NCBI RefSeq assembly: GCF_019599145.1
Contig: NZ_CP080647.1
Location: forward strand, 4,526,001 to 4,590,000
Source of the DNA: Streptomyces akebiae
Lineage (GTDB): Bacteria > Actinomycetota > Actinomycetes > Streptomycetales > Streptomycetaceae
Direction: 5' to 3'
Length of the DNA stretch: 64,000 bases
Under the pieces are notes generated by a model, which saw only the letters and a list, made by a program, of their open reading frames with translations, was not told the origin of the DNA and did not search any database. This document shows positions 1 through 64,000 of the stretch, in pieces; positions within the stretch are counted from its first letter, which is position 1; each line of letters opens with the position of its first letter. The translations under genes and the position numbers were made by a program.

Positions 1-18
1 GGCGTGGGGTGTGGGTGG

Positions 19-1296
19 TCAGAGGGTGAGCGGGAGGGTCTTCAGGCCTCGGGTCAGGCGGGTGTGGCGCCAGGGGAGGGTTTCGACGGGGGCCGCCAGG
101 CTGGCGTGGGGGTGGCGGGTGATGACGGCGTGGAGGGCGAGTTCGGCCTCGGCTCTGGCCAAAGGGGCACCCAGGCATCGGTGGATGCCGTGGCCGAAGG
201 CGAGGTGTCCTGCGGCGGGGCGGGTGAGATCCAAGCGGTCGGGATCGGGGAATCGGTCCGGGTCGCGGTTGGCGGCGCCGGGTGCGATGAGGACCGGGGC
301 GCCTTCGGGGATCTCCGTACCGCCGAGTGTGAGTGCCTCGGTGCTGTAGCGGAACGTGGCGATCCCGACGGGCGAGTCGTAGCGCAGCAGCTCGTCCAGC
401 GCGCTGCCGAGGAGCTGCGGCTCGGCCCTCAGTCGCGCGAGTGATTCCGGGTGCCGGAGGAGGGCGAGGGCCGCGTTGCCGATGAAGTTGGTGGTGGTCT
501 CGTGGCCGGCCACCAGCAAAAGTACGGCGAGCGATACGAGTTCGTCCTCGGACAGGCGGTCCTGGCCGTCGCGTACGGCGATGAGGTCGTCGAGCAGGCT
601 GGTGCCGGGTGCGGTGCGCTTGGTGGCGACGAGGGCGGTCATATAGTCGCCGACGGCGTGGGAGGCGGCGTCGATCCGTCGCGGGTCTCCGGCGGCGAAC
701 AGGTCGCTCGACCAGGTGCGTACGGATGCGCGGTCGGACTCGGGCACCCCGAGCAGCTCGCAGATGACCGTGACGGGCAGCGGGACCGCGAGGTCGGCGA
801 CGAGGTCCACCGTTCCGTGGTCCGGCCATGCGTCGAGCAACTCGTCGACGAGGCCCGAGATGTAGGGGCGCAGCCGGGCGACCGCCCCGGTGGTGAACGC
901 CTTCGTCACCAGCGCCCGTAGCCGGGCGTGGTGCGGGGGATCGGTGGCGAGCATGTTCCGGGAGACGGCCGGGTGGAGATCGCGTTGCGACGGCCGACCG
1001 GCGAAGAATTTCGTGGTGTCCTTCGAGAGCCGGGGGTCGGTGAACGCCTCCCGGGCCTCGGTGTAGCCGGTGACCAGGTAGCTGTGGCGGCCTCCTGAAC
1101 CGGTGGGTACCCTGCGTACCGGTGCCGCTTCGCGCAGGCGGGCGTACGTGGGGTAGGGGTCGGCGAAGAATGCGGGGTCCTGCAACGGGTCGGTTGCGCT
1201 GGTGGGGCGGGGGTCCTCGGTTGGGTGGGGGGCCTCGGTCGGGTGGGGGGCTTCGGTCGGGTGGGGGGCTTCGGTCGGGTGGGGCGGGTTGGTCAC
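19..1296 (-). CDS. Cytochrome P450 (bacterial class I type)
   Basis: Heme monooxygenase, soluble, expected to take electrons from a ferredoxin and reductase; none is encoded nearby. The I-helix motif AGHETTTN, the K-helix ExxR in ELLRYDSP and the heme loop FGHGIHRCLGAPLAR (axial Cys) are all present, and the length of 425 residues is normal. An upstream ATG is available, but I chose the GTG at 1296 because it overlaps the TGA of the upstream membrane-protein gene as GTGA, implying translational coupling. The N-terminus then begins with four PHPTEA hexapeptides before the P450 fold. It is the last gene of a minus-strand operon with the MAB_1171c-like and ImmA/IrrE-like genes. The substrate is unknown. 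The family assignment is certain; the start is fairly sure. Confidence 0.95.
   Translation of the reverse strand: MTNPPHPTEAPHPTEAPHPTEAPHPTEDPRPTSATDPLQDPAFFADPYPTYARLREAAPVRRVPTGSGGRHSYLVTGYTEAREAFTDPRLSKDTTKFFAGRPSQRDLHPAVSRNMLATDPPHHARLRALVTKAFTTGAVARLRPYISGLVDELLDAWPDHGTVDLVADLAVPLPVTVICELLGVPESDRASVRTWSSDLFAAGDPRRIDAASHAVGDYMTALVATKRTAPGTSLLDDLIAVRDGQDRLSEDELVSLAVLLLVAGHETTTNFIGNAALALLRHPESLARLRAEPQLLGSALDELLRYDSPVGIATFRYSTEALTLGGTEIPEGAPVLIAPGAANRDPDRFPDPDRLDLTRPAAGHLAFGHGIHRCLGAPLARAEAELALHAVITRHPHASLAAPVETLPWRHTRLTRGLKTLPLTL
1213..1284. repeat. 18-bp tandem repeat, four units, in the P450 N-terminus
   Basis: Four 18-bp units encode PHPTEA three times and then PHPTED. They sit directly after the GTG start of the P450 and before its conserved fold. 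They probably form a disordered Pro/Glu-rich leader. Confidence 0.85.
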
Positions 1297-2576
1297 GTTC
1301 GGGGATCCGTTCCGGACGGTGCCAGGGGGTCGGTGGTGGGGGTGGTTTCGTGCTGGGTGTATGCCTGGGCTACGAGCAGCAGCCATTCGGTCTCGGCTCG
1401 GAGGTTGCCCGCTCGGGAGGCGGTTCTGGAGGGCGCGGGTGCGGCTCCGGTTCTAAGTTCGTTTCCGGTCCTGGGTTCGCTTCCCGTTCTGGGTTCGCTT
1501 CCCGTTCTGGGTTCGCTTCCCGTTCTGGGTTCGCTTCCCGTTGTCTTCGCGTGTACGGCCGCGCGCAGGATCGCGGCCTCGACGATGGCGTCTCCTTCCT
1601 GGGTTCCCGTCAAGCCGCGTGCGGCGACGGCCCGTTCGGCGCTCTCCTGGACGCGCACCGAGCGGTGGGGGCGAAGGGCGAGCACTCCGTCGTTGATCTC
1701 GATCACCCGGCGGTGGAGGTGGAAGTCGGAGTCGTCCACGTGCTGCGACCCCGCCGGGCCCAGGACGACCTCAGGGGTCGTGTCGGTGATGTCCTTCCAC
1801 AGGGGGGCCAGCGCGGCGAACGACCTCGACTCCCAGCGACGGCGCAGGAACTGGCTGAACGGCCACACGACCGCCGGGAGGGTGAGCCCCACGGTGACGA
1901 GGAGTACCGCGACCGCCGGCGCCGTGACGCTGAACACGCAGCGGACGGGGCTGATGGGCGTCGAGCATCGGACGCCGTGCGGCAGGAGGTCCAGTTCGAG
2001 CCCGATGGAGACCAGGCCGAAGACCTTGTAGGCGGCGTACAGCAGGGCGAAGACGCAGCCGACGGAGGTGATGCGCAGTCCTACGCGCTGGCTCTTGCGG
2101 CGTGAGTGGCCGGCCTGTTTCCAGGTCTGCGTGCCGAAGTCCTTCGCGGTGACGCTGAGGTACGTGACGTAGATCAGCACGTAGAGCGCGTACAGCTGGG
2201 GTGAATCGTCGTTCAACTGGCTGGCGGTGAACAGCACCGTCATGGCGGTGACGGAGATGCCGAGGAAGAGCACGCGCCGTCGGATGTTCCGCCGGGCCTC
2301 GTCGGGTTCCTGGTCGAGCTGGAGCATGAACGCCAGGACGGAGGTCGCGGCGGTCAGCGTGAAGGAGTTGCTGAGCAGGCGCCCGCCGTCGGGGACGACG
2401 CTTTCGACGGCGTTCTCCACGACGGACACGTACGAGCCGAAGGCACAGGCGAAGGAGACGAGCAGTGCCGCCATGGCCCAGGTGCCGGTCGGCCGGTGGC
2501 CGCCCCGGCCCCGGACCCAGTACCCGGCGGCGAGCAGCAGCACGAGGGCCACGCCTGCGAACAAGAGGTCGATCAT
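1293..2576 (-). CDS. MAB_1171c-like multi-pass membrane protein
   Basis: A 427-residue membrane protein of the type annotated in actinomycetes as MAB_1171c family putative transporter. Its biochemical role is not established. The first half has about six to seven hydrophobic segments, starting right at the N-terminus (LLFAGVALVLLLAAGYW). The second half is a soluble cytoplasmic region containing HVDDSDFHLHRRVIEINDG. A run of four GSEPRT repeats follows, then a helical C-terminus. The ATG overlaps the TGA of the upstream ImmA/IrrE-like gene (ATGA), and its own TGA overlaps the P450 GTG. I recall this family often lying beside XRE or ImmA-like genes, which fits here. The family call is good; transport is only an inference. 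Confidence 0.82.
   Translation of the reverse strand: MIDLLFAGVALVLLLAAGYWVRGRGGHRPTGTWAMAALLVSFACAFGSYVSVVENAVESVVPDGGRLLSNSFTLTAATSVLAFMLQLDQEPDEARRNIRRRVLFLGISVTAMTVLFTASQLNDDSPQLYALYVLIYVTYLSVTAKDFGTQTWKQAGHSRRKSQRVGLRITSVGCVFALLYAAYKVFGLVSIGLELDLLPHGVRCSTPISPVRCVFSVTAPAVAVLLVTVGLTLPAVVWPFSQFLRRRWESRSFAALAPLWKDITDTTPEVVLGPAGSQHVDDSDFHLHRRVIEINDGVLALRPHRSVRVQESAERAVAARGLTGTQEGDAIVEAAILRAAVHAKTTGSEPRTGSEPRTGSEPRTGSEPRTGNELRTGAAPAPSRTASRAGNLRAETEWLLLVAQAYTQHETTPTTDPLAPSGTDPRT
1473..1544. repeat. 18-bp tandem repeat, four units, in the MAB_1171c-like gene
   Basis: Near-identical 18-bp units encode (TGSEPR) four times in the cytoplasmic tail. The unit length matches the PHPTEA array only about 190 bp away in the next gene, although the sequences differ. 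Confidence 0.85.
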
Positions 2577-3100
2577 CGGCGCCGACGGCCCTTCCTGGTG
2601 GGTTTGGCGAACAGGGCCTCCCAGCGTTCGGCGCCCTTCTCGGGCTCACGGGGAGGTAACTCACGTCCGCGGTAGATGTGCTGCCGGATGACGGTGGCCA
2701 TCGTCTCGGCCTCGCGCTCGTCGTCCGTGGAGTAGCTCGTGCGTCCGTTCATCCGCTGCACGAGGGTGGGGTTGAAGCCGAGGGCGCGGAAGGCGTCGGC
2801 GTCCAGCTCCAGCGTGCCGGGGTGGTCGCAGATGATGTGGCTGACCTCGTGCGCGAGGATGTGGTTCTGGTGCAGGGCGGACGTTCCCTCCTCGTAGAAG
2901 AGGAGGTCCGCGTCGGGTGTCTCCAGGCGGATCCCGCAGGGTGCGTCGATCGCGCCGAGGGTGCTCAGCGGCCTCAGGATGATCGGACGGCCGCGCATCT
3001 CCGCCACGGCGTCGCAGAGGTCTCGGGTGTTGAAGCGGTGAGGGAGCCGAAGCGCGTCCACGCGTTCTTCGCAAGCGCGGCGTAACCGCTCAAGGTCCAT
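2573..3100 (-). CDS. ImmA/IrrE-like zinc metallopeptidase domain protein, two TTA codons
   Basis: A 175-residue protein starting MDLERLRR, with an AGGA ribosome site 8 nt before the ATG. It has the helical N-terminus and the HEVSHIICDHPG stretch (HExxH zinc site) of ImmA/IrrE peptidases, which in known cases cleave a repressor to switch on a regulon. Here the natural partner would be the EspR-like regulator encoded upstream, but that is inference. The family is also labelled toxin-like in some annotations. Two leucines use the rare TTA codon (residues 6 and 148; forward-strand positions 3083-3085 and 2657-2659), so translation should depend on bldA tRNA. It is the first of three overlapping genes. 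Confidence 0.8.
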   Translation of the reverse strand: MDLERLRRACEERVDALRLPHRFNTRDLCDAVAEMRGRPIILRPLSTLGAIDAPCGIRLETPDADLLFYEEGTSALHQNHILAHEVSHIICDHPGTLELDADAFRALGFNPTLVQRMNGRTSYSTDDEREAETMATVIRQHIYRGRELPPREPEKGAERWEALFAKPTRKGRRRR

Positions 3101-3581
3101 GTCCGGTCCTGACGTTGCTCGGGTCTGGCCGCTGACGGCGTGACCCCGTAAGGCCGGAGTGCGATCCGGGATCCCCGGCACCGAATCGTTCGAAAGCTTA
3201 GGCGAACACGCAGGCCGGTCCAAGGGAATCTCGGCGCTCTGGCCGAATGGCCGGATCTCGCGATTCGCCCATCAGGTGAGGGCGCGTTTCATCTGGGCAA
3301 AGGCAGGTTTTCGAGCCGGGGCCGGTTTCCTGTCCGGGGCTGATTTTCGGGTTGAGGCCGAATTACTGTCCGGGGCCGGTTCGAGTCCAGGGAGCACTCC
3401 GGGTCCGGGTCCGGTCCAAGTCCGGGTCCGGGTCCGGGTCCGGGTCCGGGTCCAAGTGCAGGTCCGGGTCCGGGCCCAGGTCCAAGTCAGCGGCTGGCGG
3501 CGGGGCGGTGGCCCGTGGTGGGCCGGTGGCCGGCAGCGGCCAGCAGCCAGGTGCGCCCCGCGCCCCGCGCCCCGCGCCCGC
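3101..3581. repeat. Intergenic region with CCGGGT hexamer array
   Basis: No gene is seen in these 480 bp between two same-strand genes. The part nearest the peptidase gene is less GC-rich and should hold its promoter. Positions 3395-3490 contain a degenerate hexamer array based on CCGGGT, uninterrupted for five units near 3420-3450. Confidence 0.6.
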
Positions 3582-4037
3582 TTAATTGTCCAAGTCGAGG
3601 CCGTTCGAGGGTGTTTCGCCCGGAAGGCCCTCCAGGATGCGGGCCTGCTCGATCACCGCCGTCACCATCTGGAGGGTCTCGGCACTGAGACCGTTGGCGC
3701 GCAGGGCCACGGTGCGGACGTTCTGGTCCCGCATGGCGGCGAGGACCGCGATCTCCGCTCGGGTGCGATGGGCGGCCTGCTCGTCCACGAAGTAGCCGGC
3801 GGGCACGCCGAAGAAGTCGGCGAGCGCCTTGATGGTGTGCCTTGTGGGGTTCTTCTTGGCACCGGTGCGCAGTTGCTGGATCGCGCTCGCGGTGAGCCCC
3901 TTGCCCTCGTCGCCCGAAGCCTCTCGGATCCCTTCGGCGACCTCGGCGTACGTGTAGGGCCCGCGACCCGCCGGGTGGACCTCCTGGAAGAGGTGGTCCA
4001 GCAACTGCGCGAAGGTGCGCGGCTCGTCGTCTGTCAC
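3582..4037 (-). CDS. EspR-like helix-turn-helix regulator
   Basis: A 151-residue DNA-binding protein resembling mycobacterial EspR along its whole length. The opening TFAQLLDHLFQEVHPAGRGPYT matches the EspR N-terminus, followed by an HTH with the recognition-helix region ASAIQQLRTGAKKNPT, then IKALADFFGVPAGYFVD and a C-terminal dimerisation helix. EspR binds distant sites and loops DNA. I chose the GTG at 4037 because AGGAC motifs lie just upstream and homology begins immediately after it; the open frame extends much further upstream but that part is not family-like. It faces the nSTAND/WD40 gene across 630 bp and precedes the peptidase/membrane/P450 operon, which it probably regulates together with itself. 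Confidence 0.85.
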   Translation of the reverse strand: MTDDEPRTFAQLLDHLFQEVHPAGRGPYTYAEVAEGIREASGDEGKGLTASAIQQLRTGAKKNPTRHTIKALADFFGVPAGYFVDEQAAHRTRAEIAVLAAMRDQNVRTVALRANGLSAETLQMVTAVIEQARILEGLPGETPSNGLDLDN

Positions 4038-4071
4038 GTCCGGTACGTCCTGTCCTGATCGCCGCTGTGTC

Positions 4072-4178
4072 CACTCTGGTGTGCGTGAGCGCGGAACGTG
4101 GTGGCTTCTGCTCAACTTTAGTTGACGATCGCCCACAACTACGGTGTACGTTCTACGGGGGTCACTCACACCAGAGTG
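4072..4178. promoter_or_regulatory. Paired 12-bp inverted repeats with a central palindrome
   Basis: CACTCTGGTGTG at 4072-4083 is perfectly mirrored by CACACCAGAGTG at 4167-4178. Between them, 4113-4124 is the palindrome CAACTTTAGTTG. They lie 35-140 bp upstream of the EspR-like gene start, in the divergent region. They are plausible operators for that regulator, whose family bridges separated sites. Confidence 0.55.
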
Positions 4179-4670
4179 TTCCATGGCTCCGATCAGCTGT
4201 CTTCGGCACGGGCCATGAGAGACCTCCCAGCCGGGTGGCCGGGTTCCGCGGGGGTGGGCCCGGCCACCCTGGAGCCTGTCTTCGCTTCCCGTTCGATGTG
4301 CCCGGTTCCGCGACGGCGCCCTGGGGCCGCTTCGTTCGGCACCGGTCCCTCCCCACGTGGGGACCGGTGCCGAACGGTGCGGGGGTGTCGATCCGCGCTT
4401 GGGGACGCGGATCGAGGAGGTTGTGGCTGGGGGCGTCGCTGAGGGTGGCCGGAAGCGTGCGGCATGATGGATCGGATGTGCGGGCGCTACGCCGGTGGCC
4501 CCTGCGGGCAGTGCACCGGCGTGGGCGGCTCGGGCCCGATCCTGCCATTCGGGGCTGGCGGGAGAGAAAGGCCCTGGTGTCCGGTGACGGCGTTTCCGCA
4601 GGTCAGACCAGCAAGGTGAGTTTTCCGGTCCGGATGTCCACGTAGTGGGGGAAGTTAAGGGGTAGATGCC
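4179..4670. other. Non-coding remainder of the divergent region
   Basis: No convincing gene is seen. A 51-codon frame at 4464-4619 begins MMDRMCGRYA, echoing the MCGRYA start of SRAP (HMCES/YedK) proteins, but nothing after it matches, so it is at best a relic. The ribosome site AAGGGG before the next gene is at 4658-4663. Confidence 0.4.
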
Positions 4671-7600
4671 TTGAGTCACGACTCAGAGGCACGCACGGCC
4701 TTCGCGGAACGTCTCGCGCTGTTGTACAAGGAAGCGGGCAATCCTCCCCTCAAGAGCGTCTCCGAGTCGGTCGTCCGGCTCCAGCGGGTCGATGAGCGCG
4801 GGCGCCCCGTACGGGTCTCGGCCCAGCGAATCAGTGACTGGCGACGGGCCCGGAACGTCCCCGCGCAGTTCGCCGCCCTCGCCTCCGTACTGCAGGTGCT
4901 GATCCCCGAGGCCCGGCGTGCGCGGCCCGTTCCGGTGTCCAAGGGGCTGTACGACATGGCCCAGTGGCAGCGGCTCTGGGAGCGGGCCCTGGCCGATCCC
5001 GTCGGGGAGCGCCCGGCGGACTCCGCGTCCGGCACCGCGACCGCCGCGTCCGGCGCCGGCATGGACGAGCAGCCTGCCGGCGAGGGCTCGTCCCTTCCTG
5101 GTGGTGTCTGCCCCTACCGGGGACTGGCCTCGTACCGGCAGCAGGACGCACGCTGGTTCTTCGGGCGGGAGCGGAGCACCGATGCGCTCGTCGAGCAGTT
5201 GCGCGCGGCGGGGCGCACCGGCGGCCTGGTCATGCTCGTGGGTGCCTCGGGCGCCGGAAAGTCCTCACTGCTCAATGCAGGGCTCGTGCCCGCCGTGCGC
5301 GGCGGTGCCCTGGACGACGGTGACGCCGGCCAGGTAGGCGCAGGGCTCGGGAGCGCGGGCACCGCCGGTGGGCGGAGGGTCGGCGAGGTGCTCCAGCTCG
5401 TGCCGGGTGCCGATCCGGTCGGCGAGCTGACCCGTCACATACCGGAGCTGGGGCAGGTCGTGTCCGCCGCCTACGAGCCCGGTACGCCGATGTTCGCCGA
5501 GGCGGTACGAGAGGCCGTCGCGACGTGGGCACGCCGACGCGGGACCGAGCACCATGGCGGCGACGGGAGGGGCGGCGAGGCGAGGGGCGGCAGCCAGGAG
5601 AGCGGCGGCAGCGGCGAAGCCCGGGACGGCGGCGCCCGAGGCAGCGGCAGCGGCAGCGGCAGCGAGACCAGGGGCACCCCCATCCCCATCCCCACCCCAA
5701 CCCCCCTCCGCCCCGTCCTGATCGTCGACCAGTTCGAAGAGACCTTCACGCTCTCCTCCGACGAGGCGGAGCGGCGGACGTTCGTGCAGTTGCTCAGTGC
5801 GGCGTGCACGCCCGGAGAGGAGGGCGGGGCGGCGCCCCTGGTCGTGGTGCTGGGCGTGCGGGCCGACTTCTACGAGCAGTGCCTCGGCTATCCGGAGCTG
5901 GCGGACGCTCTGCAGCACCGGCACATGGTGCTGGGGCCGTTGACCACGGCGGAGCTGCGGGAGGCGGTGACCGGACCGGCCAAGGCCGTGGGGCTGGAGC
6001 TGGAACCGGGGCTGGCGGAGCTGATCGTGCGGGAGGTGAGCGCGGACGGGCCGCGCGGGGCGCACGACGCGGGCGTGCTGCCGTTGCTGTCGCACGCCCT
6101 GCTCGTGACATGGCAGCGGCGGAAGGCGGGCCGGCTGACGCTGGCCGGCTATCGGGCAGCCGGCGGTATCCAGGGCGCGGTGGCGGCCACCGCCGAGCGG
6201 GCCTGGTCGGGGCTGGACCCGGCGGCCCGTTCGGCGGCACGGCTGCTGTTGCTGCGGCTGGTCCGGCTGGGAGAGGACACCCAGGCCACCCGGCGCCGGG
6301 GCACCAGGCGGCAGCTCGCGGACGGCTCGGCGGACCCGGAGAAGACCGAGGAGTCGCTGGAGGCGATGGCCCGCGCCCGGCTGCTGACGCTGGACGCGGA
6401 GACCGTGGAGATCACCCACGAGGCGCTGCTGCACGCCTGGCCGCGCCTGCGGAGTTGGATCGACGAGGGCCGCAACGACCATCTGCTGCGGCAGCGGCTG
6501 GAGGAGGACGGCCGCGCCTGGGAGGACTCCGACCGCGATTCCTCGCTGCTCTACCGGGGTTCGCGGCTCGAACAGGCGCACACCTGGGCGAAGTCCACCA
6601 GGGAAGCCGGGGGCAGCGGGGGCAGCGGGGGCACCAAGGACCCCGGAGACGTCGGGGACACCGGGGGCGCCTTCCTGACCCGGAGCGCGGTGGAGTTCCT
6701 GGCAGCGTCGGTCCGGCTGCACCGGCGTACCGTCCGGATCCGGCGGAGTGCCGTGGCGGCGCTGGTGGCGTTCGCCCTGGTGGCCGTCGGCTCGGCGGTG
6801 GTGGCCTGGCAGCAGCGCAACGACGCGGTGTTCGAGCAGGTGGTCGCCCAGGCCGATCGGGTCCAGTACTCGGATCCGTCGCTGTCGGCCCAGCTCGACC
6901 TGGTGGCGCACGATCTCCGGCCGGACGACGAGGGCACCGACAACCGGCTCGTCTCGATCGTCAACGCGCCCCTGGCCACCCCTCTCCTCGGCCACGGCGG
7001 TGCCGTCTACCTCACCTCCTTCAGCCCCGACGGGAAGTACCTGGCCACCGCCAGCTACGACCGATCCGTACGGCTGTGGAACGTGGCGGACCCGTCCCGG
7101 CCCACGGCCCTGGGCAAGCCCCTCACCGGGCACACCAGTTGGGTGAGCAGCGCGGTCTTCGCACCGGACGGCCGTACGCTCGCCAGCGCCGGCGACGACG
7201 GCACGATCCGTATGTGGGACGTGCGGGACCCGCGTGCGCCGCGCGCGCTGGGCGCACCGCTGACCGGGCACGACGGCACGATCTTCCTGATCGCCTTCAG
7301 CCCGGACGGGAAGACGCTGGCGTCCGTGGGCGAGGACCGCACCGTACGGCTGTGGGACGTGAGCGACCCGGCGCACGCCAGGGAGCTCGGCGCGCCACTC
7401 ACCGGGCACAGCGCTCCCGTACGCGCCGTCGCGTTCGGTCCGGACGGGAAGACGCTGGCGACCGGGGGCGACGACAACACGATCCGGCTGTGGGACGTGG
7501 CCGACCCGCGTGCGCCGCGCGCGCTGGGCACCGTGCTCAAGGGCCATACGAGTGTGGTGCACTCGCTGGCCTTCGGTCCCGACGGGCGGACGCTGGCCAG

Positions 7601-8957
7601 CGGCAGTTCGGACAACACCGTCCGGCTCTGGGACGTGGCCGATTCCCGCCGGGCGAGTGCGCTCGGGGCGCCGCTCACCGGGCACACCGGCCCCATCTGG
7701 TCCGTGGCCTTCAGCCCGGACGGCCGGACGCTCGCCGCCGCCAGCGCGGACAGCACGGCGAGTCTGTGGAACGTCGAGGACCCGGCGTATCCGTCGCAGG
7801 TCGGTGAGCCCCTGGCCGGGGCGAGCGGGGAGATGTTCGCCCTGGGGTTCAGCCCGGACGGCCGGACCCTCGCCACCGGCAGCGGTGACAGCAAGGTCCG
7901 GCTGTGGTCGTTGCCGACCTCGGACATGGCCGGCCGGAACGGGGTGTTCCGGCCGGACGGGCGGGTGCTGGCCACCGCCGGGCGCGACGGGCGGATCCGG
8001 CTGTGGAACGTGGCGGAGCCCGGCCGGCCCGTGCTGCTGGGGAAGGCGTTCACGCTCAAGGACAGCGGCAATCGCTCGCTGTCGTTCTCCCCCGACGGGC
8101 GCACCCTCTCGATCGTGGCCGGAAACCGGGCGCTGTATCTGTGGGACGTCAGCGACCCGGCACGCCCCGTCCTGCGCGGATCGCCGCTCGCGCTGCGGAT
8201 CCGGTACACGGACGCGCAGGCCTACAGCCCGGACGGGCGGGTCCTGGCCACCTCCTACGGCGACCACGACGTGCGGTTGTGGGACGTCAGCGACCCGTCG
8301 CATGTCGTCCCGCTCGGCAAGCCCCTCACCGGACACAAGGGCTACATCCTCGCCCTCGTCTTCAGCCCGGACGGCCGTACGCTCGCCAGCGGCAGCGCGG
8401 ACGGCACCATCCGGCTGTGGGACGTGGCGGACCCGGCCCGGTCCCGGCACGTCGACGGGCCCCTCACCGCCCACCGCGGCGCGGTCAGCGACCTCGTCTA
8501 CAGTCCGGACGGCAGGACCCTGGCCAGTGGCGGTGGCGACGACATGGTCCGGCTCTGGGACGTCTCCGACCCCCGCGAGGCGACGCGCCTGGGCTCCCCG
8601 CTCGTCGGCCACACCGAGACGGTCGTCTCGCTGACCTTCAGCCCGGACGGCCGGACCCTCGCCAGCGGCGGCAACGACAGCACCGTCCACCTCTGGGACG
8701 TCTCCCGCCCCGCCGACGCCTCTCCCATCGGCCGGGCGATGAGCCCCAACGCCAAGACGGGCCAGTTCCTGTCCTTCAGCCCGGACAGCGACATGCTCGG
8801 GGTCTCCAGCGGCGCCGACACCGTACGGCTGTGGAATCTCGACGTCGACGACGCCGTACGGCACATCTGCTCGTCGACGCGCGGGGTGCTCACGCGGGAG
8901 AAGTGGGACGAGTACCTGCCACGGCTGTCCTACGAGCCACCGTGCGAGGACGCCTGA
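4671..8957 (+). CDS. HTH/nSTAND1 NTPase with 14 WD40 repeats
   Basis: A large signalling ATPase of 1428 residues. The TTG start is 8 nt after AAGGGG. Order of domains: an N-terminal HTH-like region (residues 1-90); the CPYRGLASYRQQDARWFFGRE signature; Walker A GASGAGKSS (about 191-199); a Gly/Ser/Thr-Pro-rich insert (about 285-345); Walker B LIVDQFEE (about 350); a STAND helical region; one transmembrane helix (about 693-712); then fourteen WD40 units (about 770-1400), enough for two seven-bladed propellers. STAND proteins bind a ligand through the repeats and oligomerise on ATP. Relatives act in signalling and conflict systems; no role can be assigned here. The transmembrane helix implies that either the propeller or the NTPase lies outside the cytoplasm. 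Confidence 0.92.
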   Translation: MSHDSEARTAFAERLALLYKEAGNPPLKSVSESVVRLQRVDERGRPVRVSAQRISDWRRARNVPAQFAALASVLQVLIPEARRARPVPVSKGLYDMAQWQRLWERALADPVGERPADSASGTATAASGAGMDEQPAGEGSSLPGGVCPYRGLASYRQQDARWFFGRERSTDALVEQLRAAGRTGGLVMLVGASGAGKSSLLNAGLVPAVRGGALDDGDAGQVGAGLGSAGTAGGRRVGEVLQLVPGADPVGELTRHIPELGQVVSAAYEPGTPMFAEAVREAVATWARRRGTEHHGGDGRGGEARGGSQESGGSGEARDGGARGSGSGSGSETRGTPIPIPTPTPLRPVLIVDQFEETFTLSSDEAERRTFVQLLSAACTPGEEGGAAPLVVVLGVRADFYEQCLGYPELADALQHRHMVLGPLTTAELREAVTGPAKAVGLELEPGLAELIVREVSADGPRGAHDAGVLPLLSHALLVTWQRRKAGRLTLAGYRAAGGIQGAVAATAERAWSGLDPAARSAARLLLLRLVRLGEDTQATRRRGTRRQLADGSADPEKTEESLEAMARARLLTLDAETVEITHEALLHAWPRLRSWIDEGRNDHLLRQRLEEDGRAWEDSDRDSSLLYRGSRLEQAHTWAKSTREAGGSGGSGGTKDPGDVGDTGGAFLTRSAVEFLAASVRLHRRTVRIRRSAVAALVAFALVAVGSAVVAWQQRNDAVFEQVVAQADRVQYSDPSLSAQLDLVAHDLRPDDEGTDNRLVSIVNAPLATPLLGHGGAVYLTSFSPDGKYLATASYDRSVRLWNVADPSRPTALGKPLTGHTSWVSSAVFAPDGRTLASAGDDGTIRMWDVRDPRAPRALGAPLTGHDGTIFLIAFSPDGKTLASVGEDRTVRLWDVSDPAHARELGAPLTGHSAPVRAVAFGPDGKTLATGGDDNTIRLWDVADPRAPRALGTVLKGHTSVVHSLAFGPDGRTLASGSSDNTVRLWDVADSRRASALGAPLTGHTGPIWSVAFSPDGRTLAAASADSTASLWNVEDPAYPSQVGEPLAGASGEMFALGFSPDGRTLATGSGDSKVRLWSLPTSDMAGRNGVFRPDGRVLATAGRDGRIRLWNVAEPGRPVLLGKAFTLKDSGNRSLSFSPDGRTLSIVAGNRALYLWDVSDPARPVLRGSPLALRIRYTDAQAYSPDGRVLATSYGDHDVRLWDVSDPSHVVPLGKPLTGHKGYILALVFSPDGRTLASGSADGTIRLWDVADPARSRHVDGPLTAHRGAVSDLVYSPDGRTLASGGGDDMVRLWDVSDPREATRLGSPLVGHTETVVSLTFSPDGRTLASGGNDSTVHLWDVSRPADASPIGRAMSPNAKTGQFLSFSPDSDMLGVSSGADTVRLWNLDVDDAVRHICSSTRGVLTREKWDEYLPRLSYEPPCEDA

Positions 8958-9051
8958 CAAGCCTCTGATCAGCGCGTTCACGTCTTCTCACCGGTCCCGT
9001 CCGGCCTGTCGGGCGGGGTCGGGGGCGGGCCGGACGGGGCCGCGGGTTCGC

Positions 9052-9065
9052 GTGATCCCGATCAC
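9052..9065. promoter_or_regulatory. CRP-like palindrome GTGA-N6-TCAC
   Basis: GTGATCCCGATCAC lies between two convergent genes. It matches the general CRP/FNR half-site pattern and the palindrome at 14845. It precedes the hairpin at 9131 and could control a short RNA. Confidence 0.35.
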
Positions 9066-9116
9066 AACTTGTCAACGCTATCGACCAGTCGGCTCCCGTC
9101 CCGCGAACAGCCTTGT

Positions 9117-9176
9117 TAGCCTTGGCCATAGCCCGGTCGCTGGTGCATCCCCCGTCGCCAGCGACCGGGCCCTTTC
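9117..9176 (+). ncRNA. Candidate short RNA or terminator with C-rich loop
   Basis: The 13-bp perfect stem GCCCGGTCGCTGG (9131-9143) / CCAGCGACCGGGC (9158-9170) closes a loop containing CCCCC and is followed by CCCTTTC. TAGCCT at 9117-9122 fits a Streptomyces -10 box. It may simply terminate the nSTAND/WD40 transcript, which ends 170 bp earlier. The C-rich loop recalls actinobacterial 6C-type RNAs but only one hairpin is seen. Confidence 0.4.
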
Positions 9177-9216
9177 ATGCCCTCCGGGCCTCCCCCCGCT
9201 CCCCCACACACACGCC

Positions 9217-10014
9217 TCAGCCGTTCCAGGCCTCGTCGTACGGGTCCCGCGGTGCCTTCGCCGGCTTGGTCGTGGTGACCCGGAGGTAGGGGACGGCGGT
9301 GCCGTTGAGGGGATCCTCGGTCCGCTTCGGCGTGTAGGTGCCGGTGACCTCGATCCAGGTGTCCGGCTGGAGCACGGCGGGGAGGTCGCCGGTGAGGGCG
9401 ATCTTGACGGGCTGGGCGTCCGCGGCACAGCAGTTGAGGGCCATGCGGACCAGATACGGCGTGCCGGAGTCGTCGAAGGCGAGGAAGCCCGTGACCTTCA
9501 GCGGCCGGCCCGCGAGAGCGCGCCCCTCGTCGTAGACCGCGCGGCCCGCGTAGTCGGCGACGCTCAGGCGGAGGGTGCCGTCGGCGGGGAGGGCGGGATA
9601 GCCCCAGGGCTGCTCCTGGAGGGCCGTGCCGGTGCGCATCGCGGTGTAGGAACCGGCGGCCGGCGGGGCCACCAGGACGAGGGCGAGCAGCGGGAGGACG
9701 AGAAGCCAGGAGACCCGGGGTTCGCGGTGGGCGTGCGGCTCGTCAGGGGCGGCGTGCGCCTCGCCGTGGGCGGCATCCGGGTCGTCCTGCGTGGACCGTT
9801 CGTCGTTCTGCGTGGATCGTTCGTCGTCCTGGTGTCGCGCCCGGCGTTCGTACCGGAGCGTGGCCACGGCGGTGGCTATGAGGACGATGCCCGCGCCGAT
9901 GAGGAGGGGGCGCAGGCCGGCCTTGACGTAGCGGAGGTAGAGGTCGGTGAAGCCGGCGTGGAGCAGGGCTCCGCCGGTGAGGAAGAGGACGACGGTCTGT
10001 GCCTGACGGTTCAC
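9217..10014 (-). CDS. TIGR03943-type membrane protein, partner of the COG0701 permease
   Basis: A 265-residue protein with an N-terminal pair of hydrophobic segments, a charged His/Asp/Glu-rich loop containing duplicated DDERSTQ and HGEAHAAPDEPHAH, a further membrane segment (WLLVLPLLALVLVAPPAAG), and a soluble C-terminal domain with an exposed CC pair (MALNCCAAD). This layout fits the TIGR03943 putative permease subunit usually encoded after a COG0701 permease. The GTG start at 10014 overlaps the permease TGA as GTGA, so the two are translationally coupled. The acidic/histidine loop suggests metal binding. Together with the zinc-linked genes across the promoter region it is likely part of a Zur regulon (inference). 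Confidence 0.83.
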   Translation of the reverse strand: MNRQAQTVVLFLTGGALLHAGFTDLYLRYVKAGLRPLLIGAGIVLIATAVATLRYERRARHQDDERSTQNDERSTQDDPDAAHGEAHAAPDEPHAHREPRVSWLLVLPLLALVLVAPPAAGSYTAMRTGTALQEQPWGYPALPADGTLRLSVADYAGRAVYDEGRALAGRPLKVTGFLAFDDSGTPYLVRMALNCCAADAQPVKIALTGDLPAVLQPDTWIEVTGTYTPKRTEDPLNGTAVPYLRVTTTKPAKAPRDPYDEAWNG

Positions 10015-10994
10015 AGCAGCACCGCCCCGACGAGGGCCGACACGAGGATCGCGAGGGCGAAGGTGACGGGGGCGAAGCGGAGCGCGAAGGCACGGCCGAA
10101 GGTGGCGGTCTGCATGGCGAAGAGTTTCAGGTCGATCATCGGGCCGACGACCAGGAAGGCCAGCCGGGAGGTCAGGGAGAACTGGGTCAGGGAGGCCGCG
10201 ACGAACGCGTCCGCCTCCGAGCAGATCGACAGCAGTACGGCCAGGACGGCGAGGGCGAGGATCGCGATCGCCGGGTTGTCCGCGGCGGCGTTCAGCCAGC
10301 TCGCCGGGACGACGGCCTTGAGCGTGGCCGCCGCCATCGCGCCGACGACCAGGAATCCGCCCGCGTGCATCACGTCGTGTCGCACCGAGCCCCAGAAGGC
10401 CGCGCCCCTGCCCCGGCCCTCGTAGGACGGCCGCTCCGGAGGGCGCATCCACTCGCCGCGGCCGAGCCCTTGCCACAGCCAGCCCATCGCGCAGGCCACC
10501 AGCAGGCTCGCCACCAACCTGGCCAGCACCATCTCGGGGTTCCCCGGGAAGGCCACGGCGGTCGCGGTCAGCACGATCGGGTTGATCGCGGGGGCGGAGA
10601 GAAGGAAGGCGAGCGCCGCCGCGGGCGTCACACCCCGGCGTACGAGGGCGCCCGCGACCGGCACCGAGGCGCACTCGCAGCCCGGCAGCACCACACCGGC
10701 CACGCCCGCCGCCGGTACCGCGAGGGCGGGCCGCTTCGGCAGCGCGCGGACGAAGAACGACGCGGGCACGAACACCGCGATCGCCGCCGACAACAGCACC
10801 CCGATGACCAGGAACGGCAGGGCCTGCACGACCACCGCGACGAACACGGTCATCCAGCTCTGGGTCACGGGCGCGGACAGCAGGCCCCGCAGCGGGCCCT
10901 GCGCCACCACCGCGAGGACCAGCAGCATGGTGAGCAGGAGGGGTGGGTCGAGATGCCGACCTCGGCGGGGGACTTCTTCCTTGGTTGTGGCCAC
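10011..10994 (-). CDS. COG0701 (DUF318) permease
   Basis: A 327-residue polytopic membrane protein with the family's two signature stretches: LPGCECASVPVAGALVRRG followed by APAINPIVL, and later ICSEADAFVAAS. These conserved cysteines and acidic residues in membrane helices are typical of the family. I prefer the GTG at 10994 because a perfect GGAGGT lies 10 nt before it; a GTG at 11084 would add 30 residues but has a poorer ribosome site. It is coupled to the TIGR03943-type gene by GTGA. The transported substrate is not known. The gene runs away from a Zur-like box shared with the L32/GTPase pair, so a role in metal homeostasis is likely. Confidence 0.88.
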   Translation of the reverse strand: MATTKEEVPRRGRHLDPPLLLTMLLVLAVVAQGPLRGLLSAPVTQSWMTVFVAVVVQALPFLVIGVLLSAAIAVFVPASFFVRALPKRPALAVPAAGVAGVVLPGCECASVPVAGALVRRGVTPAAALAFLLSAPAINPIVLTATAVAFPGNPEMVLARLVASLLVACAMGWLWQGLGRGEWMRPPERPSYEGRGRGAAFWGSVRHDVMHAGGFLVVGAMAAATLKAVVPASWLNAAADNPAIAILALAVLAVLLSICSEADAFVAASLTQFSLTSRLAFLVVGPMIDLKLFAMQTATFGRAFALRFAPVTFALAILVSALVGAVLL

Positions 10995-11103
10995 GGGGGA
11001 CGGTACCTCCGTAGGGAACGGCTGCGCTGAGCGGGCCTGTTCGACCCTTTCCTCCCATACGGCGCCCGGCCCGGGGTTGCTCACGGCCCCCGGAACCCTT
11101 TTT

Positions 11104-11124
11104 TAGTAATGGGATCCATTTTCA
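11104..11124. promoter_or_regulatory. Zur-box-like site
   Basis: On the minus strand this reads TGAAAATGGATCCCATTACT. The core AATGG-N3-CCATT is a perfect dyad and the TGAAAATG half resembles actinobacterial Zur boxes; the outer part of the other half is weaker. It lies between the divergent permease pair and the zinc-free L32 gene, the context expected of a zinc-scarcity promoter. Confidence 0.6.
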
Positions 11125-11163
11125 TGTAGCGTTCCGGTCCATCACCCTGTGGAGGAGGACCCC

Positions 11164-11334
11164 ATGGCCGTACCCAAGCGGAAGATGTCCCGCAGCAACA
11201 CCCGGCACCGTCGCGCCCAGTGGAAGGCGAGCACGCCCCAGCTGGTGCCGTTCACGGTCGACGGCACCACGCACCTCGTACCGCAGCGGCTGCTGAAGGC
11301 GTACGAGCGCGGGCTGATCCACCCCGAGGGCTGA
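11164..11334 (+). CDS. rpmF: Ribosomal protein L32, cysteine-free paralogue
   Basis: A 56-residue protein starting [21 protein letters not shown], which is clearly L32. The start is set by GGAGGAGG just upstream. Ordinary L32 of many bacteria carries a zinc ribbon of four cysteines; this one has none, with [15 protein letters not shown] in that region. Such C-minus paralogues replace zinc-binding ribosomal proteins during zinc starvation and are repressed by Zur. It lies 23 bp before the COG0523 GTPase gene and should be co-transcribed with it. No other ribosomal genes are nearby, as expected for a paralogue. Confidence 0.93.
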
Positions 11335-11357
11335 GGAGGGGGACAGGGAGCGCGACC

Positions 11358-12503
11358 ATGACGAACCGACGGCTGCCCGTCACCGTCCTGTCCGGGTTCC
11401 TCGGCGCGGGCAAGACCACCCTGCTCAACCATGTGCTCGGCAACCGCGAGGGGCTCCGCGTCGCGGTCATCGTCAACGACATGAGCGAGGTCAACATCGA
11501 CGCCGCGCTCGTGCGCGGGGGCGAGGCGGCGCTGTCCCGCACCGAGGAGCGGCTCGTCGAGATGACCAACGGGTGCATCTGCTGCACCCTGCGCGACGAT
11601 CTGCTGGAGGAGGTCGACCGCCTCGCGCGGGAGGGGCGTTTCGACTACCTGCTGATCGAGAGCTCCGGGATCTCGGAGCCGATGCCCGTCGCCGCGACCT
11701 TCGCCTTCGCGCGCGACGACGGGGCCACGCTCGGCGATCTCGCCCGCCTCGACACCATGGTGACGGTCGTCGACGCGGTGAACTTCCTGCCGGAGCTCGC
11801 GGGCGGGGACGAGCTGGTCGCGCGAGGGCTCGACCAGTACGAGGACGACGAGCGCACCGTGAGCGATCTGCTGATGGACCAGGTGGAGTTCGCCGACGTG
11901 ATCGTGCTGAACAAGCTCGACCTCGTGGACACGGCGACCGCCGAACGGCTCGCGGCGACCCTGGCACGGCTCAATCCCGCGGCGCGGATCGTGCCGGTCA
12001 GCCATGGGCGGGTCCGGGTCGAGGACGTGCTCGGCACGGAGGCGTTCGATCTCGAACGGGCCCAGCAGGCACCGGGGTGGGTGCGGGAGCTGAACGGGGA
12101 GCACGTGCCGGAGACCGAGGAGTACGGCATCTCGTCGACCGTGTTCCGCTCCGAACGGCCCTTCCATCCCGGGCGGTTGTGGGACTTCGTGACCGAGGGC
12201 CTCGACAGTGGTGCCTTCGGGCAGGTGTTGCGGTCCAAGGGGTTCTTCACGCTCGCCGGGAGGCCGGGGGTCATCGGGCTGTGGTCCCAGGCCGGGTCGG
12301 TGGCGCGCTTCGAACCGACCGCCGCGCAGGACGAAGAGGCCCCGTTCGCACAGGAGTTGGTGTTCATCGGGACGGGGTTGCGGGAAGACGCGCTGCGGGC
12401 GGCTCTGGCCGGATGTCTGGTGACGGAGGACGAGGTTCTGCGTGAGGTGGCCCTCGACGATCCGTTCCCGGCGTGGGATGTGCACGGGGTCGTCTGCGGG
12501 TGA
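11358..12503 (+). CDS. CobW/COG0523-family GTPase, probable zinc chaperone
   Basis: A 381-residue G3E GTPase. The G1 loop GFLGAGKTT is at residues 13-21, the metal-binding CxCC motif (GCICC) at about 72-76, then IESSGISEP, and NKLDLVD as the guanine-specificity motif. The C-terminal CobW domain ends HGVVCG. COG0523 members deliver metals to target enzymes. Pairing with a cysteine-free L32 behind a Zur-like box points to zinc, in the manner of zinc-starvation GTPases; the client protein is unknown. Start ATG 11358 follows GGACAGGGAG. The family is certain and the zinc role is well supported by context. Confidence 0.92.
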
Positions 12504-12544
12504 GTGGGGGGTGAGTTGCGGGTGAGTGGGGGATGAGTGGGATC

Positions 12545-12600
12545 TCGCGCGGTTCCCCGCGCCCCTGGGAAGCAGGGGCCGCGCCCCGCGCTTCCCAGGG
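12545..12600. repeat. Dispersed hairpin repeat, copy 1
   Basis: GGTTCCCCGCGCCCCTGG is followed by a hairpin with stem CCTGGGAAGC / GCTTCCCAGG and inner GGGGC/GCCCC. It is the same family as 23078, 33897 and 37730. It lies between convergent genes and may act as a terminator. Confidence 0.75.
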
Positions 12601-12625
12601 ACGCGCGACCGTGGTCTTCCCGGCC

Positions 12626-12705
12626 CGCAGGGACTGGGCCCTCAGGGACTGGGCCCTCAGGGACTGGGCCCGCAGGGGCTGAACCCTCAGAGACTGGACC
12701 CTCAG
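12626..12705. repeat. 15-bp tandem repeat next to a stop codon
   Basis: Five and a third units of roughly CTCAGGGACTGGGCC, the last two diverged. The array runs right up to the stop codon of the minus-strand channel gene, between convergent genes. Confidence 0.8.
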
Positions 12706-14805
12706 CTACGCTCCCGCCCCCGCCCGCCTCCCCAGCAGCTCCGCCAGCCCCCGTCTCGTCGCCGCCAGCACCACACGGTCCTCGGCCCGGAGGACGTACG
12801 TGGGCGGCAGGTCCCAGATCAGCCCCGAACCCGGCGGCGGCCCGGCGGGCCGCTCCGGACCCGGCTCCCCGGACGCCGCCGTGTCGAGGGCCAGCACTCG
12901 CCACGCCCCCGCCTGGAACGCCTCGGCGACGGTCCGGCCCTCCAGGCGCCGGTGACCGCGGACTTCGACGGCGGCGAAGAGGAGCACCCGGCGCTCGACG
13001 GGGATCGCGCCCAGGATCTGGCGCCCCATCATCGCGCCGGCGAACGCGGGCGCGGCGAGGTGGGTGACGCTGCGGCTGCGCGTCAGGGCGCCCGGGTGGG
13101 CGGCGCGGAGGGTGCGGTAGACGGCGGTGGCGAAGTCGTCGTCGTAGAGGCGCAGGACGACGCGCAGGTCGGGGCGTAACGAACGGGCGTACAGGCCGGC
13201 TTCGAGGTTCGTCGTGTCGGAACTGGTGACGGCGAGCAGGGCGTGGGCGCGGTGGATCTTGGCGGCCTCCAGGACGCCCTCCTGGGTCACGTCGCCCAGG
13301 ATGACCGGCACCCGCAGCCGACGGGCCTCGGCGAGGCCGCGCGCCTCGGGGTCCTCCTCGACACAGACGACCGGGATGTGGAGGTCCCGCAGGCGGGCGA
13401 GCACGCGGGTGCCGATCTTGCCGAGGCCGAGGAGGACGACGTGTCCGGACAGACCGCGCGGCGGCTTGCGCAGGGCGGTCCCGCTGCGGAACGTGCCGAG
13501 CGCCTCCAGGACGGCGGCCAGGAGCACGGGCAGGAGGAGTAAACCCATGAGGCCGGAGAGAAGTTGGAGGATCTGCCGGGAGTCGCTCTGGTCGGTCGCG
13601 GGGTCGGCGATTCCGAAGAGGTCGAGGAGGGTCGCGTACGTCGCCTGGAGCGGATGCTCCCCGGTGATCACCATCTGCGCGACGGCGAGGGCGAACACGC
13701 ACCCGATCATCCCCGCGAGGGACCACCGCAGCCGCCGCGAGAGCAGCGAGCCGAAGGCCCCGAGCGGACCGCCGCCGGACCGGCCGGGCGGCAGCGCGGT
13801 TCCCGTGTAGCGCACGGTGTCGAGGACGACGGTGCCGCGCCCGGTGGCCGCCGCCACCGCCCTTTCGTCGGGCAGGAGTTGGGGACCGCGTTCCCCGCTG
13901 CCCTCGGAACCCTCGGTTCCGGCGGGGTCGTTGGTGGTGGCCGACAGCAGCGCGAGGGTGCAGAGGCCTCCCGGCCCCTGACCTCCCGGGCTCTGGCCGC
14001 CCGCCCCCTGGCTCGCCCGGCCCGGCGGGCGTTCCACGGCCCTGAGCATCAGTCCGTCCGTCTGGACGACCTTGCTGGTTCCGGCCACGGCGGTCGCGGC
14101 CAGTGCGGGCGCGGCCGTGTCGGCGTCGGACAGGACCGTCGTCGAGGCGCCGAAACCGTCGACTCCGTCGGCGGTGCCGCCGGTCGCCAACGCCGATGCC
14201 TGGTCGAGCAGTTCCTCGATGTGCTGGCCCAACCGACGGTTGTAGAGCCGCAGGACGAGCCGCAGACGCGGGTTGAGGCGGCGGGCGGTGAGGGCCGCAC
14301 GGATGTTGGTCTCGTCGTCGTCGTACACCAGGGCCAGCGCGGCGGCCCGCTCGACCCCGGCCTCGGCGAGCACCGCCTCGGTGGCCTCCCCCGCCTCCAG
14401 GACCCGCTCACCGCCGTCCCGGGGGCTGTTCCTGCCCTCGCCCCGGTCGCCCCGTTCCCTCCGGTCGCCTCGCTCGCCGGCCGCGCGGCCGGTCCCCTCT
14501 CCGGTCCCGGCGCTCCGGTCACCGGTGGTCGGATCGCCGTTGCCCGCCGCCCTGTTGACGACCGCCGTCACCCGGTCGAGGAGCGCGGCGGCGGTGCGGG
14601 CGCGTCCGACGACCGGCCGCCGCGCGATCCGCGCGGTGGGCGGCACGACGAGGGTCACCTGCTCCCGGTACACGGTCCGCAGTTCGGCGGCGAGCCGGTG
14701 CGCCAGTCCGTCGTCCCCGCAGACGACCATGTGCGCGCCCGGGTCCGCCGGACCAGACTGTCGGCCCGGACCGGTACGGCTGTTGTGCTGCGAAGGGCTC
14801 CCCAC
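12706..14805 (-). CDS. Potassium-channel-like protein with duplicated RCK/TrkA-N domains, two TTA codons
   Basis: A 699-residue protein. The first RCK-like region begins HMVVCGDDGLAHRLAAEL. A two-helix membrane core follows in the middle, starting LAGMIGCVFALAVAQMVI and then LLSGLMGLLLLPVLLAAVL. The second Rossmann domain has the dinucleotide motif GLGKIG, then VEEDPEARGLAEARRLRVPVILGD. The overall plan resembles CASTOR/POLLUX-type channels or bacterial RCK channels gating K+ or other cations. I saw no canonical TVGYG filter, so ion choice is open. Leucines 422 and 543 are TTA codons (forward 13540-13542 and 13177-13179), so bldA dependence is likely. The GTG start at 14805 is 40 bp from a CRP-like palindrome; ATG 14730 is an alternative. 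Confidence 0.83.
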   Translation of the reverse strand: MGSPSQHNSRTGPGRQSGPADPGAHMVVCGDDGLAHRLAAELRTVYREQVTLVVPPTARIARRPVVGRARTAAALLDRVTAVVNRAAGNGDPTTGDRSAGTGEGTGRAAGERGDRRERGDRGEGRNSPRDGGERVLEAGEATEAVLAEAGVERAAALALVYDDDETNIRAALTARRLNPRLRLVLRLYNRRLGQHIEELLDQASALATGGTADGVDGFGASTTVLSDADTAAPALAATAVAGTSKVVQTDGLMLRAVERPPGRASQGAGGQSPGGQGPGGLCTLALLSATTNDPAGTEGSEGSGERGPQLLPDERAVAAATGRGTVVLDTVRYTGTALPPGRSGGGPLGAFGSLLSRRLRWSLAGMIGCVFALAVAQMVITGEHPLQATYATLLDLFGIADPATDQSDSRQILQLLSGLMGLLLLPVLLAAVLEALGTFRSGTALRKPPRGLSGHVVLLGLGKIGTRVLARLRDLHIPVVCVEEDPEARGLAEARRLRVPVILGDVTQEGVLEAAKIHRAHALLAVTSSDTTNLEAGLYARSLRPDLRVVLRLYDDDFATAVYRTLRAAHPGALTRSRSVTHLAAPAFAGAMMGRQILGAIPVERRVLLFAAVEVRGHRRLEGRTVAEAFQAGAWRVLALDTAASGEPGPERPAGPPPGSGLIWDLPPTYVLRAEDRVVLAATRRGLAELLGRRAGAGA

Positions 14806-14844
14806 GAGGCAGAAGACTGCCGCATACGGGCGGCCGGTTCCTCA

Positions 14845-14858
14845 GTGATCCGGATCAC
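14845..14858. promoter_or_regulatory. CRP-like perfect palindrome
   Basis: GTGATCCGGATCAC, flanked as A...AG, matches GTGA-N6-TCAC. It sits 40 bp before the channel gene start and 90 bp before the divergent membrane protein. It shares all but one base with the 9052 site. Confidence 0.45.
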
Positions 14859-14947
14859 AGTTGCCGGTGTGAGTGCGACGGCGGGTGGAAATCCGTACTC
14901 AAGAGGGACGGGGTGACGGCGGTGTCCGAATGCGAGGATGGGGCGCC

Positions 14948-15646
14948 ATGACCGCAGGGTGGGGTACGCGCACGACACGCGCCGCGATGTTCGCGGCCGT
15001 CTGTGTGCTGCTCGCCGCCCTGGGCCACGTGATGATGTCCGGTGGTCATGTCCCCTGGTGGGCCCTGGCGGTCGGGGCCGCCGCGACCGGTGCGGCCGGC
15101 TGGTGCCTGGCCGGACGTGAGCGCGGCCTCCCGCTGATCACTTCCGTGGTGGTCGCCGCGCAGACGGCCCTCCACGGGGGCTTCGAGCTGGCACAGCCGT
15201 CGGGCTCCGCGGGCGCGGGCGCCATGGACGGGGCTGCGAACGGCGCTGCGAACAGCACTGCGAACGGCGCCATGGACATGGGCTCCGCCCACATGAATCA
15301 CACCGTCCACATGGGCCCGACCGGTCACATGGACCATGTGGACCCCACCGGTTACCTCCTGGACGGCGCGTACGCGTCCTCGTCCGGCATGTTCGCCGCG
15401 CATCTGCTGGCCGCGCTGCTGTGCGGTCTGTGGCTGGCGCACGGCGAGCGCGCCGCCTTCACACTGCTGCGGGCGGTGGCCGGCTGGCTGGCCGCACCGC
15501 TGCGGCTGTCGCTCGCGCTGCCGGTCGCGGCGGAGCGGCCGCGCCCCCGGGTACGGCGCGGCCGTACGGACCGCTCACCGCGTCGGCTCCTTCTCGTCCA
15601 TGCGATCACCTCTCGGGGTCCGCCCGCCGGGACCGCTGTCAGCTGA
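14948..15646 (+). CDS. Small membrane protein with His/Met-rich external loop
   Basis: A 232-residue protein. The ATG follows GAGGATGGGG. It has two to three N-terminal hydrophobic helices (AAMFAAVCVLLAALGHVMM; WWALAVGAAATGAAGW), then a loop rich in Ala/Asn and then in Met/His (DMGSAHMNH, HMGPTGHMDH), another helix near residue 145 (MFAAHLLAALLCGLWL) and a basic tail. Met/His clusters like this bind Cu(I), so a role in copper sensing or handling is plausible but not shown. It precedes the ECF sigma gene by 330 bp. No standard family was recognised. Confidence 0.7.
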   Translation: MTAGWGTRTTRAAMFAAVCVLLAALGHVMMSGGHVPWWALAVGAAATGAAGWCLAGRERGLPLITSVVVAAQTALHGGFELAQPSGSAGAGAMDGAANGAANSTANGAMDMGSAHMNHTVHMGPTGHMDHVDPTGYLLDGAYASSSGMFAAHLLAALLCGLWLAHGERAAFTLLRAVAGWLAAPLRLSLALPVAAERPRPRVRRGRTDRSPRRLLLVHAITSRGPPAGTAVS

Positions 15647-15977
15647 CGACAGCCGGTGACCCGGGGCAGCCACCACGGCTCGCTCCCCGGGCTTCGGCCG
15701 TACGCCGCCCACACCGCGTGCCGTACGGCCGGCTTCCCTCCCAACCGGACCACCGGACCACCGGACCACCGGACCACCGGACGCGTTCCCACGCGCCACG
15801 CACGTCCGCACGCACGCACCTGCCCTCCTGCCTGCCCGCCCCCGCCCTCCGGGCGCCTCCAAGCAGGGCGGCCGTAGGCAGGGCGGCCGTGCGGAGCGTG
15901 GCTGTGCGGCCATGTGGCTCTCACGTGCCCGTGTCGGCGGATGGCCCCGGTCCCGGACGACCCGAGAAGGACATCAG
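15647..15977. repeat. Gap with 9-bp CCGGACCAC tandem repeat
   Basis: No gene is seen. About four and a half copies of CCGGACCAC occupy roughly 15743-15782. The 3' end holds the sigma-factor ribosome site GAAGGA. Confidence 0.6.
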
Positions 15978-16607
15978 GTGATCACCCTTACTCCCCCGCC
16001 CGCGTCGATCCCGCGAGCCTCCCGGTCCACGACCGACGAGTCCATAACCGCCTGGGCGCTCGCCGCGCGCGGTGGGGACCCGGAGGCCGTCGAACGGTTC
16101 GTCGGCGCACTCCACCACGACGTCCAGCGGTTCGTCGCCCACCTCTGCGCGGACCCGCAGGCGGTGGACGACCTCGCGCAGGACACGTTCCTGCGGGCGC
16201 TCGGCAGCCTGCACCGGTTCGAGGGCCGCTGCTCCGCCCGTACGTGGCTGCTGTCCATCGCCCGCCGAGCGGTGACCGACAGTTTCCGGTACGCGGCGGC
16301 CCGGCCCCGGCTGTCCGACGTACCGGACTGGCGGCTGGCCGTCGAGCACGCCCAGCCGCGCGGACTGCCCGGCTTCGACGACGGCATCGCGCTGGCCGAT
16401 CTGCTGGGCGCGCTGCCCGAGGAACGGCGCGAGGCGTTCGTCCTCACGCAGATGCTGGGCCTCTCCTACGAGGACGCGGCGGAACTGACCGGATGCCCCG
16501 TCGGGACGGTGCGGTCGCGGGTGGCACGGGCACGGACCACACTCGTGCGCTTGCTGGCGGCGGCGGAGGGGGCGCGGGAGGAGGAGGGCGCGCTGGTGGC
16601 GGCCTGA
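15978..16607 (+). CDS. ECF-type RNA polymerase sigma factor
   Basis: A 209-residue sigma-70 family protein. Region 2 runs from AVERFVGALHHDVQRFV to DDLAQDTFLRALGSLHRFEGRCSARTWLLSIARR. Region 4 is ALPEERREAFVLTQMLGLSYEDAAELTGCPVGTVRSRVARART. The GTG start at 15978 has GAAGGA 8 nt upstream. No anti-sigma factor is adjacent; the only neighbour on the same strand is the His/Met-rich membrane protein, which might carry out sensing. The regulon is unknown. After the stop lies a strange heptamer array. Confidence 0.93.
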   Translation: MITLTPPPASIPRASRSTTDESITAWALAARGGDPEAVERFVGALHHDVQRFVAHLCADPQAVDDLAQDTFLRALGSLHRFEGRCSARTWLLSIARRAVTDSFRYAAARPRLSDVPDWRLAVEHAQPRGLPGFDDGIALADLLGALPEERREAFVLTQMLGLSYEDAAELTGCPVGTVRSRVARARTTLVRLLAAAEGAREEEGALVAA

Positions 16608-16615
16608 GGCGTCCG

Positions 16616-16742
16616 AGACCGGCGGTCGGCGGTCGGCTGCCGGCGGTCGGCGGTCGGCGGTCGGCTGCCGGCGGTCGGCTGCCGACGGTCGGCAGCCGGC
16701 TGCCTGCTGCCGGCTGCCGACTGCCGGCTGCCGGCTGCCGGG
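16616..16742. repeat. Degenerate heptamer array (GGCGGTC/GGCTGCC)
   Basis: About 125 bp made almost wholly of 7-bp units alternating among GGCGGTC, GGCTGCC and close variants, directly after the ECF sigma gene. The second half is self-complementary to the first in places and could fold. Confidence 0.75.
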
Positions 16743-16888
16743 CATGGACGGCCCCCGCGTGCCGTTCACGGGTGGCTTTCCACGCCCGGCCCGGCGGTCA
16801 CGGCCGTCTGCCACGAGTGGCAGAGGGGGACGTAGCCGAGGTCGCGGCGCCCCGCGGAGTGCTCCCCCCGACCGCCGATCTCCAGGGA

Positions 16889-18736
16889 CTACGCGGGTGA
16901 CGACCGCTGGGCGCGCTCCCTCAGATGGCGTTCCGCGAAGTCGAGTTCCAGGCGGAGTTGTTTGATGCGTTCGTCGACGACCAGGGAGCCGTGACCGGCG
17001 TCGTAGCGGTACACCTCGTGGACGGCGCCCCGGCCGGCCAGACGGTCGACGTAGTTGTCGATCTGGTGGATGGGGCAGCGGGGGTCGTTGACGCCGGCGG
17101 AGATGTAGACAGGGGCTTTCACCGCGTCGACGTAGGTCAGGGGCGACGAGGCCTCGAAGCGCTCGGGGACCTCCTCCGGCGTGCCGCCGAGGAGCGTGCG
17201 GTCCATGGCCTTCAGCGCCTCCATCTCGTCGTGGTACGCGGTGACGTAGTCCGCGACGGGAACGGCGGCGATGCCGAGCGCCCAGACGTCCGGCTCGACG
17301 CCGAGACCGAGGAGGGTGAGGTAGCCGCCCCAGGAGCCGCCCGTGAGGATGAGGCGGTCGGGATCCGCGAAGCCGGAACCCACCGCCCACTCCCGGACCG
17401 CCGCGATGTCCTCCAGCTCGATCAGACCGACCCGGTGCTTGAGGGCGTCGGTCCAGGCACGGCCGTAACCGGTGGAGCCGCGGTAGTTGACGCGGATCAC
17501 GGCGTACCCGTGGTCCAGCCAGGCGGCCGGCCCGGCGGCGAAGGAGTCGCTGTCGTGCCAGGTCGGGCCGCCGTGGATGTCGAAGACCGTGGGGTACGGG
17601 CCGGACACGCCCGCCGGGCGCTGGACGAGGGCGTGCACACGGCCGCCGGGGCTGTCCACCCAGACGTCCTCCACCGCCACCGAGCCGGGCGATTTCATGC
17701 CCGGCGGGTCCAGCACGACCTCGCCCGTCGTGGAGCGCACGACCGGCGGTTCCGCGGCCGAGGACCACAGGTACTCGACGCTGCCGTCGGGGCGGGTCGT
17801 GGCTCCCGACACGGTGCCCCTCGGGGTCTCCACGCGGTCCAGGGCGCGGGTCGCCAGGTCGTAGCGGTACAGCCCGCTGCGGGCCTCGAAGCTGTGGGCG
17901 ACCAGCAGCGCGGAGCCGTCCGGATACCACTCGGCGCTCAGGTCGCCCTCCAGCCGGTCGGCCAGTCCGAGGTCGGTCTCCTCGCCGGAGACGGCGTCCC
18001 AGAGGAGCGGCTCCCAACGTCCGCCCCGCTGGTGGCCGATGAGCAGCCGGGTGTCGCCGTCGACAGGTGCGAAACCCAACACGTCCAGGCCCAGCTCGAC
18101 CGTGCCGCCCTTGGTGTCGTCGAGCTCGGCGACCGTCGTGCCGTCCGGCCGGACCACGCGCACGGCCGCGTGCATCGCGTCGCCGTGCTCGGTGTGCTCG
18201 ATCGCGATCAGCGAGCCGTCGTGGGAGAGGTCGCCGACTCCGGCCGACTCACGGTGGCGGTAGATCTCGACGGGGGCCTCGCCCTGCCGGGACACATGGA
18301 TCGTGGAGCCGTCCTCGTCGGTGGAGCGGCCGACGACCGCCGTACGGCCGTCACGGCCGAGGGCCAGGCCCGCCGGGTAGGACGGTTCCAGGCCCGGGGC
18401 GCCCTCCTCGTCCGGGCCGCCGTGGAAGGGCTGGCGCCGCCAGACGCCGAACTCGTCCCCGTCCTTGTCGTCGAACCACCAGATCCACTCGCCGTCCGGC
18501 GAGAGCACACCGTCCGTGGTGCCGTTGGCCCGGTTCGTGACCTGGCGCTGCTCGCCGGTGGCGCGGTCCCACGCGTACAGCTCGTACGTGCCCGTGGCGT
18601 TGGAGACGAACAGCGAGCGGTGCGGCGCGTCCTCCGCCCAGTCCGGCAGGGACACCCTCGGTGCCCGGAACCTCTTCTCCCAGTCGGGCATAAACCCGCT
18701 CTGCTGCTGCGGGGTGGACCCGTTGCTCTCAGTCAT
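16889..18736 (-). CDS. S9-family prolyl oligopeptidase-like serine peptidase
   Basis: A 615-residue two-domain enzyme. The N-terminal half is a beta-propeller of WD/TolB-like units (LSPDGEWIWWFDD; TRPDGSVEYLWSS). The C-terminal half is an alpha/beta-hydrolase with the nucleophile elbow GGSWGG (Ser near 468), an acid in NDPRCPI and a His in DAGHGS. The HGGPTW loop supplies the oxyanion hole. It cleaves short peptides, probably N-terminal dipeptides or acylated residues. There is no signal peptide, so it is cytoplasmic. I chose ATG 18736 (MTESNG) where family homology begins; it diverges from the NTF2-like gene across 121 bp. Confidence 0.93.
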   Translation of the reverse strand: MTESNGSTPQQQSGFMPDWEKRFRAPRVSLPDWAEDAPHRSLFVSNATGTYELYAWDRATGEQRQVTNRANGTTDGVLSPDGEWIWWFDDKDGDEFGVWRRQPFHGGPDEEGAPGLEPSYPAGLALGRDGRTAVVGRSTDEDGSTIHVSRQGEAPVEIYRHRESAGVGDLSHDGSLIAIEHTEHGDAMHAAVRVVRPDGTTVAELDDTKGGTVELGLDVLGFAPVDGDTRLLIGHQRGGRWEPLLWDAVSGEETDLGLADRLEGDLSAEWYPDGSALLVAHSFEARSGLYRYDLATRALDRVETPRGTVSGATTRPDGSVEYLWSSAAEPPVVRSTTGEVVLDPPGMKSPGSVAVEDVWVDSPGGRVHALVQRPAGVSGPYPTVFDIHGGPTWHDSDSFAAGPAAWLDHGYAVIRVNYRGSTGYGRAWTDALKHRVGLIELEDIAAVREWAVGSGFADPDRLILTGGSWGGYLTLLGLGVEPDVWALGIAAVPVADYVTAYHDEMEALKAMDRTLLGGTPEEVPERFEASSPLTYVDAVKAPVYISAGVNDPRCPIHQIDNYVDRLAGRGAVHEVYRYDAGHGSLVVDERIKQLRLELDFAERHLRERAQRSSPA

Positions 18737-18857
18737 GGCCCCATATTGCCCGGCCCGCACGACAAAGTGCCGACGAGGTCCCCAGCCTGTGGATAACTTC
18801 GGCCGTCGCGGGCCGGCGGCCGGGCCGATTGTCAGTGGCCGGGTGCAGACTCGCCGC

Positions 18858-19343
18858 ATGACCTCGACGACACCAGGGACAGAACCGAGCACGACTCCCA
18901 CGACCGATCTCCGCGGCACCGATCTCCGCAGCGCTGATCTCCGCAGCGCTGATCTCCGCGACACCGATCTCCGCAGCACCGTCGAGCGTTTCTGGGCCAC
19001 CGCCGAGGAGCGGGACTGGACGGCGTTCGCCGAGACGCTGGCCGAGGACGTCGTGTACGAACTGCCGCAGACGAGGGAGCGGATCCGCGGCCGGGAGCGG
19101 TATGTGGAGTTCAACCGGGAGTACCCGGGCGACTGGCACGCCCGGGTGGAGCGGATCGTCGCCGAGCCGGGACAGCGGGAGCAGGCGGTGAGCCGGACGC
19201 ATGTCACGGTCGGGTCGGAGGAGATGTACGCGATCACCTTCTTCACGGGGGACGAGGACGGCCGGATAGTCGCGATCACGGACTTCTGGCCCGAGCCGTA
19301 CGAGCCGCCTGCCGGGCGTGAGCACCTCGTCGAGCGGTACTGA
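18858..19343 (+). CDS. NTF2-like (SnoaL) protein with N-terminal pentapeptide-like repeats
   Basis: A 161-residue protein. From residue 16 the sequence runs through about five pentapeptides of the A(D/N)Lxx type (TDLRG, TDLRS, ADLRS, ADLRD, TDLRS) encoded by 15-bp DNA repeats. A typical NTF2/SnoaL-like domain follows: TVERFWATAEERDWTAFAE, ERYVEFNREYPGDW, ending ITDFWPEPYEPPAGREHLVERY. The fold serves ester or ketone chemistry and small-ligand binding in many proteins; no function can be assigned. The start has no clear ribosome site. Its end overlaps the longest possible start of the SURF1 gene. Confidence 0.75.
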   Translation: MTSTTPGTEPSTTPTTDLRGTDLRSADLRSADLRDTDLRSTVERFWATAEERDWTAFAETLAEDVVYELPQTRERIRGRERYVEFNREYPGDWHARVERIVAEPGQREQAVSRTHVTVGSEEMYAITFFTGDEDGRIVAITDFWPEPYEPPAGREHLVERY

Positions 19344-19386
19344 GGGGGCGACCCCGGAGCCGGGGACCCCGCGCGGGCACCGTACG

Positions 19387-20268
19387 GTGGAAGGCGTGTA
19401 CCGGTTCCTGCTGACGCCCCGATGGTGGGGGATCAACGTCTTCGTGCTGCTCGCCATCCCGTTCTGCGTGTTCATGGGTTCGTGGCAGCTGAGCCGGTTC
19501 GAGGACCGGATGCAGGACCATCGCGCGGCGACCGAGCGGATCGACCCGGCGGACCGGGCCCCGGCGCGCCCACTGGACCGGCTGCTGCCGGTGGACAAGG
19601 AGACCTCGGGCGAACTGGCCACCGTGAGCGGGCGGTACGGCGAGCAACTCCTCGTGCCCGACCGTGAGGTGGACGGCAGGACCGGCTTCTACGTGCTGAC
19701 GCTGCTGCGCACCGACGAGGGCAAGGCCCTGCCGGTCGTACGGGGCTGGCTGCCCGGCACCGCGGACGCCGACCGCGCCCCGGCGGCTCCCTCCGGCGAG
19801 GTCACCGTCACCGGCTCGCTGCAGGCATCCGAGACTCCGGGGTCGAACGGCGTGCCCGTCCAGGGCGGGCTGCCGGCCGGGCAGACCTCGGCGATCAGCG
19901 CGGCGACGCTGGTGAACCTCGTGCCGGACGACCTGTACGACGCCTGGATCACCCTGGACAAGGGCGACTCGGGCATGAAGGCCGTCCCCGCGACCGCGCC
20001 GCAGAACACCGGGCTCGACCTCAAGGCCTTCCAGAACCTCGGCTACACCGGCGAGTGGTTCGTCTTCGCCGGCTTCGTCGTCTTCATGTGGTTCCGCCTG
20101 CTCCGCCGCGAGGTCGAGTTCATCCGCGACGCGGAACTGGGGCTGCTGCCCGACACCGTCGAACCGGACCGAGACGGCTCCGGCACTGCGGCACGGGGCG
20201 GCGACGAGCCCGACGGCGGCGACCGCGCCACCGAGAGCCGCTCCCGCGAAGCCGAGCCGGCCCCGTAG
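19387..20268 (+). CDS. SURF1-family cytochrome oxidase assembly protein
   Basis: A membrane protein of about 293 residues with the SURF1 plan. There is one N-terminal helix in YRFLLTPRWWGINVFVLLAI, followed by FMGSWQLSRFEDR. A large extracytoplasmic domain contains VSGRYGEQLLVPDR and VRGWLP, and a C-terminal helix (GEWFVFAGFVVFMWFRLL) leads to a polar tail. It assists heme-copper oxidase maturation. Possible starts are GTG at 19318 (overlapping the preceding gene), 19387 and 19396; I used 19387, and homology begins near 19396. No strong ribosome site decides between them. Confidence 0.88.
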   Translation: MEGVYRFLLTPRWWGINVFVLLAIPFCVFMGSWQLSRFEDRMQDHRAATERIDPADRAPARPLDRLLPVDKETSGELATVSGRYGEQLLVPDREVDGRTGFYVLTLLRTDEGKALPVVRGWLPGTADADRAPAAPSGEVTVTGSLQASETPGSNGVPVQGGLPAGQTSAISAATLVNLVPDDLYDAWITLDKGDSGMKAVPATAPQNTGLDLKAFQNLGYTGEWFVFAGFVVFMWFRLLRREVEFIRDAELGLLPDTVEPDRDGSGTAARGGDEPDGGDRATESRSREAEPAP

Positions 20269-20379
20269 GACGGAGGACGCAAGCCGACCCCGTAGGACGG
20301 AGGACCGGCGGGACTCGCGGCAGGACGTGGGACGGCGGCACTCGCGCGACCGCGGGGGAACCGCTGACCGCGGCTCCCG

Positions 20380-21921
20380 TCAGGTGGCCGCCAGCAGGCC
20401 CGTCCGGTAGACCACGCCCGCGCAGGCGTTGGTGATGGCTGTCGAGAAGCCGGCGACGCCGCCCTCGGCGGTGTGGGAGACGAGGACACTGCCGTCGACG
20501 ACGCCGTCCTCGGTGACGAGCTGGGTGGAGACGGAGTTGGAGCCGTCGGTGGTGGTGCCGGGGGTCGCCTCCCCCGTGGGTGTCGGGTCCGCTGACGGAT
20601 CCGTACCGCCGGTGCCGCCGCCGGTCGTCCCGCCGGTGGTCTGGCAGGGCTCGGACGGCACCCAGGCGAACCGCACCTCGTAGGCCGCTCCGGGCGCCAG
20701 CACCAGCTGTGTCAGGGACAGCGCCGGGTCGGGCAGTCCGGCCGCCGCGTCACCGGCGACATGGGTCGCCACGGTGATCTTCGACCCGTCCGCGGCACCC
20801 TGCGGGGTGGCACTCACCGCTCCCGCGCCGGTGACCGTACAGCTCGTGCCGGAGATGTTGGAGACGCGGAACGAGCCGTAGACGGCTCCGCCGGAGTCCG
20901 GTGCGCCCACGCTCCCGCCACCGCCGAGCTGATCCGCCGTGCACAACGTGGAGGGAGCGGCCGTCGGGGTCGCCTGGGTGCCGCCCGTGGAGCCGGTGCT
21001 CTGGCCCTTGCCCGTGTCGCCCTTGTGCTTGTCCTTGTTCTTGTCGGACCCCTTGGACCCGCCGGAGGAGCCCCCCGGCGAACCGTTCCCGCCGGTCTGG
21101 CCCTTGGACTGGCCCTCGGTCTCCGGCTTGTGCGAGCCGTTGCCCATGATGGAGGGGTTGACGTCGGAGCCGGTGGAGTTGGAGACGTGCACGAGGGCCG
21201 GGATCGCCGTGCCGATGAAGAGCGCGGCGGCGGCCATGCCGACGACGGCCTGGCGCTTGCGGGTCCGCCGCGCCGGTACCGCTCGCCGCAGGTGCTCCAG
21301 GGTGCCGTCCCTGGGCTCGATCTCCGACACCGCCTGGTGCAGCAGATTGCGCAGCACCAGCTCGTCGGGCTCGAACCCGCCGATGCCCTTCGCCCCGGAG
21401 CCGTTCAACCCGGAGCCGTTCAGCCCGGAGCCGGCGGCCGCGGAGCCCTTCAGTGCCGAGCCCTTCAGTGCCGAGCCGTTCGGTGCCGAGGAACTCGTGC
21501 CCGCGTCGTCCGCGGCCGCGTCGTCCGTACCCGGGTCGGCCGAATTCAGGCCGGCGGACCGCGAGTCGTCCTCACGCGAGTCGTGCGGAGCGTGGCCTTC
21601 GAGATCCTGGCCCTCGGGGTGGGGGCCTTGTTCTTCGGGGCCGTGATTCACAGTTCCGTTCCCAGCGTGCGATTGCGTTTCTTCGTGCTCCTCGAGCCCG
21701 CGCCCCCCGACGCGCTCGTTCCGCCCGCGCTGCTCCGCGCGTTCGTTCCCGCGCTGCTCCGCGCGTTCGTCCTCGTCCCGGCGCCCCCAGGAGGCGCGCC
21801 TCCGGGCACCGAGCTCGTCCCGACCGTCGTGCCTGTCGGGACCGTCGTGCCTGTCGGGACCGTCGTGCCTGTCGGGACCGTCGTGCCTGTCGGGACCGTC
21901 GTGCTTGCCGTGCGTGCTCAT
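20380..21921 (-). CDS. Membrane protein coupled to SigE-family sigma factor, possible anti-sigma
   Basis: A 513-residue protein. The cytoplasmic N-terminus starts with HDGPDR repeated four to five times, then long charged and Gly/Ser/Ala-rich low-complexity stretches (repeats of GSALK and GSGLN). A short conserved segment follows, LVLRNLLHQAVSEIEPRDGTLEHLRRAVPARR, then one transmembrane helix near residue 235. The extracytoplasmic part has a Gly/Ser/Lys linker and a DUF4232-like beta domain with cysteines. The conserved segment just before the membrane helix is where such partners bind sigma. The ATG overlaps the sigma TGA (ATGA). Anti-sigma function is inferred. Confidence 0.75.
   Translation of the reverse strand: MSTHGKHDGPDRHDGPDRHDGPDRHDGPDRHDGRDELGARRRASWGRRDEDERAEQRGNERAEQRGRNERVGGRGLEEHEETQSHAGNGTVNHGPEEQGPHPEGQDLEGHAPHDSREDDSRSAGLNSADPGTDDAAADDAGTSSSAPNGSALKGSALKGSAAAGSGLNGSGLNGSGAKGIGGFEPDELVLRNLLHQAVSEIEPRDGTLEHLRRAVPARRTRKRQAVVGMAAAALFIGTAIPALVHVSNSTGSDVNPSIMGNGSHKPETEGQSKGQTGGNGSPGGSSGGSKGSDKNKDKHKGDTGKGQSTGSTGGTQATPTAAPSTLCTADQLGGGGSVGAPDSGGAVYGSFRVSNISGTSCTVTGAGAVSATPQGAADGSKITVATHVAGDAAAGLPDPALSLTQLVLAPGAAYEVRFAWVPSEPCQTTGGTTGGGTGGTDPSADPTPTGEATPGTTTDGSNSVSTQLVTEDGVVDGSVLVSHTAEGGVAGFSTAITNACAGVVYRTGLLAAT
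21822..21912. repeat. 18-bp tandem repeat encoding HDGPDR
   Basis: About five units of an 18-bp sequence containing GGACCGTCGTGCCTGTC, at the extreme N-terminal coding end of the putative anti-sigma gene. Units are nearly identical, so copy number probably varies between strains. Confidence 0.85.
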
Positions 21922-22595
21922 GCGGGCGCCTCCATGGCGACGCGCAGTGCCGCGATGCCCCGCGAGCCGTACGCCTTCACCGAACCCAGCGATATGCCGA
22001 GCGTCTCAGCGACCTGGGCCTCGGTCATGTCGGCGAAGTAGCGCAGCACGAGGACCTCGCGCTGCCGCCGCTGGAGCCCCTTCATCGCCTTGATGAGGGA
22101 GTCACGCTCCAGCTGGTCGTAGGCGCCCTCCTCCGCGCTCGCCATGTCGGGCATCGGCTTCGACAGCAGCTTCAGGCCGAGGATGCGGCGGCGCAGGGCG
22201 GAGCGCGAGAGGTTCACGACCGTCTGGCGCAGATAGGCGAGCGTCTTCTCCGGGTCGCGAACTCGCTTGCGCGCCGAGTGCACGCGGATGAACGCCTCCT
22301 GGACGACGTCCTCGCAGGAGGCGGTGTCGTCGAGGAGGAGCGCCGCGAGGCCCAGCAGCGACCGGTAGTGCGCGCGGTAGGTCTCGGTCAGGTGGTCGAC
22401 CGTCGTACCGGAGGCCGGCACCGTCGACGTGTCGTCCGCGCCGTCGCGCTGGCTGGGTATGCGGGTCGGCCGCGCCGCGGGCATCGGCGCGATCACCGGC
22501 ATGCCGCCGGCCGAACCGGGCACGCGGGGACGGCGGGGTGGACGAAGGGCGGTGCCCCTCGTCTGTACCGCGGTGAAATCGAGAACCTCTGCCAC
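21918..22595 (-). CDS. SigE-family ECF RNA polymerase sigma factor
   Basis: A 225-residue sigma factor of the actinobacterial SigE family. Region 2 contains LTETYRAHYRSLLGLAALLLDD and CEDVVQEAFIRVH; region 4 contains KGLQRRQREVLVLRYFADMTEAQVAETLGISLGSVKAYGSRG. A proline-rich N-terminal extension of about 65 residues precedes region 2, so a shorter start is possible. The GTG at 22595 has only a weak CAGG upstream. It is coupled by ATGA to the membrane protein that follows. Confidence 0.92.
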   Translation of the reverse strand: MAEVLDFTAVQTRGTALRPPRRPRVPGSAGGMPVIAPMPAARPTRIPSQRDGADDTSTVPASGTTVDHLTETYRAHYRSLLGLAALLLDDTASCEDVVQEAFIRVHSARKRVRDPEKTLAYLRQTVVNLSRSALRRRILGLKLLSKPMPDMASAEEGAYDQLERDSLIKAMKGLQRRQREVLVLRYFADMTEAQVAETLGISLGSVKAYGSRGIAALRVAMEAPA

Positions 22596-22847
22596 GCCTG
22601 TTGGACCCGCATCCCCCCGTCGGGGTTGTACGGAACAGGCATCACTTTTGCGTCAGACCGCACATGTGTCCGTACGGCATGTGCGCTGTTCGGTACGGCG
22701 GTCCTGTCCCCCGGCACGCAGCGCGCAGCCATCGGTACGACCCACCGAACACCGGACAGCGCGTCGAACGCCCTCATGCGTACCAGCTCTTCCCCTATGC
22801 CCCAAGTGTTGGCGCCCAGCCCCGCCGAAGGGCGCCCAGTAAAGACG

Positions 22848-22883
22848 CTCCCCGTCCGCCGCGCGGTTGCGGCGGACGGGGAG
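22848..22883 (-). terminator. Perfect 15-bp hairpin
   Basis: CTCCCCGTCCGCCGC pairs exactly with GCGGCGGACGGGGAG across a 6-nt loop. It lies downstream of the minus-strand ask-asd genes. A second smaller hairpin, GGCGCCC/GGGCGCC, follows at 22811-22836. Confidence 0.6.
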
Positions 22884-23077
22884 GAAAATCCTCGATCACC
22901 GGGAGGCCTGAATCAACCCGGAAATCCGGCGACGGTCCGGCCGGAAATCCTCCGCCCGTGGCACCGCCGACTCGAAGAACTTACACGCCACCACCGACAG
23001 GGGCCGACGCCGCGGTCCGGGAGGCCTGTAGGGCGGCGGGTGCGGGCTCGTCGGCGGGACCGGATCGCTGGGGGCTC

Positions 23078-23160
23078 CTCGCTCGGCTCCCCGCGCCCCG
23101 GAAGAGCAGGGGCCCCGCCCCACGCCGTGCGAGCCCGCGGGCCTGGTCTTTCAGGGGCGA
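23078..23160. repeat. Dispersed hairpin repeat, copy 2 (diverged)
   Basis: It has the head CTCCCCGCGCCCC and AGCAGGGGCCCCGCCCC as in the other copies, but the distal half differs and its complementary arm TCTTTCAGGGGC is displaced. Confidence 0.6.
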
Positions 23161-23312
23161 GGGGAGCCGCGCGAGCAACCACGAACGCCCGGCGGTCGCC
23201 CGAGAACCGTCACCCCCCGAGCGACCAGGCGCCCCGGGCACCCCAGGCGCATAAGGCATCTCAGGCGCATCAGGCACCCCAGCTACCCCAGCCACCCCAG
23301 GCCCCAGGCGCC

Positions 23313-24389
23313 TTAGGCCCCCCTGACCACCAACTCCGCCACCTGGACGGCGTTCAGGGCGGAGCCCTTGCGCAGGTTGTCGCCGCAGACGAAGAGTTCC
23401 AGGGCCGTCGGATCGTCGAGGGCCCGGCGCAGGCGCCCCACCCAGGTGGGGTCGGTGCCGACCACGTCGGCCGGCGTCGGGAACTCCCCCGCGCCCGGAT
23501 CGTCGAAGAGGACGACCCCGGGGGCGGTGGCGAGGATCTCCCGCGCCTTGGCGACGGTGACCTCGCCCTCGAAGCGGGCGTGCAGGGTGAGGGAGTGCGC
23601 GGTGACCACCGGCACCCGTACGCAGGTCACGGCCACCGGCAGCTTCGGCAGCCCGAGGATCTTGCGGGACTCGTCCCGCACCTTCATCTCCTCCGAGGAC
23701 CAACCGTCCGCGCGGAGGTCCCCGGCCCACGGCACCACGTTGAGCGCCACCGGTTCCGGGAACGGCCCGGTGTTGTCGCCCACGGCCCGCCGCACGTCAC
23801 CGGGGGTGGTCCCCAGTTCCGTACCGGCGACCAGGGCGATCTGCTGGCGCAGGGTGTCCACGCCGGCCCGCCCCGCGCCGCTGACCGCCTGGTACGAGGA
23901 GGCCACCAGGGCGCGCAGCCCGAACTCGGCGTGCAGCGCGCCGAGCGCCACGATCATGGAGAGGGTCGTGCAGTTGGGGTTGGCGATGATCCCGCGCGGC
24001 CGGTTCCGGGCGGCGTGGGCATTGACCTCGGGGACGACGAGGGGCACCTCCGGGTCCATCCGGAAGGCGCCCGAGTTGTCGACCACGACCGCGCCCTTGG
24101 CCGCCGCGATCGGCGCCCAGTGCTCCGCGATCTCGTCCGGTACGTCGAACAGGGCGATGTCGACCCCGTCGAAGGCCTCCTCGGCGCCCTCGGCCAGTGC
24201 CGTCACCTCGACCTGCTCCCCGCGCACGGCCAGCTTGCGGCCGGCCGAGCGCGGGGAGGCGATCAGACGGATCTCGCCCCAGATGTCCGCGCGGTGGGAC
24301 AGGATCTGGAGCATGACGGTGCCGACGGCCCCGGTCGCGCCCACGACCGCGAGCGTCGGCCTGCCGGTTCGCCCGGCATCCACGGCCAT
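23313..24389 (-). CDS. asd: Aspartate-semialdehyde dehydrogenase
   Basis: A 358-residue NADP-dependent enzyme converting aspartyl-4-phosphate to aspartate semialdehyde, the second step toward lysine, methionine, threonine and diaminopimelate. It has the Rossmann motif VVGATGAVG (residues 15-23), [16 protein letters not shown], the catalytic cysteine in ANPNC (Cys140) and [12 protein letters not shown]. The ATG 24389 start follows the family. It lies 55 bp downstream of ask on the same strand, so the two probably form an operon ending at the hairpin at 22848. Confidence 0.96.
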
Positions 24390-24444
24390 CAGCGGTCGAC
24401 GCCGTGACCGATGCCGCCGTCGTCCGCGCGGGAGGAACGGACCG

Positions 24445-24966
24445 TCATCGTCCGGTGCCTCCGTAGACCACGGCCTCGTCGCTGTCGGAGTCGAGCCCGA
24501 AGGCGGAGTGCACGGCGCGCACGGCCTCCGGCACGTCGTCGGCGCGTGTGACCACCGAGATACGGATCTCGGAGGTCGAGATCAGCTCGATGTTCACCCC
24601 CGCGTTGGACAGCGCCTCGAAGAAGGACGCGGTGACACCCGGGTTGGTCTTCATCCCCGCGCCGACCAGGGAGATCTTGCCGATCTGGTCGTCGTAGCGC
24701 AGCGAGTCGAAGCCGATGCCGGCCTTGTTCTTCTCCAGCGCGTCGATGGCCTTGCGGCCCTCGGTCTTGGGGAGGGTGAAGGAGATGTCCGTCAGCCCGG
24801 TCGTCACGGCGGAGACGTTCTGCACCACCATGTCGATGTTGACCTCGGCGTCCGCGATGGCGCGGAAGATCGCGGCGGCCTCGCCCGGCTTGTCCGGGAC
24901 GCCGACGACCGTGACCTTGGCCTCGGAGACGTCGTGGGCGACTCCGGAGATGATGGCGTGCTCCAC
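24445..24966 (-). CDS. Aspartate kinase beta subunit from an internal start
   Basis: Same frame as ask. GTG 24966 has AAGGGG 8 nt upstream and would yield 173 residues of tandem ACT domains, matching the size and start point known for the beta subunit in Corynebacterium. The alpha2-beta2 enzyme uses it for inhibitor binding. Inferred from the ribosome site and family knowledge. Confidence 0.65.
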
Positions 24967-25725
24967 CTTGTGGTCCCCTTGCGACTCTGGCTTCTCGTTG
25001 CTGACCCAGGTGCCCGGCAGTCCGGAGAAGGACGAGCGGACGTGGATCGGGATGTTGTAGCGGCGGGCGTACTCGACACAGCGGTGCAGCAGCACCTTCG
25101 AACCGGACGACGCCAGTTCGAGCATGTCCTCGGAGGAGATCCAGTCGATCTTCCGGGCCTTCTTCACGACCCGCGGGTCGGCGGTGAAGACGCCGTCGAC
25201 GTCGGTGTAGATCTCACAGACCTCGGCCTCCAGCGCGGCGGCCAGCGCGACGGCGGTCGTGTCCGACCCGCCGCGGCCGAGGGTGGTGATGTCCTTCTTG
25301 TCCGCGCTGACACCCTGGAACCCGGCGACGATGGCGATGTTGCCCTCGTCCAGCGCGGTCCGGATGCGCCCCGGCGTGACGTCGATGATCCGGGCTTTGT
25401 TGTGGACGGAGTCGGTGATGACGCCTGCCTGGCTGCCGGTGAACGACTGGGCCTCGTGGCCCAGGTTTTTGATCGCCATGGCCAGCAGCGCCATGGAGAT
25501 ACGCTCTCCGGCGGTCAGCAGCATGTCGAACTCACGCCCGGCAGGCATCGGTGACACCTGCTCGGCGAGATCGATCAGCTCGTCCGTCGTGTCGCCCATC
25601 GCGGAAACGACGACGACCACCTGGTGGCCGTTCTTCTTCGCTTCCACGATCCGCTTGGCGACGCGCTTGATGCCCTCGGCATCGGCTACGGAGGAGCCTC
25701 CGTACTTCTGCACGACAAGGCCCAC
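24445..25725 (-). CDS. lysC: Aspartate kinase (alpha subunit, with internal beta start)
   Basis: A 426-residue enzyme phosphorylating aspartate, the first step of the aspartate pathway, normally feedback-inhibited by lysine plus threonine. The kinase motif KYGGSSVAD is at the N-terminus, followed by [16 protein letters not shown]; two ACT domains occupy the last 160 residues ([32 protein letters not shown]). The GTG start at 25725 has GAGGAG 5 nt upstream. At 24966 a GTG preceded by AAGGGG begins the peptide [12 protein letters not shown], the position of the in-frame beta subunit in other actinobacteria. Confidence 0.97.
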
Positions 25726-26067
25726 GTGCGCTCCTCGCTCCGTTTCAGTCCCTTATCCGCACATACACACGTACTCACACGTGCTGCGGCGGTCGGCTCA
25801 GTCTATCGAGCGGTCGAATATCCCTTCCCTGGTATCGCATGGTGAGATGTCCCGCTCACCCTTTGATCGCCTGGGTTTTCTCCGGGCCTTCCACCGGTTT
25901 CACCCGGCTTCTCGCCACGGACCCTCGACCGCTCCGGGAACGTCTCTGCCCAGGTCGTCGCCGAACAGTCGGCGCGGACGGGGAAAAGTGCCTGGAGTCA
26001 CACCGGGAGCCCATGGACGGCTCTCTCGGCGGCGGAACCGCAACTTTCAAGCACTAAGGTCATGGCC
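25726..26067. other. Divergent ask/response-regulator promoter region
   Basis: No gene was recognised. AT-richer patches near 25780-25850 (GTCGAATATCCC and around) are likely promoters. No lysine-riboswitch-like structure was found upstream of ask. Confidence 0.5.
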
Positions 26068-26796
26068 GTGCGCGTACTTCTGGTGGAAGACGACGAGCCG
26101 GTCGCCGAGTCCCTGCGACGAGGGCTCCTGCGATACGGCTTCGAAGTGCAGTGGGTCAACACGGGCGGGGCGGCGCTGTCGTACGACGGCCCGTACGACG
26201 TCGTCCTCCTGGACCTCGGGCTGCCCGACACCGACGGCCTGGACGTCTGCAAGGCCCTGCGGGACCGCAGCCAGGTGCCGATCATCGTGATCAGCGCCCG
26301 CAGCGACGAGACGGACCGGGTGGTCGGACTGGAGCTCGGCGCCGACGACTACGTCTCCAAGCCGTTCGGCGTGCGCGAGGTGATCGCCCGGATAAGGGCC
26401 GTGATGCGCCGGGTGCAGCCGCGCGCCGCCGACGCGCCCGCCCCCGGCCCCGACCGCTACGGCCCCCGCCTCACCGTCGACCGCAAGGCCGCGCGCGTCC
26501 ACCTCGACGGTACGGAGGTGCCGCTCGCGCCCAAGGAGTACGACCTTCTCGCCTTCCTCACCGAGGAGCCGGGCGCCCTGATGTCGCGCGAGCAGATCAT
26601 GGAGGCGGTCTGGGACGCGAACTGGTTCGGCCCGACGAAGACGCTCGACGTCCATGTGGCCGCGCTGCGGCGCAAGCTCGCCGGGGCCATCACGATCGAG
26701 GCGGTGCGGGGGGTGGGGTTCCGGCTCATCGTCACCGAGGCGGCCGAGGCGGCCGAGACCGCCGGCTCCGCCCGTGAGGGCGACGGCACGCCATGA
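26068..26796 (+). CDS. OmpR/PhoB-type response regulator
   Basis: A 242-residue two-component regulator. The receiver domain starts [16 protein letters not shown], with the phospho-acceptor Asp in [13 protein letters not shown] (about residue 49), the conserved Ser in [10 protein letters not shown] and Lys in DDYVSKPF. The winged-helix output domain contains [34 protein letters not shown] and VRGVGFRL. I prefer GTG 26068 because AAGG lies 8 nt before it; ATG 26062 would leave only 2 nt. It overlaps the sensor kinase gene by ATGA. Confidence 0.94.
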
Positions 26797-28181
26797 TCCG
26801 TCAGCTCATCCGCAGCTACGTGCTCCTCGTGGCTGTGGCGATCGCCCTGTTCACCGTGCCCGTGGCGTTCACGCTCACGGATCAGCTGCGGGACGACACC
26901 AGCGAGGCCGTCCAGCGCGAGGCCGAGACGATGGCCCGGCTGCTGGGCGTGGGCGACACCGCGTCCTGCGAGGCCCTGGCGCAGCTCGCCGGGGCGTACC
27001 CGCCCGACGAGGAGAAGGTCGAGGTCACCGCGACCGACAGGTGCGCGCCGGACAGGCTGCGGGAGCCGACGGCGGACGCGGCGCTGGCCAGGGCCCTGGA
27101 ACGCGGTGAGAGCACCGTCGACTGGGGCTCCGACTTCATCTGGGGCGAGAACCTGGTGGTCACCGTCCCCGCCTTCGAGCGCTCGCCGGACGGGGAGACG
27201 CAGACGGACGAGGTCGTCGGTGCCGTCCGGATCATGTTCTCGACCGACCACCTCACCTACCGCCTCTGGACCATCTGGGGCTTCCGGGCGGCGCTGGCCG
27301 TCGTGGTCCTGTTGGCCGCCGCGGTCATCGGCGTGTTCGCCGCCCGGCGCCTGACCGCTCCGCTGCGCCAGCTCAACGAGATGGCCAGCAAGATGAGCGA
27401 CGGCGATCTGACGGCCCGCTCCCCCGTGACGGGCCCCCAGGAGACACAGACCCTGGCGCGCACGCTGAACCAGGCGGGCGAACGGCTCGACACCCTGATC
27501 GCGTCACAGCGCATCTTCGTCGCCGACGCCTCCCACCAACTCCGCACCCCCCTCACGGCATTGCGGCTGTCGCTGGACAACATCGCGGACGGGGTGGACG
27601 ACGAGTTCGTACGGGAGGACGTGGAGCAGGCGACCGCCGAGGTGGTCCGGATGAGCCGCCTGGTCAACGGTCTGCTGGTGCTGGCACGGGCCGAGGCGAA
27701 GGTGACGGCGGCGGAACCGCTCTCCCTGCGGGACGTCATCCAGGAGCGCCTGGACGTGTGGAGGCCGGCCGCCGACGAGCGCGGAGTCACCATCACGCTC
27801 AGGGGGAGTGCCGACGGCCGGCCGCTCGTGCTGGCCAGTCCCGGTCATCTGGACCAGGTCCTGGACAACGTGCTCTCCAACGCCCTGGAGGTCTCGCCGG
27901 ACGGTGCGACGATCACGGTCTCGGTGGAGACCCGGGGCGACGAGGTGGTGCTCTCGGTGCTGGACGAGGGGCCCGGTATGTCGGACGCCGAGAAGTCCCG
28001 CGCCTTCGACCGCTTCTGGCGCGGTCAGGGCCTCACCGGGAAGTCCGGGTCGGGCCTCGGCCTCGCCGTCGTCAAGCAACTCGTCACCGACGACAACGGG
28101 ACCGTGGCCCTCAAGGACGCCCCCGGGGGCGGGTTGTGCGTCGCGCTCACGCTGCGCGCGGCGCGACAAGGGGGTGGCTGA
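26793..28181 (+). CDS. Sensor histidine kinase, HAMP type
   Basis: A 462-residue membrane kinase. It has an N-terminal transmembrane helix (LLVAVAIALFTVPVAF), a periplasmic domain of about 140 residues with two cysteines (TASCEALAQL; TDRCAPDRL), a second helix (AALAVVVLLAAAVIGVFA), a HAMP domain (RLTAPLRQLNEMASKMSDGD), the H-box FVADASHQLRTPLTALR, and an HATPase with NVLSNALEVS, DEGPGM and GSGLGLAVVK. The two cysteines may form a disulphide sensing redox or envelope state; that is speculative. It phosphorylates the coupled PhoB-type regulator. A bidirectional terminator hairpin overlaps the stop codon. Confidence 0.94.
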   Translation: MIRQLIRSYVLLVAVAIALFTVPVAFTLTDQLRDDTSEAVQREAETMARLLGVGDTASCEALAQLAGAYPPDEEKVEVTATDRCAPDRLREPTADAALARALERGESTVDWGSDFIWGENLVVTVPAFERSPDGETQTDEVVGAVRIMFSTDHLTYRLWTIWGFRAALAVVVLLAAAVIGVFAARRLTAPLRQLNEMASKMSDGDLTARSPVTGPQETQTLARTLNQAGERLDTLIASQRIFVADASHQLRTPLTALRLSLDNIADGVDDEFVREDVEQATAEVVRMSRLVNGLLVLARAEAKVTAAEPLSLRDVIQERLDVWRPAADERGVTITLRGSADGRPLVLASPGHLDQVLDNVLSNALEVSPDGATITVSVETRGDEVVLSVLDEGPGMSDAEKSRAFDRFWRGQGLTGKSGSGLGLAVVKQLVTDDNGTVALKDAPGGGLCVALTLRAARQGGG

Positions 28182-28204
28182 GCCGGGGGGTGTGGCTCAG
28201 CCAC
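28174..28204. terminator. Bidirectional hairpin between convergent genes
   Basis: GTGGCTGAGCC (28174-28184) pairs perfectly with GGCTCAGCCAC (28194-28204). The left arm includes the kinase TGA. Confidence 0.8.
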
Positions 28205-28227
28205 GACTGGGGAGGGACTACTTCCGA

Positions 28228-28728
28228 TCAGCCCTCGGGCATCGCCGACGAGTGGTGGTTGACGATCTTCCACACGCCGTTCCGCTTCTCGTACTCGTAG
28301 GTGTAGCGGGCGTCGACTCTCCTCTTCTCACCGGTCTTGGGGTCGGTGAGGATGAAGTAGTAGGAGCCGGTGTCGATGGCGGAGTTGGCGTCCAGGACGT
28401 TGATGATCGTCTTGGTCTTCGTGCCGACCGGCTTGTTCTTCAGGAAGTGGTCGAAGTAGTCGACGAGGCCCGCGCGGTCCGTACGGATCTTGTTGGAGAC
28501 GGTCGGCAGGAGGACCGCGTCCTTCGCGTACCGGTCCGCGACCTTCTTGGAACTGCCGGTCTGCAGCGCCTTGTTCCAGCCGTCGAAGAGCGCCGCGATC
28601 TCCTTCTTGGAGGGCTTCTTCGGCGCGGCCTCGGCCCCGGCCATGCTGACACCGGCGGTGACCGTGCCGGCGGTGACCAGAGCGGTGGCGGTGACGATGG
28701 CGGCGCGTATCCGGTTCTTGCGGGTCAT
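28228..28728 (-). CDS. Secreted SnoaL-like (SgcJ/EcaC, CaMKII-association type) protein
   Basis: A 166-residue protein. A clear signal peptide (MTRKNRIRAAIVTATALVTAG then AGVSMAGAEA) is followed by an NTF2-fold domain: EIAALFDGWNKALQTGSSKKVADRYAKDAVLLPT, FDHFLKNKPVG, YYFILTDPKTGEKRRVDARYTYEYEKRNGVWKIVNHHSS. The C-terminal HHSSAMP matches the family. The domain is often called calcium/calmodulin-dependent kinase II association domain; the actual ligand is unknown. It is convergent with the two-component system. Confidence 0.85.
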   Translation of the reverse strand: MTRKNRIRAAIVTATALVTAGTVTAGVSMAGAEAAPKKPSKKEIAALFDGWNKALQTGSSKKVADRYAKDAVLLPTVSNKIRTDRAGLVDYFDHFLKNKPVGTKTKTIINVLDANSAIDTGSYYFILTDPKTGEKRRVDARYTYEYEKRNGVWKIVNHHSSAMPEG

Positions 28729-29051
28729 CGCGATCTCCTGTGCGAGTGTGGGGTGTTACTGCCTCCGCTTTCTGTGCGGTGGAAGTGACTCAAGACTCGC
28801 GTGACGCCGGTTAGGGGCCGTGCAGGAGACGTACAGGGGGCGGCCAGGGATCACCCAAAGCACGGAGGGTGACGGGACGGTGACTCGGCAAGGCGGTGCG
28901 GGCCGAAGGAGTCGGTCCGCGTACTCCGGCGAACTTCTCCTCGTACGGGTTGATGCCTGCGGCGGCGTAGCCGTCGGGCAGGATCACCTCGTGGAACGGG
29001 AGTCGCTGCGCACCGCAGTGACGACGGCGTTCCGTGGGGTAACCGACAGCC
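28729..29051. other. Gap with a possible gene remnant on the minus strand
   Basis: On the minus strand, about 28895-29025 reads LPFHEVILPDGYAAAGINPY followed by EEKFA and GVRGP, with codon use like a real gene but no start and no recognised family. It may be the decayed end of a gene. The rest is the promoter region for the hydrolase. Confidence 0.3.
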
Positions 29052-29897
29052 ATGAGCGAAGTGCTGCTGACTGAGACTTTCCGTAGTGCGTCGGGGGCCG
29101 TGCGGTGGGGCACGATCGGGGAGGCCGGGCAGGAACCGGTCGTGCTCTGCCACGGCACCCCCTTCTCCTCCTACGTCTGGCGCGGCATCGCCCAGGCGCT
29201 GGCCGACACCGACCGGTACCAGGTGTTCGCATGGGACATGCCCGGGTACGGGGAGTCGGACATGCACACCGGCCAGGACGTGTCCCTGGCCGCGCAGGGA
29301 CGCGTCTTCGCCGAGCTGCTGGCGCACTGGGGGACGGACGAACCCTTCGTGGTCGCGCACGACTTCGGCGGGGCCGTCTCCCTGCGAGCGCATCTGCTGC
29401 ACGGGGCCCGCTACCGCGCGCTCGCCCTCGTCGACCCCGTGGCGCTGGCGCCGTGGGGCTCGCCCGCCTTCCGGCTGCTGGGCCGTCACGCGGAGGTCTT
29501 CGAGCAACTGCCGCCCGCACTGCACCGGGCCCTCGTACGGGAGTACGTCGGCTCCGCCAGCGGCCCCGGGCTGCACCCGACCGTCCTCGACCGGCTCGTC
29601 CAGCCGTGGCTCGGCGAACACGGGCAGCCCGCCTTCTACCGGCAGATCGCCCAGGCGGACCAGGCCCACACGGACGAGATCCAGGGGCGGTACGGGGAGA
29701 TCGGCATCCCGGCCCTGGTCTGCTGGGGCGAGGACGACGGGTGGATTCCGCTGGCGAAGGGGCGGGAGCTGGCCGGTCTCATCCCCGGCGCGCGATTCGA
29801 GCCGATCGCCGGTGCGGGGCACCTCGTCCAGGAGGACGCTCCCGCCGAACTCACCGCCGTGCTCATGGACTTCCTCCAGGAACAGCAGCCGTACTAG
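29052..29897 (+). CDS. Alpha/beta hydrolase of the dehalogenase/epoxide-hydrolase type
   Basis: A 281-residue hydrolase. The oxyanion motif is LCHGTPFSSYVWR. The nucleophile elbow is VVAHDFGGAVSL, where the nucleophile is Asp rather than Ser; this marks the haloalkane dehalogenase/epoxide hydrolase/fluoroacetate dehalogenase branch. The acid is in WGEDDGWIPL and the base His in GAGHLVQEDAP. The enzyme would form an aspartyl-ester intermediate. The substrate is unknown. Its TAG shares the sequence CTAG with the stop codon of the convergent M56 gene. Confidence 0.9.
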   Translation: MSEVLLTETFRSASGAVRWGTIGEAGQEPVVLCHGTPFSSYVWRGIAQALADTDRYQVFAWDMPGYGESDMHTGQDVSLAAQGRVFAELLAHWGTDEPFVVAHDFGGAVSLRAHLLHGARYRALALVDPVALAPWGSPAFRLLGRHAEVFEQLPPALHRALVREYVGSASGPGLHPTVLDRLVQPWLGEHGQPAFYRQIAQADQAHTDEIQGRYGEIGIPALVCWGEDDGWIPLAKGRELAGLIPGARFEPIAGAGHLVQEDAPAELTAVLMDFLQEQQPY

Positions 29898-30829
29898 AGC
29901 GTCCCCAGCGCCGGCGCGAACGCGATGAGGAGCGGGAGGAGGGCGAGGAGCCCGGCGGCCGTGGTGGTGGCCGCGCGGCTGGTGCGGTCGAGGCGGGGCG
30001 GCGGCTCCAGCAGCCGCTCCACCCGGTCGCCCAGCAGCCGACGGGTGTTGGAGCAGCTCAACACCCCCCGGTGCTGGTTCAGTTCGATGAGGGCCAGGGC
30101 GGTGGTGAGGTGGCCGCAGCGACGCGACGCCGTGTCGTCGGCGGCGAGTTCGACCAGGCGGTGGGTCTGGTCGGCGAAGTGGGCGAAGAGGGGGATGCGC
30201 GGGAAGCCCGTGGCGAGGGCGGTGGAGAGGTGGAGCAGCCAGTCGTGACGGGCACGGGCGTGGCCCAGCTCATGGGTGAGGACCGCGTCCAGCTGACGGT
30301 CGCTCAGCCTGCCCAACGCTCCCGTGGTGACGACCAGTCGGGGCGGCGCGCCCGGCATCAGCCACGCGTCCGGGTACTCGTCCTCCAGCACCAGCAGCGG
30401 ACCCCGCGCCTGCGGCAGGCCCGCCGGGAGGTCGGGGGCGCGCTCCCGCAGATGCGCCCGGCGCAGCTGCCGACGCCGCCGGGCCTCGACCAGCTCCCGG
30501 GCGAGCATCGCTCCGCTCCACGCCGCCCCGCAGGCCAGCGCGAGGGTCAGCACGGCCGTCCAGGGCGGGGCCGCCGTGAGGTCGTAGGCGGCGGTCACGG
30601 CCGGGGGCGCGGGCGCGAAGGCGTGCGTGCGGACCGTCTCGAACACCGCCGCAGCGCCCAGTACCAGCGCCGCGAGGCAGCTCAGCAGCGCCGCCGCCAC
30701 CAGGCACTGCCACGCCCACAGCGCGACCACGGGTTCCCGCTCGGGCCACCTCGCCCTGAGCAGGGCACGAGGGCCCACCACTGCGGCGGTCAGAGCCACG
30801 GCGACGAGAAGGAGCAGGAGAACGGTCAC
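29894..30829 (-). CDS. M56-family membrane metallopeptidase (BlaR1/MecR1-like), no sensor domain
   Basis: A 311-residue integral membrane protein. There are three N-terminal helices (VTVLLLLLVAVALTAAVVG; CLVAAALLSCLAALVLGAAAV; AVLTLALACGAAWSG), then the zinc site LTHELGHARARHDW (HExxH) with downstream VELAADDTASRRCG, and a C-terminal helix. BlaR1-like proteins cleave a BlaI/MecI repressor, which is normally encoded next door, but no such gene occurs upstream here. A longer in-frame start exists; I chose GTG 30829 where the hydrophobic segment begins. The stop overlaps the convergent hydrolase stop. Confidence 0.88.
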   Translation of the reverse strand: MTVLLLLLVAVALTAAVVGPRALLRARWPEREPVVALWAWQCLVAAALLSCLAALVLGAAAVFETVRTHAFAPAPPAVTAAYDLTAAPPWTAVLTLALACGAAWSGAMLARELVEARRRRQLRRAHLRERAPDLPAGLPQARGPLLVLEDEYPDAWLMPGAPPRLVVTTGALGRLSDRQLDAVLTHELGHARARHDWLLHLSTALATGFPRIPLFAHFADQTHRLVELAADDTASRRCGHLTTALALIELNQHRGVLSCSNTRRLLGDRVERLLEPPPRLDRTSRAATTTAAGLLALLPLLIAFAPALGTL

Positions 30830-30883
30830 GTCACTGGGTCCGGTTCCTGTCGGGGGGCGGGCGGGGTACGAGCGGGTGCGAGA

Positions 30884-30899
30884 AGACGTACGGACGTCT
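30884..30899. promoter_or_regulatory. Palindrome upstream of the M56 gene
   Basis: AGACGT-ACGG-ACGTCT, perfect 6-bp arms, 55 bp before the start of the M56 gene. It could be an operator for a BlaI-like repressor encoded elsewhere; it does not resemble the classical BlaI site. Confidence 0.35.
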
Positions 30900-30998
30900 C
30901 GTACAACGACGGTGCCTACGCTACCGCCGGTACCCGCACCCGCAGCACCCCTTGGGAAAGCCCCCCGCGCGGTCACGGGACGCCCGAGGGCGACGCGG

Positions 30999-31661
30999 CT
31001 ACTTGGCCTCGCGCAACCCCAGCGGGGCCGCGATCTCCTCCGCCATGACCTTGCCCGCCTCGAACTCCAGGGTCTCGTCGCCCATCAGTTCCTGGTCGGT
31101 GTCGAGGCCGTCCAGCTCGGCGAGGGGCTGGTTCAGCCGGACGTGCGCCACGAGGGACTGCAGGGCCCGAAGGGTCGCCGACGCCGTGGAGCCCCAGTTG
31201 GAGAAGTAGGAGAACTGCCACCACCACAGGGCCTCGGTGGTACGGCCCGCGCGGTAGTGGGCCATGCCGTGGCGGAGGTCGGCGATGACGTCGGCGAGGT
31301 CGTCGGAGATCCGGGCCGGGACGGGCGCCTTGCGGGGCTCGTAGGGGTCGAAGACCTCGGAGTAGACGTCGACCGGGTCGAGCATGGCGGCGAGGCGTTC
31401 GCGGAGGTCGTCGACGTCCGGCTCGGGGCCCGGGTCGGGCTCGTAGCGCTCGTCCGGCACGATGTCCTCGTGCGCGCCGAGGCGACCGCCGGCCAGCAGC
31501 AGCTGGGAGACCTCCAGCAGCAGGAAGGGCACGGCCGAGTCCGGCTCGTCGCCCTTGGCCACCTCGGTGACGGCGACCAGGAAGCTCTCGATCTGGTCCG
31601 CGATCTGGACGGCGAAGTCGTCCGGGTTGTGGCCCGTCGCGTGCAGCGTGGCGTCAGACAT
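30999..31661 (-). CDS. DUF5063 domain protein
   Basis: A 220-residue conserved actinobacterial protein of unknown function, almost always next to recR. It is mostly helical: [22 protein letters not shown] near the N-terminus, an acidic proline-rich middle ([14 protein letters not shown]), then [19 protein letters not shown] and [28 protein letters not shown]. There is no signal peptide or membrane segment. The ATG overlaps the recR stop by 8 bp, so the two are co-translated. Confidence 0.88.
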
Positions 31662-32253
31662 CCAGCAATCGTCTCCCCTCGAAGGCGCGGCCGAGGGTCA
31701 CCTCGTCCGCGTATTCCAGGTCGCCGCCCACCGGGAGGCCGCTGGCCAGGCGGGTGACCTTGAGGCCCATGGGTTTGATCATGCGGGCGAGGTACGTGGC
31801 CGTGGCCTCGCCCTCCAGGTTCGGGTCCGTGGCCAGGATCAGCTCGGTGACCGTGCCGTCGGCCAGGCGGGCCAGCAGTTCCCGTATGCGCAGGTCGTCG
31901 GGGCCGACGCCCTCGATCGGGCTGATCGCGCCGCCGAGGACGTGGTACTGGCCGCGGAACTCGCGGGTGCGCTCGATCGCGACGACGTCCTTCGGTTCCT
32001 CGACGACACAGATGACGGACGGGTCGCGGCGCGGGTCGCGGCAGATGTTGCACAGCTCCTCCTGCGCCACGTTGCCGCAGGTCGCGCAGAAACGGACCTT
32101 CGCCTTCACTTCGAGGAGGGCCTGCGCGAGCCGCCGCACGTCCGTCGGCTCCGCCTGCAGGATGTGGAAGGCGATCCGCTGCGCGCTCTTGGGACCGACG
32201 CCGGGCAGCCGCCCCAGCTCGTCGATGAGGTCCTGGACCACGCCTTCGTACAC
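31654..32253 (-). CDS. recR: Recombination mediator RecR
   Basis: A 199-residue DNA-repair protein working with RecO/RecF to load RecA at gaps. It has the helix-hairpin-helix region [22 protein letters not shown], the four-cysteine zinc finger [16 protein letters not shown], and a Toprim domain with [12 protein letters not shown] and [16 protein letters not shown]. Normal full length, GTG start at 32253. It is followed by DUF5063 with an 8-bp overlap and preceded by ybaB, the usual bacterial order, although dnaX is not adjacent here. Confidence 0.97.
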
Positions 32254-32427
32254 GGACTGCCCGTCCTTCCTGGTGTCTTTCAGTACGTACCGTAGTCGGC
32301 CGCCGCCGCTCCGAGGAAGGCGGTACCGGGCACGGATGGGTTCGCACGGGGGTGCGGAGGAGTTCGGAGGGGAGGTCGCGCCGCGGAGCGCGGAGAGGAA
32401 CGGGTGGGGAGCCGGCCGGGGGCGAGG

Positions 32428-32775
32428 TCAGAAGGGCAGGCCGGGGATGCCCGCGCCACCGCCGCCGAGGCCCTGGGCGAGGGGGCCCAGTTTCTGCTGC
32501 TGGAGGGTCTGCGCGTTCTCGTTGGCCGCCTGGACGGCCGCGACGATCAGGTCGGCGAGGGTCTCGGTGTCCTCCGGGTCCACCGCCTTGGGGTCGATCT
32601 TCAGGGCGCGCAGTTCGCCGGAGCCGTTGACGGTGGCCTTCACCAGGCCGCCGCCCGACTGGCCGTCGACCTCCGTGCGCGCGAGCTCCTCCTGTGCCCT
32701 CGCCAGGTCCTGCTGCATCTTCTGGGCCTGCTGGAGCAGCTGCTGCATGTTGGGCTGGCCACCACCGGGGATCAC
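32428..32775 (-). CDS. YbaB/EbfC-family nucleoid-associated protein
   Basis: A 115-residue DNA-binding dimer. The N-terminal helix is [20 protein letters not shown], the central sheet [21 protein letters not shown], and the second helix [19 protein letters not shown], with a glycine-rich tail. It is conserved next to recR. The ATG start at 32775 opens a Gly/Gln-rich leader (MIPGGGQPN). Very likely in an operon with recR and the DUF5063 gene. Confidence 0.96.
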
Positions 32776-33052
32776 GTTCAGCTCCCTCGCACGAGTACTT
32801 GCGGAGGTCCGCGGGGACGGTTCTTTCGGCGCCCCGTGGACCTTCTTGCGGTCGCAACGAGCCTACGTGGTCGGCACGGCCTCTGCCGCGCCACTCTTTC
32901 GAGTGAGTCGGCGGGGATTCGTATATCCGATCAAGGGCATCTTCCAGGGGATAAGCGGTGAAAACACCATCTTCGCCACCCATTGGGCGGTAGGAAGGGT
33001 CCGGCCGCGTCAGGGTGGTGCGTGAGCGCCGTACGTACGTAGGGAGTGCCGG

Positions 33053-33820
33053 GTGAGCCAGCCGGAGATGCAGCCCGAGGGGGGACCCCAGGACGGGCGG
33101 GGTGAGGGGTCCGGGCTGTGGGCGGAGCCGTGGACGGCGGCGACCGGACCGTGGGTCGGGGATCTGGCCGGGCGGCCGTTCCCGCAGGGGGACTGGGGGG
33201 CGCCGGCGGAGCGACTGGAGGAGTTGTACCACTGGGTGGAGCGGGCGGCGCTGGAGACCGCCGCGTGGTATCTCGCGGACCGGGTGTGGAAACGGCTCGC
33301 GGCCCGGGTGCTGCGGATCGGGGCGGCGACCGGGGCGCTCTTCGGGGCCGCGCTGCCGTTGCTCGATCTCACCGGGGCGGTGGGCGGGGTCGCACCCTGG
33401 GGGTATCTCGCGCTGCTGTCCTGTGTGGGGTGCGTGGCGGTGGATCGGTTCTTCGGTGTCACCTCCGGGTGGATGCGGGACGTCGCCACGGCCCAGGCGG
33501 TGCAGCGACGGCTGCAGATGCTGCGGTTCGACTGGGCGTCCGAGAGCGCGCGCGAGGTGCTGGGGCCGGCCGAAGGGACGGCCGGGGAGGCCGCCGAGCG
33601 GTGTCTCGGGGTGCTGCGGCGGTTCTCCGAGGACATCACGGAGTTGGTGCGGGCCGAGACGGCGGACTGGATGCTGGAGTTCCGGACGGGGGCGGCGCCG
33701 TTGGGGATGCGGGCGGGGGGATCCGTCTCGCGACCGGAGGGCGCGATGAACGGGCGGGTGCCGTTGCCGCCGGGGGCTCGCCCGAACATGCCTCGGCAGC
33801 GGCCGCCGGAGGCCCGGTAG
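33053..33820 (+). CDS. SLATT-domain two-helix membrane protein
   Basis: A 255-residue protein. The GTG is 6 nt after AGGGAG. After a polar N-terminus it shows LEELYHWVERAALETAAWYLADRVWKRLAA, then two transmembrane helices (AATGALFGAALPLLDLTGAVGG; GYLALLSCVGCVAVDRFFGV), then a long helical region (ATAQAVQRRLQMLRFDWASESA; FSEDITELVRAETADWMLEFR). This is the layout of SLATT domains, which act as predicted pore-forming effectors in nucleotide-signalling conflict systems; no SMODS or SLOG sensor gene is adjacent. It is convergent with the Ser/Thr kinase. Confidence 0.83.
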   Translation: MSQPEMQPEGGPQDGRGEGSGLWAEPWTAATGPWVGDLAGRPFPQGDWGAPAERLEELYHWVERAALETAAWYLADRVWKRLAARVLRIGAATGALFGAALPLLDLTGAVGGVAPWGYLALLSCVGCVAVDRFFGVTSGWMRDVATAQAVQRRLQMLRFDWASESAREVLGPAEGTAGEAAERCLGVLRRFSEDITELVRAETADWMLEFRTGAAPLGMRAGGSVSRPEGAMNGRVPLPPGARPNMPRQRPPEAR

Positions 33821-33823
33821 GGG

Positions 33824-33895
33824 CCGCGTGCGGGTGGATGGGTGCGGGTGGATGGGTGCGGGTGGATGGGTGCGTTGTCGGGTGCGGGTCCGGTG
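33824..33895. repeat. 14-bp tandem repeat
   Basis: About three copies of GTGCGGGTGGATGG then partial copies, between the SLATT stop and dispersed repeat copy 3. Confidence 0.6.
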
Positions 33896-33896
33896 G

Positions 33897-33957
33897 GGCT
33901 TCTCGCGCAGTTCCCCGCGCCCCTGAGAAGCAGGGGCTGCGCCCCTGCTTCTCAGGC
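33897..33957. repeat. Dispersed hairpin repeat, copy 3 (most perfect)
   Basis: After the head CGCAGTTCCCCGCGCC, a perfect 16-bp stem CCTGAGAAGCAGGGGC / GCCCCTGCTTCTCAGG closes on TGC. It lies between convergent genes and would terminate both. Confidence 0.8.
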
Positions 33958-33975
33958 CCGCAGGCGTCTGGGTCC

Positions 33976-36405
33976 TCAGTCCGCCTTCGTGTACGTCACC
34001 GACCTGCCCGCCGTGTCGACGCGGCGGAGCTGTCCGTCGGGCAGGAGGGTGACGGTGGTGGCGGCGCCGGGGGAACAGGACTCGGCCGGTTCGCCGGTGG
34101 TGACGGTGGAGGGGCCGATCCGGAGCGGACCCTCGTCGTCCGGTTCGTCCGTCAGCGCCGCCTCGAACACGCAGTGGTACGTGCCGCCGCCTTCGAGCGG
34201 ACCGTCCGCCGTGAGCGAGAGCACCGTGTCGCCGACCTCGCCCTGCTGGATGACCAGTTGACGGGTGTCCGAGCCGTCGGAGCCGTCGAGAGTGGCGTTC
34301 CAGGTGCCGAGGAAGTCCTCCGGGATCGTGCCGGCGTCGGGTGACTCGGTGGTCGGGTCCGGCGAGGTCACGGGGTCGGTGGGCTCGTCGGTCGCCGGCC
34401 CCGGAGTCTCGGGCGCGCTCGTCCGCGTACCGCCCTTCGCGTCGTCCTCCTCGCCGCCGTCGCCGCCCTTCTTCATCAACGCGTACACCGAGCCGCCCGC
34501 CCCGAGGGCGACCACCAACGCGACGGCGACCAGCAGCACGGAGGCGCGCCGGCTCCCGCGCTCCGGTTCGGGGGGAACGCCGGGCCCGGGGCCGTAGAGG
34601 GGCTCCGGCCCGTACGGCGGGGTCGCGCCCAGCCCCGCCCCGCCGGCGCCTGAGAACCCCTGGCCGCCCCCGTACGGCCCCTGCCCATACGCCCCGTACG
34701 CCCCGTAAGACGCCTGCGGCCCGCCCTGCGGGTAGCCGTATCCGGGACCAGGGCCGGGGCCGGGGCCGGGGGCCATGCCGGGCTGCTGACCGTGGCCGGG
34801 TGCGGGTCGCTGCCCGTACCCGGCGGCGGGCTGCTGGGTGTACGGCTGGGGGAAGCCGTATCCGCCGGGCGCGGGCCCCGGAGCGTAGCCGCCGGGGCCC
34901 GCGCCCGGCGGCGCGGTCGGCGGAGGGGGCTGTGATCCGGCCGCGCCCACGCTCCGCGTCGGCATCCGGTCCAACGGCTCCCCACCCGGTGCCCCCGGCG
35001 GAGGCGGTACGGCACCCTCGCGCGTGGCGGCGGGGTGGTGCTCGGCAGGAGAGCCGGGGACACCGGGAGGCGTCGTCGGCCCAGGCCTCCCGCCCGCGTC
35101 CGGGGCTCCGGACGCACCGGAGCCGCCGTACGGAGAATGGGGGTCGCCCAGCGGATACACGGGCGGAGCCGACGGCGGCGGCCCCGCGGACCCGGCCGGC
35201 AGCACGGATGTGGACTCGGCCGACGGCGGGCTCTGGGCAGCGGCACCGGCCGCCGAGTTCGCGACGCCGGCCACCGACGGGCTCACCGACGGAGATGCGG
35301 GCGGAGTCGAGGCCGGAGAAGCCGTCGACCGACCACCACCCTCCGGACCTCCCGGCATTTCGGACCCGCGGCCCGGCGCACCCGTGCCGCCCGCTCCCGT
35401 GCCGCCCGCACCCGAGCCGCCCGCAGCCGCCGCCGCTCCCCCCGGGCCCGCCGCCCCACCGGAACCACTCGTCTCCTCCGGATCCTGAGGATCCTCGGTG
35501 TCGAGCAACCGCACCGCGTGCCGCCCCAGTTGGGCCACCAGGGCGCTCGGGAGCCACGGGTCGCGCGAGCGGCCGGCGAAGACCGTGTCCTCGGCGCCGG
35601 TGCGCTGCAGGATCTGGGCCAGCGTGGGGCGGGCGGCGGGGTCCTTGCGCAGGCAGTCGCGGACGATGTCGTACAGGCCCTCCGGCAGCCCCTCCAGATC
35701 CGGTTCCTCCTGCGCGATGCGGAACATCAGGGCGTGGACACCGGAGTTGGCGGCGCCGAACGGCAGGTTGCCGGTGGCCGCGTAGGAGAGGACGGAGCCG
35801 AGGCAGAAGACGTCGCAGGCGGGGGTGATGCGGTCGCCGCGCACCTGTTCGGGCGCCATGAAGCCCGGCGACCCGACGAGCGCGCCGGTGCGCGTCAGCC
35901 CGCCGTCCGTGACGGTCTCCAGCGCCCGCGCGATCCCGAAGTCGATGACGCGCGGCCCGTCGATGGTCACCAGCACGTTGGACGGCTTGAGGTCCCGGTG
36001 GATGAGCCCGGCCGCGTGGATGTCCTCCAGCGCGTGCGCGAGCCCCGCCGCGAGGATCCGTACCGAGCGCTCGGGCAGCGCCCCGTGGTCCCTGCCGACC
36101 ACGGCCTGGAGGGACGGCCCGGCGACGTATCCGGTGGCGACCCACGGAATGCCCGCCTCGGTGTCCGCGTCCAGCACCGGCGCGGTCCAGTACCCGCCCA
36201 CCTGCCGCGCCGCCCGCACCTCCTGCCGGAACCGCGCCCGGAACTCCTCCTGCTCCGCCAGCTCCCGCCGGACCAGCTTGACGGCGACGGTACGGCCGCG
36301 CTCGGACCGGGCCAGGTACACGTTCCCCATCCCGCCGGCCCCCAGCCGCGCGAGCAGCCGGTACGCCCCGATCCGCTGTGGATCCCCGGGCCCGAGCTTC
36401 TCCAT
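33976..36405 (-). CDS. Transmembrane Ser/Thr protein kinase (PknB type)
   Basis: An 809-residue protein. The kinase domain (about 1-280) has GAGGMGNVYLA, the Lys in VAVKLV, HRDLKPSNVL, DFGIARAL and GSPGFMAPEQV. A very long Pro/Gly/Ala-rich cytoplasmic linker follows, then one transmembrane helix (ASVLLVAVALVVALGAGGSVYAL) and an external domain of about 150 residues with two cysteines (GGTYHCVFEA; GEPAESCSPG). ATG 36405 is 9 nt after GGGGGG; an upstream in-frame ATG at 36474 is less likely. It probably senses envelope signals. Confidence 0.94.
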   Translation of the reverse strand: MEKLGPGDPQRIGAYRLLARLGAGGMGNVYLARSERGRTVAVKLVRRELAEQEEFRARFRQEVRAARQVGGYWTAPVLDADTEAGIPWVATGYVAGPSLQAVVGRDHGALPERSVRILAAGLAHALEDIHAAGLIHRDLKPSNVLVTIDGPRVIDFGIARALETVTDGGLTRTGALVGSPGFMAPEQVRGDRITPACDVFCLGSVLSYAATGNLPFGAANSGVHALMFRIAQEEPDLEGLPEGLYDIVRDCLRKDPAARPTLAQILQRTGAEDTVFAGRSRDPWLPSALVAQLGRHAVRLLDTEDPQDPEETSGSGGAAGPGGAAAAAGGSGAGGTGAGGTGAPGRGSEMPGGPEGGGRSTASPASTPPASPSVSPSVAGVANSAAGAAAQSPPSAESTSVLPAGSAGPPPSAPPVYPLGDPHSPYGGSGASGAPDAGGRPGPTTPPGVPGSPAEHHPAATREGAVPPPPGAPGGEPLDRMPTRSVGAAGSQPPPPTAPPGAGPGGYAPGPAPGGYGFPQPYTQQPAAGYGQRPAPGHGQQPGMAPGPGPGPGPGYGYPQGGPQASYGAYGAYGQGPYGGGQGFSGAGGAGLGATPPYGPEPLYGPGPGVPPEPERGSRRASVLLVAVALVVALGAGGSVYALMKKGGDGGEEDDAKGGTRTSAPETPGPATDEPTDPVTSPDPTTESPDAGTIPEDFLGTWNATLDGSDGSDTRQLVIQQGEVGDTVLSLTADGPLEGGGTYHCVFEAALTDEPDDEGPLRIGPSTVTTGEPAESCSPGAATTVTLLPDGQLRRVDTAGRSVTYTKAD

Positions 36406-36447
36406 GGCCACCGTCCCCCCGATTCCCCGTGCCGTCCCCGACGCGTC

Positions 36448-36545
36448 CGTGGACGCGTACGTATCCGTGTACATGTACGTACGGGTACGTCGCCTACGTC
36501 GGCAACCTCATCAACGTCGTCTACGTCGCGTACGTGCGCAACGGA
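36448..36545. promoter_or_regulatory. ACGT-rich leader of the Ser/Thr kinase gene
   Basis: TACGT or ACGT recurs about ten times within 98 bp, including the palindrome GTACATGTAC and TACGTACGGGTACGT. It lies immediately upstream of the kinase start and could be clustered operators. Confidence 0.35.
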
Positions 36546-36588
36546 CCGATCGTAGTGCGGCCGTACGGGGAGGCGGATGGGGCGGTGT

Positions 36589-37056
36589 CTACGGTTCCGT
36601 AACAGCGTCCGGTGGCGTCGCGAGGCCGTCCAGGGCACCCGACAACCGTTCGAGCGCCCGCACGGTCGCCGCGAACTCCTCCTCCCCCAGCGCCTGAGCG
36701 AGGCGGGCGGCCAGGGTCGCGTGCCCCGGGTCGATGCGCTCGATCGCCGCGCGCCCGGCGGGGGTCGGCGTGAGGAGCTTGGCGCGGCGGTGGGCCGGGT
36801 TCGGCACGTACGCGGCGAGCCCCCGGTCGACGAGGAGATCGGCGACCCGCTGGACGCTCTGCCGGGTGATGCCCATGGCCCGGGCGACCCCGGCGACGGG
36901 CAGCGGCTCGGGCAGCACCGCGCCGAGCACCTGCCACCAGGCGGCCGTGAGCCCTGCCGGGCGCGCCAGCTCGTCGGCGACGGAGAGGAACTGGCCGTTG
37001 AGGCGGAAGACGCCGAGGGCGGCGCGGCTGAGGAGGTCCTGCTGCTCGCGGCTCAC
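36589..37056 (-). CDS. MarR-family transcriptional regulator
   Basis: A 155-residue winged-helix regulator. Its body runs LSRAALGVFRLNGQFLSVAD, LTAAWWQVLGAVLPEPLPVAGVARAMGITRQSVQRVADLLVDRGLAAYVPNPAHRRAKLLTPTPAG, with the wing NPAHRRAK typical of the family. The GTG start overlaps the TGA of the upstream PfpI-like gene (GTGA), so the two are co-translated. The operon's promoter carries two matching palindromes at 37665 and 37684, the expected autoregulatory sites. Confidence 0.93.
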   Translation of the reverse strand: MSREQQDLLSRAALGVFRLNGQFLSVADELARPAGLTAAWWQVLGAVLPEPLPVAGVARAMGITRQSVQRVADLLVDRGLAAYVPNPAHRRAKLLTPTPAGRAAIERIDPGHATLAARLAQALGEEEFAATVRALERLSGALDGLATPPDAVTEP

Positions 37057-37664
37057 CTTCCGGCCGCCTCCAGCACGGCGTACGCCTCCGCGTCCGAGTC
37101 GTGGAAGAGGCGGTACCAGGCGTCGAGGACCTCGCCCTCGTAGACACCGAGGAGGCGGAGGACCTCACGGGCGAAGGCGACGGGTTCGGTGGGGCCGGCG
37201 GTGACGAGCAGTCCGGAGCCGTCGGTGACGGCGTCCGTGTCCACGTAGTGCTCACCGCCGCCGTATCCGGTGGCCGCCAGGTAGAAGGGTGCCGCGCTGG
37301 TGTGCTCCCGGTCGTCCAGCAGCCCTTCCCGGGCGAGCCCGGCGGTCGCGCCGCAGATCGCGGCGACGGGCACGCCGGCCGCCAGGAACTCCCGGGCCTT
37401 GCGGGCGAACGGCGCGAGTCCGTCGCCCGCGTCCCACAGGTCCGCGCCGGTGAGGACGAGCAGCGAGCTGTCCTCGGGCCGCAGCTCCCCCAGCTCCTCG
37501 TCCGGCTGGATCCGCACCCCCGCGATCGTCCGCACGGCGGCGGTCCCCGCCCCGACCGTACGGACCTCGTACCCACCCCGGGCGAGCCACGCGGTGGTGT
37601 GTCCCGTCTCCCAGTCGGCGTAGGTGTCGTACACGGCGAGATGAACAGGCTTCCGATTACTCAT
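37053..37664 (-). CDS. DJ-1/PfpI-family protein (type 1 glutamine amidotransferase-like)
   Basis: A 203-residue protein of the DJ-1/PfpI superfamily. It has VHLAVYDTYADWETGH at the N-terminus (family Glu position), SLLVLTGADLW, and the nucleophile Cys in VAAICGATAGLA. Members act as chaperones, glyoxalases, proteases or isocyanide hydratases, and the exact reaction cannot be told. No ribosome site precedes the ATG; a TTGACA and two MarR-type palindromes lie within 35 bp upstream, so the mRNA may be leaderless or very short-leadered. It is the first gene of a coupled pair with MarR. Confidence 0.88.
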   Translation of the reverse strand: MSNRKPVHLAVYDTYADWETGHTTAWLARGGYEVRTVGAGTAAVRTIAGVRIQPDEELGELRPEDSSLLVLTGADLWDAGDGLAPFARKAREFLAAGVPVAAICGATAGLAREGLLDDREHTSAAPFYLAATGYGGGEHYVDTDAVTDGSGLLVTAGPTEPVAFAREVLRLLGVYEGEVLDAWYRLFHDSDAEAYAVLEAAGR

Positions 37665-37697
37665 GACAGTATGCTGGCATTACGACAGTGTGCTGTC
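37665..37697. promoter_or_regulatory. Two adjacent MarR-type operator palindromes
   Basis: GACAGTATGCTGGC (37665-37678) and GACAGTGTGCTGTC (37684-37697) are near-identical dyads 19 bp apart, about two helical turns. They abut the PfpI start codon and overlap TTGACA on the minus strand. They are best read as sites for the co-encoded MarR. Confidence 0.65.
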
Positions 37698-37729
37698 AAT
37701 AGGGTCGGCTTCGACTGCGGCTGGGTGGG

Positions 37730-37790
37730 GGCTGGTCGCGCAGTTCCCCGCGCCCCTGAAAAGCAGGGGCGCGCCCCGTGCTTTCGCCCC
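37730..37790. repeat. Dispersed hairpin repeat, copy 4
   Basis: GCGCAGTTCCCCGCGCCCCTGAAAAGCAGGGGC-type sequence with a shortened right arm (GCCCCGTGCTTT). Unlike copies 1 and 3 it sits between divergent genes. Confidence 0.75.
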
Positions 37791-37875
37791 TTGAGGCGGC
37801 GGGGGCGACACACTGTCGCGCCCACCCGACCGCACGCAGACACAAAGCCGATGTCCCCCGCCCGCACCCCACCCC

Positions 37876-37887
37876 TAGCCTCACCCC
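37876..37887 (+). promoter_or_regulatory. Putative -10 box for a leaderless aminotransferase mRNA
   Basis: TAGCCT (37876-37881) lies 6 nt before the ATG at 37888, and no ribosome site is present. This spacing would place transcription start at the A of ATG. No good -35 is seen. Confidence 0.4.
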
Positions 37888-39243
37888 ATGACCCCTCGCC
37901 CCGACCCCCGGACCGGCGCCCAGGTGAAGGCCACGGACCGCGCGCACGTCTTCCACTCCTGGTCCGCACAGGAACTCATCGACCCCCTCGCCGTCGCCGG
38001 CGCGGAGGGCTCCTACTTCTGGGACTACGAGGGCAACCGCTACCTCGACTTCACCAGTGGCCTCGTCTACACGAACATCGGCTACCAGCACCCGAAGGTC
38101 GTCGCGGCCATCCAGGAGCAGGCCGCGACCATGACGACCTTCGCCCCCGCGTTCGCCGTCGAGGCCCGCTCGGAGGCGGCCCGGCTGATCGCGGAGCGCA
38201 CCCCCGGCGACCTGGACAAGATCTTCTTCACCAACGGCGGCGCCGACGCGGTCGAGCACGCCATCCGCATGGCCCGCCTGCACACCGGCCGCCCCAAGGT
38301 CCTCGCCGCGTACCGCTCGTACCACGGCGGCACCCAGCAGGCCGTGAACCTCACGGGCGACCCCCGCCGCTGGGCCTCCGACACCGGCACGGCGGGCGTC
38401 GTGCACTTCTGGGCGCCGTTCCTCTACCGCACCCGTTTCCACGCGGAGACCCAGGAGCAGGAGTGCGCCCGCGCGCTGGAGCACCTGGAGACGACGATCA
38501 CCTTCGAGGGGCCGTCGACGATCGCCGCGATCATCCTGGAGACCGTCCCGGGCACGGCCGGGATCATGGTGCCGCCGCCGGGCTATCTGGCCGGGGTCCG
38601 GGAGCTGTGCGACAAGTACGGGATCGTGTTCGTCCTCGACGAGGTCATGGCCGGCTTCGGGCGGACGGGCACCTGGTTCGCGGCGGACCTCTTCGACGTC
38701 GTGCCCGACCTGATGACCTTCGCCAAGGGCGTCAACTCCGGTTACGTCCCCCTCGGCGGCGTCGCCATCTCCCCCGCCGTCGCCGAGACCTTCGCCCGCC
38801 GCCCCTACCCCGGCGGTCTCACCTACTCCGGCCACCCGCTGGCCTGCGCCGCCGCCGTGGCGACGATCAACGTCATGGCGGAGGAGGGCGTCGTGACCAA
38901 CGCGGCCGCCCTCGGCTCCTCCCTCGTCGGCCCGGCGCTGCGCGAACTGGCCGAGCGGCACCCCTCGGTGGGCGAGGTGCGCGGCACCGGCATGTTCTGG
39001 GCGCTGGAGCTGGTGCGGAACAAGGAGACCCGCGAACCGCTCGTCCCCTACAACGCGACCGGCGAGGCGAACGCGCCCATGCTCGCCTTCGGCGCCGCCG
39101 CGAAGGCGAACGGCCTGTGGCCCTTCATCAACATGAACCGCACCCACGTGGTGCCCCCGTGCAACATCACCGAGGCCGAGGCCAAGGAGGGCCTCGCCGC
39201 CCTGGACGCGGCCCTGTCCGTGGCGGACGAGCACACCGTGTGA
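37888..39243 (+). CDS. Class III PLP-dependent aminotransferase
   Basis: A 451-residue omega-transaminase-type enzyme. It has YFWDYEGNRYLDFTSG, FFTNGGADAVEHAIRMAR (cofactor phosphate binding), YRSYHGGT, the Asp of VLDEVMAGFGRTG that pairs with the pyridine ring, and the PLP lysine in TFAKGVNSGYVPLG. It moves an amino group between an amine or beta/gamma-amino acid and pyruvate or a keto acid. Candidates include taurine- or beta-alanine-type substrates, not decidable here. The GntR regulator downstream suggests metabolite control. Confidence 0.93.
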   Translation: MTPRPDPRTGAQVKATDRAHVFHSWSAQELIDPLAVAGAEGSYFWDYEGNRYLDFTSGLVYTNIGYQHPKVVAAIQEQAATMTTFAPAFAVEARSEAARLIAERTPGDLDKIFFTNGGADAVEHAIRMARLHTGRPKVLAAYRSYHGGTQQAVNLTGDPRRWASDTGTAGVVHFWAPFLYRTRFHAETQEQECARALEHLETTITFEGPSTIAAIILETVPGTAGIMVPPPGYLAGVRELCDKYGIVFVLDEVMAGFGRTGTWFAADLFDVVPDLMTFAKGVNSGYVPLGGVAISPAVAETFARRPYPGGLTYSGHPLACAAAVATINVMAEEGVVTNAAALGSSLVGPALRELAERHPSVGEVRGTGMFWALELVRNKETREPLVPYNATGEANAPMLAFGAAAKANGLWPFINMNRTHVVPPCNITEAEAKEGLAALDAALSVADEHTV

Positions 39244-39385
39244 GGCCCTGGACGTCGGCGGTGCCGGGCAGAAGGGTGAAAACACCTCCGCGAAAACCGA
39301 ACGCGTAAGGTGACGTGCTCGTAAGAGAACTGAGAGAGCACGCACAGGATGCGTACGCGTACGCGGATGGGGGACCCAGACCACG

Positions 39386-40084
39386 ATGCCCGGCACCGGC
39401 GGCGGCGTTGGCGCCGTGACCCGAAGCACCCTGCGGCAGCAGCTCGCGGACGCGCTCCGTGACGAGGTGCTGGCCGGCAGACTCAAGCCGGGGCAGGAGT
39501 TCACGGTCAAGGAGATCGCCGAGCAGTACGGCGTCTCGGCGACACCCGTGCGCGAGGCCCTGGTGGATCTGTCCGCGCAGGGTCTGCTGGACGCCGTGCA
39601 GCACCGGGGCTTCGAGGTCCACGCCTACTCGGTGGCCGACTACCGGAACATGGTCGAGGCTCGCATCCTGGTCACCGAAGGCATGTTCCGACGGCTCGGC
39701 GACCGCGAGGTCGACCCCCGTACGGCCGCCGCGCTCGCCGGGGTCCGGCGGCGCGGCGAGGAGGCGCGGCGGGCCGCCACCGCCAGCGATCTGGACATCC
39801 TCATCGGCTACGACCTGCGGTTCTGGCGCGAACTGAGCGCCCTGTTCGGCAATCCGTACCTCACCGACTTCCTGCACCGGCTGCGCGTGCAGTCCTGGGT
39901 GTGCGCGGTGCAGTACCTCCGTCAGGAGAGCCACTGCACCAACGATCTCAAGGGCCGCCTGTGGGCCGACCACACCGATCTCGTCGACGCCCTCACCCGC
40001 CGGGACGCGCAGAGCGCGCAGGAGATCATCGCCGGATACGACGAGCAGTCCCTGACGCTTGTGGAACGACTGGCGGACGGATGA
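39386..40084 (+). CDS. GntR-family (FadR/FCD type) transcriptional regulator
   Basis: A 232-residue regulator. The N-terminal winged helix has LRQQLADALRDEVLAGRLKPGQEFTVKEIAEQYGVSATPVREALVDLSAQGLL. The FCD ligand domain follows, with YRNMVEARILVTEGMFRRL, DLRFWRELSALFGNPYLTDFLHRLR and the metal-ligand His in LWADHTDLVDAL. The downstream glycosyltransferase ATG overlaps its TGA (ATGA). It may control the aminotransferase upstream and its coupled partner; effector unknown. Confidence 0.92.
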   Translation: MPGTGGGVGAVTRSTLRQQLADALRDEVLAGRLKPGQEFTVKEIAEQYGVSATPVREALVDLSAQGLLDAVQHRGFEVHAYSVADYRNMVEARILVTEGMFRRLGDREVDPRTAAALAGVRRRGEEARRAATASDLDILIGYDLRFWRELSALFGNPYLTDFLHRLRVQSWVCAVQYLRQESHCTNDLKGRLWADHTDLVDALTRRDAQSAQEIIAGYDEQSLTLVERLADG

Positions 40085-42537
40085 GCACGTCCCCGAGGAC
40101 GGGCGGCGGGCAGTTGAGCGTCGACCTCTCCGTGGTCGTCCCCGCCTACAACGAGCAGGACCGCCTCGCCCCCACGCTCGACGCGATCATCAGTCATCTC
40201 TCGGCCACCGAGGCAGCCGCCCGCTGGGAGATCATCGTCGTCGACGACGGGTCGACGGACGCGACGGCCGAGGTCGTGGCCGCCGTCACCGCCCGCGACG
40301 CACGGGTGCAGCTGGTCTCCGGCGGGGACCGCAACCGGGGCAAGGGCCATGCCCTGCGGCTCGGTGTGCTCGCCTCGCACGGCCGCCGCGTCCTGCTCAC
40401 GGACGCCGATCTCTCCGCGCCCATCGACGAGTTGGAGCGGCTCGACAAGGCGCTCTCCGACGGCCACACGGCGGCGATAGGCTCGCGCGAGGCGCCCGGC
40501 GCCAGCATCGAGCGCCACCAGCACCGGCTGCGCGAGACGCTCGGCCGGGCCGGCAACTTCCTGATACGCGGCGTCGCGGTGCCCGGCATCCGCGACACCC
40601 AGTGCGGCTTCAAGCTGTTCGACGGCGACCGCGCCCGCGAGGCCTTCGCCGCCTCCCGACTCGACGGGTTCGGGATCGACGTGGAGATCCTGCGGTACTT
40701 CCACCGCAGCGGCTGGCCCGTCGCCGAGGTCCCCGTCCGCTGGTCCCACCAGCCCGGTTCGAAGATCCGCCCGGGGGACTACGCCCGGGTCCTCGGCGAA
40801 CTCGCCGTCCTGCGCGCCCGTTCCGTCCGCCGGGCCGACGTCCTCGCGGTCCTGGGCTTCCTCCTGATGGCGGTGGCCCTCTACATCGGCCGCTGGATCG
40901 ACCCGAACGGCCGCTACCTCCCCGACTCCCTCCAGGACCAGAACCAGTGGGAGTGGTTCTTCGCGGTCACGGCCGACAACCTGGTCCACTTCCGCAACCC
41001 GCTCTTCACCACCTTCCAGGGCTTCCCCGACGGCGTGAACCTCATGGCCAACACGGTCATGCTCGGCCTGTCGGTGCCCTTCGCGCCCGTCACGCTCCTC
41101 CTGGGCCCGGCGGTCTCGCTCGCCCTGGTCATGACCCTGGGCCTCGCCGCCACGGCCGCCGCCTGGTACTGGCTCATCGTCGAACGGGTCGTACGGCACC
41201 GGGGCGCGGCCTTCGCCGGAGCGGCCCTCGCCGCGTTCGCGCCGCCGATGGTCAGCCACGCCAACGCGCACCCGAACTTCGTCGTCCTGTTCATGATCCC
41301 GCTGATCGTCGACCGGGCGCTGCGCCTGTGCACGGGCGCCCGGACCCGGCACGACGGGATCGTCCTCGGCCTGATGGCCGCCTACCAGATATTCCTGGGC
41401 GAGGAACCCCTCCTCCTCGCCGCCATGGGCATGCTGCTGTTCGCCGTCGCGTACGGCCTGCTCCGCCGGGACGTGGCACGCGACTCCTGGCGCCCGCTGC
41501 TGAAGGGCCTCGGCATCGCGGTCCTCGTGTCCCTCCCGATCGTCACCTTCCCGCTCTCCTGGCAGTTCTTCGGCCCGCAGAGCTACGGGAACATCGCGCA
41601 CGGCGCCAACTCCGGCAACAGCCCGCTCGCGCTCCTCTCCTTCGCCGAACGCTCCCTCCTCGCGGGCGACCGCGACCGCTCGGACGCGCTGTCCCTCAAC
41701 ATCACCGAGCAGAACGCCTTCTACGGCTGGCCCCTGGTCCTGCTGGCCCTCGGCATCGTCGTACGGCTGTGGGAGCGCCCTCTGGTGAAGGCGCTGGCCT
41801 GCACGGCGTTAGCCGCCGCCGTGCTCTCCCTGGGCCCCGAGATCCGCCTCCCGCAGACGGACCTCGTCCTGCCCGGCCCGTGGGCGCTGCTGGCCGAGAA
41901 GCCCCTCTTCGAGTCGGTCATCGAGGGCCGGGTGGCGATGATCTGCGCCCCGGTGCTGGGCATGCTGCTGGCGATCGCCTGCGAACGCCTGGCGGCCACC
42001 CCCGCCCTCGGCACGCGCTACGTCGGCTTCATGGCGGTGACCCTCGCCCTGCTGCCGATCGTCCCGGCCCCGCTGAAGTCCGTGGAACGCGCGGAGGTCC
42101 CGGCGTTCTTCTCGGACGGCACGTGGGCGTCGTACGTCGACACCGGGGCCGGCGAGACCCTGGTGCCCGTGCCGCTGCCGGACCCGGGCAACGCGGAGGC
42201 TCTGCGCTGGCAGACCACGGCGGACTTCGGGTTCCGGATGCCCGGCGGCTACTTCAACGGCCCGTTCGGCGAGGACCGCGTCGGCATCTACGGCGCCGTC
42301 CCCCGCCACACCTCCAACCTGCTGCGTGACGTCCGCTACACCGGCAAGGTCCCGGTGATCGGGGAGAACTGGCAGGCGCAGGCGCGCAGGGACTTCGCGT
42401 ACTGGCACGCGGGTGCGCTGGTCCTGCGCCCGCAGCCGTACGACGAGCAGTTGCGGGAGGCGGTGGACAAGCTCGTCGGCCGACCCGGGAGGTGGGTGGC
42501 CGGAGTGTGGGTATGGGACCTGCACGAAGGGGACTGA
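40081..42537 (+). CDS. Fused dolichyl-phosphate-glucosyltransferase-like GT2 and polytopic membrane protein, one TTA codon
   Basis: An 818-residue bifunctional protein. Residues 1-245 are a GT2 domain like ALG5/DPG synthase: VVVPAYNEQDRLAPTLDAII, IVVDDGSTDATAE, GGDRNRGKGHALRLG, LLTDADLSAPI (DxD-like) and DTQCGFKLFD. It should make polyprenyl-phosphate sugar. Residues 255-700 form about ten to twelve membrane helices of a glycosyltransferase-C or flippase-like protein. The C-terminal 110 residues are soluble. Leu577 is a TTA codon (41809-41811), so bldA dependence is expected. Translationally coupled to the GntR gene. Confidence 0.88.
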   Translation: MSTSPRTGGGQLSVDLSVVVPAYNEQDRLAPTLDAIISHLSATEAAARWEIIVVDDGSTDATAEVVAAVTARDARVQLVSGGDRNRGKGHALRLGVLASHGRRVLLTDADLSAPIDELERLDKALSDGHTAAIGSREAPGASIERHQHRLRETLGRAGNFLIRGVAVPGIRDTQCGFKLFDGDRAREAFAASRLDGFGIDVEILRYFHRSGWPVAEVPVRWSHQPGSKIRPGDYARVLGELAVLRARSVRRADVLAVLGFLLMAVALYIGRWIDPNGRYLPDSLQDQNQWEWFFAVTADNLVHFRNPLFTTFQGFPDGVNLMANTVMLGLSVPFAPVTLLLGPAVSLALVMTLGLAATAAAWYWLIVERVVRHRGAAFAGAALAAFAPPMVSHANAHPNFVVLFMIPLIVDRALRLCTGARTRHDGIVLGLMAAYQIFLGEEPLLLAAMGMLLFAVAYGLLRRDVARDSWRPLLKGLGIAVLVSLPIVTFPLSWQFFGPQSYGNIAHGANSGNSPLALLSFAERSLLAGDRDRSDALSLNITEQNAFYGWPLVLLALGIVVRLWERPLVKALACTALAAAVLSLGPEIRLPQTDLVLPGPWALLAEKPLFESVIEGRVAMICAPVLGMLLAIACERLAATPALGTRYVGFMAVTLALLPIVPAPLKSVERAEVPAFFSDGTWASYVDTGAGETLVPVPLPDPGNAEALRWQTTADFGFRMPGGYFNGPFGEDRVGIYGAVPRHTSNLLRDVRYTGKVPVIGENWQAQARRDFAYWHAGALVLRPQPYDEQLREAVDKLVGRPGRWVAGVWVWDLHEGD

Positions 42538-42636
42538 AGGCGCCCTCAGCGACTACGCTTCCCTGACCACTGTGTGCCGTACGCGAACGTATCCCTACCG
42601 TGCGTGTGCGTGCCGGATGACGCGAGGAGCTCTCTT

Positions 42637-43287
42637 TTGGCCTGTGACCTCTGGCTGGTCCCGCTCGTCGACGTGCTGTGCCACACGCCCGACAACCCGT
42701 TCGCCGAGGAACTCGCGCTCTACAACAAACTGCTGGGCGAGGCCGGGCTGCCACCGGTTCCGGTCTACCAGTACATGCCGGGGCTGACCGGAGAGGTCGC
42801 CCCCGTCGCGGGTTTCGACTACGACGCGCTGCACTTCCTGCGCCGCGCCTATCTGCTCCAGGTGTGCGGCCTCGCGGTGACGCCGGTGGACGCGCTGGGC
42901 GGGGACTACGAACAGCTCCTGGAGATGTTCGAGGGCACGGCCCAGCAGTCGCACCTGGTCTGGCACTACGACCACGCGGGCGCCTATGTCCCCGTCGATT
43001 TCCCGCAGCCCCTCTCCAGCGACGAACTCCTCGCCGGGGGCGGCCCCCTGGGCTCCTCCCAAGGCCTGCTGAGGGAACTTGAGTTCGTCGCCCCGGCCAT
43101 CGGCATCGACCCGGCGAACCCGCCGACGCCCCCCGAGGCACCGCGCGCGCCCACGGAGTTGGAGGAGCCGGCCGTCCCGGCGCCCTACGACCCGAGCCCG
43201 TTCGCCCGTGAACGGCACGTCTGGCTGGGCCTGCACGCGGCGGCGACCCGCAGCCTGGCGCAGGGCTCGATGATCGTCTTCAGCTGA
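42637..43287 (+). CDS. Conserved actinobacterial protein of unknown function
   Basis: A 216-residue protein. I chose the TTG start because GAGGAG lies 7 nt upstream and the conserved-looking sequence ACDLWLVPLVDVLCHTPDNPF begins there. No catalytic motif was recognised; it is soluble and mixed alpha/beta, rich in Pro and Glu toward the end (PTPPEAPRAPTELEEPAVPAPY). The C-terminal stretch HVWLGLHAAATRSLAQGSMIVFS is hydrophobic but too short to be a confident membrane segment. It lies 100 bp downstream of the glycosyltransferase gene. Confidence 0.75.
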   Translation: MACDLWLVPLVDVLCHTPDNPFAEELALYNKLLGEAGLPPVPVYQYMPGLTGEVAPVAGFDYDALHFLRRAYLLQVCGLAVTPVDALGGDYEQLLEMFEGTAQQSHLVWHYDHAGAYVPVDFPQPLSSDELLAGGGPLGSSQGLLRELEFVAPAIGIDPANPPTPPEAPRAPTELEEPAVPAPYDPSPFARERHVWLGLHAAATRSLAQGSMIVFS

Positions 43288-43300
43288 GGGGCCCTCGCGC

Positions 43301-43594
43301 TCAGCGGCCCAGTGCCGCGAGGCCCTTCTGCATGTCCTCGGGGTTCATGACCGGGGTGTAGGTGACATCCGCGCCCAGTTCCAGGAAGAACGGCTCGGCG
43401 ATCGCGGGCATCTGCGAGCTGTCCTGCATGTCGAAGACCATGTAACAGGTGCGCTGCCCGTTGTCGGCGGTGAAGTAGGCCGCCTCCGGCTTCACCTGCT
43501 CCATGGAGGCCTGCATCAGCTTCCCCAACGTGCCGTTGCGAATCGCCTCGTTCGACTTCTCCGTGTCCATCCGTGCCCTGAGCATGACGCGCAT
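43301..43594 (-). CDS. Small protein, possible DUF3303-like ferredoxin-fold (alpha/beta barrel dimer)
   Basis: A 97-residue protein. ATG 43594 is preceded by GGAAGG. The sequence MRVMLRARMDTEKSNEAIRNG, QVKPEAAYFTADNGQRTCYMVFDMQDSSQMPAIAEPFF and ADVTYTPVMNPEDMQKGL has the beta-alpha-beta pattern of dimeric alpha-beta barrel proteins. The family name is tentative and no catalytic residues are evident. Confidence 0.75.
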   Translation of the reverse strand: MRVMLRARMDTEKSNEAIRNGTLGKLMQASMEQVKPEAAYFTADNGQRTCYMVFDMQDSSQMPAIAEPFFLELGADVTYTPVMNPEDMQKGLAALGR

Positions 43595-43771
43595 CGCACT
43601 CACCTTCCTCAGCTGGTCAAGCATGCACGAACAAGCGCATCTTCCAATGATATGCCCGTTATATGCGCCATGTTCAGTCGGCGACCCGGTATGAACGAAC
43701 GATGAGCGATGTACGGGACTAGAATGATCTTCTTCATCTCTCTCCCCCACACACAACTGGAGAGTTGTCCC

Positions 43772-44161
43772 ATGTCGTCGCACCCCACCATCCCCCTGAC
43801 CACCCCCCGGACCACCCCACGCCGCCGCACTGCCGTGCTCGCCCTCACCGTCACCGCCGTGGCCGTGGCGGGCCTGGCCTTTCCGCAGACCGCGCTGGCG
43901 GGAGGCAGCGGCCAGCGCGTCCAGTTCTGCAGCTCGGCCGGCCAAGCCGGCTACGCGACAGCGGACGGCAACGACCACAACGGCAACTTCGCGATCGGCG
44001 AGTACTGGCGTTTCGGCCGGAACGGCTGCGTCACCGACACCGCTCGCTGGTGGCAGGGCCAGGTGAGGATCAACTGGATCTTGGACGACGGCACATCCCG
44101 GACGACCAGCTGCCAGGTTCCGAAGAGCCAGGCGAGCGACGTCTTCACCTGTCGGGACTGA
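43772..44161 (+). CDS. Small secreted protein of unknown function
   Basis: A 129-residue protein with a Thr/Pro-rich N-terminus, basic RRR, the hydrophobic core TAVLALTVTAVAVAGLAF and the cleavage site QTALA-GG. The mature 85 residues hold four cysteines (VQFCSSAG; GRNGCVTD; TTSCQVP; VFTCRD) likely paired in disulphides, and aromatic beta-type sequence (YWRFGRN; RWWQGQVRINWILDDGT). GGAGAG lies 8 nt before the ATG. A strong hairpin follows. Confidence 0.8.
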   Translation: MSSHPTIPLTTPRTTPRRRTAVLALTVTAVAVAGLAFPQTALAGGSGQRVQFCSSAGQAGYATADGNDHNGNFAIGEYWRFGRNGCVTDTARWWQGQVRINWILDDGTSRTTSCQVPKSQASDVFTCRD

Positions 44162-44181
44162 GTCACCGCCGCACGGCCGCC

Positions 44182-44214
44182 GGGTGTTCGGGGAGCCGTT
44201 CTCCCCGAACACCC
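44182..44214 (+). terminator. Perfect 14-bp hairpin
   Basis: GGGTGTTCGGGGAG pairs with CTCCCCGAACACCC around CCGTT, 20 bp after the secreted-protein stop. No T-run, as is common for Streptomyces terminators. Confidence 0.8.
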
Positions 44215-44515
44215 GCGGGGGCGCCCGCGGCCCGGCACCCGGCTCCTCGACCCTTGAACCCGGATCACCGTGCCGGGACGGCACTGCGGACCGGACGCGC
44301 GTCAGCGGCCGAGACCCGGCAGCGGGTGAGGTCCTTTCCCCGGCCGATGATCGGCGGCAGACGCTGGAGCCGGCCCACCGGGTAGCCGAAGACGTGCCCC
44401 GTCAGACCGGGCAGTCACCGACCCGGTCGCACGGGCGGCAGATCCTGTGCACCGCACTCGCCGCCCGACAGCCCCGGGTGCGCCCGCAGGTCGTCCCGGG
44501 TGGCCGCGACACCGA

Positions 44516-44562
44516 CACACGAAGGCGGCCGACACCGTCGCCGGGTCGGCCGTCTTCGTGTG
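44516..44562 (-). terminator. 17-bp hairpin downstream of purA
   Basis: CACACGAAGGCGGCCGA and TCGGCCGTCTTCGTGTG pair with a single mismatch or wobble, 24 bp past the purA stop. Confidence 0.75.
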
Positions 44563-44585
44563 GGGAGAGCGGAGGAACGGGAGGA

Positions 44586-45869
44586 CTAGATGAACGAGTT
44601 GATCTCGATCGTCTCGTCGCGGCCCGGACCGACCCCGATCGCGGAGATCGGCGCCCCGGACATCTCCTCCAGCGCCTTCACGTACGCCTGGGCGTTCTTC
44701 GGGAGGTCGGAGAAGGACTTCGCCGACGTGATGTCCTCGGACCAGCCCGGCAGGGTCTCGTAGATCGGCTTCGCGTGGTGGAAGTCGGACTGCGAGTACG
44801 GGAGTTCCTCGACGCGCTTGCCGTCGATCTCGTAGGCGACGCAGACGGGGATCTGCTCCCAGCCCGTGAGGACGTCGAGCTTGGTGAGGAAGAAGTCCGT
44901 CAGGCCGTTCACGCGGGTCGCGTAGCGGGCGATGACCGCGTCGAACCAGCCGCAGCGGCGGTCACGGCCGGTGGTGACGCCCCGCTCGTGGCCGATGCGG
45001 CGCAGCGCCTCGCCGTCCTCGTCGAACAGCTCGGTGGGGAACGGACCGGCGCCGACCCGGGTGGTGTACGCCTTGAGGATGCCGATGACCCGGCTGATCT
45101 TCGTCGGGCCGACGCCCGCGCCCGTGCAGGCGCCACCGGCGGTCGGGTTCGACGAGGTCACGAAGGGGTACGTGCCGTGGTCGATGTCGAGGAGCGTGCC
45201 CTGGCCGCCCTCGAACAGGACGACCTTGTCGTCCTCCAGGGCCTGGTTGAGGACCAGGACCGTGTCGGCGACGAACGGGGCCAGCTTCTCGGCGTAGCCC
45301 AGCAGCTCCTCGACGACCTGGTCCACCGCGATCGCGCGGCGGTTGTAGAGCTTGGTGAGGAGCTGGTTCTTGACGTCGAGGGCCGCCTCGACCTTCTGCG
45401 TCAGGATCGACTCGTCGTACAGGTCCTGAACCCGGATGCCCACGCGGTTGATCTTGTCGGCGTAGGTCGGGCCGATGCCCCGCCCCGTCGTACCGATCTT
45501 GCGCTTACCGAGGAAACGTTCCGTGACCTTGTCCACCGTCACGTTGTACGGCGTGATGATGTGAGCGTTGCCGCTGATCAGGAGCTTGGACGTGTCGACG
45601 CCGCGCTCGTTCAGACCGCTCAGCTCGGAGAGCAGGACCGACGGGTCGACGACGACGCCGTTGCCGATGACCGGCGTGCAGCCGGGGGAGAGAATCCCGG
45701 AAGGGAGAAGGTGGAGGGCGTACTTCTGGTCACCCACGACTACCGTGTGGCCGGCGTTGTTGCCGCCCTGGTAGCGCACCACATAGTCGACGGACCCACC
45801 TAGCAGGTCCGTCGCCTTTCCCTTGCCTTCGTCACCCCACTGAGCACCGAGCAGCACAAGTGCGGGCAC
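44586..45869 (-). CDS. purA: Adenylosuccinate synthetase
   Basis: A 427-residue GTP-dependent enzyme joining IMP and aspartate to adenylosuccinate, the first committed step to AMP. It has [19 protein letters not shown] (P-loop and catalytic Asp), [27 protein letters not shown] and the C-terminal [12 protein letters not shown]. The GTG start is supported by GGAAGGGG 9 nt upstream and by homology starting VPALVLLG. Divergent from the DAGK-like gene; its leader contains the stem-loop at 45997. Confidence 0.97.
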
Positions 45870-45996
45870 GCGCGTACACCCCTTCCGGGCGGGGCATGTC
45901 CAAGGTCGGGGGCGTACGCGATGGCTCATTACCGTCGCGTGCGCCGCGACCGTCGTTGGCCGCACACTGTGGACCCGGATGCCCCGGAATAGACGA

Positions 45997-46024
45997 AGCC
46001 CCTGGCGCAATAGCGCAAGGGGCT
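45997..46024. promoter_or_regulatory. Stem-loop in the purA leader
   Basis: AGCCCCT-G-GCGC-AATA-GCGC-A-AGGGGCT: an 11-bp stem with one internal mismatch, between the divergent purA and DAGK-like genes. On the minus strand it lies between TAGCAT (a possible -10) and the purA start, so it could act as a leader attenuator. Confidence 0.4.
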
Positions 46025-46066
46025 CTTGCACAAAGATGCTACCCGAGGAAGCGAGGCAGGACCGAG

Positions 46067-47185
46067 GTGGCGACTGACGACCAGCTCCTCGTGGTGATCG
46101 ATCCCCTCGCCCGTCGCACGGACGGCGAGGCCGTACGGATCGCGAAAGACGTGCTCAGCGCGGGTGCGGCGAGTACGAAGGTGTGCCTTCCGGAAGGGCC
46201 CGAGGAATTCGCGCGGGCCCTCTCACGGCGCGGTTCCCGGCGCCCGGTGGTGGTCGGCGACGACCGCGCGCTGCTGCGGGCGGTGGCTCTTCTGCACCGT
46301 CGGCGGGAGCTGGCGGCATGCGCCCTCTCCCTGGTGCCCGTGGGCTCCGCCCTGGGGCTCGCCCACTCCCTGGGCGTGCCCACCGGCGCGGTCGCGGCGG
46401 CCCGCGCCGTCCTCGACGGTGTCGAACATCGGCTGGATCTGCTCGTCGACGACAGCGACGGCGTGGTCCTGGGCGCCCTGCGCATCCCGGCCCTGCCGGG
46501 CGTGCCGGGCGCGCCGCCCCGGGACCTGCCGGAGGGGGGCGGGACGGCGCCGGGCCCGGCGCCGGGGCCCGGCAGGGGCGCGGCGTCGGGCCCGGGCAGA
46601 GGCACGGACCCGAGGAAGGCATCGGGGACAGGCTCGGAGGCGGATGCGCGGACGGGCCCGCGGGCGGGCAGCGGCACGGGGTCGGCCAGGGGGCCGGAGC
46701 CCGGGGACGGGTCGGCCGACGGGTCGGCCGACGGGTCGGCCGACGGGTGTGCGTCGCCGTCGTCGTCCGGCCATCATTCCTGGCTGCGCGCCTGGCCGCA
46801 GTCTCTCGCCCGTACGTTGTCGACGCGATCGGCGATACCCGCCCGGATGTCGCGTCCGCTGCGGCCCTCGCGCATACGGGTCGCCGCCGGGGGCGGGGCC
46901 GGGCCCTCGCGGCTGCGGGTGGAGGTGGACGGCGTGATCCTCGTCGACCTGGACCAGCCCGTGGAGGTCGTGTCCATCACGCCCAACGTCCATGGCGGCG
47001 CCGATGTCGAGATCCGGCCGGTGTCGGTGGGCGCCGAGGCGGCCCCGCTGCACGCGATAGGCCGGCGGGTGACCGTGTCCGGCGCGGACTTCCGCTACCG
47101 GGCGGATTCCCTGGTGGCGGGCCCGGTACGGACGCGGACGTGGACGGTCCGGGAGGCGGCGTGGGGGCTGACGCTGCCGGGGTGA
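46067..47185 (+). CDS. Diacylglycerol-kinase-like catalytic domain protein
   Basis: A 372-residue protein. GTG 46067 follows AGGCAGGACCGAG. The N-terminal half ([61 protein letters not shown]) resembles the DAGK/NAD-kinase-like catalytic domain, in which PVG substitutes for the usual GGDGT-type motif, so activity is doubtful. A disordered insert of about 110 residues rich in Gly/Pro/Ser, including four DGSA repeats, precedes a C-terminal beta-domain ([22 protein letters not shown]). Divergent from purA. Confidence 0.75.
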
Positions 47186-47223
47186 GGGTCTGCAAGGGGC
47201 GCCCGGTGGGTGCCGGACGGGTC

Positions 47224-47403
47224 ATGGCCGAGGAGGTCGGCCAGGCCGCCGGGGCAGGGGTCCTTGATGACCCGGCGGACCGTCGCGCCGCTGGGCGGGA
47301 TGTGCACGGACAGGGCTGTCACGGTGTGGGCACCGAACCGGGCCAGGACGTCCCGAGGGGCCTCGGCCGCCCACTCGCTGATCGCCACGAAACTCCTCGC
47401 CCG
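47224..47403 (-). pseudogene. Remnant of an ISAs1-type transposase
   Basis: The minus strand reads RARSFVAISEWAAEAPRDVL, then ARFGAH, then PPSGATVRRVIKD. This matches the DDE-associated N-terminal region of ISAs1/H-repeat transposases (RSFAAIxEWAAD...PxEATVRRVL). About 60 residues survive with no start, no catalytic domain and no ends visible. Confidence 0.7.
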
Positions 47404-47819
47404 GTCACCACGGCGGGGCAGTCGATCAGCAGGCCAACCAGACACCCTCACAAGATCTGCACCCATCGAACATGATGAGGTGTCAGCTCGCTGTAGCCAG
47501 GGCCGTGTGACGCAGGGTGACGCATGCGGGGTGCGGGGCGCGCGGGCGTGCCCGGAGTGCGGACGCGTGATCAAGCTCGAAGCCCGCCAGGTCTACGGCT
47601 TCCGCAACCGCACCAACCAATGGACTCCCATCACGTTGTGCTACCACCAGGCGCGCTCGCGGACGCCTGCCTCCCCTATCAAGCTCGATGAGCCGCCAAT
47701 CAAGTTGCTGAAAGTTCATATACTTTTTGGGGTACTCTCCTGCCAGCCAAGATCGCGAAGATCAGCGGGTCAAGTCTCGCGACATGCGAGGCCATTCATG
47801 CATGGAGAGGTTGTCAAGC
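47404..47819. other. Left part of the islet, no intact gene
   Basis: Composition drops in GC toward 47640-47740, where CATATACTTTTTGGGGTACT looks like a promoter. A frame near 47540-47640 contains CPECGRVIKLEARQVYGFRN but has no recognisable family. TGATGAGGTGTCAG at 47473-47486 recurs at 52347-52360. Confidence 0.45.
47473..47486. repeat. 14-bp direct repeat, left copy
   Basis: TGATGAGGTGTCAG, identical to 52347-52360. The pair brackets most of the islet at 4.9 kb spacing. Confidence 0.45.
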
Positions 47820-48161
47820 GTGAAGAGTTTACTTTCCGTAAGGGCTCTGGCCGTGGCCGCCATAGTGGGCGGAACGATACTTTCGGCGAGTGGCCCTGCG
47901 GCCGCCGCAGGGCTGCCCAGTAAAGCAAAGGTGACGGGGAGCGCTACCGTCACGAACACATATTCCAATGGTGGCCAGTTCATGTCCATGGATGCTTTGA
48001 TCGCCACCGCGCGCGAAACCGCAGAGTGGGCGGCGAAGCGCCAATGCGAGTCCGGCGAGATCAGGTACAAGCATTCCGAGGTCGTCAATCAGAGCTACGA
48101 GAACGACAAGCAAGCCCAGAAGCAGACCGCGATGGTCACGATTTCCACCAGGTGCTGGTGA
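47820..48161 (+). CDS. Small secreted protein with a TTA codon at position 4
   Basis: A 113-residue protein. GTG 47820 follows GGAGAGG; an in-frame ATG at 47802 is an alternative. A signal peptide (VKSLLSVRALAVAAIVGGTIL then SASGPAAAA-GL) precedes a mature region of about 85 residues: ATVTNTYSNGGQFMSMDALIATARETAEWAAKRQCESGEI, YKHSEVVNQSYENDKQAQKQTAMVTISTRCW, with two cysteines. Codon 4 is TTA (47829-47831), so export should depend on bldA. No family was recognised. Codon use is less GC-biased than neighbours, suggesting recent transfer. Confidence 0.78.
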   Translation: MKSLLSVRALAVAAIVGGTILSASGPAAAAGLPSKAKVTGSATVTNTYSNGGQFMSMDALIATARETAEWAAKRQCESGEIRYKHSEVVNQSYENDKQAQKQTAMVTISTRCW

Positions 48162-48845
48162 GTCGGTCCCGGCAGCTGTAGTTCCTGTTCGTTGACGTAT
48201 TCGTGCTGGTGAGCGGCCTGCTGGGTGCTCGCGGGAGCGAGTGTTTCAGGGCGGCGACGGCGGCGGTGGCCGGCTGTTTCCCGCCACGGGAGTCGCGACT
48301 GCCGGCCAGGGACATGGCCGAGGCGATACTGCCCCCCCCTTTGTCAGGTGTGACCGGCCGTCGACGACTCCAACCCGTCCGCCGGCGCTGCCGCCGTCCG
48401 CCGGATGGAAGTCGGCGGCCTATCCGACCTTCCACCGTTCGATGTGCCTGTGGAACAGCCCCTCCGCCCTCCAAGGGCGGTGGGGCCGGATCTCGTCGGG
48501 ATTCTCTACAAGTTACTGATTGTTCAGAAAGGGATTCCGAGCTTCCGAAGGCGGATGCCGGCACCCCTGACCGAATGGGTTCTGGCGGCAGCAGTGGTCT
48601 TCGCTCCGGACGGCAAGGCGTTTCGGCAGGCGTCCGGTAGTGGGGGGTGCCTGGAAACGGCGTTGAGGGAGGGATTTCCGTTGGGCACCTGGTTCCGGCC
48701 AAGTTTGGCAAAGTGTGTTTTTTCCGTAATCGGGCTGTGTAGTTTTCGAGCGACCTGGAAGGCGTGATTCGTCCTCGGAACAGGCACTCCACGTCGCGGC
48801 GGTCATGCCGGCCTTTCCCCATCGTCCTCGCAGACGGGCATCGTG
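48162..48845. other. AT-richer gap in the islet
   Basis: I see no convincing gene. Composition is mixed, with a T-run near 48716-48722 (GTGTTTTTTCC) that might end or begin transcripts. No ribosome site stands out before the following large gene. Confidence 0.45.
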
Positions 48846-51800
48846 ATGAGTAGTCCGAGCACCGGAACGTCTGGCACCACCCCGGCGAGCAAGACGACGC
48901 CGCCGAGTACCTCGCCGAAGTTCGAAGTGGACAAGGCGATGCTCGACGGACCGACGCCGAAGGACCTGCTTCCGACCACCGGCAACTACCCGGTGGAGAT
49001 CGTCCGGTACCGCTCGGTGGTGCTCACCGACATCCCCGGAGCAAAACCCGCCCGCAAGCTGACCGGTGCCATCGACCTCGGCGAGGAGAACCTGCCGTTC
49101 TACGACCGGCCGGCCGAGGGCATGATCGTCACGACGGAACAGAGCTGGTCGGCCCAGGGCGTCACGCTCGGCCGACTGCTGCACAGCCTCGCACTCGCAC
49201 CGGGCGAAAGCACCAAGGTCGCGGTCGTCGACTGGCAGCGCAGCACCAAGGCCACCGGCACCGAGACGGCTTCCGAGAACGAAACGCTGCTGGGCACCAC
49301 CGACCAGAACCGGTCGATCAGCGAGGTCGCGAACGCGATCGCCCGCGAGGAGCAGTTCGGCACGTCCCAGGCATCCCAGGCAAGCAAGTCGTCCAGCTCC
49401 GGCGGCAGCATCGGCGTCGCGTTCTTCGGTATGGGGGCCGGCGGCAACTGGGGTGAGTCGTCGAACACCGGCTTCACTACAGCGGTGTCGCGCTCCACCG
49501 GCGTGAAGTCGGTCGCGGAGGAGGCGGCGCAGCGTATCAGCGCGCGGACCCAGCAGCTGGCGACCGCGGCCCGCAGCCGGAACATGACGGTCGTGCGTGA
49601 GACGACGCAGTCGGAGAAGGACCAGGTCGTCACCCGCGTCGTCACCAACTACAACCACATGCACGCGATGTCGGTGCAGTACTACGAGGTCGTCCAGGTC
49701 TACAACGTGACGACCAAGCCGACCAAGCTGGAGCGCTGCCTGTTCATTCCGCTGCAGGAGCTCACCTTCAACTACACCAGCCTGCAGCGGTACAAGGAGG
49801 TGCTCGCATCGGTGGCGCCGGCCGACTGGGCGGCGAAGATACGGGCCGCCAACCCGTTTGACACCGCTGTGCGTAAGCTCGACGCGTGCCTGGCACCGGA
49901 GACGCCGTCGGTCCCCCAGGTGTTCGACGGGGTGGATCTGGCCGACATCGCCGCTTCGGCCATGGGCGTGTACGGGGTGCGCAAGTCCGACGGCAGTCCG
50001 GTGAGGTTCGATCCGGTGGCCCGGCAGTGGAACCCGATGCCGACCACCGGACTGAACAGCGAACTGATCCGCATCGCGCCGGGCAAGAACACCGTGTGGG
50101 CGCTCAGGAGCGACAGGCGGCTCGTGCAGTTCGACGGGGCGACCTGGCGAAACGACCCGCAGGGCTGGGCGGGACTGAGCCTCGCATGCGGCTCGGACGG
50201 CACGCTCGTCCTCATCGGCACGGACAGCTCGCTCTACCATCGCGACCCGAACGGCGTATCGCAGAACCTGAGCATCACGGCTGACGATGTCGCCGTCGTC
50301 GGCAAGAACAAGGTGTGGTACTGCCGACAGGGACAGACGTGGGAGCGCAGCGGCGCCAACTGGGTGGAGCGGACTCCGGCGCCGAACGTGCAGCGCCTGT
50401 CCGCCGGCCCGGACGGCGTGCTCTGGGGCATCACGACCGACGGCAAGGCCCTCGTGGTGGAGCCTGGTGCGACAGCCTGGACTGCCCCCAAGTACTTTTC
50501 CGGGGTCCCCGGGATAGTGGATGTCGTCTCGTCCGTCGGCGGGGAGTACTGGGCGCTGACGAGCACCGGGTACGTTCTCCGGCTGCTCACCGCCGCACGC
50601 GAGGCGCCGATCTCCTTCGACGTCCCGCCGAAGACCGACTCTCCCTACGCGTCCAAGATCGACGTCTGGTACGACGAGTTCGGGATACGCAGCCTCCAGG
50701 TGGTCTTCCCGGGCCACACCTTCCGCTGCGGCGACACCGGCGGCTCCGGCGTTCTGCAGCGCGCGTCCTACGCCTTCGGCGGCGCCGACAAGCTGATCTC
50801 CGTCGACGCCTGGTCCGGTACGGCCGCCCGCGGCAGCCTCGCCGGGCTGCGCCTGACGATGACCTCGGGCGTGGCCAACTTCGGGATCGCCGAGACCACC
50901 ACCGTCGCACCCGACCTGACCGAGGATGCCGGTGGCGCGGCCATCTGCGGGCTGTTCGGTTCGACGGTGAAGTCAGGCACCCGCACCTATGTCGCGTCGC
51001 TCGGTTTCCACGTACGAGGCGGGAACGTGCCGCAGGCGGTCCTGGACCACCTGAACGACAACCGCCGCCACTACAGCCAGGCCGTGTGGGCCAACGCCGA
51101 CGAGCTGACGCTCAGCCGCATCCTCGCCAACTACTCGTACACCCCGCCGGGCTCGAACGCTGCGCCTGTCCTGCTCGGCACGCTGCTGGATCCGAAGCCG
51201 GTCGCTGCCACCGGCAACTATCTCGGCTTCCGGTGGAACTTCGGCAGTGAGCAGGAACGAGAGGCGTGGACCAAGGCCCGGCAGCCGGGCGATGCCACCT
51301 TCGGGGCACCCGTGACCAACACGATCGCCATCGCCACCAAGGGTGTCTTCGCCGAGGCCGTACTGGGCCGGGCCAACTCGGCGGAGAAGATCGACCTCAC
51401 CCGATTCTGGAACTGGAAGGACTCGCCCATCCAGATCACGCCGGCCGACATCGCACCGGTCTCCACCGCGTCGCGGGCGCAGAACCTCGACGTCACGGCG
51501 GCCGGTATGGGTGCTTCCCAGGCGAAGTTCACGCCGCTCGCGGCGATGCCCGACCCGACCGCCCTACAAGCGGCGCAGGCCATCGCCACCGCGAACCTGT
51601 TCCGCGACATGAGCGGCCTCAGCAACATGAGCCAGGTGCTCACCAAGGGCATCGAATCCGCTGCCGGCAACGACAAGGACGCCGGCGAACGTGCCCAGGC
51701 CGCCATGAAGACCGCCACCGAACACCTGCAGAAGATGGCCCAGATCGCCGTCGACGCTGCCGGCAAGGCGGCACCCCTCGTGACCGGTGGCGGCAGCAAC

Positions 51801-51881
51801 CTCAGCGCCCTCGGTGGCATGCTGAACCAGGGCGGCAAGGCCGATGAGCCGTCCGACAACGGGTCCGCAGCGAAATCCTGA
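48846..51881 (+). CDS. Large modular protein: unassigned N-terminal region, tectonin-like propeller, jacalin-like lectin domain, helical tail
   Basis: A 1011-1012-residue protein without signal peptide or clear membrane helix. Residues 1-320 are an unassigned domain: YRSVVLTDIPGAKPARKL, GVTLGRLLHSLALAPGESTKVAVVDWQR, a Ser/Gly-rich spacer, a helical segment (SVAEEAAQRISARTQQLATAA), then TRVVTNYNHMHAMSVQYYEV. Residues about 350-570 carry roughly six tectonin-like units (LIRIAPGKNTVWALRSD; RLSAGPDGVLWGITTDG; VVSSVGGEYWALTSTG). About 600-735 resembles a jacalin-type lectin (LRLTMTSGVANFG; AICGLFGSTVKSG). The tail (880-1012) is helical. ATG 48846 or GTG 48843 starts it; no ribosome site is visible. 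Lectin and tectonin folds suggest binding of glycans or lipopolysaccharide; function unknown. Confidence 0.75.
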   Translation: MSSPSTGTSGTTPASKTTPPSTSPKFEVDKAMLDGPTPKDLLPTTGNYPVEIVRYRSVVLTDIPGAKPARKLTGAIDLGEENLPFYDRPAEGMIVTTEQSWSAQGVTLGRLLHSLALAPGESTKVAVVDWQRSTKATGTETASENETLLGTTDQNRSISEVANAIAREEQFGTSQASQASKSSSSGGSIGVAFFGMGAGGNWGESSNTGFTTAVSRSTGVKSVAEEAAQRISARTQQLATAARSRNMTVVRETTQSEKDQVVTRVVTNYNHMHAMSVQYYEVVQVYNVTTKPTKLERCLFIPLQELTFNYTSLQRYKEVLASVAPADWAAKIRAANPFDTAVRKLDACLAPETPSVPQVFDGVDLADIAASAMGVYGVRKSDGSPVRFDPVARQWNPMPTTGLNSELIRIAPGKNTVWALRSDRRLVQFDGATWRNDPQGWAGLSLACGSDGTLVLIGTDSSLYHRDPNGVSQNLSITADDVAVVGKNKVWYCRQGQTWERSGANWVERTPAPNVQRLSAGPDGVLWGITTDGKALVVEPGATAWTAPKYFSGVPGIVDVVSSVGGEYWALTSTGYVLRLLTAAREAPISFDVPPKTDSPYASKIDVWYDEFGIRSLQVVFPGHTFRCGDTGGSGVLQRASYAFGGADKLISVDAWSGTAARGSLAGLRLTMTSGVANFGIAETTTVAPDLTEDAGGAAICGLFGSTVKSGTRTYVASLGFHVRGGNVPQAVLDHLNDNRRHYSQAVWANADELTLSRILANYSYTPPGSNAAPVLLGTLLDPKPVAATGNYLGFRWNFGSEQEREAWTKARQPGDATFGAPVTNTIAIATKGVFAEAVLGRANSAEKIDLTRFWNWKDSPIQITPADIAPVSTASRAQNLDVTAAGMGASQAKFTPLAAMPDPTALQAAQAIATANLFRDMSGLSNMSQVLTKGIESAAGNDKDAGERAQAAMKTATEHLQKMAQIAVDAAGKAAPLVTGGGSNLSALGGMLNQGGKADEPSDNGSAAKS

Positions 51882-51994
51882 TCACCGGCACCACGCGGGT
51901 CCGGGCCGCCGCCCGGGCCCGCCCCGGCAACCGCCACGACGCCACCCAACTCCGGCTGCTGCTCGACGCCATGAGGCCGATCCGGGGCCTGTGA
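51875..51994 (+). pseudogene. Remnant of an IS5-type transposase
   Basis: The frame starting at 51875 reads ILITGTTRVRAAARARPGNR, then HDATQLRLLLDAMRPIRGL and stop. This matches the GNRxDxTQLxPLLxAxPPIRG stretch of Streptomyces IS5-family DDE transposases. It overlaps the 3' end of the large modular gene by 7 bp, so the islet gene may have been joined to it by insertion or deletion. Confidence 0.6.
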
Positions 51995-52522
51995 CCTGTG
52001 CACCACCCCGCACTACCGCACACCCCTTGAGCGCCGCCTCAGTCAGGCCCCGTGATCGCCCGGCGCGCCGACTGGGGCGGTGGTGCTGGTGCCGGGAGCC
52101 TCACCGGAAGGCGGACCACTTTATGCGCTGGGAGGCGGTACGAGCGCGCGACACGCCGCCTCGGTCGCTTATCGGAAAAGAATTTTGAGCGAGTGTCAGG
52201 TGCGCGCCGCGGACGCGACCTGACGTGCGATCAGCGCGAGAACAGCGAGCGAGGCATACCCGCAGCCTCCAACAGGGTGACGACACGTCAGCACGCGCCG
52301 GTGTAGAGCCGACCGCGATTCGAAATACCAGCTCATTGCCATATTTTGATGAGGTGTCAGGCACGCCGACCGTCACCCTCCGGAGCGACAATCCATGCGC
52401 CCATTCGGCCTCTTTTCCGACCCCACCTCAGCCCTCCTCGACATGACAGCGGAAATGGCCGTCATTACGTTCGTTCTCGTCGGCAGGTCCTGTCGACGAG
52501 AACGAAGAGAAGGGGAAGTGCA
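51995..52522. other. Right part of the islet, no intact gene
   Basis: No gene is seen. An AT-rich patch near 52335-52352 precedes the right copy of the 14-bp repeat. GTTCGTTCTCGTCGGCA and GTCGACGAGAACGAA (52470-52505) form a hairpin just before the next gene. Confidence 0.45.
52347..52360. repeat. 14-bp direct repeat, right copy
   Basis: TGATGAGGTGTCAG, identical to 47473-47486. It could be a duplicated target, an IS end, or chance. Confidence 0.45.
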
Positions 52523-53134
52523 TTGCGCACTCGTAAGATCACAGTGATCGCCGCCTCCGTCGGCGTGGCAGTCGCGGCCGCCACCGGTGTCACCTACGCC
52601 AGCTCCGCCCTGGAGTCGGCCCCCAAGTCCGCCTCGGCCATCACCGACGCCGCCCCGGCCCCCCGCGGCGGCAACGGCACGGGCACCAGCGCCGGCTCGA
52701 ACGCCGCCAACGCCCCGGCCGACGCGGGTGCGTCGGACAACTTCAACGGCCCCCGGAAGGGCAACGAGGGCCGCGGCGCGGGTCGTGGCGAGCACCGCCG
52801 GGACGAGGGTCAGATTCAGGTCAACGAGCGCGTGTACGGCGCCGAGCCGGGGTCCTGCATCGCCGTGGTCAACGTGCGCCACGGGCAGGGCCAGAACCAG
52901 AACCAGAACCAGGGCCAGGGCCAGAACCAGGGCCGCGGTCAGGAGGGCGCCAGCAGCTTCAACATCCGGAACGACAGCGACAGGACCGTCGAATTCTTCA
53001 ACGGGATCACCTGCGACAACGGGGCTCCCGTCGCCACGGTCGGACCGCACAGTTCCAGCAGCGCGGTCGAAGGGGACCGGGAGGGACAGCTCCTCATCGG
53101 CAGCTTCCGCGTCGTCGGAAACGGCCACTGGTGA
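52523..53134 (+). CDS. Secreted low-complexity protein, unknown function
   Basis: A 203-residue protein. The TTG is 7 nt after AAGGGG. Signal peptide: LRTRKITVIAASVGVAVAAA then TGVTYASSA. The mature part has an Ala/Gly/Asn-rich linker, a basic stretch (GRGEHRRDEGQ), a core with two cysteines (EPGSCIAVVNV; NGITCDNGAP), an insert of NQNQNQGQGQNQG repeats, and beta-type sequence (SFNIRNDSDRTVEFFNG; LLIGSFRVVG). Possibly a surface or spore-coat-associated protein. Followed by a strong terminator. Confidence 0.72.
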   Translation: MRTRKITVIAASVGVAVAAATGVTYASSALESAPKSASAITDAAPAPRGGNGTGTSAGSNAANAPADAGASDNFNGPRKGNEGRGAGRGEHRRDEGQIQVNERVYGAEPGSCIAVVNVRHGQGQNQNQNQGQGQNQGRGQEGASSFNIRNDSDRTVEFFNGITCDNGAPVATVGPHSSSSAVEGDREGQLLIGSFRVVGNGHW

Positions 53135-53179
53135 TAACCGAGAAGGCAAGCACACACCCCGGAATACCCAGGTATCGGA

Positions 53180-53210
53180 AACCCCGGCTCGCCGTAATCG
53201 AGCCGGGGTT
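53180..53210 (+). terminator. Perfect 12-bp hairpin
   Basis: AACCCCGGCTCG pairs with CGAGCCGGGGTT around CCGTAAT, 45 bp after the secreted protein. It can also act on the opposite strand for the DUF397 gene. Confidence 0.85.
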
Positions 53211-53252
53211 CCGGCACGGGGGCATCCCTACGGGATTACCTTTCCATGTTAG

Positions 53253-53453
53253 TCAGCGCGGCACGACCGTCCCGGCGACGGCGCCGAGAAAAGCGCGCCA
53301 TCCGGCGGGTGAGATGTGCAGGAGGGGGCCGTGGGGGTTCTTGCTGTCGCGGATGGCTCGGCCGCCGGTGGAGATGGGGGCGACCTCGACGCATTCGCCT
53401 TGTGACGTGGAGTACGAAGACTTCCGGAAGGGGCCTATGAACTCAGGGGTCAC
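53253..53453 (-). CDS. DUF397 protein
   Basis: A 66-residue protein of the DUF397 family found almost only beside XRE regulators in Streptomyces, in whiJ-like clusters. The sequence contains FRKSSYSTSQGECVEVAPI, then AIRDSKNPHGPLLHISPAGWRAFL, matching the conserved WRKSSYSxxxxxCVEVA...RDSKxPxGPxL...W pattern. The GTG overlaps the stop of the XRE gene as GTGA. It probably modulates the XRE protein. Confidence 0.92.
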   Translation of the reverse strand: MTPEFIGPFRKSSYSTSQGECVEVAPISTGGRAIRDSKNPHGPLLHISPAGWRAFLGAVAGTVVPR

Positions 53454-54319
53454 GATGCATCGTCCTTGCTTCTTTGTAGTGCACGCCGAATGAGCTGCGC
53501 GCTCGCGTCCGGTGCCAGCGCGGCCGATCGTAGTTGGTCGAAGGCAAGGGTGTAAGCGGCGAGATCCTCGGGCGCCTCAAGGATCGAGGTTCCCCGCAGG
53601 TTGTCCAACGTCACGGCCTCGACGACCGGTTCGGCGTCGAAGCTGAAGGAGGCGAACGCGGAGATCTCACCGGCGAGTGTCCCCGCACTCACCGGGAGGA
53701 CCTGAATGGTCACATTCTTCCGCTGCCCGACTTCCAAGATGCGTTCGAGCTGCTCACGGTGGCTCTCGGCACGCACCAGAGGATGAATGATCACGGGCTC
53801 CCAGATGATGGCCGTGTACGCCGTCTCCCCTTCGTCGATCTTCTCCTGCCGCGCTTCCCGCACCTTGACCAACTGGGCCACGCGTTCCGGAGGGACATAG
53901 CTGGGCCCAGAGGTGATGACGGACTCGGCATAGGCGGGCGTTTGCAGCAGGCCCGGCATCAGCACCTGCGCCCAGACCCGAATGTGCGTCGCGTCGCCCT
54001 CCAGAGAGATGTAGTCGAGGTAATTCGGCCGCAGGTGCTCCGCATGTTCGAGCCACCACCCGCGGTGCTTGGACCTCTTCGCCAAGTCCTCCAGTTTGGC
54101 GAGGACTTCGGGGTCGTCGACGCCGTACGCGTTCAGCAGCACGCGGATCTCGACGATGCGTGCGGTCACATGCCCGCTCTCTATGCGGCTGATCCGAGTC
54201 TGATGCACCCCGAGTACGTCCGCCGCCTGCGGCTGATCCAGCTTGGCGGCCTACCTATACCTCTTGAGCGCGGCGCCAAGTCGCCTACTGCGTACGGTCG
54301 GCCGTCCCCCTGCGGGCAT
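53450..54319 (-). pseudogene. XRE-family regulator with DUF5753, amber codon in the HTH
   Basis: From ATG 54319 (ribosome site AGGGG) the frame reads MPAGGRPTVRSRRLGAALKR, then YR, a TAG stop at 54251-54253, and continues in frame AAKLDQPQAADVLGVHQTRI with the rest of the domain. Family members have Glu (GAG) where the TAG is, so one base change broke it. Downstream the protein is complete through the DUF5753 ligand domain (LMPGLLQTPAYAESVI; VLPVSAGTLAGEISAFASF). A GTG at 54208 could restart translation and give 252 residues lacking the first HTH helices. Coupled to DUF397. Confidence 0.8.
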
Positions 54320-54432
54320 TGCTTCCCCTCTCCGGCGAGGTTTCCGAGCCACCACTCTAGGGCGATGACGGCTCCCAGCAATCCACTCCTTCGCATACAT
54401 GCTCTTCATCTTGTTGCTGAAAAGCAGGCTCG

Positions 54433-54450
54433 CACTCTAACCTCAGAGTG
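54433..54450. promoter_or_regulatory. Palindrome between the XRE and HATPase genes
   Basis: CACTCT-AACCTC-AGAGTG, perfect 6-bp arms in the divergent region, a likely operator for the XRE regulator. The same CACTCT/AGAGTG half-sites occur in the inverted pair at 4072/4167. Confidence 0.5.
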
Positions 54451-54502
54451 AGCGCACCACTACTCGGCGCTACTTGACTGCACGTCAGGGGGTCTATTAG
54501 CC

Positions 54503-54916
54503 ATGCCCGCTCTCACCCCACGTCGCGACTCCTTCCGTATCCCCAAGCGCGGAAGACACGTCCCCGAAGCCCGCGCCCACGTGCGGCGGATCCTCAAGGA
54601 CTGGGCGCTCGACGGTGAACTCGCCCATGACGTCGCCACCGTGGCCACGGAACTCGTAACGAACGCGGTCCGGCACTGCCGGGTGCCCCGCGCCGAGGTC
54701 GAGGTGGTGGTGTCGGTCCGGGGCTGCGGCGTACTGGTCGAGGTGTCGGATCCGGACAAGCAGAAGGTGCCGACACTGCGGGACGGGGACGCCGAACGGG
54801 ACGGCGGGCGCGGACTCGTGCTGGTCGACACGCTCTCCGAACGGTGGGGGCACGAAGCGCGGCCGTTCACCAAGTGCGTGTGGGCGTACTTCGTGATCCC
54901 GGGGCGGGCGCGGTGA
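54503..54916 (+). CDS. Small HATPase (RsbW/anti-sigma-regulatory-kinase-like)
   Basis: A 137-residue ATP-binding protein. It has the GHKL motifs ATVATELVTNAVRHCRV (N box), VEVSDPDKQKV (G1) and RDGGRGLVLVDTLSERWGH (G2). Such single-domain proteins are kinases of anti-anti-sigma factors or simple ATP-binding partners, and are regular members of whiJ/abaA-type clusters with XRE and DUF397. No strong ribosome site lies before the ATG. It is coupled by GTGA to the next small gene. Confidence 0.9.
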   Translation: MPALTPRRDSFRIPKRGRHVPEARAHVRRILKDWALDGELAHDVATVATELVTNAVRHCRVPRAEVEVVVSVRGCGVLVEVSDPDKQKVPTLRDGDAERDGGRGLVLVDTLSERWGHEARPFTKCVWAYFVIPGRAR

Positions 54917-55164
54917 GCGCGGCGGCGCTGAGCCCGTACCGCGGGCGGTGGCGGCGTTGGGCTGCCCGGGCGGAGCGCTATCGGGCCACGTACGGCCGGT
55001 GGTTGCCGTTTCCGCCACGCGAGCCCTGCTGGGAGAGGCGGCCGATGAGAGCGTTGCCCGTGCGCGCCGTATTCATGGGTGGTCCACACGTGGGTGAAGA
55101 AGACGAGGGAGGCCTCGTGCGGGCGTATGTCACGGCGTACCTGGGGGAGGGACGTACGGCATGA
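54913..55164 (+). CDS. Small basic protein, unknown
   Basis: An 83-residue protein. The GTG overlaps the TGA of the HATPase gene, and its own TGA overlaps the next ATG, so it is sandwiched in a coupled trio. The sequence is Arg/Trp-rich (YRGRWRRWAARAERYRATYGRW), then FMGGPHVGEEDEGGLVRAYV. No family recognised. The overlaps on both sides support its being real. Confidence 0.68.
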   Translation: MSAAALSPYRGRWRRWAARAERYRATYGRWLPFPPREPCWERRPMRALPVRAVFMGGPHVGEEDEGGLVRAYVTAYLGEGRTA

Positions 55165-55373
55165 CCGACGAAACGACGAAACCGGCAGGGGGCTCCGCCC
55201 CGCCCACCGACCCCGTCCTGGCCACGTTCAGCGACTGGCTGGACCATGCCGTGGCCTGCGTGGACGCGTGCCGGAGGGACGGTGTCTCGTGCCTGCACTC
55301 GATGCGGCTGGCCAAACGTCACCGCGCGGCCAGGAAGGCGGCGGGAGCGGCGCGGCGGAACAGCTCGGACTGA
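55161..55373 (+). CDS. Small Cys-containing protein, unknown
   Basis: A 70-residue protein. ATG overlaps the previous stop (ATGA). It has a helical amphipathic core, VLATFSDWLDHAVACVDACRRDGVSCLHSMRLAKRHRAARK, with three cysteines spaced four and eight apart and a basic tail. No family recognised. It is the third gene of the HATPase trio. Confidence 0.68.
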   Translation: MTDETTKPAGGSAPPTDPVLATFSDWLDHAVACVDACRRDGVSCLHSMRLAKRHRAARKAAGAARRNSSD

Positions 55374-55516
55374 GCCCGGCTGGGCGTGGCTCCGGTGTGG
55401 CTCCGGCGCGCCGGAGCCGGAGCTACGCCGTCGGCGAGGTTGGGGACGAGGGTGCCGGGGAGGCTGCCGCCAGGGACGCACCCAGGCCCTGTCGTCGGCG
55501 ATGAACGGGCCGCCGG

Positions 55517-56026
55517 TCAGTCCCGGCCGAACAGTTCGTCGCGGTGGGTGCGCCAGCGGCCCATCATCGCCTCGATCTCGGTCTCGATGAACTCGAAGAA
55601 GGCGAGGGTCTCGGAGAGTCGGCGGCCCGCCGGGCTGTCGGCGCCCAGGCTGGCGACGCCCTCGCGCAGCGCCTCCTCCCACCGCTTGATGATGGCCTCG
55701 CGGTTGGTGAGGGCCTCGTACCACTGGTCGCTGTGGACGCGGTAGCGCTCACGGCGCGAACCGGGTTCGCGTTCGCGTGAGACCAGGTGCACCTGGGCGA
55801 GATAGCGGACCGCGCCGGAGACGGCGGCGGGGCTGATCCGCAGCTGTTCGCCCAGTTCGACCGAGGTCAGCGCGCCGGTGTCGGAGGCCAGGAGCGCGGC
55901 GAAGACCCGGGCCGGCATGCGCGGCACCCCGGCCTCGACGAGCTGCGCCGCGAAGTGTTCGACGAAACGGGAGACCGACTCCGGGTCCCGTTCCGGCACC
56001 TCCACCTCGGCCTTCGACTCCACCAT
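55517..56026 (-). CDS. GbsR/MarR-type regulator of the adjacent exporter
   Basis: A 169-residue winged-helix protein. It contains VSRFVEHFAAQLVEAGVPRMPARVFAALLASDTGALTSVELGEQLRISPAAVSGAVRYLAQVHLVSREREPGSRRERYRVHSDQWYEALTNREAIIKRWE, the standard actinobacterial pattern of regulators beside ABC exporters. ATG 56026 (MVESKAEV) is chosen; a longer frame is less family-like. Divergent from the ABC genes over 136 bp that hold the palindrome at 56125. Confidence 0.9.
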   Translation of the reverse strand: MVESKAEVEVPERDPESVSRFVEHFAAQLVEAGVPRMPARVFAALLASDTGALTSVELGEQLRISPAAVSGAVRYLAQVHLVSREREPGSRRERYRVHSDQWYEALTNREAIIKRWEEALREGVASLGADSPAGRRLSETLAFFEFIETEIEAMMGRWRTHRDELFGRD

Positions 56027-56124
56027 CCCTGGATCATCTCCCCTGGTCAGACACTGCGCGCACTGCTCAGGCACCCTCTTTCGACACCCTCAGCCAGCCT
56101 ACCGGCGATTCATACGTTTCCTTA

Positions 56125-56144
56125 ACTTCACAAATTTCTGAAGT
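56125..56144. promoter_or_regulatory. Operator palindrome of the ABC exporter
   Basis: ACTTCA-CAAATTTC-TGAAGT, perfect 6-bp arms, 18 bp before the ABC start, in an AT-rich promoter. A third half-site TTCTGAAG is at 56154-56161. Probable GbsR-type binding site repressing the exporter. Confidence 0.6.
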
Positions 56145-56162
56145 AAGCGTACGTTCTGAAGC

Positions 56163-57071
56163 ATGACGAAGGCCAACCCCGCCCTAGAGGTCACCGGACT
56201 GCACAAGTCCTTCGGGCGCACCCACGCTCTGGCCGGCCTCGACCTGAGCGTCGAGACCGGCGAGGTCCACGGCTTCCTCGGCCCCAACGGCGCCGGAAAG
56301 TCCACCGCCATCCGCGTCCTGCTCGGTCTGCTGCGCGCCGACGCGGGCGCCGCGCGGGTGCTGGGCCGCGACCCGTGGACGGACGCGGTGGAGGTGCACC
56401 GCCGGATCGCGTACGTGCCGGGTGACGTGACCCTCTGGCGCAACCTGTCCGGCGGCGAGGTCATCGACCTCTACGGACGGCTCCGGGGCGGGCTCGACGC
56501 CCGTCGCCGGGCCGAACTCGTCGAACGGTTCGAACTCGACCCCACGAAGAAGGGGCGCACGTACTCCAAGGGCAACCGCCAGAAGGTCGCCCTCGTCGCC
56601 GCCTTCGCGTCCGACGTCGACCTGCTCATCCTGGACGAGCCGACCTCGGGCCTGGACCCCCTGATGGAGGAGGTCTTCCAGCGCTGCGTACGGGAGGAGC
56701 GCGACCGGGGCCGCACGGTCCTGCTGTCGTCGCACATCCTCAGCGAGGTCGAGGAGTTGTGCGACCGGGTGAGCATCATCCGCAAGGGCGTCACCGTCGA
56801 GAGCGGCTCCCTCGCCGACCTGCGCCATCTGACCCGGACCACCGTCACCGCCGAACTGGCGGGCCCTCCGGGCGGCCTGGCCCACCTCACCGGCGTCCAC
56901 GACCTCGACGTCCAGGGCAACCGCGTCCGCCTCCAGGTCGACACCGCCGAACTCAACGCCGTCCTGCGCTCGCTGACCGAGTCCGGCGTACGGTCCCTGA
57001 CCTCGACGCCGCCGACGCTGGAAGAGCTGTTCCTGCGGCACTACCAGGCGGAGGAGGTGGCCGCGCGATGA
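56163..57071 (+). CDS. ABC transporter ATP-binding protein (exporter type)
   Basis: A 302-residue ATPase of the drug-exporter class. Walker [12 protein letters not shown]-loop/CcmA-like [17 protein letters not shown], the signature [15 protein letters not shown], Walker [16 protein letters not shown] and the H-loop LLSSHIL are all present. It drives the coupled polytopic permease (ATGA overlap). The ATG is very near the operator, with only a weak GAAGC ribosome site. The substrate is unknown; lipid-like or antibiotic efflux is usual for the class. Confidence 0.95.
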
Positions 57072-58693
57072 CCACGACCGCCGACACCGCCCTCACCGAG
57101 CCGCTCTCCGTACGGTCCGGCGGCAGCCGTCAACTGGCCGGGACGGGAACCCTGTTGAGGTTCGCCCTGCGCCGCGACCGCGTGATGGTGCCGGTCTGGG
57201 TCGCGGTGACGGGGCTGATGGTCCTCTCCATGCCGAACAGCCTCCAGGCCCTGTACGGCACCGCCGCCGAACGCGCCGACCTCATGCGGCAGTTGACCAC
57301 CAACTCCTCGCTGCGCGCCCTGGTGGGGCCGGTCTTCGACGACTCCCTCGGCGCCCTGACCGCCTGGCGCGTCGGCGTCTACGCCGGTCTCCTCGCCGCC
57401 GTCATGAGCCTCCTCGTGGTCATCCGCCACACCCGCGACGAGGAGGAGAGCGGGCGCCAGGAGCTGATCGCGTCGGGCATGGTCGGCCGCCGGGCCTCGC
57501 TGACCGCCGCCCTGCTCGCGGCGGCCGTCGCCAACGGCGGGCTCGCGCTGCTCGTCACGCTCGGGCTGGCCGGGCAGGGCGCGGCGGGGGCACTGGCCTT
57601 CGGGCTGGGGATCGCGGGCGTCGGGATGGTGTTCGCAACCATGGCGGCGGTCGTCGCGCAGCTGACGGAGAGCGCGCGGCTGGCTCGGGGGCTGACGGCG
57701 GGCGTGCTGGGGGCGGCGTTCGTGCTGCGGGCGGCGGGTGACGCCTCCGAGAACGAAGGTTCGTCTTTCTTGACCTGGGTGTCGCCGCTGGGGTGGCTCG
57801 AAAACGAGCGTTCGTTCGCGGAGGAGCGGTGGTGGGTGCTGCTGCTGTTCATCGCGGCGGCAGCCATCCAGGGCACGGTGGCGTACGCGCTCGCCGGCCG
57901 CCGCGACGTCGGCATGAGCTTCCTGCCGACCCGCCCGGGACCGGCGAACGGCCGGCTGGGTACGGCAGGTGCGCTCGCCTGGCGGCTCCAGCGCGGCAGT
58001 GTCCTCGGCTGGAGCATCGGGTTCTTCCTCGCCGGAGTCGTCTACGGCGGGCTGACCGAGGGCACGGCCGAGTTCGTCGGCGACAACGAGGCCGCCCGCG
58101 AGATCTTCGAACGCATGGGCGGGCAGTCCGGCCTGACCAACGCCTTCCTCGCGTCGATGATCGGCATGCTCGGTCTGGTCGCCGCGCTGTACATCGTCGG
58201 CGCGGTGCTCCGCCTGCACGGCGAGGAGACCTCCGGGCGCGCCGAACCGCTCCTCGCGAACCGGGTGAGCCGGCTCCGCTGGGCCGCCGGGCATCTGGTC
58301 GTCGCCTTCGGCGGAACCGTCTGGATCATGCTCCTCGCCGGTCTCGGCTTCACCCTCGGCTACGGCAAGGAGGCCGGTCCGATCCTGGGCGCCTGCCTCG
58401 TCCAGGTCGCCGGGGTGTGGGTCATCGGCGGCGCCGCCGTCCTCCTCCACGGGCTCACCCCCCGGGCGGCGGCGACGGCCTGGGGCCTCGCCGGCGCCGT
58501 CCTCCTCATCGGCTGGATCGGCCCCGCCCTCAACGCCCCCCAGGCCCTCCTCGACCTCTCCCCCTTCGGTCACCTCCCGAAGCTGCCGGGCGGCACGATG
58601 GACTGGACGCCGGTACTGACACTGACCGGGCTCGCGGTGGTGCTGGTCGCGGGGGGTCTGGCGGGGTTGCGGCGACGGGACATCAGCGTCTGA
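57068..58693 (+). CDS. ABC exporter permease, double-length
   Basis: A 541-residue polytopic membrane protein, roughly twelve helices arranged as two homologous halves (for example [34 protein letters not shown] in the first half and [29 protein letters not shown] in the second). The repeated short motif (R)xxEExGRxELL after a helix in each half is typical of these permeases. Translationally coupled to the ATPase. It carries the substrate out of the cell; nothing indicates which. Confidence 0.92.
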
Positions 58694-58706
58694 GGACAGA
58701 ACCGTC

Positions 58707-59273
58707 GTGGAGCGGGACGCGTCCGGCGGGGCAGGGACCGACCGGAGCGGTCAGGAGCCGGGGCCGGGTCGTGCGAGGGGGCCGGGGTTGGATCGGGTGA
58801 GGGGGCCGGGGTTGGATCGGCAGAGTGTTTCCGGGTGCGGCGGGTGCACGTTGTCGGCGGTGGGCGCGGTGGCCGCGACCCTCGCCTGGGGGAACTCGGA
58901 CCGGACTCAGCGGCATCTGCGGGGCGGCTTCGAGGGCGAGGACATGGACTACACCGTCCTCGCCACCGAACTCCCCTTCGTCGCCCTGGCCGGCGCCGCC
59001 CTCCCCGCCGCCGTCTGCCTGGCGATCGCGCTCCTGGTGGCCCGACGACGGAGGTCGGGGGCAGAGACGAGGGCAGAGACGGGGGCAGGGACGGGGGCAG
59101 CGGCAGGCCGAGCGTCCGGGGCGGGCGCACGGCCAGGGTCGGAGCCGGGTGCAGAAGCAGGACCGTTAGGACCAGGACCAGGACCAGGACCAGGACCGGG
59201 GCCGGGACCGGGGCCGGGACCGGGGCCGGGACCGGGGCCGGGACCGGGGCCGGGGCCGGGCGGTGGGGCGTAG
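58707..59273 (+). CDS. Putative single-pass membrane protein with Gly-Pro repeat tail
   Basis: A 188-residue frame from GTG 58707, 14 bp after the permease stop. It has a Gly/Arg-rich N-terminus containing a duplicated GPGLDR, then CGGCTLSAVGAVAATLAWGN, one clear transmembrane helix (TELPFVALAGAALPAAVCLA IALLV) and a basic stop-transfer RRRR. The tail is Ala/Gly-rich and ends in about fifteen GP dipeptides encoded by GC-rich tandem hexamers. No family; the central part seems genuinely coding, the tail may be elongated by repeat growth. Confidence 0.45.
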   Translation: MERDASGGAGTDRSGQEPGPGRARGPGLDRVRGPGLDRQSVSGCGGCTLSAVGAVAATLAWGNSDRTQRHLRGGFEGEDMDYTVLATELPFVALAGAALPAAVCLAIALLVARRRRSGAETRAETGAGTGAAAGRASGAGARPGSEPGAEAGPLGPGPGPGPGPGPGPGPGPGPGPGPGPGPGPGGGA

Positions 59274-59276
59274 TCC

Positions 59277-60506
59277 TCAGATCTCGACGGCCAGCCCGTC
59301 CAGTCCCCGGATCACGAAGTTCGGCTTGCGGGTCGGCTCGGTGGCGAGGGCGAGGGTCGGGGCCTTCTCCAGGAGCGCCGTCATCGAGGCCGCCAGTTCG
59401 ATACGGGCGAGCGGCGCGCCGATGCAGTAGTGGATACCCGCGCTGAACGAGATGTGCGGGTTCTCCCGCCGGGTGAGGTCCAGCTTCTCCGGGTCGGCGA
59501 ACACCGCCGGGTCGTGGTTCGCGGAGCCGAAGAGCATCGCGATCTCCGCGCCCCGGGGGACCGTCGTCCCGTCGATCTCGATGTCGTCCAGCACCCAGCG
59601 CTCGAACAGCTGCAACGGGGTGTCGTACCGCATCAGCTCCTCCACCGCCGCCGGCACCAGCGAGTGGTCCGCGCGCAGGGCCGCCAGCTGGTCCGGGTTG
59701 CGGAACAGCGCCCACCAGCCGTTCACTGTGGCGTTCACCGTCGCCTCGTGGCCCGCGTTCAGCAGCAGCACACAGGTCGAGATCATCTCCTGCTCGGTGA
59801 GGCGGTCGCCCTCGTCGTACGCGGCGATCAAACCCGAGATCAGGTCCTCGCCCGGCTCCGCCCTCCGGTGCGCGATCAGCTCCCGCAGATACTCCGAGAA
59901 CTCCACCGACGCGCGCACCGCCCGCTTCGCAGTCTCGTCCGACGGGCTCAGCTCGTACATCCCGCAGATGTCCGCCGACCAGGGCCGCAGCTGCGCCCGG
60001 TCCGACTCGGGGATGCCCAGCATCTCGGCGATCACCGCCACCGGCAGCGGCTCCGCGACATCCGTCAGCAGGTCGCCCCCGCCCGCCTCCACCAGTCCGG
60101 CCACCAGCTCACCCGCCAGCTCCCGCACATACGGCTGCAGCTGCTCCACCGTGCGCGGGGTGAACGCCTTCGAGACCAGCCGCCGGATCCGGGTGTGGTC
60201 CGGGGGTTCCAGGTCGAGCATCCCGTGGTCGTTCAGGGTGTGGAACGGCTCGTGCTCCGCCGGCGGGGCAGTCCGGCCGAAGTCCTCGTGCGTGAACCTG
60301 TGCTGGTACGTCCGCCCGAGCCGCCGGTCCCGCAGCAACGCCGAGACGTCCGCGTGGTGCGGGACGAGCCACTGGTTCGTGGGCTCGAAGTACCGCACCC
60401 GGCCCCGGGACCGCAGCTCCGCGTACGCGGGGTACGGGTCGGCCACGAAGTCGGGGTCCCACGGGTCGAAGGCGAGGTCGGAAGCGGGGTCGGATGCAGG
60501 TGCCAT
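59277..60506 (-). CDS. Cytochrome P450, Ala in place of the I-helix Thr
   Basis: A 409-residue P450. The heme loop is FSAGIHYCIGAPLAR, the ExxR is in VEELMRYDTP, and the C-helix region contains DHTRIRRLVSKAFTPR. The I-helix reads LNAGHEATVNA instead of the usual AGHETT, so the conserved proton-relay Thr is Ala (as in P450eryF, where substrate-assisted proton delivery replaces it), although the next residue is Thr. ATG 60506 start. No ferredoxin gene is adjacent. Substrate unknown. Confidence 0.94.
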   Translation of the reverse strand: MAPASDPASDLAFDPWDPDFVADPYPAYAELRSRGRVRYFEPTNQWLVPHHADVSALLRDRRLGRTYQHRFTHEDFGRTAPPAEHEPFHTLNDHGMLDLEPPDHTRIRRLVSKAFTPRTVEQLQPYVRELAGELVAGLVEAGGGDLLTDVAEPLPVAVIAEMLGIPESDRAQLRPWSADICGMYELSPSDETAKRAVRASVEFSEYLRELIAHRRAEPGEDLISGLIAAYDEGDRLTEQEMISTCVLLLNAGHEATVNATVNGWWALFRNPDQLAALRADHSLVPAAVEELMRYDTPLQLFERWVLDDIEIDGTTVPRGAEIAMLFGSANHDPAVFADPEKLDLTRRENPHISFSAGIHYCIGAPLARIELAASMTALLEKAPTLALATEPTRKPNFVIRGLDGLAVEI

Positions 60507-60588
60507 GACCGGACGCTAACCCGTGAGCGGGCCGGATGAACAGGGGGAACCGGCGCGTGACCTCGGCAAAGCCGCCCTCGGAGCCCCG

Positions 60589-61254
60589 TCAGCCGGGCGT
60601 GACCAGCCGTGCCTCGTAGGCGAACACCGCCGCCTGCGTGCGGTCGCGCAGGCCCAGCTTGACCAGGACCCGGCTCACATGGGTCTTGATCGTGGACTCG
60701 GCGACCACCAGGCGCTCCGCCATCTCCGAGTTCGACAGCCCCTGGGCGATCAGGACCAGGACCTCGGTCTCGCGGTCGGTGAGTTCGCCGTACGCCAGCT
60801 GGGTGGCCGCCGAGGGGCGGGGCGACTGGGCCAGCTTGGAGAACTCGGTGATCAGCCGCTTGGTGACGGACGGCGCGAGAAGGGCCTCACCGGCGGCCAC
60901 CACCCTCACCCCGTCGGCCAGTTGGCGGGCCGAGGCGTCCTTGAGGAGGAAGCCGGAGGCCCCCGCGCGCAGCGCCTGGTACACGTACTCGTCCAGGTCG
61001 AACGTCGTCAGCACCAGGACCTTCGCCCCGCCGTCCGAGGCCACGATCTCGCGGGTGGCCTCGATGCCGTTCAGCTCGGGCATCCGGATGTCCATCAGGA
61101 CGACGTCCGGCGACAGCTCCCGGACCCGGGCGACCGCGTCCCGGCCGTTGACCGCCTCGCCGACCACCTCGATGTCCGGCATCGCGCCGAGCAGCACGGA
61201 GAAGCCCTCGCGGACCATCATCTGGTCGTCGGCGATCAGCACACGGATCGTCAT
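60589..61254 (-). CDS. NarL/LuxR-type response regulator
   Basis: A 221-residue regulator. Receiver domain: IRVLIADDQMMVREGFSVLL, phospho-acceptor Asp in VVLMDIRMPELNG (Asp55), VLVLTTFDLDEYVYQALRAGASGFLLKDA. Output LuxR HTH: LTDRETEVLVLIAQGLSNSEMAERLVVAESTIKTHVSRVLVKLGLRDRTQAAVFA. Its ATG overlaps the TGA of the upstream kinase gene. Standard pair controlling stress or exporter genes in Streptomyces; target unknown. Confidence 0.96.
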   Translation of the reverse strand: MTIRVLIADDQMMVREGFSVLLGAMPDIEVVGEAVNGRDAVARVRELSPDVVLMDIRMPELNGIEATREIVASDGGAKVLVLTTFDLDEYVYQALRAGASGFLLKDASARQLADGVRVVAAGEALLAPSVTKRLITEFSKLAQSPRPSAATQLAYGELTDRETEVLVLIAQGLSNSEMAERLVVAESTIKTHVSRVLVKLGLRDRTQAAVFAYEARLVTPG

Positions 61255-62600
61255 GCGTCGGCCTCGCTCGCGCCGGCCACCGGCAGGAACACCGTCACCT
61301 CGTAGCCGCCGTCCTCCGTCTCGCCCGTCGTCATCTCGCCGTTCAGCATGGTGACGCGCTCCCGCATGCCGGTGAGGCCGTGCCCCGTGCCGTGGGTGGA
61401 CTTCACCAGGGTCACCTCCGGGGACGGACCGTTGACCACGCGCAGCCCGAGGCCGCCCAGGACATAGCCGATCTCCACACGGGCCGACGCTCCCGGTGCG
61501 TGGCGCAGGGTGTTGCTGAGGGCCTCCTGCACGATGCGGTACGCCGACAGCTCCACGCCCTGCGGAAGCTCACGCACGGCTCCGGTGACCGCCTTGTCGA
61601 CCGTGAGTCCGGCCTCCCGCACGTTGGCGAGCAGGCCGTCGAGGTCGGCGAGGGTGGGCTGGGGGGCGTCCGGGGCCTCGTAGTCCTCGGCCCGGACGAC
61701 CCCGAGAACGCGGCGCAGCTCGGTGAGCGCGGCCACCGCGTTCTCCCGGATCGTGGCGAAGGCCTGCTCCAGCTCCGGCGGCGGGTTCTCCACGCGGTAG
61801 GGCGCGGCCTCGGCCTGGATGGCGACCACCGACATGTGGTGGGCCACCACGTCGTGCAGCTCGCGGGCGATCGTGGTGCGCTCCTCCAGGAGGGTGCGCC
61901 GGGAGCGCTCGTGCTCGGTCACCGTCTGCTGGGCGGTCACCTCCCGCTGGGCCGTGCGCCGGATGGTCAGCGCGGAGACGGCCAGCAGGGACATCGCGGA
62001 GATGACGAGCAGGGGGCCCGTGTTCGACGCGTAGTGACCGCCGCCGATGGTGCTTTCCATGAACATCCCGTACACCGCGGTCAGGCCCCACATCCAGGCG
62101 GCTATGCGCGGCCGGCTGCGCAGGGCCACCACCGTCATCACCACGAGGTGGGCGGCGAAGCTGCCGGCTGTCCACGGCCAGTCGTCCCACATGTCGCTGA
62201 AGACCGAGGTCAGAGGGGTGGCGATCATGGATGCCCAGAAGGCGGCCACCGGCCTGACCATGGTCAGCAGGACCGGGAGCAGGGCGAAGGCGGCCGCGAT
62301 CATCGCGGCGATCCCGTCGCCGTCGGTGGCGGACGCGGCGATGGCCGCCGAGAGCAGGCCCGCCATCACCACCGCGGCGTGCGGGGTCCAGGCCACGTAG
62401 TCACGGAGGCGGCCGGAGAGGCTGCTGGTGAACGGGCCGTCCATCTTCATGGGCGGCATCGGTCGGTAGGCGAACGCGTCGTCTATCAGGTCCTGTCTCA
62501 GCCTGCGCCAGGCGTCCATCGCCACCCTGAACTCCGGGCTGCTGCTCGGCCTGCCCCCGCCCCGCGGAGGCATCGTCTGCGTCTGGGTCGTCTCGGTCAC
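61251..62600 (-). CDS. Sensor histidine kinase (HisKA_3 type)
   Basis: A 449-residue membrane kinase. A cytoplasmic N-terminus with a Pro/Met-rich stretch (AYRPMPPMKMDGP) is followed by about six hydrophobic segments with almost no external loops, as in intramembrane sensors. The H-box is TTIARELHDVVAHHMSVV and the HATPase has AYRIVQEALSNTLRHAPG, ending GHGLTGMRERV. It phosphorylates the overlapping NarL-type regulator. Signal unknown; membrane stress is usual. Confidence 0.95.
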   Translation of the reverse strand: MTETTQTQTMPPRGGGRPSSSPEFRVAMDAWRRLRQDLIDDAFAYRPMPPMKMDGPFTSSLSGRLRDYVAWTPHAAVVMAGLLSAAIAASATDGDGIAAMIAAAFALLPVLLTMVRPVAAFWASMIATPLTSVFSDMWDDWPWTAGSFAAHLVVMTVVALRSRPRIAAWMWGLTAVYGMFMESTIGGGHYASNTGPLLVISAMSLLAVSALTIRRTAQREVTAQQTVTEHERSRRTLLEERTTIARELHDVVAHHMSVVAIQAEAAPYRVENPPPELEQAFATIRENAVAALTELRRVLGVVRAEDYEAPDAPQPTLADLDGLLANVREAGLTVDKAVTGAVRELPQGVELSAYRIVQEALSNTLRHAPGASARVEIGYVLGGLGLRVVNGPSPEVTLVKSTHGTGHGLTGMRERVTMLNGEMTTGETEDGGYEVTVFLPVAGASEADA

Positions 62601-62728
62601 GGGGAAAACGGTAGGCGGAGGGCGGGTACGCCGTCGTCACCAGTGAGGAGGGTCTGTCCGGATCCGTCTCAGGTACTACGGGTACGAGTGCGGGGGCGGG
62701 AACCCCGGAGGGGGCTCGGCGCCGTCGT

Positions 62729-63640
62729 TCACCAGGCCAGCTGGGCGATCTCCTCCACCACCACCGCGCAGGCGTCCGCCGCCGGGTCGATGAGGGGGAA
62801 GTGGCCCACGTCCTCCAGCAGGGTCAGTCCCACGACCTCGCCCGCCCTGGCCGCGGCGTCGGCGTACGCCTCGGCGACGGCCTGGGGGACGACGATGTCG
62901 GAGCGGCCCTGTACGAGGGTGGTGGCGATGCCCGTCGGGAGGAGGAGGGCCGGGTCGGCGTAGGGGCGGCGGTGGGTGAACTTGTCCTGGCCACCGAGGA
63001 GTTGGGTGGTCGCGCCGCCGCACACGTCGAGCTTCTCGGCCACGGTGAAGTCGGCGATGGGGGCGAGGGCGACCACGCCGCGCAGGGGGGCGGGGCGGTC
63101 GGTGCGCCACGGGGTGTCGGGCGGCAGTACGTGGCGGCCGGCGGCCCACAGGGCGAGGTGGCCGCCCGCGGAGTGGCCGGTGAGGACCGTGCGGCGGGGG
63201 TCGGCCTGGGGCAGGGCGTCGCGCACGAGGTCCGGGAGGGCGTCGAGGGCGGCGGCGATGTCGTCGAACGTCTCCGGCCAGCGGCCCGCGACCGGCTCGG
63301 GGGTGCCGGTGGGGCCGGTCTGGGCGGGGAGTGAACTGCCCCTCCTGTACTCGACGTTGGCCACCGCGAAGCCGTGGCGGGCGAGGAAGTCCGCGAAGGG
63401 GGTGATGTGCCGGCGGTCATAGGGGGCCCGCCAGGCGCCGCCGTGCAGGACCACGACGAGGGGGACGGTGGCTGTGGCCGCGCCGCCGGACTCGGTGGTG
63501 GCGGTGCGGGGCGCGTAGAAGTCGATCACCTGGTCGGGGTGGTCGCCGTAGGTGGCGACGGCGTCGGGGGTAACCGGGGGGTGCGAGAAGGCGGATGCCT
63601 CTTCGGCGGCATCGCGGGCTGCGGCGTCGTCGTCCGGCAT
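62729..63640 (-). CDS. Alpha/beta hydrolase of the HSL/kynurenine-formamidase type
   Basis: A 303-residue esterase-like enzyme. It has the oxyanion motif VVLHGGAWRAPYDRRH, the nucleophile elbow LTGHSAGGHLALWA, an acid in VQGRSDIVVP and a His in EDVGHFPLIDP. The HGG motif with GHSAGG resembles kynurenine formamidase and BD-FAE-type esterases; the exact substrate cannot be fixed. ATG 63640 has GAGAGG 7 nt upstream. The N-terminus (MPDDDAAARDAAEEASAF) is acidic and there is no signal peptide. Confidence 0.9.
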   Translation of the reverse strand: MPDDDAAARDAAEEASAFSHPPVTPDAVATYGDHPDQVIDFYAPRTATTESGGAATATVPLVVVLHGGAWRAPYDRRHITPFADFLARHGFAVANVEYRRGSSLPAQTGPTGTPEPVAGRWPETFDDIAAALDALPDLVRDALPQADPRRTVLTGHSAGGHLALWAAGRHVLPPDTPWRTDRPAPLRGVVALAPIADFTVAEKLDVCGGATTQLLGGQDKFTHRRPYADPALLLPTGIATTLVQGRSDIVVPQAVAEAYADAAARAGEVVGLTLLEDVGHFPLIDPAADACAVVVEEIAQLAW

Positions 63641-64000
63641 GCGCCAACCTCTCGGGGGTGAAACGGATTTGGAAGGGTTTGGGTGGGCGGGTGCCGGGGA
63701 AAGGGCGCCTGCCGTTGGCGGGGACGGTATCAGGCCGGTGACGTGGGCGGACACGGGGATGTGACGGGGGGTCAGGGTGGGGGTCGGCCCCCGGGGGAAG
63801 GGGGCTTGGTGGACGGGTGCGGGATGGGTGGGTGCAGGGGGGAGGGGTGCAGGGTGGACGGGTGCGGGTGGGTGGCCCGGGGTTGGGGCTGGGCGGAGGC
63901 GGGTTTCGCTCACCGGCGCTTGCCGGGTGCCGCCTGCGCCCACCCTCCCCCATCGCCCCAGCGGCACGACCGCCCGCAACAGGAACGGCCGCCGGGAGCG
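63641..64000. other. End of window, no gene seen
   Basis: Mostly GGGTGCGGG-like G-rich short repeats (63780-63890). No reliable coding frame; the next gene presumably lies beyond the window. Confidence 0.5.

What the first reader, a model, noticed from the sequence alone, without database searches (positions are those of the whole stretch)
48846..51881. Uncharacterised 1012-residue modular lectin-like protein in an islet
The gene combines an unassigned N-terminal domain (LHSLALAPGESTKVAVVDWQR; TRVVTNYNHMHAMSVQYYEV), a tectonin-like propeller, a jacalin-like beta-prism and a helical tail, with no signal peptide. This layout could be a cell-surface-binding effector, a toxin delivered by a non-Sec route, or a glycan sensor. 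Its neighbours are IS remnants and a TTA-containing secreted protein, typical of laterally acquired function.
Basis: partly seen in the sequence, partly recalled or inferred. Interest (0 to 1): 0.85.

Follow-up and report, generated by a model that had tools for sequence, protein, structure and literature searches.

The report
Lectin-headed mobile protein, conserved trunk
A soil Streptomyces carries, as a single mobile gene, a large protein without a secretion signal that has a fast-changing sugar-binding-type head on a conserved trunk of unknown fold; relatives in many bacteria and some archaea carry other inserts and tail domains, so it may be an uncharacterised target-recognising weapon.

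The parts
47190..55505 (.). accessory islet between the DAGK-type gene beside purA and a MarR-type gene
   Evidence: in ten relatives the two flanking genes are 19-129 bp apart in four, 435 and 740 bp in two, 1.7 kb in one, 5.7 kb (different content) in L087; L084 lacks the MarR and ABC genes (next shared sequence 2.4 kb on) and L088 shows no right flank in the fetched stretch; none of the ten genomes matched the protein
47228..47432 (.). IS-like remnant
   Evidence: 73% identical to a sequence present six times in G104
48690..48845 (+). conserved upstream block (presumed promoter and leader) that travels with the gene
   Evidence: blastn matches upstream in 10 of 22 actinobacterial loci (two of them short or partial: L103, L071); nine aligned; core GCTGTGTAGTTTTCGAG has one exact match in the genome
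48846..51881 (+). the gene, 1011 aa
48951..49880 (+). trunk part 1 (residues 36-345), unknown fold, long strands 90-117 and 275-302
49308..49580 (+). Ser/Gly-rich hairpin region between two helices (residues 155-245), largely low confidence
49911..50591 (+). six-bladed tectonin-type propeller (residues 356-582)
50118..50591 (+). most variable part of the propeller (residues 425-582)
50655..51026 (+). jacalin-like prism (residues 604-727)
51033..51485 (+). trunk part 2 (residues 730-880), conserved across the family
51528..51770 (+). conserved helical tail (residues 895-975)
51798..51827 (+). short tail motif NLSALGGMLN (residues 985-994)
51895..51922 (+). conserved 3' hairpin, presumed terminator
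   Evidence: stretch folds at -31.9 kcal/mol, z -2.1 in the window; z -1.7 to -5.0 in the five relatives folded
51925..51991 (+). repeated-sequence remnant, probably a transposase end

Best explanation
The gene is a self-contained mobile cassette (own upstream block, one ORF, own 3' hairpin) encoding a chimerolectin-type recognition protein. Two conserved segments, residues 36-345 and 730-880, form a trunk. Inserted between them is a recognition head made of a tectonin-type propeller and a jacalin-like prism. The propeller probably binds a surface glycan of another organism and changes quickly because that target changes. The protein is probably made in the cytoplasm and released by lysis or an unknown non-Sec route. 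In many distant relatives the same trunk carries other inserts and, behind a short conserved tail motif, unrelated C-terminal extensions; the few that can be recognised are mostly cell-wall enzymes or binding domains. This suggests a family of lectin-aimed effectors used in antagonism. Shown by computation: layout, changing genomic place, hypervariable head, exchange of inserts and extensions. Inferred: glycan binding, action on another organism, release. Unknown: what the window protein, which has no extension, does once bound.
Against: No payload in the window protein, no immunity gene recognised, no secretion route identified. dN/dS of 0.8 may partly be relaxed constraint: only 11 of 78 pairs exceed 1, and dS is also higher in the propeller (median ratio 1.32); loops are only slightly more variable than strands there (1.46 against 1.21 bits). 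Most C-terminal extensions are unrecognised: 30 of 34 relatives had no Pfam match, and of ten pieces scanned none passed a cut-off and 7 had no match at all. Two of the six close carriers have an internal stop, so the gene is dispensable.
Confidence: 0.5

Rival explanations
1. The trunk itself is a membrane-active, pore-forming module (like aerolysin/Toxin_10 proteins): long strands of both trunk parts form one sheet and the Ser/Gly-rich hairpin inserts into the target membrane after lectin docking.
Confidence: 0.15
2. A cytoplasmic or cell-surface adhesin or glycan sensor of the producer itself (kin recognition, development), not a weapon.
For: No payload in the Streptomyces form; no immunity gene recognised; lectin folds alone do not show toxicity.
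Against: Sparse, place-changing, partly plasmid-borne and trans-phylum distribution; some distant relatives carry cell-wall enzymes.
Confidence: 0.2
3. Cargo of a contractile injection system.
For: No signal peptide; the own genome has a sheath-family gene at 3.17 Mb.
Against: Sheath family in 4 of 6 carriers and 13 of 21 non-carriers; no such gene family among neighbours shared by three or more loci; about 1.4 Mb apart in this genome.
Confidence: 0.05
4. Decaying passenger gene of an islet with no present function.
For: IS remnants on both sides; two disrupted relatives.
Against: Intact ORF, trunk dN/dS 0.06-0.32 in the nine pairs shown, conserved upstream block and 3' hairpin.
Confidence: 0.1

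Closest known systems
Umbrella toxins of Streptomyces (UmbA/B/C; PMC11062931 and PMC13274773, passages seen)
   Same: Exchangeable, diversified propeller lectins as heads that aim an antibacterial protein of Streptomyces.
   Different: Those are multi-protein particles with secretion signals, trypsin-like UmbA, ALF-repeat UmbC and toxin tips; here one gene, no signal, no trypsin-like domain found, different trunk.
Polymorphic toxin systems (PMC3482391, passages seen)
   Same: Conserved part followed by highly variable C-terminal domains in distant relatives.
   Different: No cognate immunity gene recognised, and the window protein ends 17 residues after the tail motif.
'Broken-hairpin' toxins (PMC12419801, section 31 read)
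   Different: There the shared part is a short C-terminal hairpin domain; here it is a large split trunk.
Tectonin and fishelectin lectins
   Different: 13-18% identity and embedded in a large protein; sugar binding untested.
Fungal chimerolectin CCTX2 (PMC13324453, abstract and passages seen)
   Same: Cytoplasmic multi-lectin protein with an effector domain of unknown activity, used against predators.
   Different: Beta-trefoil lectins, fungal; no sequence comparison made here.

Membership tests
Tectonin-type propeller lectin | six-bladed tectonin fold | tested here: met
   (predicted model)
Tectonin-type propeller lectin | Pfam Tectonin above gathering score | tested here: not met
   23.3 bits against cut-off 30, so it is not filed as a Pfam member; the source database lists PF19193 for a number of close relatives
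Tectonin-type propeller lectin | binds glycans | not testable with these tools
   needs a binding assay
Jacalin-type lectin | profile match to jacalin-type structures | tested here: met
   profile A4, 7kmv E 2.8e-4
Jacalin-type lectin | own sequence matches Pfam Jacalin | tested here: not met
   so not filed as a Pfam member
Polymorphic toxin system | variable C-terminal toxin domain | tested here: not met
   absent in the window protein; differing extensions in distant relatives
Polymorphic toxin system | adjacent immunity gene | tested here: inconclusive
   none recognised among 10 neighbouring ORFs and no shared neighbour in actinobacterial loci; an immunity gene of unknown type could not be excluded
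Umbrella toxin | secretion signal and trypsin-like UmbA domain | tested here: not met
Umbrella toxin | ALF-repeat partner | tested here: inconclusive
   no such Pfam match in the 10 ORFs scanned; the genome was not searched for it
Contractile-injection effector | encoded with, or co-occurring with, sheath genes | tested here: not met
   (small sample: 6 carriers)
Aerolysin-like/Toxin_10 pore former | pore-forming fold of the trunk | tested here: inconclusive

The most novel reading that the evidence does not exclude
A so far unnamed class of lectin-aimed protein machines spread over bacteria and haloarchaea: a split trunk of new fold holds an exchangeable recognition insert (propeller plus prism, prism alone, propeller alone, coiled coil or a short domain). 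Behind a short conserved motif (N-[IL]-[ST]-x-x-G-[GA]-x-x-N) it carries exchangeable, often cell-wall-active domains; in many Firmicutes and Bacteroidales and an archaeal bin the same motif sits in a small separate protein encoded downstream. The trunk would move its cargo, or itself, into or through the target envelope without any dedicated secretion system.
Probability: 0.3. Interest if true: 0.9.

Novelty: new variant of a known kind. Interest (0 to 1): 0.72.

Why it matters
If right, Streptomyces and many unrelated microbes share an unrecognised type of recognition-guided effector whose head evolves like a receptor-binding domain. That makes two questions directly testable: which surface glycans drive this arms race, and how such large proteins act without a known secretion system. 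It also gives hundreds of nameless proteins (308 and 841 overlapping database hits) a common frame.

Tried and rejected

Literature searches: in an open-licence library only; no listing or passage that I saw described this family, which does not prove that it is unpublished.

A miscount in my notebook ('9 of 10' empty sites) is corrected and here: 4 of 10 adjacent.

Full report
Observation. The reading frame at 48846-51881 (+) is open and encodes 1011 residues. The ATG at 48846 is kept in all nine aligned upstream regions. The window is G000:C1:4526001-4590000 of a 10.5-Mb genome, in which the protein has one match.

Family. Searches report 308 and 841 relatives (120 shown each). In the more distant members listed, trunk part 1 (columns of residues 34-330) has 294-324 residues, with two exceptions of about 500 (P0091, P0097); trunk part 2 has 123-148 (one partial sequence aside). 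The middle varies from 141 to 427 and the stretch behind residue 996 from 0 to 421. In a profile scan of the 214 proteins then held, 69 match propeller and prism, 6 prism only, 1 propeller only and 138 neither. All were found by similarity that includes the trunk, so its presence in all is by construction. Relatives occur in many phyla (53 loci) and on 29 plasmid records, among them Streptomyces clavuligerus, Embleya, Novosphingobium, Polaromonas, Nostoc, Psychrobacter and the haloarchaeon Haladaptatus.

C-terminal extensions. They differ in sequence. Of the 145 proteins P0070-P0214, 14 bear a precomputed Pfam domain: LysM, Hedgehog-type/DD-peptidase-like (2), M23, Amidase_6 (3), PF13354 (2), DUF2272, GATase with C26, PF16640, PF02563 and one tectonin. 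I count ten as cell-wall type; the natures of PF13354, PF16640 and PF02563 are recalled. Where the domain lies was seen only for some, at the C-terminus. A classification paper describes Amidase_6 as peptidoglycan amidase effectors such as Tae3, and DUF2272 as either plant-cell-wall degrading or peptidoglycan amidases such as Tse1 (PMC10318531, passages). In a direct scan 4 of 34 relatives had a recognisable domain. The Streptomyces form has no extension. A short motif after the tail (NLSALGGMLN here) was recognised in most of the members printed. A profile comparison aligns it with the core of a small protein encoded downstream in 22 of the 53 loci, in 19 of them directly after the trunk ORF, in 21 outside Actinomycetota (the exception is the Acidimicrobiia bin L051). 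The comparison has pairwise E 0.0011 but probability 20% over 17 columns, so this link is only suggestive.

Head variation. In 58 actinobacterial orthologues the mean entropy is 1.32 bits in the propeller, 0.74 in the tail, 0.63 in the prism, 0.47 and 0.42 in the trunk parts. For 13 sequences, 78 non-independent pairs, dN and dN/dS are higher in the propeller in 78 of 78; median dN/dS is 0.27 (trunk), 0.80 (propeller) and 0.41 (prism), 11 of 78 pairs exceed 1 in the propeller, and dS is 1.32 times higher there. Extreme cases: P0044/P0048 with trunk distance 0.013 and propeller distance 0.375; P0028 and P0029, both named from Kitasatospora sp. NPDC096140 with the same longest-contig length, with 0.048 and 0.362. 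Twenty-nine positions of 425-582 remain at least 90% conserved, so the fold is kept while other positions change. Relaxed constraint cannot be excluded without site models, and loops are only slightly more variable than strands (1.46 against 1.21 bits).

Mobility. In ten relatives without the gene the DAGK-type gene beside purA and the MarR-type gene are 19-129 bp apart in four, 435 and 740 bp in two, 1.7 and 5.7 kb in two; L084 lacks the MarR and ABC genes and L088 shows no right flank in the fetched stretch. The window has 8.3 kb there, with repeat remnants on both sides of the gene. Sequence upstream matches in 10 of 22 actinobacterial loci and sequence just downstream, a GC-rich hairpin, in 10 of 22 (L005 and L072 being one genome) (alignments; folds), while no ORF family other than the trunk gene is shared by three or more actinobacterial loci. 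So the unit that moves is probably a single gene with its own signals. The core of the upstream block has one exact match in the genome; allowing 3 mismatches gives 9 matches against 3 for the reversed control. Carriers are rare: 2 of 37 same-genus genomes (own included); 11 of 295 matched, of which 6 (own included) are close orthologues, two of these with an internal stop, and five are distant relatives; that search scored only two candidates per genome and may undercount. A phylum-wide profile search gave 8 of 296, two of them strong, own included.

Mechanism. The best-supported step is recognition: a lectin-type head that changes while its trunk does not. Exchange of inserts, changing genomic place and cell-wall-type domains in some relatives make antagonism the likeliest use. 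Release without Sec is inferred from the missing hydrophobic start (4 of 214 proteins have one). Contractile injection is not supported: the sheath family occurs in 4 of 6 carriers and 13 of 21 non-carriers. A pore-forming trunk was considered because of the Ser/Gly-rich hairpin: weak matches to Cry78Aa are balanced by nearly as weak matches to scFv chains with Gly/Ser linkers and by a negative alternation test in 31 sequences.

Comparison. The nearest working analogues are umbrella toxins, whose diversified lectins bind a teichuronic-acid-like wall glycopolymer of target Streptomyces (PMC13274773, passages), and toxin-type proteins that tend to lack signal peptide, secretion system and immunity gene (PMC12419801, section 31). 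It is a member of neither by the features tested.

Verdict. The finding stands and is more interesting than described.

Noticed in passing
L026-L054, e.g. L048:13834-14148 and L046:12651-13646: A small gene with the motif PxNITEIGGYxNLL lies downstream of the trunk gene in 22 of 53 loci (directly in 19); a longer form, mostly 322-338 aa with one homologous C-terminal part, exists.
   Followed up: partly
L087 (G011): A different 5.7-kb stretch at the same place between the DAGK-type and MarR-type genes: possibly an insertion hotspot.
   Followed up: no
window 53450-54916: DUF5753/HTH regulator and HATPase pair in the same islet, without a blastn match at that place in the ten relatives.
   Followed up: no
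core model m7f4703ea5e6d against BFVD: Giant-virus protein Yasminevirus A0A5K0U6Q4 resembles the core model (E 1.4e-7, 17% identity).
   Followed up: no
L074:7245-12260 (G122): A distant Streptomyces relative of 1671 aa with an N-terminal helix-hairpin-helix domain and a C-terminal HEFGH metallopeptidase-like motif (motif reading recalled).
   Followed up: no
L102 (Haladaptatus plasmid): A haloarchaeal relative annotated with DUF2272, a domain otherwise linked to peptidoglycan amidases, in an organism group without peptidoglycan (recalled).
   Followed up: no
L101 and L102: A Fic-family gene is annotated within a few kb of the trunk gene in two of the six plasmid stretches read (Psychrobacter, Haladaptatus).
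   Followed up: no
L023 and L042: Two trunk genes in tandem (Paraliomyxa; a Methanosarcinales bin).
   Followed up: no
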